A DNA stretch of 64,000 nt. Origin: Cryomorphaceae bacterium 1068. GTDB taxonomy: Bacteria > Bacteroidota > Bacteroidia > Flavobacteriales_D > Cryomorphaceae. The stretch lies in contig JAPVXR010000006.1 of assembly GCA_027214385.1 (NCBI GenBank), positions 124,001 through 188,000 of the forward strand, given 5' to 3'. This document shows positions 1-64,000 of this stretch, piece by piece. The stretch's first letter is position 1; each line of letters opens with the position of its first letter. The notes beneath the pieces were generated by a model. The model was not told the DNA's origin. It saw only the letters and a program-made list of their open reading frames with translations, and did no database searches. A program made the position numbers and the translations under genes.

Positions 1-436
1 TTCCCATATTCTTTTTCATGACGTTTGGTTTTTAAATTCAATTCAAAGCTAAAGGAGTCCCTTTTGCTATGCAGTAACAATTGTTACCACTCGAAAAATT
101 AATGGCTAACCAGCCCTCAAGAGCCTGTACCGAGCTCGACGAGGTAGGCGGCAATTATTCAGCTTGGAGTGCCGATGAAAACGGGATGTAAAAGAGTGTA
201 TAGGGGTGGTGAGGTTTGAGCGAGCTGCTATGGTGGGGTTTGGTTGAGCGCAGAATGGTGTTTGAGTTTATCACGAAATGTGAGTTGGATTTTTGAGGGG
301 GGAAGTCTATATTTGGAGGGAACCAAAACTGATTAAGAAGTGAGATTCGAAATAAAGTTCAGGAATGAAATGAGAAAGGGGTGTTTGACGCCACGTCTTT
401 CAAATATCCTCGCGAGTAACTTATCTGCTAGCAGAG
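1..436. other. Gene-free leader before the defence operon
   Basis: No convincing reading frame was seen here. The stretch holds one perfect 14-bp palindrome, GTAACAATTGTTAC at 74-87, which could be an operator, and a G/T-rich segment around 190-310. The promoter of the downstream plus-strand operon should lie in the last 150 bases, but no clear Bacteroidota TTG/TAnnTTTG pair could be picked out. Confidence 0.4.
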
Positions 437-2656
437 TTGAATAATTTATTCACGGACATAGAATTTCCCGATACACTTAAGTATAGCTCCGACTCGGACA
501 ATATCCCATTGGCTTTTTATGAGGAAGCTTTCCCAAAGGCAAAACACATCGATTTACTACTGGGATATTTTAGCACCAACGCGTTTAAAACATTAGCATC
601 CTCATTTGCCGAGTTTATCTACAATGGTGGCACTATGAGAATAGTGACCAACCACTACTTTGCTTTACGCGACAAGGAAGAGCTTTTCGAAAGAGTGGAT
701 CTCGAATTTGAAGATCGAGTAATTCCATTGAACGACATAGAGCACCTTCAGCGCACCTTCAGTAAAATTGACCAGCATTTTTTTGACTGCTTACGGTACC
801 TTCAAAAAAAGAACAGGCTTCAAATCAAACCTGTAAAGTTCAACAACGTTGATTTAGCTCACGCCAAGGAAATGATTCTTTCAGATGGCAAAAACTGGAT
901 ATCAACGGATGGAAGCATAAACTTCACTACCGCTGCCATTTTGAGAAATTCCGAAAGCTTTGAAGTCAATGTATCATGGACGGGAAATACAACTTTCAAT
1001 GCGCGTATTGATGAAGCTAAACAAAAGTTTGAAGACATCTTCAACGGTAAGCATGGGCAATACAGGCATTTAAGTTCCGATGAACTGGAAGTTGTCATTC
1101 AAAAAACAGGTCAGAATAAAGAGTTGGACGAGTTACTTGAGGATTCGATCGAGCTCAATCAGAACTCAAGTTACGGAGCAAAGGTGGCCGCTCTTGTTGA
1201 AAAGAAGAAAAAACGGTTTGACTACTATGTGGCGGATATCAAAGGTTTACCCCGCTTTCCTTTTAAAGATGGCCCCCGAGATTATCAGGCTGAAGCTTAT
1301 GAAGCTTGGAAAAAGAACGGCTACTCCGGTGTCTTTGCTATGGCCACGGGTACTGGAAAGACGATTACTTCGCTGAATTGTTTGTTGGAAGAATATCAAA
1401 AAACGAAAGTATATAGGGCAATTATAACGGTCCCGACAACTGCATTAGTTGAACAGTGGAAACAAGAATGTGCGAAGTTTAACTTCAAAAACGTAATTTC
1501 AGTTAGTTCGAAAGTGAAATGGGATAACAATCTTGCCTTTTTTAACACTGCTTCAAAGCTAATTGAACCCTCATATATTGTAATTGTAACCTATGCGTCA
1601 TTAACACGGCGCAAATTTCAAAGCTTCTTTAAGAAACTTCCAAATGACACTATTCTAATTGCGGATGAAACTCATAATCTCGGGTCAAAAGGAATCTTGA
1701 AAATTCTGCCAAAAATCCATCTTAAGAAACGTATAGGGTTATCCGCCACCCCACACAGGAAGTTTGATGAAACAGGAAATAAGGCCATTGAAGAATTCTT
1801 CAGTGATGAGCCTCCGTACATTTTATCGTATTCTATGGAAGAAGCGCTCAATATTGGATGGCTCTGTAGGTACACATATCATCCGCATATAGTTAGGCTT
1901 ACAGTTCAAGAAATGAAGAAGTACAAGGATTTATCTCTACAGTTACTCAGGATGGGCATGTTTGACAAATCAACAGGTGCTTTCAGAAGTACTCCCGAGA
2001 TTGAGAAAAAACTTTTAGAAAGAAAACGCATCATTCATAAAGCACTAAACAAATTAGATTCATTTAGGTCCATTTTAAAATTTGAGTTCGAAAAGCGAAA
2101 GAACTTGAAGTATACCTTAGTATATGTACCAGAGGGTGTTGAGTCTGATTTTGCCGAAATGGATTTTACAGTTGAAACTGAGGATGAAAAAAGACTGATT
2201 AACGAATATACAAAGGCTGTCAGCAGCACTGATGATTCCGTGATGGTGAAACAATTTACATCCAACTCGACAAATAGAGACGATATCTTGAAGGACTATG
2301 AAAATGGGAGAATCCACGTTTTGACTTCAATGAAATGCCTGGACGAAGGTGTTGATGTACCGCGATCAGAGTTGGCAATTTTTTGCGCAAGTACGGGTAA
2401 TCCAAGACAGTTCATTCAAAGAAGGGGAAGGGTTTTAAGGCTCCACGATGATAAGATACATGCTACCATCCATGATTTAGTAGTCGTTCCCGAAATAAGC
2501 TCTGAAGAAAACACATTTGAAATGGAAAGAGGGTTAGTTCGAAAAGAACTTGAAAGGGTTGTTGATTTTGCACATTTGGCGATGAACAAGACTGAGACAT
2601 ACGAAACGTTTAAGAAAACTCTCGATTACTACAGCTTAAATTTGAACGATATATAA
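437..2656 (+). CDS. PLD-nuclease / SF2 helicase fusion, phosphorothioation-linked restriction module
   Basis: A 739-residue two-part protein. The N-terminal 200 residues look like a phospholipase-D-type nuclease domain, with H142-x-K144 followed by D150 and G159-S160-x-x-N162. A superfamily 2 helicase follows: Walker A ATGTGKT at 303-309, DETH box at 410-413, SATP at 436-439, and motif VI QRRGRVLR at 661-668. PLD-helicases of this type are found in DNA phosphorothioation-dependent and DISARM-like defence loci. The start is a TTG; no in-frame ATG occurs before the PLD core, so TTG is accepted. It is the first gene of a tight four-gene operon convergent with sspBCD, so I infer that it cleaves or unwinds unmodified invading DNA. 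It may correspond to one component of SspFGH, but I cannot assign the letter. Confidence 0.85.
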   Translation: MNNLFTDIEFPDTLKYSSDSDNIPLAFYEEAFPKAKHIDLLLGYFSTNAFKTLASSFAEFIYNGGTMRIVTNHYFALRDKEELFERVDLEFEDRVIPLNDIEHLQRTFSKIDQHFFDCLRYLQKKNRLQIKPVKFNNVDLAHAKEMILSDGKNWISTDGSINFTTAAILRNSESFEVNVSWTGNTTFNARIDEAKQKFEDIFNGKHGQYRHLSSDELEVVIQKTGQNKELDELLEDSIELNQNSSYGAKVAALVEKKKKRFDYYVADIKGLPRFPFKDGPRDYQAEAYEAWKKNGYSGVFAMATGTGKTITSLNCLLEEYQKTKVYRAIITVPTTALVEQWKQECAKFNFKNVISVSSKVKWDNNLAFFNTASKLIEPSYIVIVTYASLTRRKFQSFFKKLPNDTILIADETHNLGSKGILKILPKIHLKKRIGLSATPHRKFDETGNKAIEEFFSDEPPYILSYSMEEALNIGWLCRYTYHPHIVRLTVQEMKKYKDLSLQLLRMGMFDKSTGAFRSTPEIEKKLLERKRIIHKALNKLDSFRSILKFEFEKRKNLKYTLVYVPEGVESDFAEMDFTVETEDEKRLINEYTKAVSSTDDSVMVKQFTSNSTNRDDILKDYENGRIHVLTSMKCLDEGVDVPRSELAIFCASTGNPRQFIQRRGRVLRLHDDKIHATIHDLVVVPEISSEENTFEMERGLVRKELERVVDFAHLAMNKTETYETFKKTLDYYSLNLNDI

Positions 2657-2663
2657 CATTCCT

Positions 2664-2894
2664 ATGGCAAGAAAAGACAATATATTTAAAAGCTTTTTAG
2701 AGCACGAGCTTATTTATACCAAGTATAATCTACAGGACACTGAATTACCAAATACGGTTAGAGAAGCCTTAAACTCTGATACACCAATAGTTAAAGCTAT
2801 TGCTCTAATAGTCGATAGTTTAGAAAAATCTCCATCATCAACGGATAATGAACTAAGAAACATTATTCTTCAGTATTTAAACACCGCGATATGA
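2664..2894 (+). CDS. Small acidic-helical protein of unknown function in the restriction operon
   Basis: A 76-residue protein, predicted mostly helical, with no family that I recognise. It starts 7 nt after the helicase stop and its TGA overlaps the next ATG (ATGA), so it is almost certainly translationally coupled to the DndD-like ATPase. Base composition is strongly A+T-rich, like its neighbours downstream. Conserved placement between a helicase and an SMC-like ATPase suggests an adaptor or a regulator of the complex; that is inference only. Confidence 0.75.
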   Translation: MARKDNIFKSFLEHELIYTKYNLQDTELPNTVREALNSDTPIVKAIALIVDSLEKSPSSTDNELRNIILQYLNTAI

Positions 2895-5062
2895 TAATTA
2901 AAAAGATCCAAATTGAAAACTATCTCTGCTACTACGGTTTAAATTCTTGCCAGTTCGAAGATGGTCTCAATATTGTCTTAGGAGAAAATAATGAAGGAAA
3001 GACTAAATTCTTCGAAGCTATCGATTGGTTGTTCACAGGACAAAACGAAGATTTAGGCACATTGGCATCTGCAAAAAAAATAAAAGAAATATCTCCAGGT
3101 GATGGTTTTAGAGTTAGCGTCTCAATGATTGTTCATCAATTTGACTCCGAATTTAAAATTACACGAAGTTTCGCTGTTCAGAAACAATCCGAAAATAAAA
3201 TTGAAACATCAAACTTGATCTTTGAAGGGGAAGAAACTGATTTTAATACGGGTCAGAGAGAACCCAAAAATGCTCAAATCTTGCTAAATAGAGTCTTCCC
3301 TCATCAAATTCGAAGATATTCAATGTTCAAAGGGGAAACTCAATTAAATATTTTCGAAAATGATGAAGCATTATCAAACCTAATCAATCTCTTTTCTGAG
3401 GCTAGACACTTTGATAAATACACAGAGAAAATAAGCTTTTTAAGAGAGAAAGCCGAAAAGGCTGTAGACACTTCAACGAAACAAAATCAAAAAAATCAAC
3501 GAGAATATCAAAATCTAGAGAGAGATATCCAAATACTTCAAAAAGAGAAAAAAGAGAAGTTGATTTTTCGAGATTCAACGGAAGAGGAGATTTCAAATCT
3601 TGAAAAGAATATATCAGAGGCAGAAAAATACGTTGATAATGCAAAAGATCTTAAAATAATTAATGAAAGGATTCAAAAAACAAAAGAGAAAATATCCTCC
3701 CTTAACTCTATTATTGATGAGAACTTCACCCAATCACTCTTCGACGAAAGTTGGATATTAGTCAATTTTGAACCTTTTCAAAAAGAGTTTAGCAAAAAAA
3801 TCACCACACATAGTCAGGAGAGGAGAAAGCTTCAATCTGAATTTGATAGGCTCAAGGGAATAAAAGAAGGTGAGAAAAAAGCTAAGGAAGAGTTATTGAA
3901 TAATGCTGTTCCTCTCCCCATTGGCGTTCCATCTAAAGATCACATGGAAGAAATGCTTAAAGATAAAGTCTGTAAAGTGTGTAATACACCTGCACCAAAA
4001 GGATCAAAGCCTTATAAATTTATGGCTGAAAGACTCAAAGACTATTTGTCTAGCCAAGATATTACAACAGATAATTCCGAGACCCAAGAGGATCTATTCA
4101 AATACGATTATACGAATAGACTTGACAATTTAAAAATAAGTCATGAAGACAACTTGAAAAACTATAGGTTAATTAAATCAAAAATTGGTGAGCATTTTGA
4201 ATTCAACTATAAACGAAAAAAAGAAATTGAAAAGTATGAAAATCAGCTAAATAAGGAAAAAACAGAAAGAGAAAGAATCCTGGGTAACTCTAAAATAGGT
4301 GATGAAGAAACTCTAATAGGCGTTTTTAAAAACTATACTTCTTGGCAATCTGATTTAAATTCTGCAAAAAAAGATCAGATAGAAATTCAGGGAGCACTCG
4401 CAGACATTTCAGAAAAACTGAATGCTAAAGAAGAAGAGAAAAATAAAATAGATTTAGACTCGGCCAGCTCATTTCTCATAAACACCAGAAATATACTTCG
4501 GGACATAGAGACAATAATAATCGAAACGAAGAATAGAAAGTTCGACGAGTTTATAATTAGTTTAGAAACTAAATCAAATAAGTTTCTCAATAATATTAAC
4601 GTCGAAGCTTTTACTGGTCAGATTAAGTTTACAAAACGAAAGCTTGGTGAGACTAAATTCAAAATAGACGTCTCGCTTATTGAAGAAGGAGGTAGATACT
4701 TTGTACCTGGTACCGCTGTGAGAACCTCCATGAATATTTCAATCCTGCTGGCAATTTCTGAATTGGCGCATGAGGTCAGAGATGAGACATACCCGATGAT
4801 TTTTGATGCTCCAACTTCATCATTTGGTGAAACCAAAACTGGTGACTTTCTAAATTTAATCTACAAAACTACCAACCAGAAAATCATCTTTTTGAAAGAC
4901 TTTATTGGCTCAATCAGAAATCCCGATGGCACTGTTAAAGACCTGTACATAAAGGGAGAGTTTAATTCTATTCAAAGAGAAAAAGCTTTTTGGGTTAAAC
5001 TTGAGCGGCCGTTCAATAAAAAAGACCTATCAACTTTAAACACAGAAATAATTCCGTTATAA
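2891..5062 (+). CDS. DndD-like SMC/Rad50-type ATPase with zinc hook
   Basis: A 723-residue ABC-type ATPase of the DndD/Rad50/RecN class. The N-terminus has a Walker A, GENNEGKT at 31-38. Two long Lys/Glu-rich coiled-coil arms flank a hook with a CxxC pair (C361, C364; CKVCN). The C-terminus carries the Walker B, with hydrophobic residues leading to D639 in FDAPTSS, and an upstream signature-like serine-rich helix near residue 615. Proteins of this class act as DNA-loading or DNA-bridging ATPases in Dnd and related systems. Here it sits in the PLD-helicase operon rather than with the sulfur-insertion genes, so a role in the restriction arm is more likely than in modification. The ATG overlaps the preceding stop by 4 nt. 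Confidence 0.85.
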   Translation: MIIKKIQIENYLCYYGLNSCQFEDGLNIVLGENNEGKTKFFEAIDWLFTGQNEDLGTLASAKKIKEISPGDGFRVSVSMIVHQFDSEFKITRSFAVQKQSENKIETSNLIFEGEETDFNTGQREPKNAQILLNRVFPHQIRRYSMFKGETQLNIFENDEALSNLINLFSEARHFDKYTEKISFLREKAEKAVDTSTKQNQKNQREYQNLERDIQILQKEKKEKLIFRDSTEEEISNLEKNISEAEKYVDNAKDLKIINERIQKTKEKISSLNSIIDENFTQSLFDESWILVNFEPFQKEFSKKITTHSQERRKLQSEFDRLKGIKEGEKKAKEELLNNAVPLPIGVPSKDHMEEMLKDKVCKVCNTPAPKGSKPYKFMAERLKDYLSSQDITTDNSETQEDLFKYDYTNRLDNLKISHEDNLKNYRLIKSKIGEHFEFNYKRKKEIEKYENQLNKEKTERERILGNSKIGDEETLIGVFKNYTSWQSDLNSAKKDQIEIQGALADISEKLNAKEEEKNKIDLDSASSFLINTRNILRDIETIIIETKNRKFDEFIISLETKSNKFLNNINVEAFTGQIKFTKRKLGETKFKIDVSLIEEGGRYFVPGTAVRTSMNISILLAISELAHEVRDETYPMIFDAPTSSFGETKTGDFLNLIYKTTNQKIIFLKDFIGSIRNPDGTVKDLYIKGEFNSIQREKAFWVKLERPFNKKDLSTLNTEIIPL

Positions 5063-5063
5063 A

Positions 5064-5585
5064 ATGAATAATCTATTTGATAAATGGAAAACTAGAATTC
5101 CAAAATATAGCGAGATTCACAAGGAATTATTTAATTCTTTATCTCAAAAAGGTGGAGCTGAAGGTGAAAAGAAAATAAATCTTGGAAAGCACTTTAGCAC
5201 AAACTACGAACTTTACACATATGCCTTTTTCTTAGGTCTATATAACAGCGAATTTGCTCCCATTCCTAAGACAGAAAAGAAAACTGATTTCAGCCATCAT
5301 ATTCAGCACTGGGGCAGCAAAACAACTATTTCAACTCGTAAGGATTTTACGAACCTTCAAGAGAATATGTTTATTGCTGTTATGGCAAAAACAGACATTG
5401 ATTTAATCGCCCTAGAAAAAGGTGAATTGGATGAAGATGATGCAGTAAAGTCTTTAATAGCAACTATGGAGGCTTATACCAATGGTGGCCTCATCTTGAT
5501 CACGGAAAAAATAGAAGATAATCCAAACTATTTTCTTCAATCGACATCATTTTTGGATATGATTTTAGAATCGAAACATGTGTAA
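5064..5585 (+). CDS. Hypothetical protein, last gene of the restriction operon
   Basis: A 173-residue soluble protein starting one base after the DndD-like gene's stop. I do not recognise its family. Visible features: a central aromatic stretch (residues 50-65), a KTDIDLIALEKGE segment, and a C-terminal EAYTNGGL motif. The operon position implies a partner of the helicase/ATPase pair. A diverged duplicate of its C-terminal 75 residues lies immediately downstream (5596-5829), which shows that this gene end has been a site of recombination or gene replacement. Confidence 0.75.
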   Translation: MNNLFDKWKTRIPKYSEIHKELFNSLSQKGGAEGEKKINLGKHFSTNYELYTYAFFLGLYNSEFAPIPKTEKKTDFSHHIQHWGSKTTISTRKDFTNLQENMFIAVMAKTDIDLIALEKGELDEDDAVKSLIATMEAYTNGGLILITEKIEDNPNYFLQSTSFLDMILESKHV

Positions 5586-5595
5586 AACAGTTTGA

Positions 5596-5829
5596 GGGAA
5601 TCTATTATTAATTGACGGATGCAGCCTTATTCTCTTTTCAAAATCGGATATTAACTTTACTGCATTAGAGAAAATTAAAAACGACGACGTCAAAAAAAAA
5701 CTCACCAAACTACGTGGATTATTAGAAGCATATGCAAACGGAGGTTTTGATCTAATTCGATCTAAGAAAGAAGATGATCCAGCTTTCTTTAGTGAGAATG
5801 AGAATTGTTTTTTGGATATGTTGGATTAG
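5596..5829 (+). pseudogene. Decayed 3' end of a paralogue of the preceding gene
   Basis: An open stretch of 78 codons with no start codon of its own, in a different frame from the upstream gene (codons in phase with 5821). Its translation contains SKSDINFTALEK, LLEAYANGGFDLI and FLDMLD, aligning with AKTDIDLIALEK, TMEAYTNGGLILI and FLDMILE of the 173-aa protein. It therefore looks like the surviving C-terminal piece of a divergent homologue, truncated at its 5' side by the present copy. Its stop overlaps the end of the convergent membrane-protein gene by 4 nt. Confidence 0.75.
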
Positions 5830-6425
5830 CCCTTACTCAGACGGGCAATATCGGATTCTAATTCCTTAATTCTATTCTCTAAATGCTCATCAATTTTGCT
5901 CGGAAAAGTATACTTTCCTATTGTATCAATATCTCCGCTAAGTTTACCTTCTGTCGCAAGTCTAAGAAGCCTATAATGCGTTGTAAGTCTTGGCAACAAG
6001 TCATTTCTGATAGATTCGTCATCTATTAGACCCGCATTCCTGTGAATGAACGATTCACATTCCTCTCCGATGCGGATGATCTCATCCAATAGAACCGCTG
6101 TATTTCCCGTAAAGGACTTTCCCTCAAGCAAATATTTCAAGGTTGATGTAAATTCAGAATCCTCCTTCAAACAATTCTTTCTGAACTCTACATAAAGTGC
6201 ATAGCTCTTTTTCCTTAATTGATAGAAGGGAGCATAGAATTCATTCAGCTTTTTTGAGACAGACCTTAACTCTCTTTCGTTTTTCGCCGCTTTTAGCGGC
6301 TTAGAGATTTGCATGTATGCTAATACATAACCTCCAATTCCAATAAGGAATGTAACCAGAGCCGGGAGAAGCCCAACCCAATCAAATGACTCCTCTGGAT
6401 AAGGAGCGCAGCATACCAATACCAT
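5826..6425 (-). CDS. Single-pass membrane protein with long cytoplasmic helical domain, Ssp operon
   Basis: A 199-residue protein with one hydrophobic segment at about residues 17-37 (VGLLPALVTFLIGIGGYVLA), followed by a Lys/Arg-rich region and a predicted all-helical cytoplasmic domain of about 155 residues. No recognised family. Its start lies inside the deoxyribosyltransferase-like gene (44-nt overlap, different frame); no later ATG precedes the membrane segment, so the overlap is probably real. As the last gene of the ssp operon it may anchor or be triggered by the DRHyd protein, analogous to membrane partners in other abortive-infection systems. That function is inference. Confidence 0.7.
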   Translation of the reverse strand: MVLVCCAPYPEESFDWVGLLPALVTFLIGIGGYVLAYMQISKPLKAAKNERELRSVSKKLNEFYAPFYQLRKKSYALYVEFRKNCLKEDSEFTSTLKYLLEGKSFTGNTAVLLDEIIRIGEECESFIHRNAGLIDDESIRNDLLPRLTTHYRLLRLATEGKLSGDIDTIGKYTFPSKIDEHLENRIKELESDIARLSKG

Positions 6426-6777
6426 CTTCTATTTTGTTAAAGTAAATATCTGCAACAGACTGAATGAACTTATAATTTCTTTCAAACGCCTGATCTTTAG
6501 GTGATCTTTCATCAACTAGTATTACAGTTTTTCCAAGAGCTTTAGCGAATCCAACTTCAAGCGAAAGTCCATAACCAGAAGGATTTGATTCTTCCATGTA
6601 CCCGAACAGTATGTCGCAATTCTTTACATAGTGCATATCCCATATTGTGTATTCATCCACTGAATCCAATAGGTGACTGCGAGGATCAAAAAAGGTAAAC
6701 TCACCATTAAATTTCGAGACAACATCGTCTTGCCAACCTGTTGTCATTCCGCCTGCTAGATATACTTTATTCTTCAT
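6382..6777 (-). CDS. Nucleoside 2-deoxyribosyltransferase-like (DRHyd-type) protein in Ssp operon
   Basis: A 131-residue protein with the hallmarks of the nucleoside deoxyribosyltransferase superfamily: an N-terminal strand KVYLAGG (residues 4-10), DPRSH at 31-35, NCDILFG around D55, and the catalytic-glutamate helix GLSLEVGFAKALGK with E74 as the probable nucleophile. Family members cleave N-glycosidic bonds of deoxynucleosides or nucleotides, and DRHyd-type versions are known as effectors in prokaryotic conflict systems. It starts 3 nt after sspD and overlaps the downstream membrane protein gene, so it belongs to the phosphorothioation operon. Whether it is a toxin-like effector or handles modified nucleotides is open. 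Confidence 0.8.
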   Translation of the reverse strand: MKNKVYLAGGMTTGWQDDVVSKFNGEFTFFDPRSHLLDSVDEYTIWDMHYVKNCDILFGYMEESNPSGYGLSLEVGFAKALGKTVILVDERSPKDQAFERNYKFIQSVADIYFNKIEDGIGMLRSLSRGVI

Positions 6778-6780
6778 GAC

Positions 6781-7920
6781 TTAAACAAAACAAGCCACAC
6801 AACTTTCCCCTTCCGTATCATCTAAAATATCGATCAGGTAGTTGGAGTCTTTGGATTTATTTTTATTGCTACGTTTGATGTGATCCATTTTGATTTGTTC
6901 CAATCGTCTTGGCTGGATCAAATCTTCTAAAGATTCATCTTGATTCCACGTGAATCCTTCATCAATTTTCTCGTAGTGCTGCGCCTGTACAAACAGATCG
7001 GGATGTTGCTCGTAAAGCCAAACCCATTCGATCTTTTGCTGAAAGAAACAGAAGAAGCATCCTGAACGGCTTCGTGCATATTCCCCTTTTTCTCCATTTA
7101 CCTCAAACTCCACTTTCTTGTAATATGCAGGAACACCAACCCCTGAATCTTCCAGTAATTGAAAAATATCTGCTCTGTTAAGATTGTCCTCGTTTTCCAG
7201 AAGCGGAAAGTCAGACTCTTTAGCCAGCGGATAGCTTGTAGACTTCAGCCAGTCAAATGTCACACGGTTAAATAAGGCCGTACCTCTATCCAATAAGAGA
7301 TTCTGTTTCTCACCAAATGCACGCTTATTCTGTTGGTGGTTCTTGGCTTCCAGTAAAAGCTCATTTTCTACGAGCTTGACAATTCTGTCTAGCTCCTTCC
7401 CTGAAGTATGGTTAGCGTAGATTTCTTTAACCAAATCCCGATTTCCATTAGCCAAAAGTTTGCGTACTACATCCTCTGACCAAATATTTCTGCGAAATGG
7501 GAATATCGACTGGATATTGTTCTTTTTGGAAATGTAGCCTTCTCGGTCTTCGTCCCCTCGAATTCCTACGTAGGAAACAACCGGATCATTGCCAACAAAT
7601 TTTTCAAAGGGGTCAAGTTTCATTTGCTTGGTGCACCAACGTGCTACGGACGAAGGAAGGTAACCGCGGTAGGCCTTGTAGTAATGGTCAAAAGGATTCT
7701 CATCGGTTTTCTCAGCATCTTCTGATTTCAGATGCGTTACCTTCTTTCCCAGATAGATTTCAAGGTTCTCTATAAGCTGATAGGTCTCATCAAGTTCTTT
7801 TCCCGTATCACAGAAGTAGTAGACCAAATCAAGCTGTGGATATAGCTTATTCAAATATATGGCTAGGGCGGCGCTGTCCTTCCCTCCCGAAATACCTATA
7901 ACATGTTTCAAATTACTCAT
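6781..7920 (-). CDS. sspD: SspD-like ATP pyrophosphatase / PAPS reductase family, DNA phosphorothioation
   Basis: A 379-residue PP-loop ATP pyrophosphatase of the phosphoadenosine phosphosulfate reductase family (DndC/SspD type). The PP-loop SGGKDS is at residues 11-16. Cysteines at C96, C288/C291 (CFFC) and C374/C377 (CVAC) could bind an iron-sulfur cluster or carry sulfur. In SspABCD this enzyme adenylates the DNA backbone or transfers sulfur for single-strand phosphorothioation. The gene lies 4 nt after sspC and 3 nt before the DRHyd gene. The cysteine desulfurase SspA is not in the window; a housekeeping IscS/SufS may serve. Confidence 0.85.
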   Translation of the reverse strand: MSNLKHVIGISGGKDSAALAIYLNKLYPQLDLVYYFCDTGKELDETYQLIENLEIYLGKKVTHLKSEDAEKTDENPFDHYYKAYRGYLPSSVARWCTKQMKLDPFEKFVGNDPVVSYVGIRGDEDREGYISKKNNIQSIFPFRRNIWSEDVVRKLLANGNRDLVKEIYANHTSGKELDRIVKLVENELLLEAKNHQQNKRAFGEKQNLLLDRGTALFNRVTFDWLKSTSYPLAKESDFPLLENEDNLNRADIFQLLEDSGVGVPAYYKKVEFEVNGEKGEYARSRSGCFFCFFQQKIEWVWLYEQHPDLFVQAQHYEKIDEGFTWNQDESLEDLIQPRRLEQIKMDHIKRSNKNKSKDSNYLIDILDDTEGESCVACFV

Positions 7921-7924
7921 CGAT

Positions 7925-10900
7925 TCACGTTTTACTCAATAGACGGCTCAATATAGCCAATCTTAAGTTTTTATTCTTTCCGAGTATCTTCTCTATTTCA
8001 GCTGCTTCTGAATCCACCTTTTGAATTTTGTCTTTTGGAATGCGCACGTTGGTACTCACCAGACCTGCTTCATTAGTGATGTCCAATTTGATCAACTGAT
8101 CGCCATCTTCTGCTTTGAGTTTATGCAAAGTTTGAAGATTGTCCAGTTCTTTTACCATATGCGACAACTTGTCCAGCAATATGCCTTCTTCACTGTCATC
8201 AATGGTATTGAGCGGCTTTGATAGTAAGGCCTGGCCAATGGAAGCAAGCCAACTGTCACGATCATTCAATGGCGAATTTATTCTCGCTGCAAAGACTTTT
8301 TGCTTTGGCAAAAGCTTGTGCTCTTTTATCCCTGCATACCGTTTGACAAGAATCTTCTTGTAATCGGGAAATTCTGACTTTTTACCAATAACCTCTTTGG
8401 TCAAGTAAATCTCAATGCGGTTCAATAGTTCAGCATAGGCATTCTTGATCTCGTCTATTGCTTCGTTGAGCTTTACCGCAAATGATGCAAGCGCATCATC
8501 CGAATTGCCCAACTCATTCAAATTCATTTGAAGCGCATTGGGAATGTCTTGAAAAAACGTTTGTTCAGGATCTTGAGCTTTCACAATTGCACCTCTTAAA
8601 TCGAGTGCTTCTTTAGAAAGACGCATTGTCTTTTTCGCATAGCTATCAAGGTTTTTGTAAAACACCAGAAACGGTCGAACACTTTCGATAAACCCTGAAT
8701 TATCCAGCTTTTGCAAATTATCTTGTTGCAAGAACTCCCTGTATCGATTGAATACTTTTAATCTGATACCGGAAATCGCAAATGCTTTAACTTCAAAAAG
8801 CTTTGGTTGACGCGTGATGATGTAGAGCACAGCATCATTTATTTGTGGCGTAAATCGACCATCTTCATAGAGCGCAAAATCACCTCGCTTTGCAAAAAGA
8901 AAAAGAGGTACCCAAAAATCTATCAAGCCTTGTTTCAGCTTGAACGGTTTATTTTGAAGAATTTCATACAAGTCCAGAATACTTCGTTTTTCCTCTGAAG
9001 CACTAGCCAGAAATTCTTCGCATACCTTCCAAATCTGATCAAAGCCGTTTCTTGCAGATGGTGGTACAAGTTCCCAACTCCCATTCTCAAGGACGTGCAT
9101 CCCATTATCAGCAATAAGACTCTTGTAAATGGTTTTTTCCGGAGGGAACTTATCCTGTTCAAAACCAAAATCTTCTTCCTGCCAATTCTCGGTCAGGTGT
9201 TTGAAAAAGTTTTTACGAGCGGTATGTATGGAAGTAGAAATCTTGTGCTTGTTCAGCAACTCATTATTGAACACAGGCGCTGCATTGTACTTTGAGTCGC
9301 AGATTTCAGAAAGTACTGCATTCAGCTCTTTGGCACTTTTAATGGAATCTCTCTCCGATCCGGCATAAAACCATCTAACCTTTTCTGAATAAAGAGAACC
9401 AATTACTTCATGACTCAATAGCTTTTCGTTCGCTTGAATGATTCGTTCAAATTCTCGTTTGGCAACATGGTCGTCTTGGTTGTCATTCAGAACTTTTTTG
9501 GTTTTTCTAATTTCATACAGATAATCCTTGATCGCCTTAGAATTCGAGAAGTAACCATACAGAACAGCTTCCTCTGAATTTGATGAAATCTCTTTGAGCT
9601 CATCAATATTTAGATCATCAGAAAAAATGAGATTGATATAACCGTCAATAGCTCCCGTTGGAACTAAGGCTTCATTGGGAGTATTGGAAATTTCAAAGGC
9701 AAACAACCTTGGAGTTCCCCTCTTGTAGCTCACAGCTTTCGCCTGTAGAACGGGGAAGTCGAAATGTTCTTTCAGATTGGAAACGACATCGAAATTTCTG
9801 TCGACTGCTTCTTCTGCTTGAGTTAACTCTAGGTCAAAATCAACATCAGTGCCCTGAAGGATTTTAAATGATTGATCAAATTTGGTAAACTTGATAATCT
9901 TCTTCTGAATGAGTCCTTCAGTCGCTTTATCTATTTCGGCGCTCTTGTACGTTTTGCTCAAATATGTTCTTAGGAACTCTTGGTCTACCTGGCTGCTTTT
10001 GGCACTGAAAACTTGGAGTAAAGAGATCGTCTTCACTATCCTTTTCGCACACTCAATTTGTTTCGTGGGCATGAGTTCACAACGCTCTTCCGCATCTCGA
10101 AAAGCTTCCCAATTCTTGTAGTGCTTGTTGCTGTAAGGTGATTGTAAAAGAGAATAAAAAGAGTTGAGCAAGTAGTCATATACCGCAGCAACATCCACCC
10201 AATCCGTTTGTGTTAATTCACTTTCCAAAAAGGTGAAAAGGGATCGTTCATTCTGACCATAGTCTTGTAATGCCTTGGTCAATACAGCTGCTGAAATGAT
10301 GTCAAGTGGAGACAGAGAAGCCTCGACTTTTTCAACTTCCTCCATATCAAAAGGCAGAATATGCTTTGCCTTTGCCAGTTTTGAAAAGTTATGATTACCC
10401 TTTGATTTCCCACCTAGCTTTTGCGAAGCGAGATAAAGCAATTGCTCAACAGGCTCATTGAAAGTAAGCTCCTGAAATCTACCTTTCACCTTGCGCCACT
10501 CTCGTTTCTGAACGTCGTTCGCTATTTGAGCCGAATAGCCTTCAAAACTCTGATGAAGCGTAGTGAGGAGTAGAATATTTTGGCTGTCGGTACTTACGAA
10601 TTCCGCGAGTTGCTGAAGAAAGTATAGTTCCTTGTCAGGGTTATTCTTTGAAGCGTACTCTAAGAATTTCCCGAACTCATCTATATAGATCAAAAGCAAA
10701 TCGGATGATCCCGCTAACTCAAAGAGAGCATCAAATATTTTTTGATTCCCTTCAAAATCCTCTTTGATATCCAATAAGTCATGCATGTATTGGATCAGCG
10801 ATTGGTACTGTCCGACAATGCGTAAGGTTTGCACCTTTTTTGGCTTAAAGCCGAGATCAATTGGAAGCTTTCCTTTACCACGAATGCTTTTATCCAGTTC

Positions 10901-11080
10901 CAAGACGAAAGATGACTTTCCCGTTCCATAGGAACCAATCATAGTAAACGCATGCATTCCCTTCTTGAAATCATGCCCGATTTGACCGGCAATCTTTTCC
11001 GAGTTTGGCGTAAGGATGTAATTAAAATCCTTGTTCTCGTCGCGAATTATATTGATCGAGGGGCTAAACTTATTTGCCAT
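7925..11080 (-). CDS. sspC: SspC-like large P-loop ATPase, DNA phosphorothioation
   Basis: A 1051-residue protein with one N-terminal ATPase domain: Walker A GSYGTGKSS at residues 49-57, a Walker B region LLIYIDEFGKF, and a following sensor-like strand ILLLTTLHQ. The rest is long, largely helical and without recognised motifs. Position between a DUF4007 gene and a PAPS-reductase-like gene matches the sspB-sspC-sspD order of single-strand phosphorothioation loci. Its ATG overlaps the end of sspB by 11 nt. Proposed role: energy-dependent loading of the modification complex on DNA. Family assignment rests mostly on context plus the P-loop. Confidence 0.8.
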   Translation of the reverse strand: MANKFSPSINIIRDENKDFNYILTPNSEKIAGQIGHDFKKGMHAFTMIGSYGTGKSSFVLELDKSIRGKGKLPIDLGFKPKKVQTLRIVGQYQSLIQYMHDLLDIKEDFEGNQKIFDALFELAGSSDLLLIYIDEFGKFLEYASKNNPDKELYFLQQLAEFVSTDSQNILLLTTLHQSFEGYSAQIANDVQKREWRKVKGRFQELTFNEPVEQLLYLASQKLGGKSKGNHNFSKLAKAKHILPFDMEEVEKVEASLSPLDIISAAVLTKALQDYGQNERSLFTFLESELTQTDWVDVAAVYDYLLNSFYSLLQSPYSNKHYKNWEAFRDAEERCELMPTKQIECAKRIVKTISLLQVFSAKSSQVDQEFLRTYLSKTYKSAEIDKATEGLIQKKIIKFTKFDQSFKILQGTDVDFDLELTQAEEAVDRNFDVVSNLKEHFDFPVLQAKAVSYKRGTPRLFAFEISNTPNEALVPTGAIDGYINLIFSDDLNIDELKEISSNSEEAVLYGYFSNSKAIKDYLYEIRKTKKVLNDNQDDHVAKREFERIIQANEKLLSHEVIGSLYSEKVRWFYAGSERDSIKSAKELNAVLSEICDSKYNAAPVFNNELLNKHKISTSIHTARKNFFKHLTENWQEEDFGFEQDKFPPEKTIYKSLIADNGMHVLENGSWELVPPSARNGFDQIWKVCEEFLASASEEKRSILDLYEILQNKPFKLKQGLIDFWVPLFLFAKRGDFALYEDGRFTPQINDAVLYIITRQPKLFEVKAFAISGIRLKVFNRYREFLQQDNLQKLDNSGFIESVRPFLVFYKNLDSYAKKTMRLSKEALDLRGAIVKAQDPEQTFFQDIPNALQMNLNELGNSDDALASFAVKLNEAIDEIKNAYAELLNRIEIYLTKEVIGKKSEFPDYKKILVKRYAGIKEHKLLPKQKVFAARINSPLNDRDSWLASIGQALLSKPLNTIDDSEEGILLDKLSHMVKELDNLQTLHKLKAEDGDQLIKLDITNEAGLVSTNVRIPKDKIQKVDSEAAEIEKILGKNKNLRLAILSRLLSKT

Positions 11081-11945
11081 AATAATCCTCCAATATTTTT
11101 TCTTGTTTCAAAACCTTCTTGAACTGCAACTCGCGCACTCCTGCCTCGTTGCTAAAAATTACGCCGTATTTAAGCTCACTCGAAATTCTTTCCAATGCTT
11201 CGGTCAGGCCTTCTCGACTTAATGCGAACACAGACCCAATTCCGTTAGGCTCGTTATATAGTTTATCAAAAGAAATGGACACCTCTCCCGGGTTTTGCGC
11301 TATGATACCATACAACAGAATATGCAATGGTATTTCATTTCTTGACTGTCGCTCAATCAGCAAAACATCCTTGGCTCTTGCTTTGCCTTCACTGTCAAGA
11401 AAGGTTTTCTTTAATTGCTTGATCAGATTGAGTTCGGTTAAAATACCAGTGAAACTATCTTCAATATCACTTGATTTAAAATCAGCATAGTATGTTTTGT
11501 AGAAGACAGTGAAATCCTTCTTGAGCGTATTCTCGTTGTAATCCCCTTTTCTTGTAGATATAAATTTGGTGTAAGTATCAGCATCGAATTCAGGTCTCTC
11601 TCTAATCAGTTCATTAAAGATTATCGAAAAAGTCGGCGCTCTTTCACCCGTCACCAGTTCATGATGTAGTAGCCAAAGGCTTCCAAAATCTTCTAAATAA
11701 GGATCCCAGCCATTGTCTGAAAGCAATTTCTCAGCTATGCCGGTCGGGCTGTTGTCTTTGTCAATTACACCAAAACATTTGGCCCAATAGCGAATGGCTG
11801 TGACCATGTTCTTTCCAACTCCTAGTTCAAGAACTGCCTCATCATTGTTAAAGTCATGTCCATTCTTCGTGAAATCATACGCCTTCTTTAGCCAGAACTG
11901 CCTGCAATGGAAGGTATCATGGCCAGAAAATATAAGTGTCTCCAT
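11070..11945 (-). CDS. sspB: SspB-like DUF4007 protein, phosphorothioation nickase
   Basis: A 291-residue DUF4007 protein. The family signature is plain: the N-terminal FSGHDTFHCRQFWLKK and the downstream ELGVGKNMVTAIRYWAKCFG (residues 41-60). In the characterised SspABCD system SspB is the nicking component that opens one strand for sulfur insertion; I recall the DUF4007 link but could not check it. It is the first gene of the five-gene minus-strand operon, with 266 bp separating it from the PUR-like gene upstream. The ATG at 11943-11945 gives a full-length start that matches the family. Confidence 0.82.
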   Translation of the reverse strand: METLIFSGHDTFHCRQFWLKKAYDFTKNGHDFNNDEAVLELGVGKNMVTAIRYWAKCFGVIDKDNSPTGIAEKLLSDNGWDPYLEDFGSLWLLHHELVTGERAPTFSIIFNELIRERPEFDADTYTKFISTRKGDYNENTLKKDFTVFYKTYYADFKSSDIEDSFTGILTELNLIKQLKKTFLDSEGKARAKDVLLIERQSRNEIPLHILLYGIIAQNPGEVSISFDKLYNEPNGIGSVFALSREGLTEALERISSELKYGVIFSNEAGVRELQFKKVLKQEKILEDYYGK

Positions 11946-12057
11946 TATCCAATATTAGTAATTCTATTCGCTTCTCTTACTCAAAGTTTTCACTCTATTC
12001 TCACAGAGTAGTTAACAACTTGAGTTAGTGAAAAACAATGGATGCGAAAGAACGACT

Positions 12058-12105
12058 GATGAACGTAATCTATTTACGTCTCCTCATCATGTAGCAAAAA
12101 TGCTA
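12058..12105. terminator. Two inverted repeats between the PUR-like gene and sspB
   Basis: ACGTAA (12063-12068) and TTACGT (12074-12079) form a perfect 6-bp stem with a 5-nt loop, extended by GATGA/TCATC across a small bulge. Beside it TAGCA-AAAA-TGCTA forms a second short stem at 12092-12105. They lie downstream of the minus-strand PUR-like gene and upstream of sspB, so they could stop read-through into the ssp operon, or be operators of the ssp promoter. No long T-run follows. Confidence 0.35.
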
Positions 12106-12211
12106 GTAACAACAACAGTTTTTACGGGGCTTTTCCCTTATCGCGACGTAGTTTAAAGAGGGCTTCGATCACCGGTCGAATATAAACCAAAATAGATTTG
12201 GTTCAGAGTCA

Positions 12212-12640
12212 TTATTGCTTTCCGCCGTGTTTGTTTTTAAACTCCATCTGTCTCAACCTCACCTTCACCACATTGGTAGTTCTTTCCAGCACAGCGGCTA
12301 TTTCCTCGAATGATTTCCCTTTTTGGTGGAGATTCCACATCGCTTTTAATTCTGCTTCCTCCCAAGGGCTTCCTGATCTGACGGGGTTAACGTCCACTCT
12401 CGGTGCAACCTCTTCCTGAATCGGGAGCGGATGCAGTTCGCGGTATACAAGGGTTAACTCGTCAATAAATTTACCGAGTACTGTTTCATCCAAGCTTATT
12501 TGGCTTTGCGCAAATTCATTGCCTTCTCTCCTGCTTTCGGTAATGGTCAATTTTCCCTCTCTGCCTTTCTTGCTTTCAAAATCAAAATAGTAGGTGCAGT
12601 TGGGCGCCATCAGCTGTGAGTTGATCTTTTTGTCTGCCAT
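12212..12640 (-). CDS. PUR-alpha-like nucleic-acid-binding protein with C-terminal helix-turn-helix
   Basis: A 142-residue protein. Residues 14-65 match the Bacteroidota PUR-alpha-like (DUF3276) fold, with CTYYFDFESKKGREGKLTITESRREG, a curved-sheet single-strand nucleic-acid binder. Residues 92-136 form a separate module (SPWEEAELKAMWNLHQKGKS followed by FEEIAAVLERTTNVVKVRLRQ) that resembles a SANT/sigma-like helix-turn-helix. The usual DUF3276 protein is shorter and lacks this tail. It sits just upstream of the ssp operon in the same orientation, but 266 bp and two hairpins separate them, so co-transcription is uncertain. Confidence 0.7.
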   Translation of the reverse strand: MADKKINSQLMAPNCTYYFDFESKKGREGKLTITESRREGNEFAQSQISLDETVLGKFIDELTLVYRELHPLPIQEEVAPRVDVNPVRSGSPWEEAELKAMWNLHQKGKSFEEIAAVLERTTNVVKVRLRQMEFKNKHGGKQ

Positions 12641-13219
12641 GGGTTGTAGCGTTTTGGTTCAACTCAAATATGGCGAAAAAAAATGTGACGAGATGAATCA
12701 CTATTTCGGTAAGCCGCTAACCGTTGATCAGCGCTTGCAAATGACCCATTGATTTTGAAAAAGAAAGAGATGGGGTTGGGTATTTCGTAGTGCGTAGTTC
12801 GGAGTGCGGAGTTCTTAATGGTATTGGGATGATCCACCTCCGTGTTCAGCTCCGCAGGCTCCGCTGAATCCACCTGAGTTACTTGCTTCGCTGCGTGAGA
12901 ACGCTTCGCTTAGTTCTCCATGGGAGGAGGACATTCATTGACTCAAATTTTGGTATTAGATTCACTCTGCAGCATTAGGTTAAAAGCCGCGATGGATATC
13001 CTGCTCCCATCGAGGGTAATGTCCCACAATAAGGCAAAACGACTTTTTACGTCATCCATAAGCCTCCTTTTTCGACTTGCGCTTCACAGTATTTACCGTA
13101 ATAATACCGCCAGGCACACTTCGGGAAGGAAGATTTATCATTGATGGAATATTGATTTGATTCCAGGATATATAAGTGCGCGGGCCCGAACCGAAACGCG
13201 GGCGTGTGACAGCTGTGAA
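12641..13219. other. Non-coding, decayed repeat material
   Basis: No supported gene. Around 12800-12930 lies a degraded relative of the GC-rich repeats found at 15076-15583, recognisable by CTCCGC...CTCCGCTGAATCCACC and CTCCATGGGAGGAGG. A 26-bp direct repeat copy begins at 12929. Short frames here have no family resemblance and run through the repeats, so none is called. Confidence 0.5.
12929..12954 (+). repeat. 26-bp direct repeat, copy 1
   Basis: This copy matches 13487-13512 at 23 of 26 positions, including an identical 15-base core GACTCAAATTTTGGT. The copies lie 558 bp apart and flank the large hairpin at 13220-13304. They could be remnants of a duplicated non-coding element or ends of an inserted segment. 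Confidence 0.6.
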
Positions 13220-13304
13220 CTGAGAATTGCGTAAAAATCTAGCGAAGGGGCTTGTCCTTTCGGTTACAAACCGACTACTTCGATTAGATTTTAGCCATTC
13301 TCAG
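13220..13304. repeat. Large imperfect hairpin with nested stem
   Basis: The left arm 13220-13247 and right arm 13278-13304 pair over about 27 positions with two small interruptions; the ends CTGAGAAT/ATTCTCAG and the inner AAATCTA/TAGATTT blocks are exact. The 30-nt loop itself carries CGGTT-ACA-AACCG (13261-13273). It is not followed by a T-run and lies far from any gene end, so it is not a simple terminator. It may be a structured RNA or a mobile-repeat remnant. Confidence 0.6.
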
Positions 13305-13486
13305 GAGCGGGAGGAAGCATTTTTCGGTTCTTGATCTTTTACTCGCTTAAATTAGTTTTTAATTGTGCTCGTGAGACCGCTCTGCTTAGTTGTTCCTTTT
13401 ATATCAAGGTAAAAGGAAAGGAAAATTTGAATCTTAAAATCGATTTGAATATTTGCCACAATGTGGGTCATCACATCATGACAGGT

Positions 13487-13512
13487 GGACAGTCAAGGAC
13501 TCAAATTTTGGT
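13487..13512 (+). repeat. 26-bp direct repeat, copy 2
   Basis: Second copy of the repeat at 12929-12954 (three mismatches). It ends about 50 bp before the first unit of the 21-bp array. Confidence 0.6.
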
Positions 13513-13560
13513 GGTGGTTTCAGTAATTCGTCCCAATAAGAATGAATGGTTTTACTTTCC

Positions 13561-13916
13561 TCCAAAACGCCTTCTTCTTCAACCCAAAAAATCCTTCCCC
13601 CACCCAAAACGAACTTTTTTTGGTCAAAACAAAGCTTGTTTTAGTCAAAGTCATCCTTTTTATAGTCAAAACCAATCCTCTTTTGGGTAAAAAAATGGTG
13701 TTTTTAGTCAAAGCAGACTTTCTTTTAGTCAAAACGAAGTCTGTTTTGGTCAAGAAAATTCTCTTTTTAGTCAAAAACAGATTGTTTTTGGTCAAAGTGA
13801 ACCTTTTTTTAGTCAAAATCAAGATCGTTTTAGTCAAAACCAACCCGTTTTTGCTCAAGCACGAGCCTGTTTTGTGTGAAAAATGGGTGATTTTGGTCAA
13901 AATTGACCCGAAATAA
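13561..13916. repeat. Tandem array of about 17 degenerate 21-bp units
   Basis: The core TTTTAGTCAAAAC recurs with its G at 13623, 13644, 13665, 13707, 13728, 13749, 13770, 13791, 13812, 13833 and 13896, all in exact 21-bp phase, with degenerate units filling the gaps at 13686, 13854 and about 13875. Three further weaker units at about 13561, 13583 and 13603 have drifted spacing (20-22 bp). Each unit has a T-tract, a 4-bp spacer and an A-tract. Because 21 bp is seven codons, long open frames appear on both strands (for example minus-strand LTKxxxx heptads), but none has a recognisable start context or family. The phase also equals two helical turns, which would make the region intrinsically curved. 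Confidence 0.85.
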
Positions 13917-14024
13917 GAACCAAAAACAGCCGTTTTGGGGTCAAATAAGGGGGGAGATCTCCCTTCTTTGACGGTACCATTCAATACCGTTTCAAAAAAG
14001 TTTGATTTTTTTTCTCCACCGTCC

Positions 14025-14191
14025 CAGGTTAAATCGGCTTTTTGAAAAGGGGGAGTATTTGCCTAAAAAACCCTGGGCAACGAATGGCTATTTAACCTGA
14101 GCCTTTCCCGAAAGCCGCTTGTTTCCCTTTTTGCCGAAAGGCCCTTTACACGATCTCAACTCAGGTTAAAATCAGCGCTTCATTTTAACCT
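14025..14191. repeat. Four AGGTTAAA boxes in alternating orientation
   Basis: CAGGTTAAAT (14025-14034) pairs exactly with ATTTAACCTG (14090-14099), and AGGTTAAAAT (14163-14172) pairs exactly with ATTTTAACCT (14182-14191) across a 9-nt loop. The set lies directly upstream of the fn3 gene. It could be regulator binding sites or two stem-loops in that gene's leader. Confidence 0.55.
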
Positions 14192-14325
14192 AAGTCGGAG
14201 TCATGTAAATCAATAATCCGCAACACCCTGACTGACTGCAACTTGTGTAACCATCTGAAAATCCATCCCGTTTCATTAAGCAACTTGCAGCGGCAACGAA
14301 GCCAATGCTCAAAAACCATATTGTT

Positions 14326-14946
14326 ATGGCAATTATCAAAGCAGGTGTTGCGAGCCTAAGCACAAAATCGCTGGTATTATTTACACGGAAGTTGATTAAC
14401 CGCATGACGGGAAACACCAACTTCCCGACACCGACACCGGACCTCGCAGACATTCAAACCAAACTGGATGAATTCGTGGTCTTGGCAACCGAAGCAGAAG
14501 ATGGAACGAAGCGAGACCGCGTAGCGCGGGATACCGTGGGAAAAGAACTGAAAGAGATGTTGCGCGTCTTGGCCAATTATGTGGCTATGGTGGCAGCAGG
14601 TGATGAGAACATCATTCTCTCTTCAGGATTTGATGTACGGAATGAAGCGGAGCCTGCTCCTCCCCTCACCATTCCCGCGGCACTCAAGGCACTACGCTCA
14701 TCGCATAGCGGTGTGGTAGAACTGGACTGGGATCCTGTACCCAATGCCTTGACGTACCGAATCATGATGACGACCAGTGATCCCAATTTGGTGGAAGCCG
14801 AATGGACCACGGGAGCCCTCACCTCGAAGAGTAAAGCGGAAATCAACAACCTTACTGCTGGCCAGTACTACTGGTTCAAAGTGCAAGCTGTCGGTCGCTC
14901 GGGCATGAGTGGGTATAGCGACCCCGCCACGGTTATGGCCGCGTAA
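14326..14946 (+). CDS. Fibronectin type III domain protein
   Basis: About 206 residues from the ATG at 14326; an earlier in-frame ATG at 14305 would add seven residues, but MAIIKAG fits better as an N-terminus. The first 100 residues are helical and contain a MTGNTNFPTPTPDLADIQTKL segment; the C-terminal 90 residues form one fn3 domain (LDWDPVPNALTYRIMM ... YWFKVQAVGRSGMSGYSDP). Proteins with this layout are common in Bacteroidota and unassigned in function. No signal peptide is visible. A strong terminator follows. It is flanked by repeats on both sides. Confidence 0.75.
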   Translation: MAIIKAGVASLSTKSLVLFTRKLINRMTGNTNFPTPTPDLADIQTKLDEFVVLATEAEDGTKRDRVARDTVGKELKEMLRVLANYVAMVAAGDENIILSSGFDVRNEAEPAPPLTIPAALKALRSSHSGVVELDWDPVPNALTYRIMMTTSDPNLVEAEWTTGALTSKSKAEINNLTAGQYYWFKVQAVGRSGMSGYSDPATVMAA

Positions 14947-14988
14947 ATGAATGCAGTCCCCCTTTGACCAGGGCTATGGTTAGTAAAG

Positions 14989-15025
14989 AAACCCCTGATT
15001 TGCGAACAGCGAATTGGGGGTTTTT
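14989..15025 (+). terminator. Rho-independent terminator after the fn3 gene
   Basis: AAACCCC (14989-14995) pairs with GGGGTTT, with an inner TTGCG/GCGAA pairing around GAACA, ending in a T-run at about 15025. It begins 43 nt after the stop codon of the fn3 gene. Confidence 0.8.
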
Positions 15026-15075
15026 GGGATTTTATGATTTAAATTAATCCGAACAATTGAACTAAACCCAAATTG

Positions 15076-15583
15076 GACTCGGACACGTGTCCCCCGCTGG
15101 CGGGGGTGGCGCAGCTTGACGAAGGAGAGATGTGACGGAGGTGGGAAATCGATTCCCTTATCATTCTGGATTTTTTCCTCCCTCGTCTTCTCCTCCGCAA
15201 GCTCCGTCGAATCCACTCCCTCCGAAGGGAGACACACAATCGCGTACGATTTATACTTCTTTAATTAGCTTAATTATAACCATTGAACTAGAACCCAAAA
15301 TAGACTAGTACACGTGTCCCCCGCTGGCGGGGGTGGCATTCTGCGACAAAGGAGAAGAATGACGGGGGTGGGAAGTGAATTCAGAAGGCGAAGTCTGCCC
15401 TCCCCCGCCTCGTACCTCGGCACCCCCTCCAAAGGGAGATAGCATCGCGTACATTTTTAAGCCTTGATTTAGTTCATTAGTCCACTTTTTACCAAACCAA
15501 AAAATAGACTAGTACACGTGTCCCCCGCTGGCGGGGGTGGCATTCTGCGACAAAGGAGAAGAATGACGGGGGTGGGAAATCGA
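15076..15583. repeat. Three tandem GC-rich palindromic repeat units
   Basis: Units begin at 15076, 15303 and 15507 (spacing 227 and 204 bp). Each opens with GACTnGnACACGTGT, then the near-palindrome CCCCCGCTGGCGGGGG and TGGC, then (C)GACAAAGGAGAAGAATGACGGGGGTGGG; copies 2 and 3 are almost identical and copy 1 is more divergent. The two complete units end with a CTCC(G/A)AAGGGAGA hairpin and ATCGCGTAC. Copy 3 abuts the stop codon of the minus-strand DUF1508 gene and may act as its terminator. The pattern is typical of Bacteroidota extragenic palindromic repeats, amplified here in tandem. Confidence 0.8.
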
Positions 15584-15587
15584 CTCC

Positions 15588-15920
15588 CTACTCCCGAAAC
15601 TTATTCTCTTTCGTCCGCGCGTTGTGCATCCCTCGAATGAAGAACTTCACTCCATCTTCTGCCTTTTGCTTGGAAGAATACCCATGGCTAAAGCAAATCC
15701 TGGCCTCGGTTGAATCCAAGAGGTAAAACCGCCACTCACCGTTTTTAAAATCGTAGCGGTAGCTATTGAAGTTGCGGTAGCGCTTGAGTTTTTTAATGCA
15801 GCGATCTGCCGTTTCTACATCGGGAAATTTTTTCCACTCCAAAAGAGTTTTCCCTTTACTCTTTATAAAATTCACCTCTACCCCCTCCTCCAAATGGTTG
15901 ATAATGAAATGCGGTTCCAT
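15588..15920 (-). CDS. DUF1508 (YegP-like) small protein
   Basis: About 110 residues from the ATG at 15918-15920; an upstream in-frame ATG at 16025 would add 35 residues that lack family character and include a hairpin-forming stretch. The C-terminal half shows the YegP/DUF1508 pattern GEWRFYLLDST ... GYSSKQKAEDGVKFF, and the N-terminal half (HFIINHLEEG ... ETADRCIKKLKRYR) looks like a second, diverged copy of the same fold. Function of the family is not established. The gene's stop is adjacent to the third GC-rich repeat. Confidence 0.65.
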   Translation of the reverse strand: MEPHFIINHLEEGVEVNFIKSKGKTLLEWKKFPDVETADRCIKKLKRYRNFNSYRYDFKNGEWRFYLLDSTEARICFSHGYSSKQKAEDGVKFFIRGMHNARTKENKFRE

Positions 15921-16225
15921 AGTACTGTAGTTTTGGTTAATGGCTAACCAACCTACTTCATGATGCGATGGAATGGCGACGCTCGTCTGTGGTCGTGCAG
16001 GGCTGTGCCCTGAGAAATCGATCAATGCGAGGTGAGTTGGTTATTGCCTGATGAAGATAGGAAAAAATGTTTTTTCCCGATGGAATGAAGAATGGCTTTT
16101 TGACTTCTGCGATCGCATGAATCTATACTCGCCCTGAATCCACTTTCTAATTAAGCCTATCTTATTTTAAACCGAAACTTAGTACCTTGGAAGCAACCAA
16201 TTTATACACCACTAAACCAATAAAA
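15921..16225. other. Divergent intergenic region
   Basis: About 305 bp between the divergent DUF1508 gene and the small acidic gene, so both promoters should be here. It holds a 6-bp stem hairpin CAGGGC-TGT-GCCCTG at 15998-16012 and a spaced AACCAAC/GTTGGTT inverted pair. The A-rich leader ending in AAACCAATAAAAATG before 16226 resembles those of other genes in the window. Confidence 0.35.
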
Positions 16226-16486
16226 ATGGGATACTACAAAACAATTGACGGAAAGAAGTACGACGGCGAACTGATTGAACTAGCTGAAAAACTAACTGCC
16301 GGAAGCGGCGATGGCCGCATTTCACAAGCTGATGCCGAGAAGCTTTACGACGCTGTAAAAGACGGAGATACGTACACCGACATCGAAAAAGACACCGTAG
16401 CCTATCTGCGCGATAACTTTAAGTGGACCGACGCTGCCGATGAATGGTTTCGCGGTGAGGTGCGAAAGTGGGCTGCTACCAAGTAA
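16226..16486 (+). CDS. Small acidic cytosolic protein, function unknown
   Basis: An 86-residue protein from the ATG at 16226, which follows an A-rich leader; an in-frame ATG 39 nt upstream is less likely because it adds a non-conserved tail. The protein is charged and helical (MGYYKTIDGKKYDGELIELA ... WFRGEVRKWA). The GDGRISQADAEKL segment resembles an EF-hand-like loop but is not a full calcium-binding site. I have the impression that similar short proteins occur widely in environmental bacteria, but assign no function. Confidence 0.7.
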   Translation: MGYYKTIDGKKYDGELIELAEKLTAGSGDGRISQADAEKLYDAVKDGDTYTDIEKDTVAYLRDNFKWTDAADEWFRGEVRKWAATK

Positions 16487-16536
16487 GACCGTGCACCAAA
16501 CATGGATTGTGAGCTAGGGTATTTTGTTCAGAGCAT

Positions 16537-17322
16537 CTACCTGATCTTAAAAACCATGGAGTTAATTTTTCGCGATGCCTGATCGCCGGGGCATTTGGCG
16601 CGAATATTTTCGAAGTAATATATATCACCGGGTTTTGCATTTCGAATCAACCTTCTGCTGTTTTCGTTGTAGCGGGCACCCTGATTTATGGACTCTATCG
16701 GGTCTTGTCTCTTAGCCACGTATACCAAGGTAAAACCCGAGACGCCACAAACTGCGTCAAAATCGAAATGGTCGAGAAAAGCACCCACGCCTCCTTGCGC
16801 TTTAAACTCGCCGCTTCCCATAGATCCGCCGCTCTTATTGCTCAAGCGTGCGATGGGATCGGGAGTGCGCTTAACCCTGAAGGTTTGAGAAGCTTGTACA
16901 GGGCCTGAGACGCTGACGGTCGCTATGCCGGGTGTCGAAGCATTCACCCTGTAATTGGCACCCCCCGCATGGGCAATTGTGATTCCACCGCTCCCCGTCA
17001 CCGATAGCAGCGAAGGATCAACACCACCCGTGTTTACAACAATGGGGTTGTCAACTCCAATGTAAAATACATTCATTTTAGCCGCAGAAATGGAGGCAAA
17101 GGGCGCAAAAGCCGGTGCAGGCGAAGTGAGTGAGTCTCCGGTATTGTCAGGTGGAGTTGGAGAAACCGGTCGATCGACGTAAACGGTGTCAACCACGTAG
17201 ACTGTATCGACTTGTCCGGCCGTTTCAGAACTGCTTGTTTCGGGCTGGTTTTTGTTGCAGGCGGTGGCCGCCATTAGGCATACCGTACCCAATAGCAGGT
17301 TTAAGGAGGAAGTTTGGCTCAT
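16537..17322 (-). CDS. Lipoprotein with GldM C-terminal-like domains
   Basis: A 261-residue protein with an N-terminal signal and lipobox-like ATAC (C22), a Pro/Thr/Ser-rich linker (about 25-75), and then two domains that closely resemble the periplasmic C-terminal region of GldM/PorM: AAKMNVFYIGVDNPI at about 79, and GGVGAFLDHFDFDAVCGVSG followed by YYFENIRAKCPG near the end. GldM proper is an inner-membrane motor component of type IX secretion with a transmembrane helix and D1-D2 domains, all absent here. The protein is therefore a stand-alone, lipid-anchored GldM-C module. It is not next to gldKLN. It may interact with the T9SS trans-envelope complex; that is inference. Confidence 0.75.
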   Translation of the reverse strand: MSQTSSLNLLLGTVCLMAATACNKNQPETSSSETAGQVDTVYVVDTVYVDRPVSPTPPDNTGDSLTSPAPAFAPFASISAAKMNVFYIGVDNPIVVNTGGVDPSLLSVTGSGGITIAHAGGANYRVNASTPGIATVSVSGPVQASQTFRVKRTPDPIARLSNKSGGSMGSGEFKAQGGVGAFLDHFDFDAVCGVSGFTLVYVAKRQDPIESINQGARYNENSRRLIRNAKPGDIYYFENIRAKCPGDQASRKINSMVFKIR

Positions 17323-17682
17323 GTCTTTGATTTAAATTCTCCGTACGGCAAATCAAAAGTGTGACTGAAGGACAGAAACAATGCCTTACGAGGTGGTTTT
17401 TGGTTGTTTGGTTTAGAACTTTTTAATGGTTGTTGAGAACATATCTCGCCCTACAAGTTAAGGTATATTTACTTACTACCGTCGTGTTCTCCAATGCACA
17501 CGCAGTAAACGCGCAACTTCCCAAAAAACTGAGCAGGTTCCCCAAACAATCAATCGCCCCTCAGCCCGTTAAAGAAAAAACCAAAATTAAAACCTGATCC
17601 CGTGTAACTTTTTTCTACACTTATGGGTCATATCTTTGGGCTATTGCCAATCATTGATGAAACAAAAACCACAACCAATCCT
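17323..17682. other. Divergent intergenic region upstream of the S9 fusion gene
   Basis: A 360-bp region separating two divergent genes. Nothing beyond likely promoters is seen; TATATTTA at about 17464 is a possible -7 element for the plus-strand gene, but a TTG at the right distance is lacking. Confidence 0.3.
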
Positions 17683-20600
17683 ATGAGACTCCTCTTTCTA
17701 CTGCTGATTCAGCTCGGTTTTTCCATTACGGTATTTTCTCAATCGCAAATCAAGCTGGAAGGAAAGGTACTGGATGGCGTAAGCAAAAAGCCGCTTTCAT
17801 TTGCCTACGTTACGCTAAACGGGGTAGCATTGGGTACCGTGACCAATGGTGAAGGGACCTTTAAATTGAACATCCCTCAAGTGCACAGCGACAAGAGCAT
17901 TGTATTCTCTTACCTCGGTTACGAGCGTCAGATCATTGCCATCGATGCCTTAAAAAAGATGAGCCCACTGGTGGTAAGCTTGGAAAAAGATGTGACCCTG
18001 ATTGAGGAGGTGGTCATTAAGCCCGACAAAAGCATATCGGCGAAGCAGTTGCTTAAAAAGGTGATAAAGAACATCGAGGAAAACTATTCGCAAGAACCCG
18101 TCATATTGGAGGGTTATTATAGAGAAACAGTTGCCGAAAATGGTGCATTTATTTCCTATGCAGATGCTGCCGCAGAAATACACTACGCACCCTATCAGGA
18201 GAAATCATACAAGTGGAGTGACTACCGAATGGAAGCGCAAAGCTCCATCTCTTCTTTGAGCAACTCCAATATGTACAACGGAAAGAGCTTGCACCGAGCG
18301 CATTTTCACTTTCAGACCGTAAAGGACGATCAGGCAAAAGTGATTGATTCGCGATCGAGTAAAAACCTCACCACTACCGATATGTTTGCCAATGTGCAAT
18401 GCGGGCCGATGGGGGTTTTTAGTAAAGATTATTTAAAGTATAAGGCCGCATTTTTTAGCGACAAGAAGTTCAAGAAATTCAATTACGAATTGGGAGAAGT
18501 CCTAATTGACGGAGTGGGATACGTCTATGTATTGTCTTTCAGAACGGCACTAACCAAAGAATTGATGGAGGAGCTGGAGGCAAAAAACAGTTATAAGCCT
18601 TATGCCAAGGCGCATCGAAATAAGGTATTGCAAGGGAAGATTTACATCGACAAAGAGAGTTTTGCCGTCCTGAAATTTGAGAGTTCTGTACCGGATGAAT
18701 TCAAGGAGTACTTCTGCAGTTACACCACGATGAACTACAAGCACTTTGACTACAAGCTGAACATTGAATACCAAAAAATCGGCGATAAGTATTACCTGAA
18801 AAGCCTTCGGCACGAGGACGAGTTTATCCTAAACGATACCATTACCAATAACATCACTCCCTACTATGCAGTGAGTCAGTTTTGGGTAGATGAAGTGAAG
18901 ACCGAAGAGGTGAAGCCGTTTGACATGACTGAGGTATTTGCCAACCTTACCACCAATCAACTCTTTGACCTTCCGCTGGAATACCATGAAGACTTCTGGA
19001 AAGACTACACGGCGAAATACCCGATAGCCATTATTCCCGATAGCATCAGAAAAGATATGGAGGGCAAGACGCCCTTGGAAAAGCAATTTGCCGATAAGCA
19101 CAAGCGAAACGATAGCCTCCCCGCCCCCATTGCCAAAAAGATTCCGACAGAAACGAAGATTCATAAAACTACCTTAACCGATGACTATGCCTGGTTAAAG
19201 CAACCAAAGGATCCCCTCCGTAACCCCGACATCAAGGAATACCTGGTGGCGGAGAATGAGTACATGGACAATTACTTCATTCCGCTCAGGAAAAGCCAGC
19301 GAGAGCTGTTTGCGGAGCTCACCGCCCGACTGGATAAAGAGGATGAATCCATCCCCGCTGAAAAGGATGGCTATTGGTACCAAACCAAATGGACGGAAGA
19401 CGATGAATACCCCATTTACCTGCGCCGAAAAGAGGGGCGCGAAGAATGGGATACCCTGATGAATGTCAATGTGATGGCGAAAGATTACGACTACTACTCA
19501 GCGGGAGGAATTACGGTAAGTCCGAATACCAAATTGATGTCGTACTACGAGAATACCACGGGTAGCGATAAGGTGATGGTTAAGTTCAAGAACCTTGAAA
19601 CGGGGCTTCCTATCAAGGACTCCCTGACGGATGTATCAGGTATCCTTTGGCTCAATGACCACCAATTGCTCTACACCATGCAGGAGCCCAAAACCAACCG
19701 CACCTACCGCCTGAAGCTCCACGAATTGAATACGCCTCAGAATGGCGACTCTTTGCTCTACGAGGAAGGAGATTACCGATTTCAGATCTCGATCTCGAAA
19801 TCTAAATCGAAGGATTACATCTACATGAGCGCAGGCAGCAGCAATACGAGTGAAGTACACTTCATGAATGTAGAGGCCGTAGAGGAAGGGTTTCACCTGA
19901 TGGCTCCGCGAGAGGGAACCCACGAGTATATGGTGACGGATTACGCCCACGAATTTTACATTATTAGCAATAAAGACAACCCGAATTTTGAAGTCTTCAA
20001 GTGTGATGAAAGTGCTTACAACAAAAGCGATTGGAAGAGCTTCCTGCAACCCAAGAAAGGAACGCGTTTAACCGAATTTGCCATCTTCGATGACTTCCTC
20101 GTGCTCGGAGAAACGGAAAACATGGAAAACCGCTTGAAAGTCATTGAGAAGGAAAGCGGCAAATCCCGCTACCTGAAAATCAAGGAAGACCTCCATATGG
20201 TTTCGCTCGGTTACAACCCGAAGTTTGATACGGACACCCTGCAGTACTCCATTTCTTCCATGAAAATGCCTGGAGAAGCATGGAATTACAACATGCGAAC
20301 GGACGAGAAGCGATTGGTTAAGAAGCAAGAAGTCAAATACCACTACAGCGGAAGATGGATCAAGAACAAGAGGGTCTGGGCCGAGGCGCGCGATGGTACG
20401 AAGATTCCGATTACTCTGCTCTACAGAAATTGGGATGTAAACAAGAAGAACAGCTACAAGCGCATGTACATGACTTCTTACGGGAGTTATGGAGCGGGCA
20501 GTGAATCGGGATTTAATAGTTCCATCTATAGCTTGATCAACCGTGGTTTTGTTTATGCCATCGCTCACGTGAGAGGCGGAGGAGAACTGGGACAAGCCTG

Positions 20601-21219
20601 GCACGACGGTGGCAAGATGATGAACAAAAAAAACACCTTTACCGACTTTATAGATTGCGCCGAGTTTTTGATTGAAGAGGGTTATGCCCGAAAAGGAAAT
20701 ATCGTGGCACAAGGTGGAAGTGCCGGTGGCTTACTAATGGGAAGCGTAGTGAATATGCGCCCTGACCTTTTCAAGTTCGTTATTCTGGATGTTCCCTTTG
20801 TAGATGTGATCAACACCATGCTGGACGACAAGCTTCCGCTTACCACCATTGAGTACGAGGAATGGGGAAACCCCAATGACAAAAAGGCTTTTGAATACAT
20901 GTTGAGCTATAGCCCTTACGATAACGTGTCGGCTCAAGACTATCCGCATATGCTCTTTACCACGGGCGTAAACGATACCAGAGTGGGCTATTGGGAGCCG
21001 GCAAAAATGGTAGCTAAATTACGTGACGTGAAAACGGACGACAATCTACTGCTCCTGAAAACGAACTTGAGTGCCGGTCACGGTGGTGGCTCAGGCAGAT
21101 ACGATCGGTACAAAGACATGGCTTATGAATTTGCCGTGATCTTCGACATTTTCTCTAGCGATATACTCGAAGAAGCGGCAGAAAAGGCCGCCGCCGAAAA
21201 AGCAGACGCAAAGAAATAG
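17683..21219 (+). CDS. CarboxypepD_reg-like / prolyl oligopeptidase (S9) fusion, secreted
   Basis: About 1178 residues from the ATG at 17683, which is followed directly by a signal peptide (MRLLFLLLIQLGF...SQS); the in-frame ATG at 17623 would put 20 extra residues before it. Residues about 25-110 form a CarboxypepD_reg-like beta domain, followed by a DUF5686-type region to about 470 and then an oligopeptidase B/prolyl oligopeptidase: propeller, then alpha/beta hydrolase with GGSAGG (S1013), D1098 in NDTRV and H1133 in SAGHGG. The S9 part is intact. Oligopeptidases of this family normally stand alone, so the N-terminal half is a notable fusion. A C-terminal Ala/Glu/Lys tail lacks a T9SS sorting domain. 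Confidence 0.85.
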   Translation: MRLLFLLLIQLGFSITVFSQSQIKLEGKVLDGVSKKPLSFAYVTLNGVALGTVTNGEGTFKLNIPQVHSDKSIVFSYLGYERQIIAIDALKKMSPLVVSLEKDVTLIEEVVIKPDKSISAKQLLKKVIKNIEENYSQEPVILEGYYRETVAENGAFISYADAAAEIHYAPYQEKSYKWSDYRMEAQSSISSLSNSNMYNGKSLHRAHFHFQTVKDDQAKVIDSRSSKNLTTTDMFANVQCGPMGVFSKDYLKYKAAFFSDKKFKKFNYELGEVLIDGVGYVYVLSFRTALTKELMEELEAKNSYKPYAKAHRNKVLQGKIYIDKESFAVLKFESSVPDEFKEYFCSYTTMNYKHFDYKLNIEYQKIGDKYYLKSLRHEDEFILNDTITNNITPYYAVSQFWVDEVKTEEVKPFDMTEVFANLTTNQLFDLPLEYHEDFWKDYTAKYPIAIIPDSIRKDMEGKTPLEKQFADKHKRNDSLPAPIAKKIPTETKIHKTTLTDDYAWLKQPKDPLRNPDIKEYLVAENEYMDNYFIPLRKSQRELFAELTARLDKEDESIPAEKDGYWYQTKWTEDDEYPIYLRRKEGREEWDTLMNVNVMAKDYDYYSAGGITVSPNTKLMSYYENTTGSDKVMVKFKNLETGLPIKDSLTDVSGILWLNDHQLLYTMQEPKTNRTYRLKLHELNTPQNGDSLLYEEGDYRFQISISKSKSKDYIYMSAGSSNTSEVHFMNVEAVEEGFHLMAPREGTHEYMVTDYAHEFYIISNKDNPNFEVFKCDESAYNKSDWKSFLQPKKGTRLTEFAIFDDFLVLGETENMENRLKVIEKESGKSRYLKIKEDLHMVSLGYNPKFDTDTLQYSISSMKMPGEAWNYNMRTDEKRLVKKQEVKYHYSGRWIKNKRVWAEARDGTKIPITLLYRNWDVNKKNSYKRMYMTSYGSYGAGSESGFNSSIYSLINRGFVYAIAHVRGGGELGQAWHDGGKMMNKKNTFTDFIDCAEFLIEEGYARKGNIVAQGGSAGGLLMGSVVNMRPDLFKFVILDVPFVDVINTMLDDKLPLTTIEYEEWGNPNDKKAFEYMLSYSPYDNVSAQDYPHMLFTTGVNDTRVGYWEPAKMVAKLRDVKTDDNLLLLKTNLSAGHGGGSGRYDRYKDMAYEFAVIFDIFSSDILEEAAEKAAAEKADAKK

Positions 21220-21330
21220 ACGAGATCCTGTCATCCGCCTTCGGCACAAGGATTCGGAGAGAAACGAACAGAAAACAAGCAAGAGCAATTAGTACCCCGT
21301 ATTCAGTGCTTAATGGCAAGCATACTGCAA

Positions 21331-21385
21331 ACTGATCACTGAAAACTGATCACTGAAAACTGACCACTGATAACTGAAAACTGAA
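21331..21385 (+). repeat. Short 14-bp tandem repeat
   Basis: CTGATCACTGAAAA repeats with a 14-bp period from about 21332, first two copies exact and later ones (CTGACCACTGATAA, CTGAAAACTGAACT) decayed. It lies between two convergent genes. No function is suggested. Confidence 0.6.
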
Positions 21386-21396
21386 CTCTGAATACG

Positions 21397-21756
21397 CTAC
21401 CGCATCAAAATCCTCGTCTGCGACTCTTTGGCACTTTGCCCTTCCTGCTCGCTGTCATCAAAAAACTTTCTGAATGTTCTCATGATGACCAAAAAGGATC
21501 CAAAGCCCATAAAAAGAAAGGCTTGGAATAAGGTATAAATCTTTAATTCTTGAGTCCAAGGTTCGGTATATAATCTGAACGCCGTCGTTCCAAAAAGGTA
21601 TAGGAGCAATAAAGTCATGAAGGTGTTAATTCCCGTTCTCTTGATGTTGATATTTTCCCTTCTGAACTCGGGAAGATAAATCTCCAAAAGAAACTTCGCT
21701 ACCACGCCAATTAGCACTACAACGGTGGATATCATCCAACTCTGCCAATTTTCCAT
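21397..21756 (-). CDS. Three-helix integral membrane protein, unknown
   Basis: A 119-residue protein with hydrophobic segments at about 8-27, 44-63 and 77-95, and a polar, acidic C-terminal tail. No family recognised. Convergent with the S9 fusion gene. Promoter would lie in the 425-bp stretch upstream. Confidence 0.6.
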   Translation of the reverse strand: MENWQSWMISTVVVLIGVVAKFLLEIYLPEFRRENINIKRTGINTFMTLLLLYLFGTTAFRLYTEPWTQELKIYTLFQAFLFMGFGSFLVIMRTFRKFFDDSEQEGQSAKESQTRILMR

Positions 21757-22017
21757 ACTGTTGGTATTTAGTTAGTAAGACAAACTCACTACCGTAAAGT
21801 TCAGCAGATACGAGGTAAGATCCACCTGTGTTTCTTCATGTTGTGAACACCACAATACCTCTCAACCTCTGAAGGACCCGTGGTGATTGACATTCAGGCC
21901 TATTTTCGAAGGGGCCTTCAGGGCAATCCTTGATGTAATGATAACATTGGCTTTTTGTGTTCGGCGTACACTTAAAAGGACTGTAAATCAGCGCAAAAAG
22001 GAGTCAAGACAGGCACG

Positions 22018-22048
22018 AAAAAAGCCATCGCTGAAGCGTTGGCTTTTT
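22018..22048. terminator. Bidirectional hairpin terminator
   Basis: AAAAAGCCA pairs with TGGCTTTTT around an inner CGC-TGAA-GCG stem, giving A- and T-runs on both sides. On the minus strand it is about 135 nt beyond the end of the 1413-aa gene and may back up the nearer hairpin. The rest of the 21757-22181 stretch holds no gene that I can support. Confidence 0.7.
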
Positions 22049-22117
22049 ACTTTAGAAGTTCACTCCGCCAGTTGGATGGATCCATTGAATACATACGATC
22101 CTTTTTGAGAAAACAAT

Positions 22118-22153
22118 GGTGGCCGTTACGAGATAATCAAGCCAACGGCCACC
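22118..22153 (-). terminator. Perfect 10-bp stem downstream of the 1413-aa gene
   Basis: GGTGGCCGTT (22118-22127) and AACGGCCACC (22144-22153) form a perfect stem with a 16-nt loop, about 30 nt past the stop of the minus-strand gene. On the minus strand it is followed by ATTGTTTTCTC, a weak T-rich tail. Confidence 0.6.
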
Positions 22154-22181
22154 GTACTATAGAAGCTAGACCTTACACTCT

Positions 22182-25100
22182 TTACGCTACGCCTGAGCCC
22201 TTATTGCCGCCAAAAAGTTTGCCGAATTGCGGCAGGCTGACCTTGCCCGACAATTGGCTAACAGCACCTGAGAAACTTGCGATGACACCGATAGCTCCCG
22301 CCAATGCGTTGAACATATTTGGCATCAACTCATAGATAAACAGCAGCATGGCAAGGATTAGCAAAAGCAGCGCCAGACGGATCTGACCCCAGCTTCCGTT
22401 CTTTTTAGAAAAGCGCTCGATGTTCATGATTTCCGTGGTGGAAACTCCGTTTTTCACAAAGAGGTTGAAACTGCGGTGAAACAACTCCATGCGATAGTTA
22501 TTTCGGTTGTAGCTCAGGATACCTTTTCGTTTCAACTTCATCAGCATAAAGCTGTCACGGGCATTCATTAGTCCGTCTTCGGCCAGATCGTAAACGATAA
22601 ATCGCTCTTTGACCGAAAGGGAATGCCATACGCTGAAGTAGATGGGCGAGTAATAACTCTTGTTGAGGTAATCATCGTAGGCATCGTCAAAGCCTATCTG
22701 CCCGTTGATGGCGGCACTATCACCAAAGCGTTCCTTCTCTAGCGGTAGCAAGAATTCGCGGTAGCTCCTAAACCACTCCTTGAGGTAGAGCATAACCTCA
22801 CGAGACGATGCAGCGGCTTGAGCTCCGGTATTCATCTCGTACCATTTTTCCTCTATTTGAGTGATGGTTAGATCAGAAAGAATCACGCTACCCTTATTAT
22901 AGAGAACTGTTTCTTCCATATATCGTGTAAGCTTTCTCAAGCGATTGAGGTATTCGTCAGTTACATCTTCGGGAAACCAGAAGCGGATGACGATGGCTTT
23001 GGCATTTACCAATTCAGGTGGAATATGGACTATGTCGTATTCCTCATCGAGGAAGGAAGTATTTCTACCAAAATCGATAAATCCCAAATCAGCACGAGTT
23101 AGTTGGAGGGATTTTAGAATGGTAGTTCGGCGCGACCTGGGAATACCCACCAGAAATAGGCGCATTGGCAAATTGGTTTCTAATTTATGGGCCTGGTATT
23201 TTTCCAAGCTGTCGATTACGCTATAGGCGCGCACTCTACCGCCTTGTAACTCGGGGGAGATATTGAATACGATACGGTTTAAGAAAAGGCGCACCAAGGC
23301 ATAAAGTAAGAGTAGGCTGAAAATGAAAAACAGCGTGTTTCGACCAAATGTACCTGAACCGGCTTCATTGCTTTCCGCCGTATGGGATTTCTCAGGCCTT
23401 TTTTCACTTTTACCCGAAAGGCTATCAGCCGGGTTCGGGTCAGGTGCGAACTCTTTCTTCTTTTTACAATATCCATGTCCTTTTGCGGAAACATAGAGCG
23501 GATCATACGAATAGCGATTTGCAAAGAGCGAGAAAATGGGCTGGAAATAATGAGCGTATTCATAGGTCTTAACCTTTTGGCTAATGTCTGTACCGAAATA
23601 AAGCTCATCGGTCATAAAGGTCTCCCATTCTTCGTCGAGATGAAGTTGGTTAATTTTGGTCGTGATGCTATTGTACTCTCCGTACAGCTGCAAGAGATCA
23701 GCATTTTCATCTTCGAGTTGTTGGTTAATTTGATTTCCCGAAAGGGCCTGAAACGAGTTGGCAACAATTTCTTCGCACTTATCAGATATGAGGAAAAATG
23801 GGAAGACCAGAATGGCGAGAATCCAAGCATACATGCTGAAGATGTATACGTTTTTCACCGTTTTGCTCTGCAAGATAAATTTGAGCTTGTGAAAGAGGCT
23901 GCTCCTTTTGAGGGCAAAAGGTTTTCCTTTGGACTTCAGCATTTGTTTGTGTACCAACAATCCAAGCGAAATGGCGATCAACGTGTAAGCTGTCAGAATA
24001 ATTTTGTCAGGTGCACCGCCGGGAATGCCACCCGGTAAAAACAGAATGGCACTGAAAAGGATTATAAACGTGGTAAAAAAGTAGCCCCTCCGTCGGAATA
24101 GTCCTTTTGGGGAATCGTTGTAAGAAAGTAAGAGTGGCCTCAACAATCCAAAGAGCAAGACTTGAACGACACCATACCTGATGAGGGCGCTCAGCCCGTA
24201 TCGGTATAAGAATACACCGATAATCACTCCCAGCAAAGAGATGATGCTGAGAAAAAGATAGGTCAACCCATCCTGACGCTCGGGAAAGATAGTGTCGTAA
24301 AAATTGGATTGACGAAAAAACCTGGATTCCTTTTGATTGATGGAAAAGAGTGATTGAAGAATCAGCAACAGAAAGGAAGCCATCAGGATTCCAAAGCTAG
24401 CCAGCGCTGAGAGCAGTGAGGTAAGACCTGTATGCCACTCTACTAAATCGTGATTGGCAAAGGTGATGAGAAAGAAGGCAGGGTCTTTTCCTCTTTGAGT
24501 GACAATACCATCAATGGGGGTAACCTGCCCTATGAATTTATCGCGGCCAAAATCAAAATGACCCTGCAGTGGCTTACCGTATGTGATGGATTGGTCAATG
24601 AATTCCATCCCGACGAGATCGGTCCTGAGGTTTTTGAAGTTGTTCTTGGCCTTTTTGGAGCTAAAGAGCACATTCATATCCCGATCGATCAAGGCATAAC
24701 CAAAACCCTCGGGCGGTATGCTCCACATCAGCGATTTGAGGTCTACACTAATACCGTTTATTTTATCTCCCTTCGGATAGGAAATAACTGCCTCCTTTTG
24801 AGCGCGGGAATAAGAGAAAACCGATTCGAGGTATAACTCTTGGAAATCATGATTGGGATGCACAAGAAGATAGGCGTCACTGCTTTTAACCTTCTTGATG
24901 TAATCGCGACCTGAGAGGTTGACGTATTTTCGAAAAAACTTCCCAATATCACTTACGGTATCCCAATTGCAACCAAACTCGTCGTAGGGAAGAATGATGC
25001 GCTCTATGGTGCCATCGGTGGTTTCGAAAAATTCATGAAAAAGGATGTCATCGCTATTTTTCCAATACCCCATGGAATCGAAATCGAAGTCTTTAGTATG

Positions 25101-26423
25101 CGTTACGAGCGAATCAATCTCATTGACAAAATTCCCCTTCATCCGATTGCCATAGTGTTCGATGTCATGCTCCAACTGATGCTCCACCTCGCTGTAATGG
25201 TGAACGGTAAAGAATATGAGTGAACCAAGAAAAACCACAAAAAGCAAGGAGAGTGCTGAGAGGAGAACATCCCGATCGCGCAATCGTTCCCATTCGTTAA
25301 TCACGAAAACCTTGATCAAGGGTACTGCCCCGATGAGCGTAAAGGTGAGCAGCAAAACCAAGATCAAAACGAAATAGTCAATCTCCCGCAGGTATTCGTT
25401 GTAATCATCTTTACTGATAAATCCTGATAAGTAAAGACTTTTATCACCCAATTGAATGTATCTCCGAAACTCAACGTAGGGCTTGGAGTTAACTTGCGTT
25501 TCAAATATATTGACTCCGAAGCGGGTGGCTATTGAATCGCTCTTGTCACCATCAAACTTTCGCATTGGGTTAATGACTCTAGGGTCGCTGCTGTAAAACA
25601 CATCTTCTGAATCAGCCGAATGAAGAACTAAGCATTGGAAAATCTCATTTTCCATGACATCGCTCAAAAGAGTGTCTAAAGTTACTCTGGCGGTAAATTT
25701 CTCATTGGTGAGCACATCTTCTGCTTCGACCTGAGTGCGGCTTGGTTGGACAGAGCCATATGGAGTTTGATATAAATAATTCTTCGTATAGTCGCTGCTC
25801 TCACCCCCCATTATCAAGAAAGCTTCTTTTTGCATTCTCATTAGGTTCCTTAAATCCTTTTCAATCGCCACTCGTTGAAGGGAATCTTTGTTTGCTTTCT
25901 CCCTTAGTTGATCGCGGAGTGCATTGGTCAGCGAGTCGTTCCTTACTTCGTGAATGTGTTTGAGCTCCAAGTATGCCGGCTCCCCATCACGACTGTGGTG
26001 AAAAGTTATATCCGGTTTTAACTCTTCCCATTCTCCCGTGTAGATAGGTAAGGGTTTGATATGATTGGAAATGATGGTTTTTTGAGCATCAAGCCACCAT
26101 AGCCTGATGTCGCAACTATCTCCTCCCGGATTTATAATTGTATCAAAATTGAATCGATTGATATTGACTGAAACGTCCTGAGAAGGATAGTCGGCCATGT
26201 ATGAAAGCTGGGTATTGGCATCGACCCGCTGCCCCATAAAAGACTTTAAAAAATCTTGTTTATTTGAAATCCCTTCATCTATGCTGGCTAGGGTTCTTAC
26301 TCCTTTATTAATTAGGATATCCTCCTTGTGCGGAATGTAATACTGAGAATAGTAAAGATAACTCCCAACCACTAAGGCTAAGATGACGTAAATTACCATT
26401 GCGGGCGTAGATACCTTCTTCAT
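22182..26423 (-). CDS. 1413-aa multi-pass membrane protein with extracytoplasmic sensor domains and degenerate P-loop
   Basis: A very large membrane protein with no family that I recognise. In order: an N-terminal TM helix (about 8-25); a roughly 320-residue extracytoplasmic domain; two TM helices (about 350-410); a second extracytoplasmic domain to about 660; about six TM helices; a third soluble segment; another TM helix; a cytoplasmic domain beginning LVGIPRSRRTT, where a Walker A glycine-lysine is replaced by arginines; a winged-helix-like part (SVKERFIVYDLAEDGLMNAR); and two C-terminal TM segments. The layout suggests a signalling receptor with a STAND-like but nucleotide-binding-impaired core. 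It is the third gene after YdjC and patatin genes, 53 bp behind patatin, so it probably shares their transcript. Confidence 0.8.
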   Translation of the reverse strand: MKKVSTPAMVIYVILALVVGSYLYYSQYYIPHKEDILINKGVRTLASIDEGISNKQDFLKSFMGQRVDANTQLSYMADYPSQDVSVNINRFNFDTIINPGGDSCDIRLWWLDAQKTIISNHIKPLPIYTGEWEELKPDITFHHSRDGEPAYLELKHIHEVRNDSLTNALRDQLREKANKDSLQRVAIEKDLRNLMRMQKEAFLIMGGESSDYTKNYLYQTPYGSVQPSRTQVEAEDVLTNEKFTARVTLDTLLSDVMENEIFQCLVLHSADSEDVFYSSDPRVINPMRKFDGDKSDSIATRFGVNIFETQVNSKPYVEFRRYIQLGDKSLYLSGFISKDDYNEYLREIDYFVLILVLLLTFTLIGAVPLIKVFVINEWERLRDRDVLLSALSLLFVVFLGSLIFFTVHHYSEVEHQLEHDIEHYGNRMKGNFVNEIDSLVTHTKDFDFDSMGYWKNSDDILFHEFFETTDGTIERIILPYDEFGCNWDTVSDIGKFFRKYVNLSGRDYIKKVKSSDAYLLVHPNHDFQELYLESVFSYSRAQKEAVISYPKGDKINGISVDLKSLMWSIPPEGFGYALIDRDMNVLFSSKKAKNNFKNLRTDLVGMEFIDQSITYGKPLQGHFDFGRDKFIGQVTPIDGIVTQRGKDPAFFLITFANHDLVEWHTGLTSLLSALASFGILMASFLLLILQSLFSINQKESRFFRQSNFYDTIFPERQDGLTYLFLSIISLLGVIIGVFLYRYGLSALIRYGVVQVLLFGLLRPLLLSYNDSPKGLFRRRGYFFTTFIILFSAILFLPGGIPGGAPDKIILTAYTLIAISLGLLVHKQMLKSKGKPFALKRSSLFHKLKFILQSKTVKNVYIFSMYAWILAILVFPFFLISDKCEEIVANSFQALSGNQINQQLEDENADLLQLYGEYNSITTKINQLHLDEEWETFMTDELYFGTDISQKVKTYEYAHYFQPIFSLFANRYSYDPLYVSAKGHGYCKKKKEFAPDPNPADSLSGKSEKRPEKSHTAESNEAGSGTFGRNTLFFIFSLLLLYALVRLFLNRIVFNISPELQGGRVRAYSVIDSLEKYQAHKLETNLPMRLFLVGIPRSRRTTILKSLQLTRADLGFIDFGRNTSFLDEEYDIVHIPPELVNAKAIVIRFWFPEDVTDEYLNRLRKLTRYMEETVLYNKGSVILSDLTITQIEEKWYEMNTGAQAAASSREVMLYLKEWFRSYREFLLPLEKERFGDSAAINGQIGFDDAYDDYLNKSYYSPIYFSVWHSLSVKERFIVYDLAEDGLMNARDSFMLMKLKRKGILSYNRNNYRMELFHRSFNLFVKNGVSTTEIMNIERFSKKNGSWGQIRLALLLLILAMLLFIYELMPNMFNALAGAIGVIASFSGAVSQLSGKVSLPQFGKLFGGNKGSGVA

Positions 26424-26476
26424 TTCGATCGATTTAATTCAATTCTTATACTGGCAAATCCAGGTTAAACGAGTTC

Positions 26477-27574
26477 TTAACCCGCCTCCATCAATAGGTC
26501 GACGTAGGCATCTAAGGTGTGTGCTTTCTCAGAAGATTCATTGGCGTTCTTAATCGTGACGAGCCCACTCGACACCAGTCTTTCTATATTTCCTCGGTCA
26601 GCATTAGACATATCAGAATCGTATGGCGGCTTTTGGCCAGGCGGCAATTTGGGGTAATCGACACGCTTGAAATTCTTGCGATCATTCTCTGTACTTAGCG
26701 AATCGAAAAGCAATGCTACCTGGTGATTGACCATATCCAGGCCTCCGTCCATCATGATCTCGGGAGTCTTCTTGGCCCAGTCCAGCATTCCCCATTTGTG
26801 TGCATCAGAGGTAAATCCTAATTCGGGCCGCCCACCACCTGTTCCCAGCGATAGCAGGAGCATATTCTTGGCCGTGGGAAATTTCTTGTTGGGATCATCC
26901 TTGTCTTGCCAATCGGGGAAACGAGTTTTCCGCCCTTCTGCGTAGGCACACATAGAAGGATTGTTGGCAAAAACGCCTCCATCTACATTCACCATTTTGT
27001 CCTTTCTCGCACCACCAATCGAGAATATATGAGCGGGGTCAAAATAGGTTGGTGCAGCAGAGGTGGAGCGAAGAACATCTTTTACCAAAAAATCTCCTGC
27101 ACCCTCGTCATCCTCTCTACTGTTAAAAAACAGAGCGTCGCGGTAGGTGAGATTGTAAGACGTGATGATGCAGGGCTTCAGCAATTCACTTAATTTCAAA
27201 GAGCCCAATTTCTCATCAAAGAGTTTCTCCAGATTTTTCGCTCCAAACTTTGACGCCTTGAATAGCCTCTTGAACATAGATTTTCGCTTGATGGATTTAT
27301 TGAAGATCGTTTCGCCGTGTTTCACGTAGAAATCAAGGGCATCTTGTGCGGTGTACTTAGGTCTGCCATTCTCATCCGGCACCAAAAGGAGTGCACCGAG
27401 AATAGCTCCCGTACTTGTTCCGACAATCATATCGACATAGTCTGCCAGCCTGGCATCAGGACCCTTGACAGCTTGAATTCTCTGCTCCATATAAACGAGA
27501 ACTTGTGCGGGTATCACTCCTCTGATTCCTCCACCATCGATGGAAAGAATCCTTACTTTATTTCGCGTTTCCAT
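26477..27574 (-). CDS. Patatin-like phospholipase
   Basis: A 365-residue patatin with all catalytic elements: oxyanion-hole motif GGGIRG at 14-19, nucleophile elbow GTSTG with S54, and D198 in the DGG motif. It lacks a signal peptide, so it should act on lipids from the cytoplasmic side. Bacterial patatins of this CapV-like type include phage-defence effectors, but housekeeping lipid-acyl hydrolases look alike, and no cyclic-nucleotide synthase is nearby. The start is 4 nt after the YdjC-family gene, and the large membrane protein follows. Confidence 0.88.
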   Translation of the reverse strand: METRNKVRILSIDGGGIRGVIPAQVLVYMEQRIQAVKGPDARLADYVDMIVGTSTGAILGALLLVPDENGRPKYTAQDALDFYVKHGETIFNKSIKRKSMFKRLFKASKFGAKNLEKLFDEKLGSLKLSELLKPCIITSYNLTYRDALFFNSREDDEGAGDFLVKDVLRSTSAAPTYFDPAHIFSIGGARKDKMVNVDGGVFANNPSMCAYAEGRKTRFPDWQDKDDPNKKFPTAKNMLLLSLGTGGGRPELGFTSDAHKWGMLDWAKKTPEIMMDGGLDMVNHQVALLFDSLSTENDRKNFKRVDYPKLPPGQKPPYDSDMSNADRGNIERLVSSGLVTIKNANESSEKAHTLDAYVDLLMEAG

Positions 27575-27578
27575 ATTT

Positions 27579-28544
27579 TTATTTTAAATTTTTCCATGAT
27601 TCAAATTCAACTCCGTTGGGTCTTTGCAGAGACATCAGTGATCTCATCTCCGTCATGCGGCCGTCTACATATTTGTGATTCACGCCTGAATACCAACCCT
27701 TCTTCAGCAGTCCTTTCAGCTTTTTGCGCTTGGCTATATTGTTTTCGATGATATGAAATACCACTTCCACATGGTTGTGCTCTTTCACGTGTTTATCAAA
27801 TACTTCGGTCATCGCCTTCTTCTTGCGGACCAACTCTCCGGCCAGATCGCCTTCGCTTAACGAAAGGATCGGTGGGGGCCCGTAATGATCTGAAAAGAGA
27901 ATAGAGGGATGGGCAACCCCATGTACCTTAATGAGCTTAGGATACTTCTTCCGATACGTCTCTCGCCAGCTTTTATAAGACAAGCGTGTTCTTTTCTTTC
28001 CCGTAAGTTGGTAGTTGAGAAGCCCCATGGCTTTTTGGTAGCGGTCAAATTGATCTTCGGGAACGAAAAACGGCGATCGAATGGGAAGACCTTGCTCCTT
28101 GGCTACCTTGAGGTATACCTCAAAGTAATCTTCAAACCACGATAAGGTATTGTTGTGGCAAGTGAGGTGCCTGATCTCGGTAATTCCTTTTAGGGCTTCT
28201 ATTTGAGCATGAAGCTCTCGGTAAAGGCTATCGAGCTCGCGCGTCTTTTCTGCTTTGCTCGCTCTTCGCACCTTGTTGTATGGTTTGAAAACTTTTCCAT
28301 TTACAAAATTCTTGGTGACTTGTGTCAATGGACTGCCCGAACAGGTGGTGAGGTGGCAACCTATCTCCAGGTTCACTCCTCCTCTCTTGGCAGCGGCTTT
28401 CAGCCGCTCTATTTTCTTACTCAATCCGAATCCATTCGGAAAAACAGCCACACTATTGATTTTTCCTGCCTCGGCGGCTTGGATCACCGCATTATCGATT
28501 TGGTCATAAACGCCAAAATCGTCAGCTGTAAAGATGACTTTCAT
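27579..28544 (-). CDS. YdjC/ChbG-like carbohydrate deacetylase
   Basis: About 321 residues from the ATG at 28542-28544 (MKVIFTADDFG). TADDFG at 6-11 supplies the metal-binding aspartate, and EIGCHLTTCSGSP and HLTCHNNT supply histidines typical of YdjC-family hydrolases, which deacetylate acetylated oligosaccharides. No signal peptide is present. An upstream in-frame ATG at 28589 would spoil the usual N-terminus. First gene of a three-gene minus-strand operon with patatin and a giant membrane protein; the substrate could be an envelope glycan or glycolipid. Confidence 0.8.
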   Translation of the reverse strand: MKVIFTADDFGVYDQIDNAVIQAAEAGKINSVAVFPNGFGLSKKIERLKAAAKRGGVNLEIGCHLTTCSGSPLTQVTKNFVNGKVFKPYNKVRRASKAEKTRELDSLYRELHAQIEALKGITEIRHLTCHNNTLSWFEDYFEVYLKVAKEQGLPIRSPFFVPEDQFDRYQKAMGLLNYQLTGKKRTRLSYKSWRETYRKKYPKLIKVHGVAHPSILFSDHYGPPPILSLSEGDLAGELVRKKKAMTEVFDKHVKEHNHVEVVFHIIENNIAKRKKLKGLLKKGWYSGVNHKYVDGRMTEMRSLMSLQRPNGVEFESWKNLK

Positions 28545-28777
28545 AGTATAAAGGGTATTTTGAAATGAAAAATGGAAGCTTGAACTCAAGAAGAATGAAA
28601 TCCACCTGAAAAGATGAATACGTCTAAAAAACTTGAATTAACGGCTTGACAAATGCTCGCCTAAATGTTCTGGGCGAAGGGTATTTGTTCAGGTTTGGAA
28701 GGTCATAGTTAAAGGGAGGTTAGGTTAAAAATCAATTGGTTGAGGTCACAATGTAATTATTATTCGACAAAGGGCTA

Positions 28778-28836
28778 CAGGAAATTTCCTGACCGAAAGG
28801 GGGGTAAAACCCTGTAAGAATTCAGGAAATTCCCTG
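28778..28836. promoter_or_regulatory. Paired palindromes and conserved box upstream of the small-protein gene
   Basis: A perfect 14-bp palindrome CAGGAAATTTCCTG (28778-28791) and a near copy CAGGAAATTCCCTG (28823-28836) have centres 45 bp apart. Between them, read on the minus strand, is TACCCCCCTTTCGGT, identical over 15 bases to a sequence at 31007-31021 upstream of the histidine kinase. It looks like operators of a dimeric regulator, possibly the nearby NarL-type response regulator. The surrounding 28545-28907 stretch has no gene. Confidence 0.55.
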
Positions 28837-28907
28837 AATTTAATCAAGAGGTCGGGGCCATTCAGAAAAAATGTATTACTTCGGATGAAACTTTTAAACC
28901 TTAAACT

Positions 28908-29276
28908 ATGCCGAATACAAATCCTCATAGTATTGCCTACAGTGATGCGAAACAAATGATCGATGAATACCGTCGTTACCCACGTCCTATAGTTGGTTCA
29001 GAAGACAGCCAGGGACAATTGATTCAATTGGATGAGCTGAGTTTTTCGAAGTCGGCACTTCAAGTTTTTGTTGGAGTTCCATGTGATTCGATTCGTATCT
29101 TTTTTGCTGTCGATGCCACGGGGAGAGATAGCAGCGGTAATTTAACTTTCCCCCAAGATCCGGCTAAGCAGACTTATACCGCGATTATAGCCGGGGTTAA
29201 AGATGGAGCGATTGTTCACAGTACGGCATTGGATAAATTGATTAAGGGACCGCCTCACCCGATTGTAAATCCTTAA
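28908..29276 (+). CDS. Small soluble protein, unknown
   Basis: A 122-residue protein with no signal peptide and no recognised family. The N-terminal 50 residues are helical (YSDAKQMIDEYRRYPRPIVG), followed by a beta-rich part (LQVFVGVPCDSIRIFFAVDA) and a Pro-rich C-terminus. It is preceded by the palindromic element and followed by its own terminator, so it seems to be a separately controlled single gene heading the membrane-protein/two-component cluster. Confidence 0.7.
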   Translation: MPNTNPHSIAYSDAKQMIDEYRRYPRPIVGSEDSQGQLIQLDELSFSKSALQVFVGVPCDSIRIFFAVDATGRDSSGNLTFPQDPAKQTYTAIIAGVKDGAIVHSTALDKLIKGPPHPIVNP

Positions 29277-29306
29277 CTACCGAAAGACTCTAAAAATGAA
29301 TTGAAA

Positions 29307-29345
29307 GGGCAAATGGTTGAAGTCATTTGCCCGCTCATTTTTTTA
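29307..29345 (+). terminator. Rho-independent terminator
   Basis: GGGCAAATG (29307-29315) pairs perfectly with CATTTGCCC (29324-29332), followed by GCTCA and a T-run to 29344. It separates the small-protein gene from the membrane-protein gene that starts 20 nt later. Confidence 0.9.
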
Positions 29346-29364
29346 CTCCCGGAATTAGCACAGA

Positions 29365-30039
29365 ATGACCGCCGAAGATTTTTTGAACACCTTCGTCCGC
29401 TATGGGTACGGCCCTTATTTCCTCATCCTGATGAGCGGATTCCTATTTGGCATCATTCGTTGGAATCAACTATCAAAAGCAGGAATAGGCGTATGGTCTA
29501 TTGTAGCCATTAGCTTTCTCATAGAGTCAGTGGGATCTTACCTTTTGATCGATACCGTTCCATCCAACAATCCTTCATTTCACCTTATCAATTGTTTGCA
29601 CTTTGTAGCCTACGGATGGACATTTTCAAAATTTGCAATCAACCCTCTACTTGCCCGAATTTTCCTCTATGGGGGAGTTCTGCTAGCGGCATACTCCGTT
29701 GCCAGTACTTTCTTAATTGAAGGAGTATATAACTATCCTACCCGGGCGATTACCGTTTTTAACGGGGCAATGGTTTTGGGAGCGCTATTCATTTTTCGAG
29801 ATATGCTTAAGCAACCTAGTCCGGTTTCTTTGCCAAGGCAAAGCGTCTTTTGGTTTGCTACCGCTACACTTATCTTCTATTCTTGTACATTCTTCACCTA
29901 TGCTCTGCTTAGTTATTATGGAGAACACGGCGAATATTTACCAACGTGGGCTAGGTATCTAAACCATGGGATGAACTATTACCTCTACATTTCATATATC
30001 ATTGCTTTGTGGTTTGATTCCAAAAGAAGCAGTCATTAA
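29365..30039 (+). CDS. Six- or seven-helix integral membrane protein, paralogue pair member 1
   Basis: A 224-residue protein made almost entirely of hydrophobic helices. It ends in YYLYISYIIALWFDSKRSSH. No family recognised. It is clearly homologous to the following gene along its whole length (for example FLIL/FLFGI, NCLHFVAYGWTFSKFA, FWFATATLIFYSCTFF), so the two arose by duplication. The pair lies just upstream of a NarL-type kinase and response regulator and may be a membrane sensor or regulated output; that is inference. Confidence 0.75.
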   Translation: MTAEDFLNTFVRYGYGPYFLILMSGFLFGIIRWNQLSKAGIGVWSIVAISFLIESVGSYLLIDTVPSNNPSFHLINCLHFVAYGWTFSKFAINPLLARIFLYGGVLLAAYSVASTFLIEGVYNYPTRAITVFNGAMVLGALFIFRDMLKQPSPVSLPRQSVFWFATATLIFYSCTFFTYALLSYYGEHGEYLPTWARYLNHGMNYYLYISYIIALWFDSKRSSH

Positions 30040-30080
30040 ATCTTCAAGCAGATAAAGCATGCCGCTAACTCAATGTACAG

Positions 30081-30783
30081 ATGACCACTGAAGATTTTTT
30101 AAATTTTTTCGTCTTTAGAGGTTATGCTGTCTACTATTTGATTCTGATCAGTGGTTTTCTTTTTGGTTTAATACAATTCAAGCGCCTTTCACTTGCTGCC
30201 AGGGGAGTTTGGATGATTATTACCGTAAGCCTTTTTCTGGAATTGATTGGGAGTTACCTATCCATGGTGATTAGAAACTCTAGTCCGAGTACCCATTTCG
30301 TAAATATCTTTCACTTGTTAGCTTACGCATATGCCTTTTCAAAATATGCTACAAACAAAAAGCTGGAGCGCGGTTTTATTATTGCCGGTATACTGTTGGC
30401 ATGCTTCGCTGTGATCAATCTGGTGTGGATTCAAGGACTCTACCAAAGCCCGACGAAATCTACAATGATGCTGAATGTAGCCGTGGTCTTGGGCTCGCTG
30501 ATCACCTTTTACACCATGATAAAGAAGCCCAGTCAAACACCTCTGTTGAAGCAAGAATTATTCTGGTTTAATACCGCTACCCTCGTTTTCTATTCGAGTA
30601 CTTTTTTTCTCTTTTGCCTTGTACGATTATTATCTGAAACGATACTATTCAACAGGAGAGTACATGCCCGCGTGGGCCACAAATCTGGTTATAGGTATGA
30701 ACTACTATATGTATAGTTCGTATTTCGCGGTGTTATGGATTGATTCAAAACGGGCTACCAAGAACATAGTTGGAAAGCCCTGA
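30081..30783 (+). pseudogene. Membrane protein paralogue 2, frameshifted in a T7 run
   Basis: The annotated frame encodes 211 residues ending at 30716 with an unrelated tail. Reading on in the next frame from about 30613 gives FALYDYY ... GEYMPAWATNLVIGMNYYMY followed by SSYFAVLWIDSKR and a stop at 30781-30783, which matches the end of the upstream paralogue. Removing one T from the seven at 30602-30608 restores a continuous 233-residue protein. The change is therefore a single-base insertion in a homopolymer: recent mutation, slippage-based switching, or a sequencing error. Confidence 0.85.
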
Positions 30784-30821
30784 AGGAGATTGGAAAGCTC
30801 AATAATTTCTAAATCAATAAA

Positions 30822-30853
30822 AAATCCCCTGCCAATGCATTGGCGGGGGATTT
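30822..30853 (+). terminator. Hairpin terminator after the membrane-protein pair
   Basis: AAATCCCC (30822-30829) pairs with GGGGATTT (30846-30853) around TGCCAATGCATTGGC, itself self-complementary. It starts about 38 nt past the reconstructed end of the frameshifted gene, which supports that longer gene end. The remaining 280 bp up to the kinase hold only the regulatory element below. Confidence 0.8.
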
Positions 30854-30976
30854 AGAGCTTGGTCTTACAAAAGCTCATGTCTCATAGCCCGGGACAAGGT
30901 GTGGTTAGCGAATGAATAGCTTATTCTTTCTGTCTTACTCTGAGACAAAGGTAAAGCCATGTTTCGGATCACTCTA

Positions 30977-31036
30977 CAGGAAAAACCCTATTTTTTTTCA
31001 GGAAAATACCCCCCTTTCGGTTGGGGAAATCACCCC
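30977..31036 (+). promoter_or_regulatory. Conserved box and CAGGAAA repeats upstream of the histidine kinase
   Basis: CAGGAAAAACCCT (30977-30989) and CAGGAAAATACCCC (30999-31012) run into TACCCCCCTTTCGGT (31007-31021), followed by TGGGGAAATCACCCC. The 15-base core is identical to the complement of 28792-28806 upstream of the small-protein gene. The position upstream of the kinase start suggests autoregulation of the two-component operon. Confidence 0.5.
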
Positions 31037-31136
31037 ATGAGTCTTTTTTTCCAAATGTCAATTTCCTTTGGGTAAGAATAGAGTCACTCCACTCATACTT
31101 CTTATCTTCGACCTATCGCAACTGATAATAGGAAGA

Positions 31137-31907
31137 ATGCAAAGCGAAGAGTTTGTACTCATATTCGGAACTTCACTTTTTTTGATTTTAGCAGGATTCA
31201 TCGTGCTTTTTGCGGTTCAATACAGGAAAGAACAGTTGAAGTTCACTATTGAAAAGCAACGCTTCAAGCAAGAGATTCTACAAGCTGAAGTGGAGATCAG
31301 AGAGAAGACTTTAGAAGATGTGGGCAAGGAGCTTCACGATAATCTGGGACAAATCGCCTCTTTAACGCGAATCAACTTGGCAGGAATGCGATCAGGACAC
31401 AGCAATCCCGAGAAGGTAGATCAATCCATTACCTTAATGGATAAGCTCATCGAGGAAATGCGCAATCTTTCACATCAATTGAATGATGGCGTTCAGATGC
31501 GACTCAGCCTTTCTGAACAGATAGAACAGGACGTAAGAAGATTGAATAATTTAGAAGGTCTAGAGGTATGTTTTTCAATGAATGCACCCGCCTTGCACAT
31601 GTCTGGAGATAAAGCCGTACTGATTTACCGCATTTTTCAAGAAGCACTAAGCAATGTTCTCAAGCATTCTCAGGCAAACGAACTCAGTATACGTGTAGAA
31701 GAGGAAGAAAAAAATATTAAATTAACCGTCGAAGACAATGGGATAGGACTCCCTGTAGAGAATTTAAAGCAAGACGGTATTGGTATGAAAAACATGCGAT
31801 CGAGGGCCGCATTGTTGGGAGCTGAATTTTCAGTATCCAATCGAAATCCCAAGGGAACTGCTTTATCCTTAAAGCTGAACAAAGAAAAATTGAATGAGCA
31901 AAATTAG
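31137..31907 (+). CDS. NarL-type sensor histidine kinase (HisKA_3)
   Basis: About 256 residues from the ATG at 31137, preceded by GGAAGA; an upstream in-frame ATG at 31068 would extend it by 23 residues. One TM helix near the N-terminus (about residues 7-28) and no large extracellular sensor. The dimerisation/phosphoacceptor motif is ELHDNLGQ and the ATPase has FQEALSNVLKHS, DNGIGLP and GIGMKNMRSRA. With so short an outside region it probably senses the membrane or a partner such as the upstream multi-pass proteins. It overlaps the response regulator gene by 14 nt. Confidence 0.88.
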   Translation: MQSEEFVLIFGTSLFLILAGFIVLFAVQYRKEQLKFTIEKQRFKQEILQAEVEIREKTLEDVGKELHDNLGQIASLTRINLAGMRSGHSNPEKVDQSITLMDKLIEEMRNLSHQLNDGVQMRLSLSEQIEQDVRRLNNLEGLEVCFSMNAPALHMSGDKAVLIYRIFQEALSNVLKHSQANELSIRVEEEEKNIKLTVEDNGIGLPVENLKQDGIGMKNMRSRAALLGAEFSVSNRNPKGTALSLKLNKEKLNEQN

Positions 31908-32547
31908 AATTGGCGTTGTAGACGATCACAGGCTTTTCAGAGAAGGTATTGCAAATATGATTGAGGACTGGGAAGGACCTTATGAAGTTATTCTTCAAGC
32001 CGACAATGGAGTCGACCTAATGAAAAAACTGGAAGAGAACGAAAGCGACCCACATATCCTCATTATGGATTCAGAAATGCCCTTGATGAATGGAGCTCAA
32101 ACCACCTTTAAGGTCAAAGATGAATATCCCGAAATTATGATTCTTGCTTTGACGATGCTCGATGGAAGAACGGACTTTATGCGATTGGTTAAAGCGGGAA
32201 TAGATGGCTTTTTGAATAAAAATACGAGTCCCGAAGAGGTAAGAGAAGCCTTGGACCGACTAATCGATTCAGGCCATTATTTCAAAGGAGGGCAGCTAGA
32301 TCAAATGCTTCTTCTTCTTCGGACCAACGATAGTCCGTTTAAAGAAGTTCAATCATTGACGGATAAAGAGTTGATGTTCATCCAATATGCCACATCCGAA
32401 CTAACGTATAAAACAATAGCTGAGAGGATGTCGGTGAGCGAGAAAACCATTGATGGCTACCGTACAAAGGTTTTTGAAAAGCTGGACGTCAAGACGCGTG
32501 TAGGTATGGTCATTCGCGCCGTGCAAGAAAAACTGGTGAAGCTTTGA
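31894..32547 (+). CDS. NarL/LuxR-family response regulator
   Basis: A 217-residue regulator: receiver domain with VVDDHRLFREG (acidic pocket), phosphoacceptor D59 in ILIMDSEMP, a conserved lysine in FLNKNTSP, and a C-terminal LuxR-type helix-turn-helix (LTDKELMFIQYA ... YKTIAERMSVSEKTIDGYRT). Coupled to the kinase by a 14-nt overlap. Dimeric LuxR-type regulators bind short inverted repeats, so the CAGGAAA palindromes at 28778-28836 and 30977-31012 are plausible targets. Confidence 0.9.
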   Translation: MSKIRIGVVDDHRLFREGIANMIEDWEGPYEVILQADNGVDLMKKLEENESDPHILIMDSEMPLMNGAQTTFKVKDEYPEIMILALTMLDGRTDFMRLVKAGIDGFLNKNTSPEEVREALDRLIDSGHYFKGGQLDQMLLLLRTNDSPFKEVQSLTDKELMFIQYATSELTYKTIAERMSVSEKTIDGYRTKVFEKLDVKTRVGMVIRAVQEKLVKL

Positions 32548-32653
32548 TGCCTCAATCTTTTAGCTTCACAACTATCAATTCTAATTTATTGTCGAAATAG
32601 TTAAGCAGGATCGATTCCATTTCAATCTCTCCTTTGCATACCAAATACGCCCT

Positions 32654-33031
32654 TCAAAAAATAAAGTAATAGCTCATACCGAAATTCCAAATCGTCGTTA
32701 CGGCAATGGCCAATAATTTGGCCATGTAGAAGTTCAGCCCTACTTTTTCGTTAATGAACCAAAGGACGCTGTTATTGATCAGCAAGCCAACGAGTCCAAC
32801 CCCTATAAAGCTGAGGCACTCCGTGGAGATGTCGGAGTTAACGCTTTCAAAACTCCAAATTCGATTGAGCCAATAATTGGAGGTCGCCGCAGTGATAAAC
32901 CCAATACTATTGGATACATATTTATTCAAGTGAAGTTTTTCTTTGCAGAGATAGGTAAGCAAGAAATCTACAAATACACCGCTCACACCAACTATACCGA
33001 ATTTGATGAACTTGCGGATTACTTCTGACAT
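32654..33031 (-). CDS. GtrA-family membrane protein
   Basis: A 125-residue four-helix protein of the GtrA family, with the FIKFGIVGVSGVFVDFLLTY opening and NYWLNRIWSF motif in the middle. GtrA proteins are linked to translocation of lipid-linked sugars or cell-surface polysaccharide synthesis. No glycosyltransferase lies beside it. It ends the minus-strand unit starting with dihydroorotase, 10 nt behind it. Confidence 0.85.
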   Translation of the reverse strand: MSEVIRKFIKFGIVGVSGVFVDFLLTYLCKEKLHLNKYVSNSIGFITAATSNYWLNRIWSFESVNSDISTECLSFIGVGLVGLLINNSVLWFINEKVGLNFYMAKLLAIAVTTIWNFGMSYYFIF

Positions 33032-33041
33032 TGCCTTCAGT

Positions 33042-34388
33042 TTAACTATCCCTATTTTTTTCCAACCTCATACCTCTGTGACTTTCGTCAAAAGATCCTT
33101 CATCGTACACCATATGACCGTTCACCCAAGTATTGGTAACTTGTGAGTGAAAGGTGGTTCCTTCCAAAGGAGACCAACCGCATTTGTAGAGAATGTTCTC
33201 TTTGCTCACCGTCCACGGTCGATTCATGTCTACCAGGGTAAGGTCGGCGTAGTAGCCCTCTCGAATGAAACCGCGTTTTTTAATGCTGTATAGAATCGCG
33301 GGATTGTGGCACATCTTCTCGGCCAAAAGCTCCAATGTGACTTTTCCTTGCTTCACAAACTCGAGCATCGCGACCAAAGCGTGCTGGACCAACGGAGCTC
33401 CAGACATGGATTGGAAATATGGCTTATCCTTTTCCTCCCATGCATGTGGGGCATGATCGGTTGTGATAAGATCTATCCTTCCGTCTATCAAGGCTTCGAG
33501 CAATCCTTCTCGATTTTCCTTGGACTTGATCGCAGGGTTCCACTTGATCTTCTTGCCCAATCTTTCATAGTCTTCATCAGAAAACCAGAGGTGGTGCACA
33601 CATACTTCTGTGGTAATACGCTTTTCCTCTAAGGGAATATCGTTGCGAAAAAGATCTGTCTCTTTGGCGGTGCTCAAGTGAAGAATGTGGAGGCGGGTAT
33701 TGTGCTTTTTGGCAATGTCCAATGCGCGCACCGTACTGGAATAGCAAGCTTCCACACTCCGAATGATCGGGTGAAACTTCACCGGCACATCGTCACCGTA
33801 TTCCGCGCGGTATTTCTCTTCGTTCTTTTCGATGATCTCTTCTCGCTCTGAATGGATCGTGATGATAGCCGGACAGTTGGCGAAAAGCTTCTCCATAATC
33901 TCGGGGCTATCGGCTAGCAGGTTGCCCTTTTTGGTAAAGTACAGTCCATCGTCCGAAACAGCCAGTAATTCCGAAACATCAGTTGCCAGCACCTCATCGA
34001 GGTTATCGGCATTGACGCCGAGCCAGAAGCCGTAATTGGCCAATGACTTTCCTTTGGCAATCTCGTATTTCTCTTCGAGCAGCTCCATGTTGAGCACGTT
34101 GGGAACGGTATTGGGCATATCAATAAACGAAGTGGTTCCACCTGCTATTGCCGCTTTACTTTCGGTATAGAGATCGGCCTTATGCGTAAGTCCGGGATCG
34201 CGAAAATGCACCTGCCCGTCGATCACTCCCGGAAAGAGTACCTTACCTGTAACATCAATCTCTTTGGCGTCTTCCACCTCACCTACCTCACCTACTTTGG
34301 CGATCAATTCACCTTCGATAAGGACGTCGGCCTTGATTACTTTTCCTTCGTTTACAATATGGGCGTTGCGGATGATGGTCTTTGACAT
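33042..34388 (-). CDS. pyrC: Dihydroorotase (class I family)
   Basis: About 448 residues from the ATG at 34386-34388; the in-frame ATG at 34427 adds 13 residues with no family likeness. The cyclic amidohydrolase signatures are present: GVIDGQVHFRDPGLTHKAD near residue 54-72, HLSTAKE, EVCVHHLWFSDED, and TTDHAPHAWEEKD. It should convert carbamoyl-aspartate to dihydroorotate in pyrimidine synthesis. Two usual metal ligands are altered: the first His of HxH is Q59, and the position of the carboxylated lysine appears to be D147 (VSDDGLYFTKKGN). Similar substitutions exist in some dihydroorotases, so activity may be kept with one metal. Confidence 0.85.
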   Translation of the reverse strand: MSKTIIRNAHIVNEGKVIKADVLIEGELIAKVGEVGEVEDAKEIDVTGKVLFPGVIDGQVHFRDPGLTHKADLYTESKAAIAGGTTSFIDMPNTVPNVLNMELLEEKYEIAKGKSLANYGFWLGVNADNLDEVLATDVSELLAVSDDGLYFTKKGNLLADSPEIMEKLFANCPAIITIHSEREEIIEKNEEKYRAEYGDDVPVKFHPIIRSVEACYSSTVRALDIAKKHNTRLHILHLSTAKETDLFRNDIPLEEKRITTEVCVHHLWFSDEDYERLGKKIKWNPAIKSKENREGLLEALIDGRIDLITTDHAPHAWEEKDKPYFQSMSGAPLVQHALVAMLEFVKQGKVTLELLAEKMCHNPAILYSIKKRGFIREGYYADLTLVDMNRPWTVSKENILYKCGWSPLEGTTFHSQVTNTWVNGHMVYDEGSFDESHRGMRLEKNRDS

Positions 34389-34524
34389 GTATGTTATTTC
34401 AAGTTTCCTCAAAGGTAAAGTTGTCATTGAAATGAGAATTCAATATTCAGAAAAAACACGTTGTAAGCTTCAGTGTTAACCGAATCAATTCAGTACTTTT
34501 AAAATGAACCAAATAATCCAAGCT

Positions 34525-35427
34525 ATGAAACACACTATCATCACTGCCTTTTTTCTCCTTTTTATTGGCACGCTCCATTCCTTCTCCCAATCTTGGATGA
34601 CGGATAGTTTGAAATGGAAAGAGACCCGAGAACTAAATTTCGGAGATACCTACACGACGAGTTTTGTGGTTTGGGCAACAGAGTCAATCAATGATACTAT
34701 TTATCGACGTATCCATCTAACTCAGTGCTCTGTTGCACCAGTTGCAGACCTTTTCACATGTCACTTAAGAGCTGAAGGTAATCAGGTATTTGTGCGTGTT
34801 GAAGGCCAAGAGTATCTACTCTACGATTTTGATTTAGAAATTGGTGATGTTTATACCCCTCAGATCTGTGAAATGGCTGGTGAAATCCAAGTATTGGATG
34901 GAAGCTTCGCAAATTATGAAGTTACTGAAGTCTCAACCACGATAATCAACGGTGAGGAGCGAAGAGTAATTTCATTTGACACGTTTGGCTCAGGAGCGTA
35001 TGATTTGCAGTGGATAGAAGGGGTCGGTTCGAATAAAGGCTTATTTCACGGTACGGAGGTCTGCGCCATTGATGTCATATCCAGGCTTACTTGCTTCGAG
35101 CGCAATACGGTAGATGAATACATGAACCCTGAATTTGACACCTGTTGCGTTTTTGCATTAAGCGATGAGCTAAGTGATATGGGTTCGGCAAATGGTCTGG
35201 TGGCATACCCAAACCCCATCTCCTCATCTGAGGCCCTGAAGTGGTCTGAAGGATTTGAAAGTGGCCATCTAAGTGTTTTTACCCAAGAAGGTAAATTGAT
35301 ATACAGTGAAGAAATCTCCAAGCATTCTAAATTAACTCCGAGTGATATGGGTTTATCCCCCGGACTTTACCACATAAATCTAGAAGTGGAAGGCGAGCTG
35401 CTTCATCAGAAAATGGTTGTCTATTGA
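34525..35427 (+). CDS. Secreted protein with T9SS C-terminal sorting domain
   Basis: About 300 residues from the ATG at 34525, which opens a signal peptide MKHTIITAFFLLFIGTLHSF; an in-frame ATG at 34504 is an alternative. The C-terminal 75 residues form a type A Por sorting domain (VAYPNPISSSEALKW ... LSPGLYHINLEV ... KMVVY). The middle part is beta-rich with six cysteines and is not recognised. It should be exported by type IX secretion and attached to or released from the surface. Confidence 0.8.
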   Translation: MKHTIITAFFLLFIGTLHSFSQSWMTDSLKWKETRELNFGDTYTTSFVVWATESINDTIYRRIHLTQCSVAPVADLFTCHLRAEGNQVFVRVEGQEYLLYDFDLEIGDVYTPQICEMAGEIQVLDGSFANYEVTEVSTTIINGEERRVISFDTFGSGAYDLQWIEGVGSNKGLFHGTEVCAIDVISRLTCFERNTVDEYMNPEFDTCCVFALSDELSDMGSANGLVAYPNPISSSEALKWSEGFESGHLSVFTQEGKLIYSEEISKHSKLTPSDMGLSPGLYHINLEVEGELLHQKMVVY

Positions 35428-35428
35428 T

Positions 35429-36184
35429 TTATCGAAAGACCGAAGTCATTTTCCGCCATACCCGCTTATGCAGGGGAGCCTTTACTACTGCTACTGAGAA
35501 AGCAACCATATTGTCCTCAGTGACAGCATCAAAATTCACATTGGTCATCGCTCGATTTGGAACCAACATTTCCTGTCTGGTAGTACCGATGTAATTAAAA
35601 ACCAAGGTAATTTCAGCCAATGAATCAGACACCTCAGAAATGTCAAGTGCATAGTTACCGTCAAAATCTGTGGTTGTCCCTATTTCCGTTCCCTTTACCA
35701 TTATGGTTGCAAACGGAATGGGCTCCCCGTCACCTTGGTCACTAAAGTATGTTGCTTTGCCGCTGATGATAATGGAATCTTGTTGAGAGGTAGTTGGTAC
35801 GGTAGAAGCTTCCGTTTCTTTTAACTCATTACCGGATACTTCCGGAGTCTGTTCCACGGGAGTTTTGATCTCGACGCTTTGACCTTGAATGACGCTTGGC
35901 GAAAGCAAGCTTAACAAACTCGCGAAGGAAGCAATGGGTATCAAAGACCTTTTGGCGGTTCTCGAACTGCCGTTGCCCAATTGATCGGGACTGTACAATC
36001 CGCAAACTGCCGTTTCGCTTTTGGCGTGCGCAAGCGCTATTTCACGACTCGACAGTTTACGAAAATCAGTGATGTGCTTCTCGCATTTCTGGCAAAGTCG
36101 CTTCTCTCCCACCCGCTTCATATCCGACCAGTGCTGATCGCATGGACGGAGGTTGGAAAGATTGACTTTATCGACTTCGTGCAT
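35429..36184 (-). CDS. Membrane protein with N-terminal zinc-ribbon-like motif and CarboxypepD_reg domain
   Basis: A 251-residue protein. The N-terminal cytoplasmic part has C14 and the pair CQKC at 31-34, a pattern that precedes a single TM helix in many Bacteroidota proteins (here about 79-100). Residues 135-225 form a CarboxypepD_reg-like beta domain (ISGKATYFSDQGDGEPIPFA ... GTTTDFDGNYALDIS). Convergent with the T9SS cargo gene, with one base between the stops. Function unknown; an envelope-sensing role is possible. Confidence 0.7.
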   Translation of the reverse strand: MHEVDKVNLSNLRPCDQHWSDMKRVGEKRLCQKCEKHITDFRKLSSREIALAHAKSETAVCGLYSPDQLGNGSSRTAKRSLIPIASFASLLSLLSPSVIQGQSVEIKTPVEQTPEVSGNELKETEASTVPTTSQQDSIIISGKATYFSDQGDGEPIPFATIMVKGTEIGTTTDFDGNYALDISEVSDSLAEITLVFNYIGTTRQEMLVPNRAMTNVNFDAVTEDNMVAFSVAVVKAPLHKRVWRKMTSVFR

Positions 36185-36319
36185 AAACGGTTTTCAATAT
36201 TCATGACAATCTATACAAATGAAGTAGTCTTGCCTAACAGCTTAACAAAGATTCGAAACTTGATTTGAGGAAAGGGAAAGACAGAGAAGGAAGGGTTGAG
36301 TTAAAATGATACGTTAACG

Positions 36320-36757
36320 CTACATTCCCAAGAGCGGCAAGTGCTTTACTTTGTGGTAAGTCAAGGCCGTTTTGACACAATGCTTTAAAGCCTCTACCGG
36401 TAGTTTCTCATCAAGCGAAAAGACGAGTGCACGATTGCCCTCGTAGTTGAATTCAGAGGGATAGATTTCCCGAAAGGTGGGCACCAACTTACTCGTACAC
36501 TTAAAGTAGATGGCGTATTGATCGGGAGTTTTTGACTTCCAATCCATCCTAACGGTGCTCCCGTGCTTGGCGAGGTAACTCGGCTCTCCCCATTTGAGGG
36601 TTTCCTCCAGCTTTTGAAGTCCGTCGATTTCAGAGGCAGCTTCGAGCACCAATTCCCGAAGCTGTTTCATTTGGGTTTTGACATTGACAGGATAGCCAAT
36701 AAAAACTTTATTTACAACAGGGTTGGAATCGACTTTAATACTTCTCTTTAGCACCAT
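36320..36757 (-). CDS. DUF1801 protein
   Basis: A 145-residue cytosolic protein of the DUF1801 (YdhG-like) family, shown by LEETLKWGEPSYLAKHGSTV and DQYAIYFKCTSKLVPTFREI. The family is widespread and structurally known but has no established reaction. A second DUF1801-like gene lies at 39686-40123. Confidence 0.75.
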   Translation of the reverse strand: MVLKRSIKVDSNPVVNKVFIGYPVNVKTQMKQLRELVLEAASEIDGLQKLEETLKWGEPSYLAKHGSTVRMDWKSKTPDQYAIYFKCTSKLVPTFREIYPSEFNYEGNRALVFSLDEKLPVEALKHCVKTALTYHKVKHLPLLGM

Positions 36758-36787
36758 TTTTAGTGTTGTAGAATAAGCTCAAGCACA

Positions 36788-38863
36788 TTAATTGATCAGA
36801 AGTTTCTTTGCACTAACTCCCTTCGCAGAAGCAACTTGAAACAGGTATACTCCTGCGGTTTGGTGGGGTAAGCTGATGCTGGTTCTATTCTTTAAGTGGA
36901 CATTATTTCGTTCAAATACAATTCTGCCTGATGTATCGTAAAGCCGTATGTCAGAAATATCCAAATCCTTTGATTCGACAATGAGATTTCCATTAAAATC
37001 GATCCAAGCATTGAATGAAGCAAATTCTGCATCCTCTGATCCTAAAACAGTGCAAGCAGAAACCACCGCATTCTCATCGTTACAGCCTTCCCCATTATTA
37101 ATTAGAGACAAGCTATTTGCTGCTAGAATGATCCTACAAAGCGAAGGTGTAGTATCACATGCCATCAAAGACGGGTTACCACCAAAAGACAATTCATCAA
37201 TATCGTCGACTTGAGGAAGGTCAATCGAAATCAGAAGAGGATTGAGTCCCACATTCAGTTCTTCAATATGTGTTAAGCTTGGTAGCCCGCTTAACACCTC
37301 GATAGTAGAGTTCTGAAATATTTTGAATTCTCCAATAGAACTAACATTAGGGAATTGTGGAACTGTCGTCAAATCCGTATTGTAGATTCTCAATTCGGTT
37401 AACTCAGTCGTATTTTCAAATACTAATTCTTGTTCAAAAGATCCTGCATCTGTTAGTTTAAAATGCCTCAACCCCTCAGTTTGCTGTAAGGAAGACATGT
37501 CCAATTCTCCGCTGACATTGGAAATATGAATTCCTCCCAGATACTCTAGAGAAGGAAAGTGATTCAAACTGCTTACTGTAGTTGAATTTTGACCAGAACT
37601 GTATCCCAATCCTCCTCCAATATGGTTAAGCAACGGAAAGCTCGTTGGAGTTAGTAATGAAAACTCATCAGGCCAATTATAAATAAAATTCAATGCACCC
37701 TTGATATATTTCAAGTTGGTGAAGGCAGGCATTTCTTGAAGCTGAACAATCCAAATCCGCAGACTTTCACTAAGCCCCGGACCAGACAACGAAAGAGGGC
37801 CAACAATACTGTCAAGTTCCGTAAAACCTAAAATAACATCTACCTCATCAGCACGAATATTGAGAGAAGATAGTATTGGAGTGTTTGCCGGAAAATCAAA
37901 AGTTCCCACCTGATCAAGCCTTATATTAAGTCCGTACTCCGTAATTTTCAATTCGTCCGAATTCATTCCAATGGGCACTGTCAATTCATCTATGTATTGG
38001 GGTTCGAAATACTCATTCACTTCAAGGTGAATTTTTTCGGCTTCTTCTAAATTGTGAAAACCGTTAAAAGCGCCTGCATTGTTGGCAGAGATGTGTATTT
38101 GCTCAACTTTGGTAACATTCTCAAATGCCGATAGATTTACCAAGTTTGGACTATACTGCAATGTAAAACGGCCCAAGTTCGTTAATTCACCGTCACCAAG
38201 AATGGATTCCAAATATTCAAGACCAGATATTGTGATGTAAAGTTCCTCACTATTTAAAACTGGAGTCGGAATATGTATAACTCTGAGGGAATCTTGAATC
38301 CAATAAGCACCATTATAATAAAATTCCATAGGGCCTATTGACTGAAGGCCCGAAAAACGAGGTGACTCAGTGACAAAAGAGCAGTGATCCCAAGCAAATG
38401 ATCCGATTTCGGATACTTCAGCAAAATCGGGACATGGCCCAATCATTTGCATCCCATTGAAATACATAAAACCGATCTCGCCCGAAATATTCGTGAGTGG
38501 CTCAAGACTGAAATATGAACCGCTGAGAATTAAGTCACCAACACTCGATATATTTTCTAAACCTGTTAAAGACCCGGGAGGTAATGAGTCAATATCTTGG
38601 ACAATCGCCTCAGTTAATCCTCCTATTCTCAATTCTCCCTCTACAACTTCCAAATTAGATAGAAGGGATAGATCCAGATTTTCACTTGTCGTGCTTATTC
38701 CTAAATCTCCCGCAATCTGACTACAGTCGGGATAGTCCGTTACGAAATCTATTATTTCTTGTTGAGATGTGAGTAGAACATCTCCTTCGGGGCATTGGGA
38801 AAAGAGAGGGGCGCTAATCAGGACAATGAATAAGGTGAGAAGTCTCATAGTTTTGGTTTTCAC
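36788..38863 (-). CDS. Large secreted leucine-rich (receptor-L-like) protein with T9SS sorting domain
   Basis: A 691-residue protein with a signal peptide (MKTKTMRLLTLFIVLISAPLFS), then many irregular leucine-rich units of the receptor-L/BspA-like kind (LSLLSNLEVVEGELRIGG, LTGLENISSVGDLILSG, FPSLEYLGGIHISNVSG), and a C-terminal Por sorting domain (DIRLYDTSGRIVFERN ... AGVYLFQVASAKGVSAKKLL). Exported by type IX secretion; probably a surface adhesion or binding protein. Single gene. Confidence 0.8.
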   Translation of the reverse strand: MKTKTMRLLTLFIVLISAPLFSQCPEGDVLLTSQQEIIDFVTDYPDCSQIAGDLGISTTSENLDLSLLSNLEVVEGELRIGGLTEAIVQDIDSLPPGSLTGLENISSVGDLILSGSYFSLEPLTNISGEIGFMYFNGMQMIGPCPDFAEVSEIGSFAWDHCSFVTESPRFSGLQSIGPMEFYYNGAYWIQDSLRVIHIPTPVLNSEELYITISGLEYLESILGDGELTNLGRFTLQYSPNLVNLSAFENVTKVEQIHISANNAGAFNGFHNLEEAEKIHLEVNEYFEPQYIDELTVPIGMNSDELKITEYGLNIRLDQVGTFDFPANTPILSSLNIRADEVDVILGFTELDSIVGPLSLSGPGLSESLRIWIVQLQEMPAFTNLKYIKGALNFIYNWPDEFSLLTPTSFPLLNHIGGGLGYSSGQNSTTVSSLNHFPSLEYLGGIHISNVSGELDMSSLQQTEGLRHFKLTDAGSFEQELVFENTTELTELRIYNTDLTTVPQFPNVSSIGEFKIFQNSTIEVLSGLPSLTHIEELNVGLNPLLISIDLPQVDDIDELSFGGNPSLMACDTTPSLCRIILAANSLSLINNGEGCNDENAVVSACTVLGSEDAEFASFNAWIDFNGNLIVESKDLDISDIRLYDTSGRIVFERNNVHLKNRTSISLPHQTAGVYLFQVASAKGVSAKKLLIN

Positions 38864-39020
38864 TTTTCAAGGTAAACAAATCATTCAGTCCAAACATGCT
38901 CATACCCAACAAAAAAGAGTAAATACTTGGCTTCCCACCATGTGTAGTACTCTTTTTCATATCAACCCTAAGTCTATCCGGAACTTTATGCAGCTCTCAG
39001 AGACAAATTTGAAAATGCTT

Positions 39021-39305
39021 TCACATCTCCTTCCAGTCGGGATGCCTCGCAACAAACAACCGTACATAAGGACAGTAGATAACGGTTTCCAACCCTTCGG
39101 AATCAGCATATTTTAGAGCGTGGAGAGCCAATGCTGCTGCTACCCCTTTTCCGCCGATCTCCTCAGGAACCCATGTATGCATCAAGTAAATCTTATCACC
39201 GCGAAGACGATAGACCAACTCTCCTTTGTGTCCGTCTACCAAAGTTTCGAATTGGTGAGTATCCGTGTTGTTCGAAATCGAAATACCGGAGTTGGGTTTC
39301 ATCAC
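39021..39305 (-). CDS. Short GNAT-like N-acetyltransferase (YjdJ type)
   Basis: A 94-residue minimal GNAT: LVYRLRGDKIYLMHTWVPEE, then the acetyl-CoA loop GGKGVAAALALHALKYA and the C-terminal VIYCPYVRLFVARHPDW. Small acyltransferases of this kind are common but have unknown substrates. Overlaps the preceding minus-strand gene by 4 nt, so the two are co-expressed. Confidence 0.75.
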   Translation of the reverse strand: MMKPNSGISISNNTDTHQFETLVDGHKGELVYRLRGDKIYLMHTWVPEEIGGKGVAAALALHALKYADSEGLETVIYCPYVRLFVARHPDWKEM

Positions 39306-39610
39306 TTTCGGGACTGAAGTTTTGAAATCATTTCGGAATTTAAGGGATCGGCATAGGCGCCATACGCATCTACCATCGTCCCTTTGATAGTTCCGTCAAT
39401 TGATGATATGGCGTAGACAATAGAAGAGTCGTCCGGATTAGTCATACCCTCAAATCGAAAAACGTGATCGATTTCAAAATCCTTTGGGGAAAGAATCAAA
39501 TCGTCAGCTAAACAATGAATGCAATCTGGTTTTAGATTGAAGTCTTTGGTATAGCCCATTTCGGTCAAACCATTTACTGCTTGTGAGAGCGTATCGTATG
39601 ATAAATTCAT
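39302..39610 (-). CDS. Small conserved Bacteroidota protein, unknown
   Basis: A 102-residue acidic protein (MNLSYDTLSQAVNGL ... HVFRFEGMTNPDDSSIVYAI). Similar Bacteroidota proteins are often labelled phosphoribosylpyrophosphate synthetase, but the sequence is far too short and lacks the PRPP-binding motif, so that name should not be used. First gene of a two-gene unit with the GNAT. Confidence 0.65.
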   Translation of the reverse strand: MNLSYDTLSQAVNGLTEMGYTKDFNLKPDCIHCLADDLILSPKDFEIDHVFRFEGMTNPDDSSIVYAISSIDGTIKGTMVDAYGAYADPLNSEMISKLQSRK

Positions 39611-39685
39611 GTTTCAAAGCTTTTGAGAATAAACATGTATTAAAAATATGAATAATCCCTCATCAACCAAGCATGCCGAGTAAGG

Positions 39686-40123
39686 CTATTTCTTAATCTT
39701 CGAAATGGTCATACCAATTGACTTAGAAGGTTTGTCTAAATCTTCATACGCAAGGGCAAGTGCTTCCAGTATCAAATCCCTTACATTTTCATTTCTGTAG
39801 TCGGACGGTTCATTGACAGGGATGTGCCTGATTAGTTTTCCCGTGCCCTTCAATAACGCTTGAGGATCTTTCAAAATGGCGCCTCTGTTGAAGCCTAAAT
39901 TGACATGGCTCGTGTAAATCGGTAACATCACAAAGCCATCAGACATCTTTTCTGAAACGGTGTAAAGTGAAGTCAAGGCATGAGTATGATACAACAATTC
40001 ATTGCTGTCTGGGGCCAGTTCTAAAATATAGTTCCGCAGATCGACGTAGAGGTCGATCAAGTCCTGGCTTTTAAGATTGAGTGGGCTCTTAAAGTCGGAG
40101 TGGATAGGTCTTCGTTCGTTCAT
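39686..40123 (-). CDS. DUF1801-like protein
   Basis: A 145-residue protein resembling the DUF1801/YdhG fold (LVDLRNYILELAPDSNELLYHTHALTS replaced in part here; GFVMLPIYTSHVNLGFNRG; GKLIRHIPVNEPSDYRNENV). It lies 33 nt upstream-side of the end of the Rieske fusion gene's reading direction and is in the same orientation, so it may be the downstream gene of that unit. Reaction unknown. Confidence 0.65.
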   Translation of the reverse strand: MNERRPIHSDFKSPLNLKSQDLIDLYVDLRNYILELAPDSNELLYHTHALTSLYTVSEKMSDGFVMLPIYTSHVNLGFNRGAILKDPQALLKGTGKLIRHIPVNEPSDYRNENVRDLILEALALAYEDLDKPSKSIGMTISKIKK

Positions 40124-40156
40124 GAAAAGAGAGACGACTAAAATTTGGTAAAACGT

Positions 40157-41761
40157 CTAATGTTCTATGCCTGCGAAGGCAATTCCCGTTAGGCGGTGCA
40201 TACCGTAGTTTAAGGTAGAAAGATCATTGAAGTTGAATTTTGAGACATTGTCGTGACCACAAGAGCGGGCAATCACTTTCATCAAATCGGCGCTGGCTTC
40301 GAAGAAATTCTTCAATTGTTTGGCGGATTGATCGATGATGATTCGCTGCCTCAAACTCTCTTTCTGGGTGGCAATTCCCACAGGGCAATTGTTGGAACTA
40401 CAAGCCCGCATACCCAAGCATCCGATAGCTTGAAGAGCTGAATTGGAAACGGCTATGGCATCTGCGCCGAGCATCATGGCTTTGGCAAAATCTTCGGCCA
40501 CGCGAAGCCCTCCGGTTATCACAAGGGTTACCTCTGTTGCACCAACTTTGTCCAGATGCTTTCTGGCTCTTGCCAAAGCGGGTATAGTCGGTACGTTGAT
40601 ATTATTTCTGAGAATAGTCGGTGCGGAACCTGTTCCACCGCCTCGGCCATCAAGAATAATGTAGTCTACTCCCACTGCAAGGGCAAAATCGATGTCGGCC
40701 TCAATATGACTGGCGGCGATCTTAAAACCTACGGGAATTCCATCCGTCTTTTCACGCACTTCTTCTGCCACTCGTTTAAAATCTTCTGCCGTTTTCAAAT
40801 CGGGAAAAGCCGCAGGCGAAATGGCCGTTTCACCCTCTTTCAATCCGCGCACCTCAGCAATCTCAGCAGTCACTTTATGACCTGGCAAATGGCCTCCTGT
40901 TCCCGTTTTGGCTCCTTGGCCTCCTTTGAAATGAAATGCTTGGGCCTTCTTGACTTTATCCCAAGAGAAACCAAATTTACCCGAAGCCAATTCGTAAAAG
41001 TACCTTGAGTTACTTTCTTGCTCTTTGGGTAGCATACCGCCTTCCCCACTGCAAATCCCAGTGCCTGCCATCTCTGCTCCTTTCGAAAGAGAAATCTTGG
41101 CTTCGCGAGATAAGGAGCCAAAACTCATATCAGATACAAATACGGGAATTTCAAGTTTCAGGGGCCTCTTGGCTCTTGGGCCGATTACCACAGAAGTCTC
41201 GACAGAGTCTTCATCCAATAACGGACGACTCGCTAACTGAGCAGGTAAGAATTGAATGTCTTCCCATTTTGGAAGTGTATTGCGATCCACTCCCATTGCC
41301 TCTGATGGTCCATGATGCCCAAAATTCTTCAACCCATTTTTGGCTAACTGTTGAATAAAACCTGTGTATGGCTCAGTATTCTCAGGGTGGGTATCCGCAT
41401 ACTGACCTAAGTATTCATCGCGGTTAAAGGGCTGAGGATGCTCAACCAAGTAATCATCAATTTCTTGCTCGTCAACCCAAACGAAACCATCCTTGATCTC
41501 TGATTTGAACTTGTGAAGCACTTCGCTATCATTGTACTCCGAGACACCCGTATCGTAACGGTAATCCCAGCCGTGTAATCCGCAGATTAGGTTGTGGCCT
41601 TCAACATGTCCGTCAGCCATTAGCGCCCCTCGGTGAAGACACCTACCATACAACACGGAAACGTTGTCATCGTATTTAAGTACTACCAGGTCTAACCCTT
41701 TTATCAGGGCATGGTGCGGTTCGCGGTCTTTTAGCTCTTGAAACTGGATCAATTCAATCAT
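40157..41761 (-). CDS. Rieske domain fused to FMN-binding glutamate synthase domain
   Basis: About 534 residues from the ATG at 41759-41761; an in-frame ATG further up adds 27 residues and is unlikely. Residues 1-100 are a complete Rieske [2Fe-2S] domain: C41-L-H43 and C60-G-L-H63. The rest is the FMN-binding, (beta/alpha)8 glutamate synthase domain, with SDMSFGSLSREAK, the glycine-rich HFKGGQGAKTGTGGHLPG, ILDGRGGGTGSAP and cysteine motif CLGMRACSSNNCPVGIAT that would bind a 3Fe-4S cluster. There is no glutaminase domain, so it is not a full glutamate synthase. The Rieske part probably feeds electrons to the FMN. Confidence 0.88.
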   Translation of the reverse strand: MIELIQFQELKDREPHHALIKGLDLVVLKYDDNVSVLYGRCLHRGALMADGHVEGHNLICGLHGWDYRYDTGVSEYNDSEVLHKFKSEIKDGFVWVDEQEIDDYLVEHPQPFNRDEYLGQYADTHPENTEPYTGFIQQLAKNGLKNFGHHGPSEAMGVDRNTLPKWEDIQFLPAQLASRPLLDEDSVETSVVIGPRAKRPLKLEIPVFVSDMSFGSLSREAKISLSKGAEMAGTGICSGEGGMLPKEQESNSRYFYELASGKFGFSWDKVKKAQAFHFKGGQGAKTGTGGHLPGHKVTAEIAEVRGLKEGETAISPAAFPDLKTAEDFKRVAEEVREKTDGIPVGFKIAASHIEADIDFALAVGVDYIILDGRGGGTGSAPTILRNNINVPTIPALARARKHLDKVGATEVTLVITGGLRVAEDFAKAMMLGADAIAVSNSALQAIGCLGMRACSSNNCPVGIATQKESLRQRIIIDQSAKQLKNFFEASADLMKVIARSCGHDNVSKFNFNDLSTLNYGMHRLTGIAFAGIEH

Positions 41762-41848
41762 ATAATGATGGATGTTTTTTGTAATGTACCAGAAGGCCCA
41801 TTTTATTGCAATTGCCAAGGTACTAAAATGACCCTGAGGCAAAATAAA

Positions 41849-41871
41849 AAAGACTCCCGTGGGGAGTCTTT
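41849..41871 (-). terminator. Rho-independent terminator of the surface-protein operon
   Basis: AAAGACTCCC and GGGAGTCTTT form a 10-bp stem with a 3-nt loop. On the minus strand it is followed by TTTTATTTT, 32 nt after the stop of the 700-aa gene. Confidence 0.9.
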
Positions 41872-41902
41872 GTAAAGTACCGGATACTCTCTTTACCTAA
41901 AT

Positions 41903-44005
41903 CTATTGATTGGCTTTGATTCTTTCCTCGAAATTATCCCAAAGCGTTGGCAAGAAAGAGCTGTCATGCATTTGGCGGAGTGCATCCAGAGGTGAGTCAA
42001 CGACTAAAGCGATTTCTTCGAAACGTTTGTAATCAATGCCTCGCTCTTCAAAGTTAGCGCGGATGGCGGCCATTTGCTCTTCGAAGATGTAGCCAAATTC
42101 ATCGAGCCATGCTTCAAACTCTTGATCGCTTAGCTTGGTAGTTTCAGCAAACGGCAGTGATGCACCGAGAGCTTTAGCAGTAGACGTTTCCGCTTCAGTA
42201 GTTGTATTTGCCGTTTTTTCAAAAGGAACATTTTCAGCCTCACCGGAAAGCATGGCCATGATTTGGGCCATTTGATCTTTCAGTTGTTCCATCTCATTTT
42301 CCAATGAGGAAACGCGATCTGATAAATCGTTCTTATTCAGGCCCAAGGCTACATTCACCAGAGCGGGAGCTTCGTTATCTGAGGACTCCCATGCTACTCC
42401 TATTATCTCATTGAAGCGTTGAGTAGGAAGATCAGTACCACTGACTGCAATAGCCATTCCGTCGTTATTACCCGAAGGTAAAATGTAATCGCCGGCCTCT
42501 ACTCTACCCACCACGCGGATGGGCACCTGACCGAGAAAAGCGATTTTCGCGAAACCATCTTCCTTTCCTTCGGGAGGCATATTTCCCAAAACAATGGGAT
42601 TGGTACTCACAGCGAGGTAATGATCTACGTCAGCAGTGCTTTTGGATACCTTACCGTTTTTGACGCCTACCACTTCTCCCGGACTCAGGCGCTCACTCTG
42701 GTTCTCTTTCTCCAACCACTCGGCATAGTCAGCACCTCCTGAGAGGAAAGCCACACCTACGTTGAGTTCATAATTAGCGGTGAGCTCTACCCACTGGGCT
42801 CCGAGCAGAGCCGTATTGGCTACCATTACCCCGGCTTCAAAGCCATCAAGCTGAAAACCACAAGCCACTCCCTCGGCAGCGACAAAAGCTTGCTCCAAAC
42901 CGCCCATGGTTACATCCCAAATAAACCGAAAGCTGGACTGCAATTGACCAAGTGTTTGCCCTTCAATTCTTCCTTTAATTACTCCCGACCCGTTAAAGAA
43001 GCTCATGAAATTCTTTGACTGGGACTCTCCTCCGTCTACCCGCACAGCTATACCTTGGGAGGCGCCTTGAACACGCAAGGGATATGAATTGTAACTGGTT
43101 TGTGCACCATCCAGATCAGCATTAATGGTTACCTGACCATTCAGTGCAGAAGCTGCATTGACGCTTATCGAGCTGTTCATCGTAGTACTCCCCTCAACAG
43201 TCAAGTTTCCCGTGAGCGCTGTAGGGCTTTCGTTGAGCACGGATACCGGGCCATTTAGCACAGTGGTATTGGCGACTTCGATGTCTTCAAACTCTACCTT
43301 ACCCGCAAAGCTTGCATCACCCAGAACATCCAGAGTCCCCGTAAGCAGAGTCGGTGACTCATTGTTCACATTCAGACCATTGTTGAGATTGGTCACATCG
43401 TCTACCTCTAATGTACCCGTTAATACGGTTGGCGCCATATTCGCAACGGTCAAATCACTGCCTAAGGTTGTTGTTCCTTCCACCTCTAAAGAGCCTGTGA
43501 GTCTGGTTGGAGCTCCATTTTCTACAATCAGGTCGGCATTGAGTGTTGAGACGCCGTCCACATCCAGTGTACCCGTAGCCGTAATGTTTCGGTGGAAGGC
43601 ATAAGGAAGAAACAGCAAGCCTTGTCGCGACAACTCTTCAAAACCATTGTTGTCGTATGCCACTTCTACCCCAAGATCTTTTGGAAGTCCGTCCCAATCT
43701 ATTTCCCTAAAGAGTTGATTGCTTTCGGCAGTCATATCTCCCTGACCGATAACTAGATTTACCATTCCATAAGCGTCGGTGGTGGCATCGTGTACCTCTT
43801 GGTAGAGCACATCGCCTGTGTTTTGGTAGATGGTAAAGCGCAATTGCACCTGACCATTGGAGAGGTAAAGCCCTTCAATATCGGAGCCCGGAAGCTCAAG
43901 CGGATTATTGTCAATAATCACGGCTTGGTAGCTCAAACCATCGGTTTGGGCATTTAGCGCAAGCGCGAAAAGAACAGTGAAGAAGGTAATTATCAGCTTT
44001 TTCAT
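41903..44005 (-). CDS. Secreted repeat protein with tail-fibre-like beta repeats
   Basis: A 700-residue protein with signal peptide MKKLIITFFTVLFALALNAQ. Residues about 145-285 contain at least four repeats of about 26 residues of the form (A/S)PTxLTGxLxVxxxTxLxxxLxVxN, like the beta-helical shafts of phage tail fibres and trimeric adhesins. A globular region follows, then a coiled coil (LSDRVSSLENEMEQLKDQ) and a helical C-terminus. The usual S74 chaperone peptidase motif is not seen, and no T9SS domain is present. Last gene of a three-gene operon (4-nt overlap with the barrel gene). Confidence 0.75.
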   Translation of the reverse strand: MKKLIITFFTVLFALALNAQTDGLSYQAVIIDNNPLELPGSDIEGLYLSNGQVQLRFTIYQNTGDVLYQEVHDATTDAYGMVNLVIGQGDMTAESNQLFREIDWDGLPKDLGVEVAYDNNGFEELSRQGLLFLPYAFHRNITATGTLDVDGVSTLNADLIVENGAPTRLTGSLEVEGTTTLGSDLTVANMAPTVLTGTLEVDDVTNLNNGLNVNNESPTLLTGTLDVLGDASFAGKVEFEDIEVANTTVLNGPVSVLNESPTALTGNLTVEGSTTMNSSISVNAASALNGQVTINADLDGAQTSYNSYPLRVQGASQGIAVRVDGGESQSKNFMSFFNGSGVIKGRIEGQTLGQLQSSFRFIWDVTMGGLEQAFVAAEGVACGFQLDGFEAGVMVANTALLGAQWVELTANYELNVGVAFLSGGADYAEWLEKENQSERLSPGEVVGVKNGKVSKSTADVDHYLAVSTNPIVLGNMPPEGKEDGFAKIAFLGQVPIRVVGRVEAGDYILPSGNNDGMAIAVSGTDLPTQRFNEIIGVAWESSDNEAPALVNVALGLNKNDLSDRVSSLENEMEQLKDQMAQIMAMLSGEAENVPFEKTANTTTEAETSTAKALGASLPFAETTKLSDQEFEAWLDEFGYIFEEQMAAIRANFEERGIDYKRFEEIALVVDSPLDALRQMHDSSFLPTLWDNFEERIKANQ

Positions 44006-44649
44006 TTGATCGATTTTGATTTGAGGCAGTAGGTACAGCGTTTGAAATTGAGCAAGATGCCCAAGCTTATAGTGCCAGTTCGATAGCGTAGCGTCTCATC
44101 GCTTTGGTTGAGCGGAAAGCCCATTCCATAATCGTAGCGCAAAGTGATCGCGAAGTTTTTATCGGCGCAGTAATTGGCTCCTAATCCCCCTTTGGCAAAG
44201 AGAAACGGAGAATCAAACTCTTCGGCACCTTTTAAGTCCTCAACGTCGTTGTTGATGGTTCGTGAGCCATTGAGCATAAATTGAGGTTCGACAGCCAAAC
44301 GAGCGAAAAAAGTGAAACCCGCTTTCTTAAAAAACTCTCCCTCCGCTCCCAAGTTGAGGCCGAGGTAATCTGTGCGGTAATTGTAAGCCAGATCAAAGAC
44401 CTCGTAGCTCCCGAAAGTTTCGTAACGATTGTAGGTCACAGAACCTACTGCAAAAATGCGATCGCTGAGTTGCATTCGGTAGCCAACGGCTGCAGCGAGG
44501 TTTGACTCAGGGTACTCGTTTTCTAAACTTTCTCCCGTCGAGGATTCATAATCGAATCGTGAAGAGACCCGACCGAGCTCAAAAAAGACTTGCTGCGCAG
44601 AGGCGAAGCCACTCAAGGTTATGCAAAGAATCAGTAGAGATTTCTTCAT
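44002..44649 (-). CDS. Outer-membrane beta-barrel protein (porin-like)
   Basis: A 215-residue protein with signal peptide (MKKSLLILCITLSGFASAQ) and alternating-residue strands with aromatic girdle positions (VGYRMQLSDRIFAVGSVTYN, YLGLNLGAEGEFF, GTISLGILLNFKR), as in OmpW/PorT-size barrels. It overlaps both neighbours by 4 nt, so it is translated with the T9SS cargo upstream and the repeat protein downstream. Confidence 0.75.
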   Translation of the reverse strand: MKKSLLILCITLSGFASAQQVFFELGRVSSRFDYESSTGESLENEYPESNLAAAVGYRMQLSDRIFAVGSVTYNRYETFGSYEVFDLAYNYRTDYLGLNLGAEGEFFKKAGFTFFARLAVEPQFMLNGSRTINNDVEDLKGAEEFDSPFLFAKGGLGANYCADKNFAITLRYDYGMGFPLNQSDETLRYRTGTISLGILLNFKRCTYCLKSKSIK

Positions 44650-45134
44650 AGTTTTTGAATTTTAGTAGCATATTGACCTCCATCGGTATCTACTTGGAGG
44701 ATGTAAAGGCCTTGGGCAAAACCTGATAAATCGAGCCGAATGATACCGTCCCTTCTTTTTTCAAAAGTTCTAAGGAGAGCACCGTCGGCAGAGAAAACCC
44801 TGATTTGCATCAGCCCTTCCCCGGCTTTGGTGAATTGTACTTGAATCGATTCGCTAAACGGATTAGGAAAGACTTCCAATTCTACTGCTTTGTTTTCGGC
44901 ACTGCGATATGTGAGAACAGCAGGCTGCAGAAACCCCTGTCGAAGAGTGATCTTATTAGATTTAAAATTTCCGATGACGCTTCCCTGACCAATGGACTGT
45001 TGAACCATTAGACCCGATGCTGAGCCGCTGGTGATAGCTCCTGAGTTGGTTAAGCAATCACGCTGAACTTGGGCTTGGCACGAAAGCCCGAAGAGAAGGC
45101 AGGATGAAACAAAAGCGAGTAAGAATTTTGGCAT
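44646..45134 (-). CDS. Small secreted protein with T9SS sorting domain
   Basis: A 162-residue protein: signal peptide (MPKFLLAFVSSCLLFGLSCQAQ), a short mature segment of about 60 residues (SGSASGLMVQQSIGQGSVIG), and a C-terminal Por sorting domain (VFPNPFSESIQVQF ... GLYILQVDTDGGQYATKI). First gene of the barrel/repeat-protein operon. It resembles T9SS proteins that begin with a QGSVIG-type beta motif; role unknown. Confidence 0.78.
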   Translation of the reverse strand: MPKFLLAFVSSCLLFGLSCQAQVQRDCLTNSGAITSGSASGLMVQQSIGQGSVIGNFKSNKITLRQGFLQPAVLTYRSAENKAVELEVFPNPFSESIQVQFTKAGEGLMQIRVFSADGALLRTFEKRRDGIIRLDLSGFAQGLYILQVDTDGGQYATKIQKL

Positions 45135-45339
45135 GGATCAAACCTAGCCTACAATTCTACCTCTCGCAAAAATACAGAGTGGACAAAAGGTGGACAGGAT
45201 TATAAACTACTGATTACCTGACCTATTCGCTCTCTATAGGTCGCAGTAGACCGCCCATTTATACTCAACATAATTGCAAACTCTCACAGCACTCGACCCG
45301 AAAGCAACGTCGAATTCTACTCTCATTCCACAATAAAAT

Positions 45340-45374
45340 GCCTAAGCCCCTTCTCGTTTGAAGGGGGCTTAGGC
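45340..45374. terminator. 11-bp hairpin in the gene-free stretch before the GEVED gene
   Basis: GCCTAAGCCCC (45340-45350) pairs perfectly with GGGGCTTAGGC (45364-45374). It lies about 205 bp upstream of the minus-strand operon's first gene and about 270 bp before the next plus-strand gene, so it is not placed as an obvious terminator of either. A second imperfect stem, CCACAC...GTGG, lies at about 45431-45451. The 45135-45647 stretch otherwise shows no gene. Confidence 0.5.
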
Positions 45375-45595
45375 TAACCAAATTCTTCTTATGAAGATGT
45401 ACTAAGTGAAAGGCGCAACGCAAAAAGCGACCCACACTCTTTTAAGATGTGGTGCGAAAATAGCGGCATTGATGAGTTTTAATCACTTCACGCAAAGCCT
45501 TAACAATAGCATATCAATCGGGAAGTATTGAGTTGAGGTTATGCTAACATTAAAAATTGCATTATTCAGAGTTTACGCTGAACAGTTCATCAAAC

Positions 45596-45631
45596 TTGGT
45601 AGACATTTCAATTCGGAATAGTGTACTTTTA
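45596..45631 (+). promoter_or_regulatory. Possible Bacteroidota promoter
   Basis: A TTG at 45596 and TACTTTTA at 45624-45631 resemble the -33/-7 elements, though the gap (25 bp) is longer than usual. The leader AACCAATCAAAATG follows and is similar to leaders before 16226 and 34504. Confidence 0.3.
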
Positions 45632-45647
45632 TACAAAACCAATCAAA

Positions 45648-46739
45648 ATGAAAAAACCTTTACTTGTTTTAGCTGCGTCTGTTCTATTTGGCAGCCAACT
45701 AGCCAATGCCCAGTCTTGTGCAGATGTATGTCCTGCCGTAGGCCTCAGTTCATCATTTGAATGGATTGCAGGAGTAGACATCGGACCTCTTTTTAATATT
45801 TCAGGAAACAATGACGGATACCAAGACTTTGGCGACGTCAGTGCCACGTTTGCTGCAGGTACTACTTATTCATACCAAGTAGGCGTAGGCTATGGAGACG
45901 GTCCTTTTTCCGAAACATTCTCTGCTTGGATGGACTTCAACCAAGACGGAGATTTCGAAGATCCGGGTGAGGAGATTTTCACCGATTTTGGGCAGTTCCA
46001 AGTATCGGGAAGTTTCTCAGTTCCATCTAATGCGGTAAATGGAAAAGTGAAGCTACGCATCGCGATGGGGTTTGCACAGGCCAACCTTTGCCAGAATGTT
46101 CCGGAAGGAGAGATAGAAGATTACTGTGTGAACATGGTTGGAGGAATTGATCCTCCCAACCCATGTGATGTAAGTGCACCTGTAACCGGATTGTCATCTA
46201 CCATCAACCCTAACAATGTCCAATTGACTTGGGATCCTGTTCCAAATTCTGTAGGATGCCGTGTTCAAGGTGGACTCTTTGGAAGCTTTAACGTGAATAA
46301 GAACCTCATTGGAAACGAAGTAAGTTCACTTACTGTTCCACTTGCCAACCTAAGCCCAGGTACATACAACTGGAGGGTTACATGCGCCTGTGAACTTCCC
46401 CCCAACTTGACATTAACTCCTTTCTCAGCTGAAGCATTTTTTACCATTGAAGCAGGAATTGAAGTTCTCGGCAGTCAGACCCTTTCGCAAGAAATGAGCC
46501 TAAGCCCCAATCCTGCCGCAAGCAATTTAAACGTGGCAGTGACTTCAGAGAGCGATGCAGCCGAACAAATCATAGTAACCGATCTGCTAGGAAGAACGGT
46601 AATGCAAGAAAATGTAAACGTGATCGAAGGGATGAATAACTTTAACCTCGACGTAAGTTCGTTGACCACGGGCACCTACATCTTGATCCTTCGCGATGGA
46701 AACCAACAGATGACTTCCATGCGCTTTATCAGAGAGTAA
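45648..46739 (+). CDS. GEVED-domain secreted protein with T9SS sorting domain
   Basis: About 363 residues from the ATG at 45648, which opens the signal peptide MKKPLLVLAASVLFGSQLAN. A GEVED domain (AWMDFNQDGDFEDPGEEIF ... VPEGEIEDYCV) occupies about 60-160, an fn3-like domain about 175-265, and a Por sorting domain the end (LSPNPAASNLNVAV ... TGTYILILRDGNQQMTSMRF). Exported by type IX secretion. Single gene followed by its own terminator. Confidence 0.85.
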   Translation: MKKPLLVLAASVLFGSQLANAQSCADVCPAVGLSSSFEWIAGVDIGPLFNISGNNDGYQDFGDVSATFAAGTTYSYQVGVGYGDGPFSETFSAWMDFNQDGDFEDPGEEIFTDFGQFQVSGSFSVPSNAVNGKVKLRIAMGFAQANLCQNVPEGEIEDYCVNMVGGIDPPNPCDVSAPVTGLSSTINPNNVQLTWDPVPNSVGCRVQGGLFGSFNVNKNLIGNEVSSLTVPLANLSPGTYNWRVTCACELPPNLTLTPFSAEAFFTIEAGIEVLGSQTLSQEMSLSPNPAASNLNVAVTSESDAAEQIIVTDLLGRTVMQENVNVIEGMNNFNLDVSSLTTGTYILILRDGNQQMTSMRFIRE

Positions 46740-46758
46740 AGGAACTGATTTAAACCCG

Positions 46759-46790
46759 AATCCCCCGTGCTGCGAAGTCGGGGGATTTTT
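46759..46790 (+). terminator. Rho-independent terminator after the GEVED gene
   Basis: AATCCCCCG (46759-46767) pairs with CGGGGGATT (46779-46787) and runs into a T-run, 20 nt beyond the stop. Confidence 0.9.
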
Positions 46791-46852
46791 AATGTTTTGG
46801 AGATACCGAGGTCGCAAAATCCAGAATAGTGCGACTCGGTAAAATGGAATTG

Positions 46853-47671
46853 TTATGTCTTCACGTAAAGCGGAGCCACCTCTTTTACCCTCTTCGCTTT
46901 GACCTCTCGAAAGAAGAACTTCCGAATACCGATGAAAACGAAAACCATCGCGGTATAGCCGAAGAAGAAAGGCAGAATAAAGGCTTCCAATCCCGTGACC
47001 AACATCACGGCTATGACCAGGAGCTGAAATCCCAAACCGAACGTAGATAGGATGGTCATAAACCATTTTGGTAATGCAATACCCTTTTCTGCATGGGGAT
47101 CCAACGCGTATATGGTCTTATCAAATGCGCCATAGAGCAGTTTGTACAAAGCAAAAAGAACATTGACATGCTGCTGTTTTTCGCCTTTTAAGGCAATGGG
47201 CGTCTTGGTCTCAAACACGCGACTGGTAGTATCGCCATCAAATTTATTTCTCAATATCACATAGTAGTAATTGTAGAGCGTACCCTGCAATTGCAAACCA
47301 ATGAATGCCCCAACAGCTATCCATATTTTGGTATCGGTGGTGTGCCAAATCGTAATGAAAATGAGGGCGTTCAAAAGGATATCAGCTACAGAATCGAGAT
47401 AGCGCCCTGTATATGAAGGCTTTTTCTTTACCCTTGCCAACTCCCCATCGGCGGCATCGAGGATGGACTTGAAGATTAGAAAGAAAGCAGCTGGCCAATA
47501 ATACCCCTGGAGTATACAGTAGATAGCCAAAAGGCCTGAGATGATAAACCAGAGAGTGACGTGAATAGGCGTGAAAGAAGTGTTCTTTAATCCGTTTGCG
47601 ATCAGTTTCGCTACAGGTCTTCCATAGTCTGAAAGATCAGTGAATTTATGCGCTTTGGGTAATTTGGACAT
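46853..47671 (-). CDS. CDP-alcohol phosphatidyltransferase
   Basis: A 272-residue integral membrane enzyme with the complete family motif: D75-G-x-x-A79-R80, eight residues, G89, D93, D97. Several TM helices follow. Enzymes of this family join a CDP-activated lipid to an alcohol (serine, glycerol phosphate, inositol and others); the acceptor cannot be told from the motif. Single gene on the minus strand. Confidence 0.9.
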   Translation of the reverse strand: MSKLPKAHKFTDLSDYGRPVAKLIANGLKNTSFTPIHVTLWFIISGLLAIYCILQGYYWPAAFFLIFKSILDAADGELARVKKKPSYTGRYLDSVADILLNALIFITIWHTTDTKIWIAVGAFIGLQLQGTLYNYYYVILRNKFDGDTTSRVFETKTPIALKGEKQQHVNVLFALYKLLYGAFDKTIYALDPHAEKGIALPKWFMTILSTFGLGFQLLVIAVMLVTGLEAFILPFFFGYTAMVFVFIGIRKFFFREVKAKRVKEVAPLYVKT

Positions 47672-47878
47672 GTACTAGCATAGCAACCGTATTGTGGAAT
47701 ATACCAAATAGTAAGGCGACGAAGGTACGCTTAAATCGAATGATGTGATTTGATCTCTCGATGCTACTCCACAATCGGATGAAGCCTATTCAGGATTTTC
47801 AGTTTATGGATGGGTAGGAAAGCACTATCAATTTAAGAGAAGACGGCAAAGAATCTTGCACCTCCGCAATAATATCTA

Positions 47879-48412
47879 CTACTCACACATCGATTGAGTT
47901 TGCTTGTTTTTCCATTGTATCCAGTACTCCTGCAATCCCTCGCTTGTGGTTTTCAGATCGCTGATATCCAGTTCGTGATTGTCCATCAAAACGCCACTGA
48001 GCTGCTTCTTTCTGGCTTCCAATGCAGGTGCATGATTCCATCCGCCCACATGATCAAATGATGTATATGCTTCACAGTCGGTACCCACACGTTTGAAAGG
48101 AATTTTCAGATAGTAGATCACATTTCCGCTTCCCATACCCTTTGTGGTCATTTCGATCTGGTCGAAGTCTACTTTCGAATACTCTCCCGCTTTAAATAGC
48201 TCCTTCAGCTTGACGCCAACCGCTGCTGACATCTTGTTAGAGAATTGATGGGCTACGTCTGAGCCATTGATAAATTCAGCTCCTTTATACTGCCCGTAGC
48301 ATTCGCTATTGGAGCATTCGATTTCATCATTGTTATTCATGAAGCTGCTGAAGCACAGGAAGAACAGCAGAGCTGAAATAAAAATTGTCAAATGCTTCAC
48401 CATTGAATTCAT
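47879..48412 (-). CDS. Hypothetical exported protein
   Basis: A 177-residue protein with a signal-like hydrophobic N-terminus (MVKHLTIFISALLFFLCFSS, starting at the second Met) and four cysteines (C33, C38, a central DCEAY and a C-terminal MCE). No lipobox is clear and no family is recognised. It lies alone between two non-coding gaps. Confidence 0.6.
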   Translation of the reverse strand: MNSMVKHLTIFISALLFFLCFSSFMNNNDEIECSNSECYGQYKGAEFINGSDVAHQFSNKMSAAVGVKLKELFKAGEYSKVDFDQIEMTTKGMGSGNVIYYLKIPFKRVGTDCEAYTSFDHVGGWNHAPALEARKKQLSGVLMDNHELDISDLKTTSEGLQEYWIQWKNKQTQSMCE

Positions 48413-48617
48413 CCGTTGCTAGTAATATAAACCACATAAAATGGTATTCCACCAAAACTAATGGAAACTATTCAAGATTGCCTCAAATTCCTGAGTGTAC
48501 ATGATTCTGTAAAAACGACGTATATTTTCTGTAGAATACTATTTATAAGGACATTAATTTTATTCGTTCGAATCGTATTAGGCACAAAATTTCTATCTTT
48601 AAAAAAATGCCTTTCCA

Positions 48618-49505
48618 ATGAGACAATGCTACACACTTCTCTTTATTTTCCTCTGCTTTGAACTAAGCGCGCAAGAAACCATCATTTATCAACCCGGACC
48701 TGAAGATGGTAAGGACGCCTTTATCTACACGTTGGAGCCTGAGTTAAATGTCGGCGATCATCAAAATTTCATGGCGTCAGCTTGGACGAATGGCCTAACC
48801 CCTCTTGCAGTCAGGTGCCTTATTGATGTGATTCCTCCCGATCTACCACCTGATGTGAATATTCTGGAAGCCAAGCTCTCATTGTACTCCTACGACTCCT
48901 CTTCGAACGGACCACACTCTACTCTTTCAGGATCCAACAATGCCGTATTGAGAAAAATCATCGAACCATGGGAAGAAGAAACCGTGACGTGGGCTAACAG
49001 ACCTGCAATGACCACCATAAATCAGGTGCAATTGCCTGCCTCTACAGCGGCTATTCAAGACTACCTCGACATAGATATTACCATACTGGTACAAGAAATG
49101 ATTGACAACCCTGAAACGGGACATGGGCTTATGATCAAATTGGCAACCGAACAGCCCTACAGAGCGATGGTATTTGGCTCAAGCGATAACGATAATCCTG
49201 AGCTCTGGCCAAAAATTGAAATTACTTATGAAACTACTCTTTCATCGGATTGGGGTGAGTCTGAATCTGAGCTTACCCTCTTTCCAAACCCAACATCAGA
49301 AATAGTTCGAGTGCAAGGAAAGGAATTGAATGGTAGCGAATTGCGTATATACGATCTAAATGGCCGACTTATAGAGAGCTACAAACAATTATCTGATGAG
49401 CTACTCGAAATAAATGTTGCTCACCTTGCAAACGGATCATATGTGGTTCAGCTTGTTAATTCAACGGGGATCTCATCCAATCACACATTGGTTATAGCCA
49501 GATAA
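48618..49505 (+). CDS. DNRLRE-domain secreted protein with T9SS sorting domain
   Basis: A 295-residue protein with signal peptide (MRQCYTLLFIFLCFELSAQ), a DNRLRE domain at about 30-200 (DAFIYTLEPELNVGDHQNFM ... EPWEEETVTWANRP ... ELWPKIEITYE), and a C-terminal Por sorting domain (LFPNPTSEIVRVQ ... ANGSYVVQLVN). DNRLRE domains occur in surface carbohydrate-active and adhesion proteins. Type IX exported. Confidence 0.83.
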   Translation: MRQCYTLLFIFLCFELSAQETIIYQPGPEDGKDAFIYTLEPELNVGDHQNFMASAWTNGLTPLAVRCLIDVIPPDLPPDVNILEAKLSLYSYDSSSNGPHSTLSGSNNAVLRKIIEPWEEETVTWANRPAMTTINQVQLPASTAAIQDYLDIDITILVQEMIDNPETGHGLMIKLATEQPYRAMVFGSSDNDNPELWPKIEITYETTLSSDWGESESELTLFPNPTSEIVRVQGKELNGSELRIYDLNGRLIESYKQLSDELLEINVAHLANGSYVVQLVNSTGISSNHTLVIAR

Positions 49506-49525
49506 AGCAAGGCTGGCCAGGCAAG

Positions 49526-49672
49526 TTATTCTCTGGTTTTTGAATCTTCCTTCTTTTCGTCTTCGTCATGAGACGATTCGTTCTTGAGTTGTTTCCACTT
49601 GACAAACAGGCGCACCCCTAATCTGGCAAACAGAATGATCGCAAAAACCAAAATAATGTTGAAACCTGTCAT
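49526..49672 (-). CDS. 48-aa single-pass membrane protein
   Basis: A short frame (ATG at 49670-49672, TAA at 49526-49528) encoding MTGFNIILVFAIILFARLG followed by a basic stretch and an acidic KEDSKTRE-type tail. One membrane helix (residues 4-17), positive-inside rule fits a cytoplasmic C-terminus. Similar tiny membrane proteins are common in Bacteroidota; function unknown. It lies just downstream of the sulfotransferase gene in the same orientation (about 87 nt). Confidence 0.55.
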   Translation of the reverse strand: MTGFNIILVFAIILFARLGVRLFVKWKQLKNESSHDEDEKKEDSKTRE

Positions 49673-49759
49673 TTGCTTTGTCGTTTGTCCGTTTGCCTAG
49701 ATCAGCATATGCTTTACCATACCAAGTACATTCATTAAACCAAAGAGTGTAAACTCTAA

Positions 49760-50383
49760 TTAGCTCCCGGCTTTTACCAATTCCCAAAACTCCTCGCGGT
49801 TATTCGAGTGCGGAAAGGATTCATTCGGAACGGGCTTATCCAGAAATTGGCAGAGTGGCTCCCACCCTTCCTTCACTTGAAATATCAGCAACTGATCAGC
49901 GGGAATTGCTTCCCTTACCGCTTTGCCATGAGCAATAAATCCTGCGATTAATCCTTCACGGTCTAATCCATCAGGAAATCCCGTTTTGGTGGTGACCTTG
50001 TTCACCATATTCAACCATTCGTGCATCTTTTCAGGTGCGTCAGCTCTGCCTTCCAGCAATTTATAAATGGTTGAACCAAAACTATCGGCCCAAGATTTAG
50101 GGCTTCGCTCCGTCAATATAAATTTTGCATTTGGGTACTCCTTGATCAACTCACGGTAAAACCCTGCCGTTGGCCAATCTACCGCGCTATTGAATCCATT
50201 GTAAATGGCCTCCCAATCCGCCTTTCCATTTAAGGCCTCCGACCAGCGAGATACCTGCACCTCCATATTTTTAAGCACCTCTTCCATGTGGTGACAAGGA
50301 CCATATCCGAGTTGATTAATCGCCATTCTGAGTGAGTAAGTACCGGTACGACCAACACCCACTCCGATAATATCAATTGCCAT
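49760..50383 (-). CDS. Sulfotransferase-family protein
   Basis: A 207-residue protein of the sulfotransfer_4 type. The 5'-phosphosulfate loop is GVGRTGTYSLRMAINQLG near the N-terminus and the 3'-phosphate region is KFILTERSPKSWADSF. PAPS-dependent sulfation of a small molecule or lipid is the expected activity; the acceptor is not known. No signal peptide. Confidence 0.82.
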   Translation of the reverse strand: MAIDIIGVGVGRTGTYSLRMAINQLGYGPCHHMEEVLKNMEVQVSRWSEALNGKADWEAIYNGFNSAVDWPTAGFYRELIKEYPNAKFILTERSPKSWADSFGSTIYKLLEGRADAPEKMHEWLNMVNKVTTKTGFPDGLDREGLIAGFIAHGKAVREAIPADQLLIFQVKEGWEPLCQFLDKPVPNESFPHSNNREEFWELVKAGS

Positions 50384-50593
50384 AAGTTTATTATTACGTT
50401 TTAGTTGTAAGGTTAGACCAAACGGAGGTTCATGAAATTTACCCCTGCTGGTTCATGCTTAGCGCGAATAAGGTATGCAAAATAGAAAGGCTGTTTAAGA
50501 AACAGCACATCTTCGAGCCCAACCAACTTATTCTTAACTTAGTGAAGCTACTCGAACGAAAAGACGTCAAAGTCTTTTGCATTAAGCCTTCTT

Positions 50594-51067
50594 ATGAAAA
50601 ACCTATTTCTATTCCTGACGGCCATAGGGATATTCATTTCCTGTGATAAAGATGATGACAATTATTGTAGCTCTGCCAGCGATCCGGACTACTTGGTTTT
50701 TGGCCATTTCTATGGGGAGTGTTTTGGTGAGACATGTGTCGAAACCTTTAAGCTCACCGACACCAAATTGTATGAAGATACCATCGATGACTACTCCGGT
50801 CAGGATTTAGCCTTCATCGAATTGCCAAACGAGAAATTTGAACTAACCAATGACTTGGATGACTTTTTCCCCTTGCAACTGCTCGGTGAAAGCGAGACCG
50901 TTTTCGGTTGCCCCGACTGTGCTGACGGTGGCGGACTGTTTATCCAACACTCTGTCAATGGCAATCTACAGAGCTGGAGGATAGATCAGGAAAAAAACAA
51001 TGTTCCAAGCTATCTCCACGATTTTATGGACGAGGTGAATGAGAGGATTGAGCTGATTAATAATTGA
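50594..51067 (+). CDS. Small putative lipoprotein
   Basis: A 157-residue protein with a lipoprotein-type start: MKNLFLFLTAIGIFISC, lipid-anchored at C17, followed by acidic DKDDDN. The mature part has six further cysteines, including CFGETC and CPDC pairs. No family recognised. Confidence 0.65.
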   Translation: MKNLFLFLTAIGIFISCDKDDDNYCSSASDPDYLVFGHFYGECFGETCVETFKLTDTKLYEDTIDDYSGQDLAFIELPNEKFELTNDLDDFFPLQLLGESETVFGCPDCADGGGLFIQHSVNGNLQSWRIDQEKNNVPSYLHDFMDEVNERIELINN

Positions 51068-51186
51068 TACTAAACATAGCCCATGGCTTAAGGGCATTTT
51101 CTATGGTGCATACACGTCTGTTCGCAATGGTTTCAACCATTTCTCTCCATGGCATTTCTCCCAACGATGCCTATTGATGCAAAGTG

Positions 51187-52365
51187 CTAACCACCGCTAT
51201 TTTTGGTCAATTCCAATAATCTGATTTTTTCCGGCTTAGTCGATTTCTTAATCTTGAATCCGTACTTCTCCAGTTCCCGATTCAACGATTTACCTCCTTC
51301 TTCGTAGTTCCAGTTTAGGTCGATATCGAAAGAATAGTCTAGTCCTGTTTTGTCCTTCACCGGTTGGTAAATCTCATTCTCAAGATATTCAATCAAGTTA
51401 TACGACGAAACGTTTCTGCCTGAATAATTGGGTCCCCTGAACTCGACATATCTGCTTTCCTCCGTTGATTGTTTCGGCAATTTAGCCACATCTACCACTT
51501 CCAAGACATACACTGAATCCCTTTCTGTTTCTATTAACTCTGCACGCACATCTAATTCTGAATTCAGAATATCTTTTGCATTCTGCAATAAGTCTTTTTG
51601 AAAATTCTCACTCTGTTCAAGACTGAAACAGTACTTTTTCTGAGTCGATGGTTCTTCTTGGCTATAGATCCTTGCAGCAGACGAAAGCTCATAAAGGTCG
51701 GTCATCAGTCTGTAGATGGAAACATTTCTAAAGTCCAAAGCTACCGGCTCACCTTCACCATTTCTCCTGATCTCATTTTTAAAGCTCAGCTCCTTGTTTT
51801 CAGAAGTCAACTTGTACTGATAATCCGCGCCTCTGTATTCTTTGCTCAAGCTAACGTCAGAGGCAAGAGTCACTGTTTCCGCCAAATCAATTGGCGCGCC
51901 TTTGATCAAATCATCTATAACCTTATCCGTGATTTTATTAGGTGAGGTAATTCCTTGTACGATTCCGTTTCTATCGATCAAGATAGCATGTGGGATACTC
52001 GTGTAGTCGAAGATTGCGACATGCATTGTATCGAAAGCAATCCTCAAAGCCGTTTCTGTGTTTTCAATGTATCTCCTCAGATTCTTCTTGCTATCTGTCG
52101 AAACCGTTATGATTTCGATTTCATCTCCATAGGCTTTTTGAAACCCCTCCAATTTCTTCATGGCAGGAATACAAGGCGAACACCAAGTAGCCCAAAATTC
52201 GATGATGATCGGTTTGTTTTGCTCGTCAAGACTAAACGGTTTCTTATCGGTGTTGAGAATATCAGTGAAGGTGTAACTTGGAATCGGTTTTCCAATCTCA
52301 ACGTTAGCAGCGTTTCCCGCGAAGGTGAATAGAAACATAGTGAGCAATAGAAGATTGTTTTTCAT
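51187..52365 (-). CDS. TlpA-like thioredoxin with C-terminal DUF3738-like region
   Basis: About 392 residues from the ATG at 52363-52365 (signal peptide MKNNLLLLTMFLFTFAGNA); an upstream ATG at 52401 is in frame but adds basic residues before the signal. Residues 20-155 are a thioredoxin-like reductase domain with the active site WCSPC and a cis-Pro-type IPHAILIDRNG. The C-terminal 230 residues resemble the DUF3738 (TIGR03435) region. The thioredoxin part should act in periplasmic disulfide reduction. Confidence 0.8.
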   Translation of the reverse strand: MKNNLLLLTMFLFTFAGNAANVEIGKPIPSYTFTDILNTDKKPFSLDEQNKPIIIEFWATWCSPCIPAMKKLEGFQKAYGDEIEIITVSTDSKKNLRRYIENTETALRIAFDTMHVAIFDYTSIPHAILIDRNGIVQGITSPNKITDKVIDDLIKGAPIDLAETVTLASDVSLSKEYRGADYQYKLTSENKELSFKNEIRRNGEGEPVALDFRNVSIYRLMTDLYELSSAARIYSQEEPSTQKKYCFSLEQSENFQKDLLQNAKDILNSELDVRAELIETERDSVYVLEVVDVAKLPKQSTEESRYVEFRGPNYSGRNVSSYNLIEYLENEIYQPVKDKTGLDYSFDIDLNWNYEEGGKSLNRELEKYGFKIKKSTKPEKIRLLELTKNSGG

Positions 52366-52508
52366 AATAGAAGCTTTCAATCGAAAAGACTTTTTTGTCA
52401 TTCACTCGCAGGGTATTACGCATGATTTATAAAGTCCACATCCCGTGTACTAAAGAAAGTTTGTCAAGCTTCCAAATACCCGTACGCGAACTACTAAAGA
52501 ATGATAAA

Positions 52509-53330
52509 CTACCCATCTTTTTGAAGAGGATTAGTAAACTGCGTCTCATTGATGCTCATTGAAAATTCATTTGAATAGACCGAATCTCGTTGAGTAGTCA
52601 GCTTCAGCCTGCATCTTGTGTGGAAGTCACCACTGCATTTGATGCCTCTGCTTATCATCATATGCTTAGGTGGTAGCAGTTGCTCGAAATAACTATTTCC
52701 ACACCAACTATTCGACCAATACTCGATTGGCTTCCAGTCACCATTGGTATCCTTAGCCTCCACGATCAGGATCAAGCTTTTATCTTGCAAAGTAACTTGG
52801 GCGTATGCGTCCTCTGATACATTCGCTACGTAAATGGGAAAGCTCTTGACATGCTGAATTAAGGTGTCGTCCTGAAGCACCTGTACACTATCATCAAAAA
52901 ACCTGTAAAAAAGATAACTGGCCCAGATGGGCTTCTTGGTCATTGACAATTCATTGATGGTATCGACGATTACTTGTAGGCCATGATTTGATCGCGGCAG
53001 GTCGGCAATTTCCGTGGGCATGAAAAACTGAAAGGATAGTTTAACATCATGTTTGGATGGCCCTGAAAGATCAAGTGTATCCGCAATGGAGTCCATTCGC
53101 TCTACTCTATACCAAGCATTGAGCATATATTCGGGCGAGAGGCACAAAGTCGTGGTGTCCGTAATTCCCTTGATAAAGGGTATCTTGAACTGAGCCGGTT
53201 CTCCCTTTTTAGATGTCTCAAAACCCGTTAAGAAAACTGCTGCCAACGAAAAGAGAAATAAAAATGAAAAACCAAAAAAACCAGATTGAATGAACGGCTT
53301 ATTTCTCATTTCCTTCAGATTAGCATTCAC
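52509..53330 (-). CDS. Hypothetical membrane-anchored protein
   Basis: A 273-residue protein with one N-terminal TM or signal-anchor helix (FFGFSFLFLFSLAAVFLTGF) and a periplasmic beta-rich domain. An ATG at 53307-53309 is an alternative start. The two C-terminal cysteines (SWCGNSYF, IKCSGDFHTRC) may form disulfides. No family recognised. The gene is followed by a bidirectional terminator only on the far side of its start, so it is probably a single unit. Confidence 0.6.
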   Translation of the reverse strand: MNANLKEMRNKPFIQSGFFGFSFLFLFSLAAVFLTGFETSKKGEPAQFKIPFIKGITDTTTLCLSPEYMLNAWYRVERMDSIADTLDLSGPSKHDVKLSFQFFMPTEIADLPRSNHGLQVIVDTINELSMTKKPIWASYLFYRFFDDSVQVLQDDTLIQHVKSFPIYVANVSEDAYAQVTLQDKSLILIVEAKDTNGDWKPIEYWSNSWCGNSYFEQLLPPKHMMISRGIKCSGDFHTRCRLKLTTQRDSVYSNEFSMSINETQFTNPLQKDG

Positions 53331-53366
53331 TAAGGAGAACGAAGAATGACTGGAAGAAAGTATATG

Positions 53367-53396
53367 AAAAGTGCTTGTTCCATTACAAGCACTTTT
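53367..53396. terminator. Strong bidirectional terminator
   Basis: AAAAGTGCTTGT pairs perfectly with ACAAGCACTTTT around a 6-nt loop. On the minus strand it lies 43 nt past the end of the DUF4097-like gene and ends the sigma-factor operon. Confidence 0.9.
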
Positions 53397-53439
53397 CTTT
53401 ATGAATTATTACAATGTGCTATATAGCATGACCTCTCCT

Positions 53440-54411
53440 CTAATTCTTTCTCAAATAAATACTTCCTGAACCTGCGTCCAACTTCATTTTCACACTGCCT
53501 GAATTCGACTTTAGACTCATTTTTTTATGCTTACTAAACGGTTCAGTTTCTTCCTTTAAAACCTTGAAATCAATATCACTTAAAATACGACTCGCGGTAG
53601 CATCAATGCTCAAACCAGCGTCTTCAGGTAGTTCCATATTGATGTATCCGTTTTCGGTAATGAGTGAGTACAATTTTGACGGAGTGGTTTTCTTGAATTC
53701 CACTTGAATATTCCCGCCAATTGTATTGGCAATAACAGGGCCAACGACATCCGTGAAGCTGACGGAGCCGTAAGAAAGGGAGACCTCGACTTCCCCCTTA
53801 AAATCGGAGATCTCTGAAGGTTGAGATCCTGAAGTCACAAAGAAAGTATTGGAATTCTTCTTTGAACAATCATCCGTATTCCACAACAGCTTCACCGAAT
53901 TGGGAATGGTGATCTCGTACTTCTTATCAAAAGCCCATGCCTCCATAAAGTCAAACCCACTTTCAGATTGGTAGTCTCTAATAATAAGTTCACCGGGATT
54001 TTCAGTAATGTCCAAATACAAATTGTCGGCCGGGTCTTTAGATTCTTTACCGAGTGGTTTCAAACCTTTCTCTAAGCTTTTCTCCTTTCCCGAAAAGGAC
54101 ATGTAACGTATGTTTGAACTACCTGCTATGGAGTCCAGTATCAGAACATCACTTTCCAACTGATACGTCAAGCTTTCAAGATCATCGAGCTCTTCGAGTT
54201 CTTCCAGGTCATCGAGATTATACACAAAACGGGCATTCTTATTCAGGCTCTTTATGATCACCTCATCACCGTCATATCCCTTTATTTTCAAATTGGCTTG
54301 TGTACACAAGTTCAGCGTACCCGAGCTAAATTTTATCCGTTTTTCATTGTCTTGCGCATAACCTGCATTGACGATAAACAGTGCGATGAGTATTACTGCG
54401 ATTCTATTCAT
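53440..54411 (-). CDS. DUF4097-like exported adhesin, ECF sigma operon
   Basis: About 323 residues from the ATG at 54409-54411 (MNRIAVILIALFIVNAGYAQ); earlier in-frame ATGs would overlap the upstream gene. After the signal peptide come beta-helical strands typical of DUF4097/putative auto-transporter adhesin folds (GEVEVSLSYGSVSFTDVVGP, IANTIGGNIQVEF, MKLDAGSGSIYLRK). Such proteins are frequent targets of ECF sigma operons. It is the third gene of the sigma/anti-sigma unit, 10 nt behind the second. Confidence 0.75.
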   Translation of the reverse strand: MNRIAVILIALFIVNAGYAQDNEKRIKFSSGTLNLCTQANLKIKGYDGDEVIIKSLNKNARFVYNLDDLEELEELDDLESLTYQLESDVLILDSIAGSSNIRYMSFSGKEKSLEKGLKPLGKESKDPADNLYLDITENPGELIIRDYQSESGFDFMEAWAFDKKYEITIPNSVKLLWNTDDCSKKNSNTFFVTSGSQPSEISDFKGEVEVSLSYGSVSFTDVVGPVIANTIGGNIQVEFKKTTPSKLYSLITENGYINMELPEDAGLSIDATASRILSDIDFKVLKEETEPFSKHKKMSLKSNSGSVKMKLDAGSGSIYLRKN

Positions 54412-54421
54412 GGTATTCAAA

Positions 54422-55051
54422 TTATTGTTCATTAAACATGGCCAAACTGGCATATGCATTTCCCTTGACCAAAGGCAAGGATTCCGTGTCATTAATGATT
54501 TCTTCAAGGGGTGCTTTGGCGCGTTGCTCCCTCAATATCGTGACCGACTTGATGAGCTTCAATTGCACCAATGGCTCCTTTTCTTTTGCTAATGCTTCGA
54601 TGATGTTGTCTCTTACCAGCTGATTATCGGGAAAGGCCATCAACGCATCAATCACTGCCAGCTTGGAATGGGTGTCAGAATCCTCCTTTAATATTTTAAA
54701 AAAGGCAATAAGAATCTTCTCATCTTCTTTCTGCTTTCTATTTAGATCTTCTATCTCGTAAATGGCTTCCAATCGCGTGCTGTTCGTTTGATCCTCTCCC
54801 AATGCCAGTATAAACTTATCTCTTGTCTCTATTTCATCCAGTTTATTGAAAGTAAATACTGTGCCTAGCGTTACCAAAACAAGGATGGTAGCGGCAATGG
54901 ACAAGACTCTTATTCGCTTTCCTCTTTTGGAATCTGCAGAACCATGCAATTCGCTTTTCAGCCGAGCCTCAAAATCAGGTTGCGCTCCGAAAGGCATCTT
55001 CCCGTCGTCCCATTCATTTTTGTGCTCTTTTACAAATTTCTCTAAGCCCAT
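54422..55051 (-). CDS. Putative anti-sigma factor with HEAT-like repeats
   Basis: A 209-residue protein with a cytoplasmic N-terminal segment of about 45 residues, one TM helix (IRVLSIAATILVLVTLGTVF), and a periplasmic helical part made of HEAT-like repeats (LAVIDALMAFPDNQLVRDNI, LVQLKLIKSVTILREQRAKA). Its place 1 nt after an ECF sigma gene and the topology fit an anti-sigma regulator that senses envelope state; direct binding is inferred. Confidence 0.75.
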   Translation of the reverse strand: MGLEKFVKEHKNEWDDGKMPFGAQPDFEARLKSELHGSADSKRGKRIRVLSIAATILVLVTLGTVFTFNKLDEIETRDKFILALGEDQTNSTRLEAIYEIEDLNRKQKEDEKILIAFFKILKEDSDTHSKLAVIDALMAFPDNQLVRDNIIEALAKEKEPLVQLKLIKSVTILREQRAKAPLEEIINDTESLPLVKGNAYASLAMFNEQ

Positions 55052-55052
55052 A

Positions 55053-55583
55053 CTATTCAGATATTTTCAATTCTTTTTTTAATTGCATTTTCGCTCTTCG
55101 GTACTGATTGCGCACCGTACTTTCTTTCAAGCCCAGTTCCTTGGCTATTTCTCGGTGCGTATAGTTCTCAATCAAGTAGAGCACAACGGTGATTCGGTAG
55201 CTATCGCTCAAGCCATTGATGGCCCTTTTCACTTCTTCTACTTTTAAGGTCACTTCTTCAAATCCCTCGGTTTCATCATCTTCATCGGGAATATCTATTG
55301 AGACATCCCATTTGACCATTCTTTTGTGCTTCTTCAAAAAATCCAAGGATGTATTGACTGCTATCCTTCTCAACCACGCTCCCAGGTTAAGATCATCATC
55401 AACCTTGGATATCCCTTTAAAAGCCTTAATAAATGCATCGTGCACGGTATCCTGAGCATCTTCGCTGTTTTTCAGAATTCGATAGCTCGCATTGTAGAGC
55501 ATATCCTTGTGCAACTCATACACGAGCTTTTGAGCGCGAATGCTATTCTTCTTGCATGCCCGTATTAATTTCGAATCTTCCAA
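55053..55583 (-). CDS. ECF-type RNA polymerase sigma factor
   Basis: A 176-residue sigma factor with region 2 (YELHKDMLYNASYRILKNSE, DAQDTVHDAFIKAFKGI) and region 4 (RITVVLYLIENYTHREIAKE then LGLKESTVRNQYRRAKMQL). Its own promoter should lie in 55584-55762. Operon with anti-sigma-like and DUF4097-like genes downstream. Confidence 0.92.
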   Translation of the reverse strand: MEDSKLIRACKKNSIRAQKLVYELHKDMLYNASYRILKNSEDAQDTVHDAFIKAFKGISKVDDDLNLGAWLRRIAVNTSLDFLKKHKRMVKWDVSIDIPDEDDETEGFEEVTLKVEEVKRAINGLSDSYRITVVLYLIENYTHREIAKELGLKESTVRNQYRRAKMQLKKELKISE

Positions 55584-55762
55584 TGGTAGTTCCCGGCGCT
55601 TTCGTTTATTGACTAACTGCCGTTTCGCTAAAGTGTCGCAAAAAAAGTTGCTTTTGGCGAAAATTAAGAGAAATGAGTAGCCAAATTATGAGAAGGAAAG
55701 GCCACCCGCTTATGATTGATAATTTCGCAAACCGTTGAAACGGCTAGGTTCGCCTTTTCCTA

Positions 55763-56965
55763 TCAGCCGTGCTTCGGAATGAGGCAAGTAAACTTTGAAC
55801 CCTTCCCGGGGATTGAGGTAATTTCGATCACCCCTTCCAATTTTTCGACCAGCTTCTTAACCGTAGCCAAACCTATTCCCGTTCCTTTTGGGCCACTGTG
55901 TTCGCCTGTATCGGAAGTCTCGAAAAGGTCAAACACTTTCTGCTGATCTTCTTTTGGAATACCCACTCCATTGTCCTTCACTTCAAGACAATAGTGAGTC
56001 TTGTTTTCTGTAATACTTACAGAGACTGTGGGGGCTTCACTGTCATTGCATTTGAATCCATTCGAGATCAAATTCATCAATATTTGACGAAATGCTTCTG
56101 CATTCAAGCGTATTAATTCAGAAGACGAGTAGAACTTCAAACTGTACTTCGGATTCGAAAACATTGATGCCAACTCTTTAGAAAGTATGCATGCTTTTAT
56201 GGTAGTCTGCTCTTCCGAAATGAGCTGATCATTTTGATAAAATTTGAGCAATCCCGAAATATAATCGGACAGAGAGCGCGCCGAGTCCTTGGTCATATCT
56301 ATGTACGACAGTTCTTCTTCACTTAATTTTTCTCTTGAAGAGTCCTTCAACAAATCGAGCAAACCAACAATGTTGTGCAATGGCGATTTGAGATCGTGCG
56401 AAGTGGCCGCTGCAAACTTTTCCAACTCCTCATTCCGCGTCTGCAATTCCTGTTCAGCTTGTAGCAAGTTGATGTTTAAAAGCCTACTTTCCAAAAGCAG
56501 CATCACATGCTTGGAGAGATTCGCAAGGGCATTCTTTTGGCGATCCGTCAGTATTTTGGGCTCTCGGCCAAAAACGCATAAGGCACCCAAGCGAAAACCT
56601 TGAGAATCGACGAGTGAGGCACCGGCATAAAAACGAACGCCCATTTCCGTAACCAATGGATTATCGTGAAAGCGCTCATCCAAGGTCGCATCAGCCACAA
56701 TCAAAACCCCTTCATTTTGCATAATGGTGTGGCCACAAAAAGAACGCTCCCTCGGGTCTTCATTAAATGGAACACCATAATGAGATTTCATGAAGTTCCT
56801 TTCCTTATCCAATAAGGAAACCAGTGAAATAGGCACTTCGCAAATGCTTGCCAGCAACGCGGTTAAGTTATCATAGCTCTCTTCTTCGATAGTATCCAGA
56901 ATGGCATACCGCTCCAATGCTTTCTGCCGCTGAGCTTCATTTTTCGGAAAGTCGGGTTTTATCAT
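55763..56965 (-). CDS. GAF-domain sensor histidine kinase
   Basis: A 400-residue soluble kinase. The N-terminal 165 residues are a GAF domain (VPISLVSLLDKERNFMKSHY, FCGHTIMQNEGVLIVADATL), followed by a coiled coil, HisKA with ATSHDLKSPLHNI (phospho-His in SHD), and a complete HATPase (N-box LMNLISNGFKCND, DNGVGIPKED, GTGIGLATVKKLV). No response regulator is adjacent. Redox or small-molecule sensing by the GAF is likely. Confidence 0.9.
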   Translation of the reverse strand: MIKPDFPKNEAQRQKALERYAILDTIEEESYDNLTALLASICEVPISLVSLLDKERNFMKSHYGVPFNEDPRERSFCGHTIMQNEGVLIVADATLDERFHDNPLVTEMGVRFYAGASLVDSQGFRLGALCVFGREPKILTDRQKNALANLSKHVMLLLESRLLNINLLQAEQELQTRNEELEKFAAATSHDLKSPLHNIVGLLDLLKDSSREKLSEEELSYIDMTKDSARSLSDYISGLLKFYQNDQLISEEQTTIKACILSKELASMFSNPKYSLKFYSSSELIRLNAEAFRQILMNLISNGFKCNDSEAPTVSVSITENKTHYCLEVKDNGVGIPKEDQQKVFDLFETSDTGEHSGPKGTGIGLATVKKLVEKLEGVIEITSIPGKGSKFTCLIPKHG

Positions 56966-57192
56966 AGCTGCTCGTCTTAAGCATGGTCAAACATACGAAG
57001 CAAAAGTAAGACCGGATTTAACCGGTGTATTAAGCTCTTGTTAGCACATCCATGTAATGCGGCCGTTTCAAAGATGAATTGAAACCGTTCAAAAGGTTTT
57101 GGTTAACTCTCTCACCTATAGCCCACGGTTTAAATTAGCGACAAAGGAGCGATCTCACTGAATGTAAATCGTGGACTATTGTTCTTATAATG

Positions 57193-58170
57193 TCAATCGT
57201 GCTTTCGATGCGCCTTCTTAATTGCTTTTGAAAGCTCCTTGATATCCTTAACCTTCAAGTTGCGTCCTAAAGAAGCATCATTGTAAAGCAACTCAGATGT
57301 CTTGCCATCAAAAACGCTGATGTATTTATGGTTGCTGCTCTTTACCCAATTGAGATAGATAGCAGTCCCTCCTGAAGTCTGACTAATCTCAAACAACTCT
57401 CCCTCGCTCACTAATCTATACGGATGTTTGTATTTCCTAAAAACCCAATTCAAATTCTTGCGCTTGTGCTCCGTTCCGGGGTAAACACTGTATTTGACGC
57501 GTACATAATCAGGAACGTACAGCGTATCATTCTTTAGCACCGAGAGGTTCTCCTTCACTACCGCATCATAGAGTTTGTGCTCTTTTGCCTCAAATATTTT
57601 ACGATTAACATACTGAAGTGCCGTCTTCAAATGAGTGAGGTGCCAGTTGTGAATCGTTGAGCGCTTATAAATATATTCCCACGCACCATTATAAGTGGTA
57701 TCGCTGTAGCTTTGGGCTATCACAGGATAAACTTCGGCGGCGGGCTGAAGTTCTATGCGACAAAAAGAGAGCGTCTCCTCTTCCGTCTTCATCCAAAGGT
57801 GTAGAAAGCAAAAGTCAAAAAACCCGACCGGATAGTCATACTTTTTCAATATGACGCGCAGATGATCAATTGTAAAGAAAGAGTAGTTTCCCTTGTATTT
57901 TCCCGACCGAAATTCATCAAACGATATCAGTTCAAGTTCAGAATAATGCCAAACTTCTTTCAAGGACTTACTCAATGACTCGAGATGGTATAAGTCGCTA
58001 TCCTTATAAACGAAATACGTCTTTGAATTTTTCAACCTATCGAGATGTACCTCTTCAAATTTCCCCAATGATCTGGTTTCGAGTTCTACTCTGGGACCGA
58101 CATTTATCTGCGCGTCCAATTCCAAACTCAAGAGTATACATATGAAACTGACAAGAACCGTCTTGACCAT
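57193..58170 (-). CDS. Hypothetical exported protein
   Basis: About 325 residues from the ATG at 58168-58170 (MVKTVLVSFICILLSLELDA, signal peptide); an in-frame ATG at 58203 is less fitting. The mature part is aromatic-rich with no family recognised. It diverges from the lipoprotein gene at 58344, with 173 bp between. Confidence 0.6.
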   Translation of the reverse strand: MVKTVLVSFICILLSLELDAQINVGPRVELETRSLGKFEEVHLDRLKNSKTYFVYKDSDLYHLESLSKSLKEVWHYSELELISFDEFRSGKYKGNYSFFTIDHLRVILKKYDYPVGFFDFCFLHLWMKTEEETLSFCRIELQPAAEVYPVIAQSYSDTTYNGAWEYIYKRSTIHNWHLTHLKTALQYVNRKIFEAKEHKLYDAVVKENLSVLKNDTLYVPDYVRVKYSVYPGTEHKRKNLNWVFRKYKHPYRLVSEGELFEISQTSGGTAIYLNWVKSSNHKYISVFDGKTSELLYNDASLGRNLKVKDIKELSKAIKKAHRKHD

Positions 58171-58343
58171 TACCCGACTACTATTATTTACAATCAATCC
58201 CATAGTGATCAGAATCCTATCTCAAACACTTAGAATTATTGATGACCGCCCCACCCCGCGGAGTGCAGGCAAAAATAGAAAAAACCACCTCCCAATTGCA
58301 ACGGGATCGGTAACTTTGAAATACACGAAACAAACGAACATCA

Positions 58344-59042
58344 GTGAGCGGATATCCAAACCATGAGATCAAAGTAAAATGGAGCATCTCCTACTCCACT
58401 GCTTGTCTTATACTACTCATTTTGGCATCGTGTAGCTCATCGGAGTCCGGTTTTAAATGGAAAACAGAACGATTGAGTGAAAAAGAAGAATACTATGCCC
58501 CTTACGATTTGTTTAGGTCAAGTAATGATCCTCCAATAGATAGTTTCGCTCATAGAATGTTTACGGAAACGCTGAGGCAATTTGATGAACCGAGCTTCTG
58601 CAGCGACAGCTTGGAATACGACGCATATCGATTTCTACTGCAAGAAGCTTTTACAAGAACGACATTGCTAAGGGTGGAAAAGCGAAAGATTCACGCCTTC
58701 CTTTATTGGCAAGAAACCACAAGGTTTGTACCGGGCGAGCCGGATGAAGTAAGCGATGAAAAGAAGACAAAAATTCCTCTTTCAGATTGGAATAAAATAG
58801 AAAGCACACTCTCTGCGATCGGCTTTTGGAAAAACACCCGAGACCAAAGAGGTCATCCAAAAACGGATGGCGGATCGCAAACTGTTGAGGGATGGTCCAA
58901 CGGAGTTCATCAAATCGTATCGAGCGACTACTTGCGCTATCCGGAAAGCCAAAAGTTGACTGAACTAACGGACTACCTACTTGATAGGACGAAGTTCAGC
59001 AGAAGCTTTGAGCCGGTCATTTTGCCAGCCGGGGGATTTTAA
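58344..59042 (+). CDS. Hypothetical lipoprotein
   Basis: A 232-residue protein starting with GTG; no ATG lies before the lipobox LASC (C30), so GTG is accepted. Acidic, charged mature part with no family recognised. Convergent with the S41 peptidase, 9 nt between stops. Confidence 0.6.
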   Translation: MSGYPNHEIKVKWSISYSTACLILLILASCSSSESGFKWKTERLSEKEEYYAPYDLFRSSNDPPIDSFAHRMFTETLRQFDEPSFCSDSLEYDAYRFLLQEAFTRTTLLRVEKRKIHAFLYWQETTRFVPGEPDEVSDEKKTKIPLSDWNKIESTLSAIGFWKNTRDQRGHPKTDGGSQTVEGWSNGVHQIVSSDYLRYPESQKLTELTDYLLDRTKFSRSFEPVILPAGGF

Positions 59043-59051
59043 TAATACTTA

Positions 59052-60803
59052 TCATTCCGCCTTATTCACCAAATCAATGGTAAATCCCTTTACGGCATCC
59101 ACTTTGGCTATGTATTCATCAATGCTTTGGCTTACGCAGTAATCAGGTAGAATACCTACCTCATCGGGCAGCTCGGTGGCCGTGGTTTCGTTGGTATTGT
59201 TACCAACGTAAAACTCAAATTTGGTGTTCGAAAGTCTGCCTCTTTGCTGACCGCCCGTGCAAAACTGATTGGCGCCCAGCTCCTCTCCCACTATGGGTCC
59301 AAGTTCCAAGTGCTTCACCATCGACATAAAGTGACCGGTGGTAGAATTTCCCATCCCGTCCATCATGAAGTAGCAGTTCCCTGCAAAGGCATTGCCGAAA
59401 GGCTCTACTTCCGTCGTGGTTTCGGGTACTTGATAGCCCGACTCAGAGAAATAAAGGAATGGCGCGTCGGTGAGGTACTGCAAAAGGTAAACGGCCGATT
59501 CGGGCGATCCGCCGCCATTGCTGCGCACGTCAATGATCAGATTCTTCGTTTTCTTTTCACGGAGCTCATCAAAACTCTCGTCCATGAATTTGGTAAACTC
59601 CTCAAAATTGTCCGAAGAGTGGTAATAGTTAAAACTGGCCACGGTGAGGACGGCCGTTATATCATCCTGAAATTCGAGGCAAAGACCATTTTCACAACGA
59701 GGCAAAGATTGATCACCATAAGGGGCATTGGCCTTCTCTGCTTTGTTCAAAACGATGGGATCTTTCTTGCCATTTACGACAACAGTATATGTTTCAGGAA
59801 AATCGAGCGCATAAGGTATCATACCCGAAGACCAGAAATTGAAGACATGCCGCTTGGTAGTTTCAACGCTCCCCTGCGAGGGGATGTGTGGATAAATCTT
59901 ACCAATGATTTCGGCCACCGATACTCTGTTGATGCTGACAATCTCATCTTTCATGCTCACCTTATCGGTATTGTTCAATGGCTCGATCACATAAAGCTTC
60001 TCGTCTACCAATCGGGTTTGGATGGGAAAGAGCAAATCGACCGGAAGCATGTTGAACTCGGGGTAAAACCAGCCCGTGCCCGAGTGGCTGCAATCAATGC
60101 TGGCCACTACATCACTGCACATCCACGAAAACTCCGCATAGGTAGTTTCATTCGTAACGGCGGCTTTGTGGTTTTCGATGTTCTGCCAAAAATCCTCTTC
60201 GGAGATGAATTTGAATACCGCGGGATGATACTCCACCATCTTGCTGCCCAATTGGTCCAAGTCGGCTCGGTACTCTTCGGGTGTGTATACTTTTTCATAT
60301 AGCTCAGCGGGTGTCGGCTTCTTTCTATCGGGATATTTGATGGCTTCGACCTGGTCTTCAGCGTTAAAATTATCGGGGTTGAGCTCCAATGATTTCTCGT
60401 AATTGACCAGCGATAGTTGCGAATCTCCATTGGCCAAATAGGCTTCGCCCAGGCTATCGTAGGCATTGGACGATTCGGGAAACTCAGCCACTACCAATTT
60501 GAATACTTCTATGGCCTCAGTTACCTGCTCTTCCCACAAGAGGGAATAGCCAAAGAGGTTCAGCGCATCCTCATTATCGAAATCATAGCCATCGGGACTT
60601 TCTTCCTTTAGTTTATAAAACAAGGCGATACGCTCCTCGATAGGTAGCGCACTGTTTTCTTTCAAGACCGCCACGATGGGTTTCTTCTCCGCCATCTCCT
60701 CGGTGGCAGAGACATTGCTATCTGAAGTTTGCGCATCACAACGCGTTAAACACAGACAAGCGACTACGGCAAAGCCGATGGTGGAAAGAAATACTTTGGA
60801 CAT
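59052..60803 (-). CDS. TPR-containing S41-family peptidase, exported
   Basis: About 583 residues from the ATG at 60801-60803. The N-terminal signal (MSKVFLSTIGFAVVAC) may be a lipoprotein signal with C16. Two TPR-like units follow (EAIEVFKLVVAEFPESSNAY, LVNYEKSLELNPDNF), then a C-terminal tail-processing-type peptidase domain: NLIIDVRSNGGGSPESAVYL and GNSTTGHF with the probable serine nucleophile, and EELGANQFCTGG. Degrades periplasmic or outer-face proteins by inference. Confidence 0.8.
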   Translation of the reverse strand: MSKVFLSTIGFAVVACLCLTRCDAQTSDSNVSATEEMAEKKPIVAVLKENSALPIEERIALFYKLKEESPDGYDFDNEDALNLFGYSLLWEEQVTEAIEVFKLVVAEFPESSNAYDSLGEAYLANGDSQLSLVNYEKSLELNPDNFNAEDQVEAIKYPDRKKPTPAELYEKVYTPEEYRADLDQLGSKMVEYHPAVFKFISEEDFWQNIENHKAAVTNETTYAEFSWMCSDVVASIDCSHSGTGWFYPEFNMLPVDLLFPIQTRLVDEKLYVIEPLNNTDKVSMKDEIVSINRVSVAEIIGKIYPHIPSQGSVETTKRHVFNFWSSGMIPYALDFPETYTVVVNGKKDPIVLNKAEKANAPYGDQSLPRCENGLCLEFQDDITAVLTVASFNYYHSSDNFEEFTKFMDESFDELREKKTKNLIIDVRSNGGGSPESAVYLLQYLTDAPFLYFSESGYQVPETTTEVEPFGNAFAGNCYFMMDGMGNSTTGHFMSMVKHLELGPIVGEELGANQFCTGGQQRGRLSNTKFEFYVGNNTNETTATELPDEVGILPDYCVSQSIDEYIAKVDAVKGFTIDLVNKAE

Positions 60804-60929
60804 CCGTATAGTTTTCGCCAAATGTAGCCAAGCAAGCATCGCAAGGATGGAAAGGGATGTAAAAGTGTGTTAAGGAGAGGTAAAAGATAAGCGATCGAAG
60901 ATCTTGCATGGTAGAGATTGACACATAGC

Positions 60930-60987
60930 GACAAAGTAGAAAACTCTTCGAGGGTAAAAGGAGGTACTTTTCTCTTTCTACTTTGTC
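60930..60987. repeat. 13-bp perfect inverted repeat with inner stem
   Basis: GACAAAGTAGAAA (60930-60942) and TTTCTACTTTGTC (60975-60987) are perfect complements with a 32-nt loop that itself contains AAAAG/CTTTT. Two further stems lie in the same 60804-61430 gene-free stretch: CCGGGTT/AACCCGG (61139-61161) and GCCTGCC-TTCC-GGCAGGC (61334-61351). No gene was supported here. Confidence 0.6.
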
Positions 60988-61430
60988 TTTCCTCTTTGTC
61001 TTGAAACAAAGTGGAGCAACTTATCTGCCTTATGCGAAGATCTCATGAGTTCCTAAAAAAAACAAACACGACGCGAATAAAGTTCAAGGACGTAGAAAGG
61101 CAATTTTTGCGCGTTCAAACTTATTTTAATGATCAATCCGGGTTCAGTGCAAAAACCCGGCTAAAAATGACGCACGCATACGTCAAGTTAAATTATATTT
61201 GCAGAACAACGCAGGTATAAAGTTCGGTTTGTTGCAGTACAATTTTTACGGGTATTGCTGCACGTCGTCCGAAACATCTCGCAGCGCAATAATCTATAAA
61301 ATCTGCTCCACCGGGTTTGCCTTCGGTGAGATCGCCTGCCTTCCGGCAGGCAGGCTCCTACGTTGCTAAGTTGCTACCCTGCCAAGCAGGTGTGTTAAAG
61401 ATGGGGGTATGGCTTGAGCTTGGTCTAGGT

Positions 61431-61952
61431 CTACCTCATTTCAGCTGAAGTAGCCTTTGGAAATTGATTCTCCAAAATCTCCATCAACTTATCGGGATCT
61501 ATTTTGAGCAACTTCAGATTAATCGCTACGGGTGTCCCATGCTTTTTAATGATTGTTTCCACCATGCGTTGCCTGAACCCACTCATGTTTGATAAAATCG
61601 TTTTGTGATCTTTCAACTTAATAATGAGATTATCTGCTCCACCCACCTTACCAATAGTGAATTCTTCGATATTACCGCTATCAATCATACCAGCATTGGC
61701 CATACTTATATTGTCTACAATCCCATCGGGGGTAATAATCAGCGCAGGTGTTTTTTTGGTCAGCTGAATAATTGACCGGGTCAGTAGCCCTCCCATCACT
61801 AATAAGGCGAAGGCCTGAAAGAGAATAAAAGGCCATGATGGCTCTTCTGAACTTTCAGTCGCTTTAATCAATCGGCTGCCAATGTAATACAGCGACACAA
61901 CGCCGATGACGATTACCTCGATATGTGTGCGATTCCTCCTTTTGATTTCCAT
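61431..61952 (-). CDS. Two-helix membrane protein with PH-like domain
   Basis: A 173-residue protein with two N-terminal TM helices (about 12-28, 40-62) and a C-terminal soluble domain with a PH-like strand order (PALIITPDGIVDN ... ADNLIIKLKDHKTIL), like the STM3941 family. Function unknown. Confidence 0.6.
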   Translation of the reverse strand: MEIKRRNRTHIEVIVIGVVSLYYIGSRLIKATESSEEPSWPFILFQAFALLVMGGLLTRSIIQLTKKTPALIITPDGIVDNISMANAGMIDSGNIEEFTIGKVGGADNLIIKLKDHKTILSNMSGFRQRMVETIIKKHGTPVAINLKLLKIDPDKLMEILENQFPKATSAEMR

Positions 61953-62011
61953 ATGGCGTTAATTTATGGATTTTGGTCAAAATGTGACCACATCCATAAT
62001 GAGCCTTCACC

Positions 62012-62563
62012 TTAAATCCTCTCCTCCCCTGATTTGGCCCGAGCGCTTAACCAACTTTTATCGCATTGATACCACGCCACGTCTTCGCCACCCGGATCAT
62101 AACGTGCAAACTTGTCAAATGCCATTCCCACCTTTTCCATAACCCTTATCGAGGCTTTGTTCTCCTTCATGGCAATGGCGATAATCCTTTCCAGGTCGAG
62201 TTTACCGAAACCATATTTCAATATGGCTTCTGATGCCTCAGTAGCATACCCCATGCCCCAATACTCGGGCAAGAAGCGGTACCCCAAATCAATCTCATCA
62301 AACTCAGGCAGGTAGGCCAATCCTGCCCATCCGATAAACTGCATTCCATCCTTTAAGAAGGTGGGCCACCTGCCGTATCCTACTTTCTCGTAAAGGTTCA
62401 CTCTTTCGCTAATGGCCCGCAACATATCTTCTTTGGACCTTACGGTTGACTCGCCGGTATATTGCTGCACGAGACTATTCGAGTGCAATCGAAGCATATC
62501 GTCTACATCAGCCGGTGTCACTTCCCTCAACACCAGCCGTTTGGTTTCTAGTATTGGTTTCAT
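62012..62563 (-). CDS. GNAT acetyltransferase (RimJ/RimL type)
   Basis: A 183-residue GNAT with ETKRLVLREVTPADVDDML at the start, the acetyl-CoA region FLPEYWGMGYATEASEAILK, and IAIAMKENKASIRVMEKVGM. RimJ/RimL-type enzymes acetylate protein N-termini or small molecules. Overlaps the acetolactate decarboxylase gene by 4 nt, so the two are co-translated. Confidence 0.9.
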   Translation of the reverse strand: MKPILETKRLVLREVTPADVDDMLRLHSNSLVQQYTGESTVRSKEDMLRAISERVNLYEKVGYGRWPTFLKDGMQFIGWAGLAYLPEFDEIDLGYRFLPEYWGMGYATEASEAILKYGFGKLDLERIIAIAMKENKASIRVMEKVGMAFDKFARYDPGGEDVAWYQCDKSWLSARAKSGEERI

Positions 62564-63282
62564 TTTACAGTCGGTAGTTTTAAGGTCATACCCGGGCTTA
62601 AGGCCAATCCGTCCAGATGCCCCAAGGTACTGTTGTCAGTGGCACGCACATGCAGGTGCATATTGGTGGTGTGATGGGTAAAAATGGCGTGGTGACTCCT
62701 GGAGTAGAACCCCAATATCTCCACTTCTTGGTTGGATAGCGTGCCATAAGCGCCCGATTTGATGTGCTTCTCGTGGCTGTGTTCGGTATCTCCATCTTTC
62801 CAATTGATGACGTGCCAGTCGGCAGTCTCCGCCATACCATTGATCAAAAAGGGGAACGGTTCATCCGTGTTGATGCCATTCTCTTTTGCCACTTTTTCGA
62901 TGTGGCTTTCCAAGTCTTCATAGGTGGAAACCTCTTTGGGAATGGAATGGCTTGTCCACTCATTGACCGAGGCATAGACCAGCAGTGTTGCCTTATGGTC
63001 AAATGAATGATCGAGAGTCAGATTTTGCCCTTCAGCCGAGGTGATGTAAGGTTCGCCATCGAGAATGAGAATTTCTCCTTTCAAATTCTCCACCGCCCCG
63101 AGGGCGTAGAGATGCGCTTCATCCCGAAAGTCAGCCAAATTAGCTTGAGCGGAAATATCACCCTTGTGCATCATGTTCTTGAGTGCACCATGGTAACCGA
63201 CTGTATAGGTATCGTCGGCATCGGGAGCAGTGGAACAGCCACTCAAAGCGAATATCAGAAGTAATAGGAATGGGTATTTCAT
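62560..63282 (-). CDS. Acetolactate decarboxylase-family lipoprotein
   Basis: About 240 residues from the ATG at 63280-63282, with lipobox LSGC (C16), so membrane-anchored and exported. The fold matches acetolactate decarboxylase: LYALGAVENLKGEILILDG, THHTTNMHLHVRATD and GHLDGLA. The two His of HLH and the third His lie 11 residues apart, the same spacing as the zinc ligands His196/His207 of the Brevibacillus enzyme. The normal reaction is acetolactate to acetoin. An extracytoplasmic place for this enzyme is unusual; first gene of a pair with a GNAT. Confidence 0.82.
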   Translation of the reverse strand: MKYPFLLLLIFALSGCSTAPDADDTYTVGYHGALKNMMHKGDISAQANLADFRDEAHLYALGAVENLKGEILILDGEPYITSAEGQNLTLDHSFDHKATLLVYASVNEWTSHSIPKEVSTYEDLESHIEKVAKENGINTDEPFPFLINGMAETADWHVINWKDGDTEHSHEKHIKSGAYGTLSNQEVEILGFYSRSHHAIFTHHTTNMHLHVRATDNSTLGHLDGLALSPGMTLKLPTVK

Positions 63283-63312
63283 GGCAATTGAGTTATAGCT
63301 CAATAGTAAGAA

Positions 63313-64000
63313 CTACTTTCTAAAGTACAAGGAGGTTCTCAAAATGTATTTCACGAAAAGCAGGGACAGAATAGCCGGAAAGAACCCTTTAAACAGACTG
63401 AATGCCCCCGCATCCCAGTCTGCCAATGGTGTTTTGCTCACGACTCTAAAAATCAACTCACCATAAGGTTGTGACTCAAAGAAAAAAGAATTCATCATGT
63501 TTACACCCAGGTGAAAACCCAAACCCAACATAATCGATTTGCTCTTGGAAAAGGTATATGCCCATACATATCCGGTAAACCCCGTGGTAATGACAACGAA
63601 TAGAGTAAGGATGTTGCCGCCACCTGCTATACCATAGGAGAACACATGATACACGCCAAAGCACAAGGCCGAAATGAAGATAGCCCATGAGCTGCCCAAC
63701 CTCTTGATGAGTATATAGAGTATGGCTCCTCTAAACACCAAATCCTCCGTCAAAGCCGACCTGAGATGATAAACGAACGCATCAAAAATGGATGGGTAGT
63801 GAATATCAGTTTGCCATTGCCAATCCACATTTAGAACGATGGTTTCCACATAGATATTGACCAATGTAATAGCCATTATAAAAACCAAACCCATTCCGAA
63901 TTGAATCATCCCCTTACCAATGGGAAAAACTCCTAGCACCGAGAGATTCTCTTTGGCAAGAAAATGCAAGAGCACCCAAGAGGCCAGCGTTATAACCAAT
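63313..64000 (-). CDS. CPBP-family intramembrane metalloprotease, 5' end outside window
   Basis: At least 228 residues are visible; the N-terminus runs off the window. Multi-pass protein with the CPBP (CAAX protease/bacteriocin-processing) motifs: ALTEDLVFRGAIL (metal/catalytic glutamate and arginine), FGVYHVFSYG and LGFHLGVNMMNS. Family members process membrane-anchored peptides or proteins. Confidence 0.85.
   Translation of the reverse strand, partial: LVITLASWVLLHFLAKENLSVLGVFPIGKGMIQFGMGLVFIMAITLVNIYVETIVLNVDWQWQTDIHYPSIFDAFVYHLRSALTEDLVFRGAILYILIKRLGSSWAIFISALCFGVYHVFSYGIAGGGNILTLFVVITTGFTGYVWAYTFSKSKSIMLGLGFHLGVNMMNSFFFESQPYGELIFRVVSKTPLADWDAGAFSLFKGFFPAILSLLFVKYILRTSLYFRK

What the first reader, a model, noticed from the sequence alone, without database searches (positions are those of the whole stretch)
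28778..31036. Same composite regulatory element before the small protein and before the kinase
TACCCCCCTTTCGGT is identical at both sites (opposite orientation) and each is beside CAGGAAA-type palindromes, in total four boxes. A two-gene regulon of the local NarL-type regulator, including autoregulation, would explain it.
Basis: partly seen in the sequence, partly recalled or inferred. Interest (0 to 1): 0.55.

Follow-up and report, generated by a model that had tools for sequence, protein, structure and literature searches.

The report
Triple-box promoter arrays of one regulator
Two similar DNA switches beside a bacterial sensor system are probably three-site landing strips for that system's own gene regulator, and the same kind of strip lies at seven other places in this genome, two of them in front of genes that resemble bacterial immune proteins.

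Summary
The repeat is real but is part of something larger. Each site is a 59-60 bp array of three palindromes (AGG-N6-CCY) 22-24 bp apart: six boxes, not four. The identical 15-mer is mostly half of the middle box plus its spacer; exact 15-mer repeats alone are at chance level here. The genome has nine such arrays, none inside an ORF of 100 aa or more; 35 other genomes show no enrichment. The array also precedes the equivalent cassette (small protein, seven-helix membrane protein, histidine kinase, NarL-type regulator) in two other genomes, where it is the best model hit, so the cassette regulator is the likely binder. On 7 of 22 array sides a Bacteroidota -7 element starts exactly 23 nt outside the array (P about 4e-10), placing the nearest box near -42, as for an activator. 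In the window these promoters point away from the small-protein and kinase genes: one toward a YdjC-patatin operon, one into a predicted ~125-nt RNA. Elsewhere arrays precede both TIR genes that one family scan detected. A two-gene regulon is wrong; a local NarL-type regulon is supported. Binding and transcription are untested.

The parts
28778..28836 (-). Array A: three boxes, 28778-28791, 28801-28814 and 28823-28836
   Evidence: Model R1 E 1.0e-8 in the whole genome (training member); pattern exact
30977..31036 (+). Array B: three boxes, 30977-30990, 30999-31012 and 31023-31036
   Evidence: Model R1 E 3.2e-10 (training member); pattern exact
28748..28755 (-). -7-like element TACATTGT, 22 nt outside array A, facing the YdjC gene
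30946..30953 (-). -7 element TACCTTTG, 23 nt outside array B, facing away from the kinase gene
30815..30940 (-). Predicted short transcript driven from array B, ending in hairpin 30853-30822 with a T-run; no ORF of useful length
   Evidence: Terminator -18.4 kcal/mol; fold z -2.05, 10 of 200 shuffles as good; the simple terminator scan did not list this hairpin
27579..28544 (-). YdjC-like gene (PF04794), first gene of the operon that array A's far-side promoter faces
26477..27574 (-). Patatin-like phospholipase, next gene of that operon
   Evidence: PF01734 1.2e-24; PADLOC phospholipase effector model 1.7e-58
28908..29276 (+). Small protein (122 aa) of the cassette, no Pfam, NCBIfam or PADLOC match
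   Evidence: relatives in 8 other genomes
29365..30039 (+). Membrane protein 1 of the cassette, predicted bundle of seven long helices
   Evidence: pLDDT 85.9; no Pfam match
30081..30716 (+). Membrane protein 2, a paralogue; its similarity to the first continues in another frame past 30694
   Evidence: Repeat families D1-D3
31137..31907 (+). Sensor histidine kinase
   Evidence: HATPase_c 2.9e-15; HisKA_3 21.8 bits, below its cut-off of 24
31894..32547 (+). NarL-type response regulator (217 aa), proposed array binder
   Evidence: Response_reg 1.1e-20, GerE 1.6e-10

Best explanation
Arrays A and B are two of nine triple-box operators for the NarL-type response regulator of this cassette. Regulator dimers are proposed to line up on one face of the DNA (boxes about two helical turns apart). 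On most arrays an outer box, in four of them extended to CCTGTAG, lies 22-23 nt from a Bacteroidota -7 element, so the bound regulator would sit near -42 and activate in class II fashion. In the window this drives two leftward transcripts: from A toward the YdjC-patatin operon, and from B a predicted terminated RNA of about 125 nt. Arrays elsewhere precede two TIR-domain genes, a lipoprotein gene and genes of small proteins. Shown by sequence: the arrays, their placement outside long ORFs, the 23-nt spacing, and arrays at the cassette of two other genomes. Inferred: which protein binds, the sign of regulation, the transcripts, and whether the cassette's own promoters also respond.
For: Nine arrays in the own genome, 9 of 9 outside ORFs of 100 aa or more, which cover 84% of the 115 kb examined. 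Two-box pattern at up to 1 mismatch: 14 hits against 1 control in the own genome, 31 against 28 summed over 35 other genomes (my sums). The first non-training hit of the model in 25 genomes is the cassette of G017 (E 7.7e-4), and the best hit in G421 (E 0.25) is its cassette. TAnnTT starts at exactly 23 nt on 7 of 22 array sides; the other 50 positions from 0 to 50 together hold 9; binomial P 3.8e-10, 1.9e-8 after correction for 51 positions. CCTGTAG-N17-22-TANNTT occurs twice in the window, both at these arrays, against 0.12 expected. Six other regulators of this type in the genome are at most 30% identical.
Against: No binding or transcript data. Three of nine own arrays (C9, C19, C2) lack the -7 element at 22-23 nt on either side, and C9 has only two boxes. 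G529's cassette shows no box in the 330 nt before it, and G605's contig has only 160 nt there, without a box. Single boxes are also about two-fold enriched (592 hits against 274), so sites outside arrays may exist. G023, where the profiles found no cassette, has exact two-box pairs at two places, not followed. The model scored only 150 candidates in most genomes. ORFs of 90-97 aa overlap arrays C18, C3 and C2; I take them as spurious.
Confidence: 0.6

Rival explanations
1. Autoregulation: the arrays act on the genes next to them, the small protein (71 nt from array A) and the kinase (100 nt from array B), as activator or repressor sites, and the divergent promoters are secondary.
For: Arrays lie just before the cassette's first gene in the window, G017 and G421, and GGGT-type boxes in G002, G005, G008 and G019. 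The kinase side has TATCTTCG 26 nt before its start codon and G017's cassette side has TACTTTCG 39 nt from the array.
Against: Neither the small-protein side of A nor the kinase side of B has TAnnTT within 50 nt of the array.
Confidence: 0.25
2. The arrays are bound by another regulator of the genome, not the cassette's own.
For: Six other NarL-type regulators exist in the genome, and other families were not tested.
Against: The array is found at the cassette of two other genomes, and box type goes with the recognition helix of the cassette regulator across the seven genomes with boxes.
Confidence: 0.11
3. The arrays are a dispersed repeat or mobile element, or a chance repeat, without a regulatory role.
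For: The 15-mer is identical at two neighbouring places, and exact 15-mer repeats are common in the window.
Against: The nine arrays differ in sequence and keep mainly box letters and spacing. The -7 element keeps a fixed distance. No Rfam match in window 24000-36000 or the eight array loci scanned.
Confidence: 0.04

Closest known systems
NarX/NarL-type two-component systems (HisKA_3-type kinase with LuxR/NarL-family regulator)
   Same: Kinase and regulator domains fit; palindromic operator boxes of an adjacent regulator gene
   Different: Comes with an undescribed small protein and a seven-helix membrane protein; operator of three boxes at 22-24 bp; no nitrate link
Bacteroidota primary-sigma promoters (-7 TAnnTTTG; passage in PMC7366714)
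   Same: -7 elements at array-borne promoters
   Different: An array lies where the upstream contact would be, at a fixed 22-23 nt
Prokaryotic immune effectors: Cap12/Pycsar TIR, Thoeris ThsB TIR, CBASS patatin phospholipases
   Same: Genes behind arrays C3, C20 and A match PF10137, PF08937 and PADLOC phospholipase effector models
   Different: I saw no annotated cyclase or ThsA partner in the stretches read, but not every neighbour was scanned; no defence function is shown

Membership tests
NarL/LuxR-type response regulator | Receiver domain plus GerE helix-turn-helix | tested here: met
   PF00072 1.1e-20 and PF00196 1.6e-10, both over cut-off
NarL/LuxR-type response regulator | Binds palindromic boxes as dimers | not testable with these tools
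   Boxes are palindromic; binding needs an experiment
HisKA_3-type sensor histidine kinase | HisKA_3 dimerisation domain and HATPase_c | tested here: inconclusive
   HATPase_c over cut-off; HisKA_3 21.8 bits against a cut-off of 24
Class II activator-dependent promoter | Activator site centred near -42 at a fixed distance from the core element | tested here: met
   By sequence only: 7 of 22 sides at exactly 23 nt and one at 22; 14 sides without it
Class II activator-dependent promoter | Transcription depends on the bound activator | not testable with these tools
   No expression data
Cap12/ThsB TIR effectors (array targets) | TIR domain of the named family | tested here: met
   PF10137 2.8e-35 and PF08937 9.4e-19; under the generic TIR_2 model both are below the curated cut-off
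Anti-phage defence system | Protection against phage | not testable with these tools
   Only family matches
GPCR/rhodopsin-like seven-helix proteins (membrane protein) | Shared fold beyond a common helical bundle | tested here: inconclusive
   Best Z 14.8 (rmsd 3.9, 208 aligned), at the level common for helical bundles; no Foldseek E <= 0.001

The most novel reading that the evidence does not exclude
An undescribed four-part sensory cassette (small protein, seven-helix membrane receptor, histidine kinase, NarL-type regulator) controls dispersed, immune-like effectors that would attack NAD or membrane lipids (two TIR genes, one patatin) and short RNAs through triple-box activator promoters: a two-component switch that arms standalone effectors scattered over the genome.
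Probability: 0.3. Interest if true: 0.78.

Novelty: new variant of a known kind. Interest (0 to 1): 0.6.

Why it matters
It turns a local repeat into a testable regulon of an uncharacterised sensory cassette, with predicted binding sites, promoter positions and targets. If true, it would show a two-component system setting the level of standalone TIR and patatin effectors. My searches of the open-access paper library listed no paper on this (listings only).

Tried and rejected
The exact 15-mer as the functional unit: rejected, since it is not enriched at up to 3 mismatches and 15-mer repeats are at chance level. Its first part, TACCCCCC, recurs in the middle or right box of arrays C9, C3 and C19; its TTTCGGT spacer occurs only in A and B among the own arrays.

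Single boxes as sites: CAGGRNNNNYCCTG at 1 mismatch gives 592 hits against 274 controls (each place counts on both strands; only the first places are listed). Three listed places were fetched, and all three lie inside long genes (L048-L050). Model hits inside genes were dropped: own C1:590733 (E 0.02), G605:C35 (0.02), G299:C75 (0.003). Own C2:289732 (E 0.0015) has three boxes, lies outside ORFs of 100 aa or more, and was kept.

Small-protein fold: pLDDT 70.8, no PDB match at E <= 0.001. Rfam: no match in window 24000-36000 or in eight loci. Base pairing of the predicted B transcript with nine 5' regions: no z below -1. Sigma-70 scan: 5 found, 9.6 expected, as one would expect for Bacteroidota.

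Relatives of the regulator by collection scan: one 25% hit in a Candidatus Epulonipiscium MAG, not used.

G002 and G005 (GGGT-type boxes) also seem to have -7 elements about 22 nt outside an outer box, pointing away from the cassette; I measured this by hand after seeing the rule, and in G005 I assigned the outer boxes afterwards, so it is not counted. I saw no such element in G008 and G019. G421 has CACCTTTG at 23 nt on the far side (one mismatch), also not counted.

Full report
What is in the sequence. The 15-mer is exact at 28792-28806 (-) and 31007-31021 (+) and nowhere else in the 4.32 Mb genome. Around it each site shows three palindromic boxes, close to CAGG-R-N4-Y-CC, 22 bp apart between boxes 1 and 2 and 23-24 bp between boxes 2 and 3. 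The 15-mer covers the right part of the middle box and the following spacer. The window holds 10 other isolated exact repeats of 15 or 16 bases, so the identity alone is not evidence. Box pairs at this spacing occur 3 times against 0.02 expected.

The neighbourhood. Left of array A are minus-strand genes: YdjC-like, patatin, and a 1413-aa protein without a Pfam match. Right of it are the small protein, two copies of a membrane protein (the second apparently frameshifted), then array B, a histidine kinase and a NarL-type regulator.

The cassette. A kinase search of 12 genomes gave its best foreign hits in G017, G005, G002 and G008. I read 7 of the 16 loci returned; these four carry a small protein, a membrane protein and the kinase, with a NarL-type regulator nearby. 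The small protein as a single query matched only the own genome among 80. Profiles of it matched 6 of 299 genomes drawn from the order and 4 of 395 drawn from the class, the own genome included each time. All 8 foreign genomes have the cassette by ORF reading and alignment. Four of them (G017, G005, G002, G008) had been found through the kinase and built the profile; the other four (G019, G421, G529, G605) were found by the small protein alone. In G005 the kinase and the regulator are separated by an orphan LuxR-type gene and a second set of small and membrane proteins. Eight small proteins and five membrane proteins scanned had no Pfam match; neither window protein matched PADLOC; five small proteins and both window membrane proteins matched no NCBIfam model. 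The membrane protein is predicted as a bundle of seven long helices, pLDDT 85.9.

Arrays elsewhere. The two-box pattern at up to 2 mismatches gave 51 hits against 28 controls in the own genome. At up to 1 mismatch it gave 14 against 1 there, and 31 against 28 summed over 35 other genomes (my sums); two of those 35 have exact pairs, G017 at its cassette and G023 at two places that I did not follow. Fetching the own-genome places gave arrays at C6, C9, C18, C20, C3 and C19. A sequence model built from eight arrays was run on 25 genomes. The training arrays scored E 3e-10 to 7e-5. The first non-training hit was the cassette of G017 (7.7e-4), then own C2:289732 (0.0015) and G299:C75 (0.003, inside a gene). 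The best hit in G421, weak at E 0.25, is at its cassette. The model scored 150 candidates in most genomes, so weak arrays may be missed. That makes nine own arrays; none overlaps an ORF of at least 100 aa, while such ORFs cover 84% of the sequence examined. Cassettes of G002, G005, G008 and G019 have GGGT-type boxes instead; G529 shows none, and G605's contig starts 160 nt before the gene, without a box.

Promoter geometry. In one search I set the array edges and scanned downstream stretches for the -7 consensus; the recurrent distance showed there. One search then scanned both sides of 11 arrays (nine own, G017, G421) for TAnnTT, with edges taken from the 14-bp boxes; for the six own sides that fit, the edges are those already set. 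It starts at exactly 23 nt on 7 of 22 sides (B-left, C6-left, C18-left, C18-right, C20-right, C3-right, G017-right) and at 22 nt on A-left. The other 50 positions from 0 to 50 hold 9 hits in all. The binomial P for 7 of 22 is 3.8e-10, or 1.9e-8 after correction for 51 positions; own arrays alone give 2.6e-8 corrected. TAnnTTTG is the -7 consensus given for Bacteroides; the same passage says that in Flavobacterium the -7 was confirmed but no -33 motif was found (PMC7366714), so the lack of a -33 motif here is not special. CCTGTAG-N17-22-TANNTT occurs twice in the window, both times at these arrays and both on the minus strand, against 0.12 expected. The nearest box centre is then about 42 bp upstream of the start, the place of a class II activator (general knowledge). 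C9, C19 and C2 lack the element.

Which genes. By this geometry A faces the YdjC-patatin operon, about 200 nt away; its patatin matches PADLOC phospholipase effector models at 1.7e-58. B faces a stretch that ends in a hairpin with a T-run (-18.4 kcal/mol). The simple terminator scan did not list that hairpin, which I put down to a mismatch in its stem. The predicted RNA folds with z -2.05, 10 of 200 shuffles as good. C18-right and G017-right likewise run into terminators about 100 nt on, before any long gene; at C18 a 92-aa ORF overlaps the array. C3 precedes a Cap12-type TIR protein (PF10137, 2.8e-35), and C20 a ThsB-type TIR protein (PF08937, 9.4e-19) followed by a TPR-S protein. A TIR_2 scan of the whole genome at E <= 0.01 found exactly these two, both below that model's curated cut-off. 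TIR proteins of other families could be missed, and how many patatins the genome has was not tested. Targets at C6, C9, C18, C19 and C2 are a lipoprotein, small proteins and a 64-aa ORF without a Pfam match over cut-off among those scanned (the C2 ORF was not scanned).

Who binds. The cassette regulator is favoured: arrays of this type sit at its cassette in three genomes, and its six relatives in the own genome are at most 30% identical. Across cassettes box type goes with the recognition helix: SEKTIDGYR or SVKSIDSYR with AGG-N6-CCY boxes (window, G017, G421), SPR-type helices with GGGT boxes (G002, G005, G008, G019). This is a correlation on seven genomes.

Literature. I saw search listings only, and passages of PMC7159879 and PMC7366714. 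None that I saw describes this cassette or such control of TIR effectors; subscription journals are mostly not in the library.

Noticed in passing
window 30081-30784: The second membrane-protein gene looks frameshifted: similarity to its paralogue continues in another frame after about 30694, beyond a T-rich stretch near 30600-30620.
   Followed up: partly
window 15083-15580: A GC-rich unit is repeated three times in part and twice at length, about 205-227 bp apart.
   Followed up: no
L042 4690-5313 and L047 235-855: Two similar proteins (the first with a fibronectin type III match) are encoded within 1-3 kb of arrays C6 and C19.
   Followed up: no
L039 2720-3307 and L038 4961-5503: In G002 and G005 an orphan LuxR-type gene lies on the opposite strand beside a small-protein gene; the two proteins are 24% identical, E 7e-14.
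   Followed up: partly
G023 C80:1900-1933 and C207:4940-4973: Exact two-box pairs in a genome where the small-protein profiles found no cassette.
   Followed up: no
L038 2818-8386 (G005): The cassette holds three small proteins and two membrane proteins, as if the small/membrane pair multiplies.
   Followed up: no
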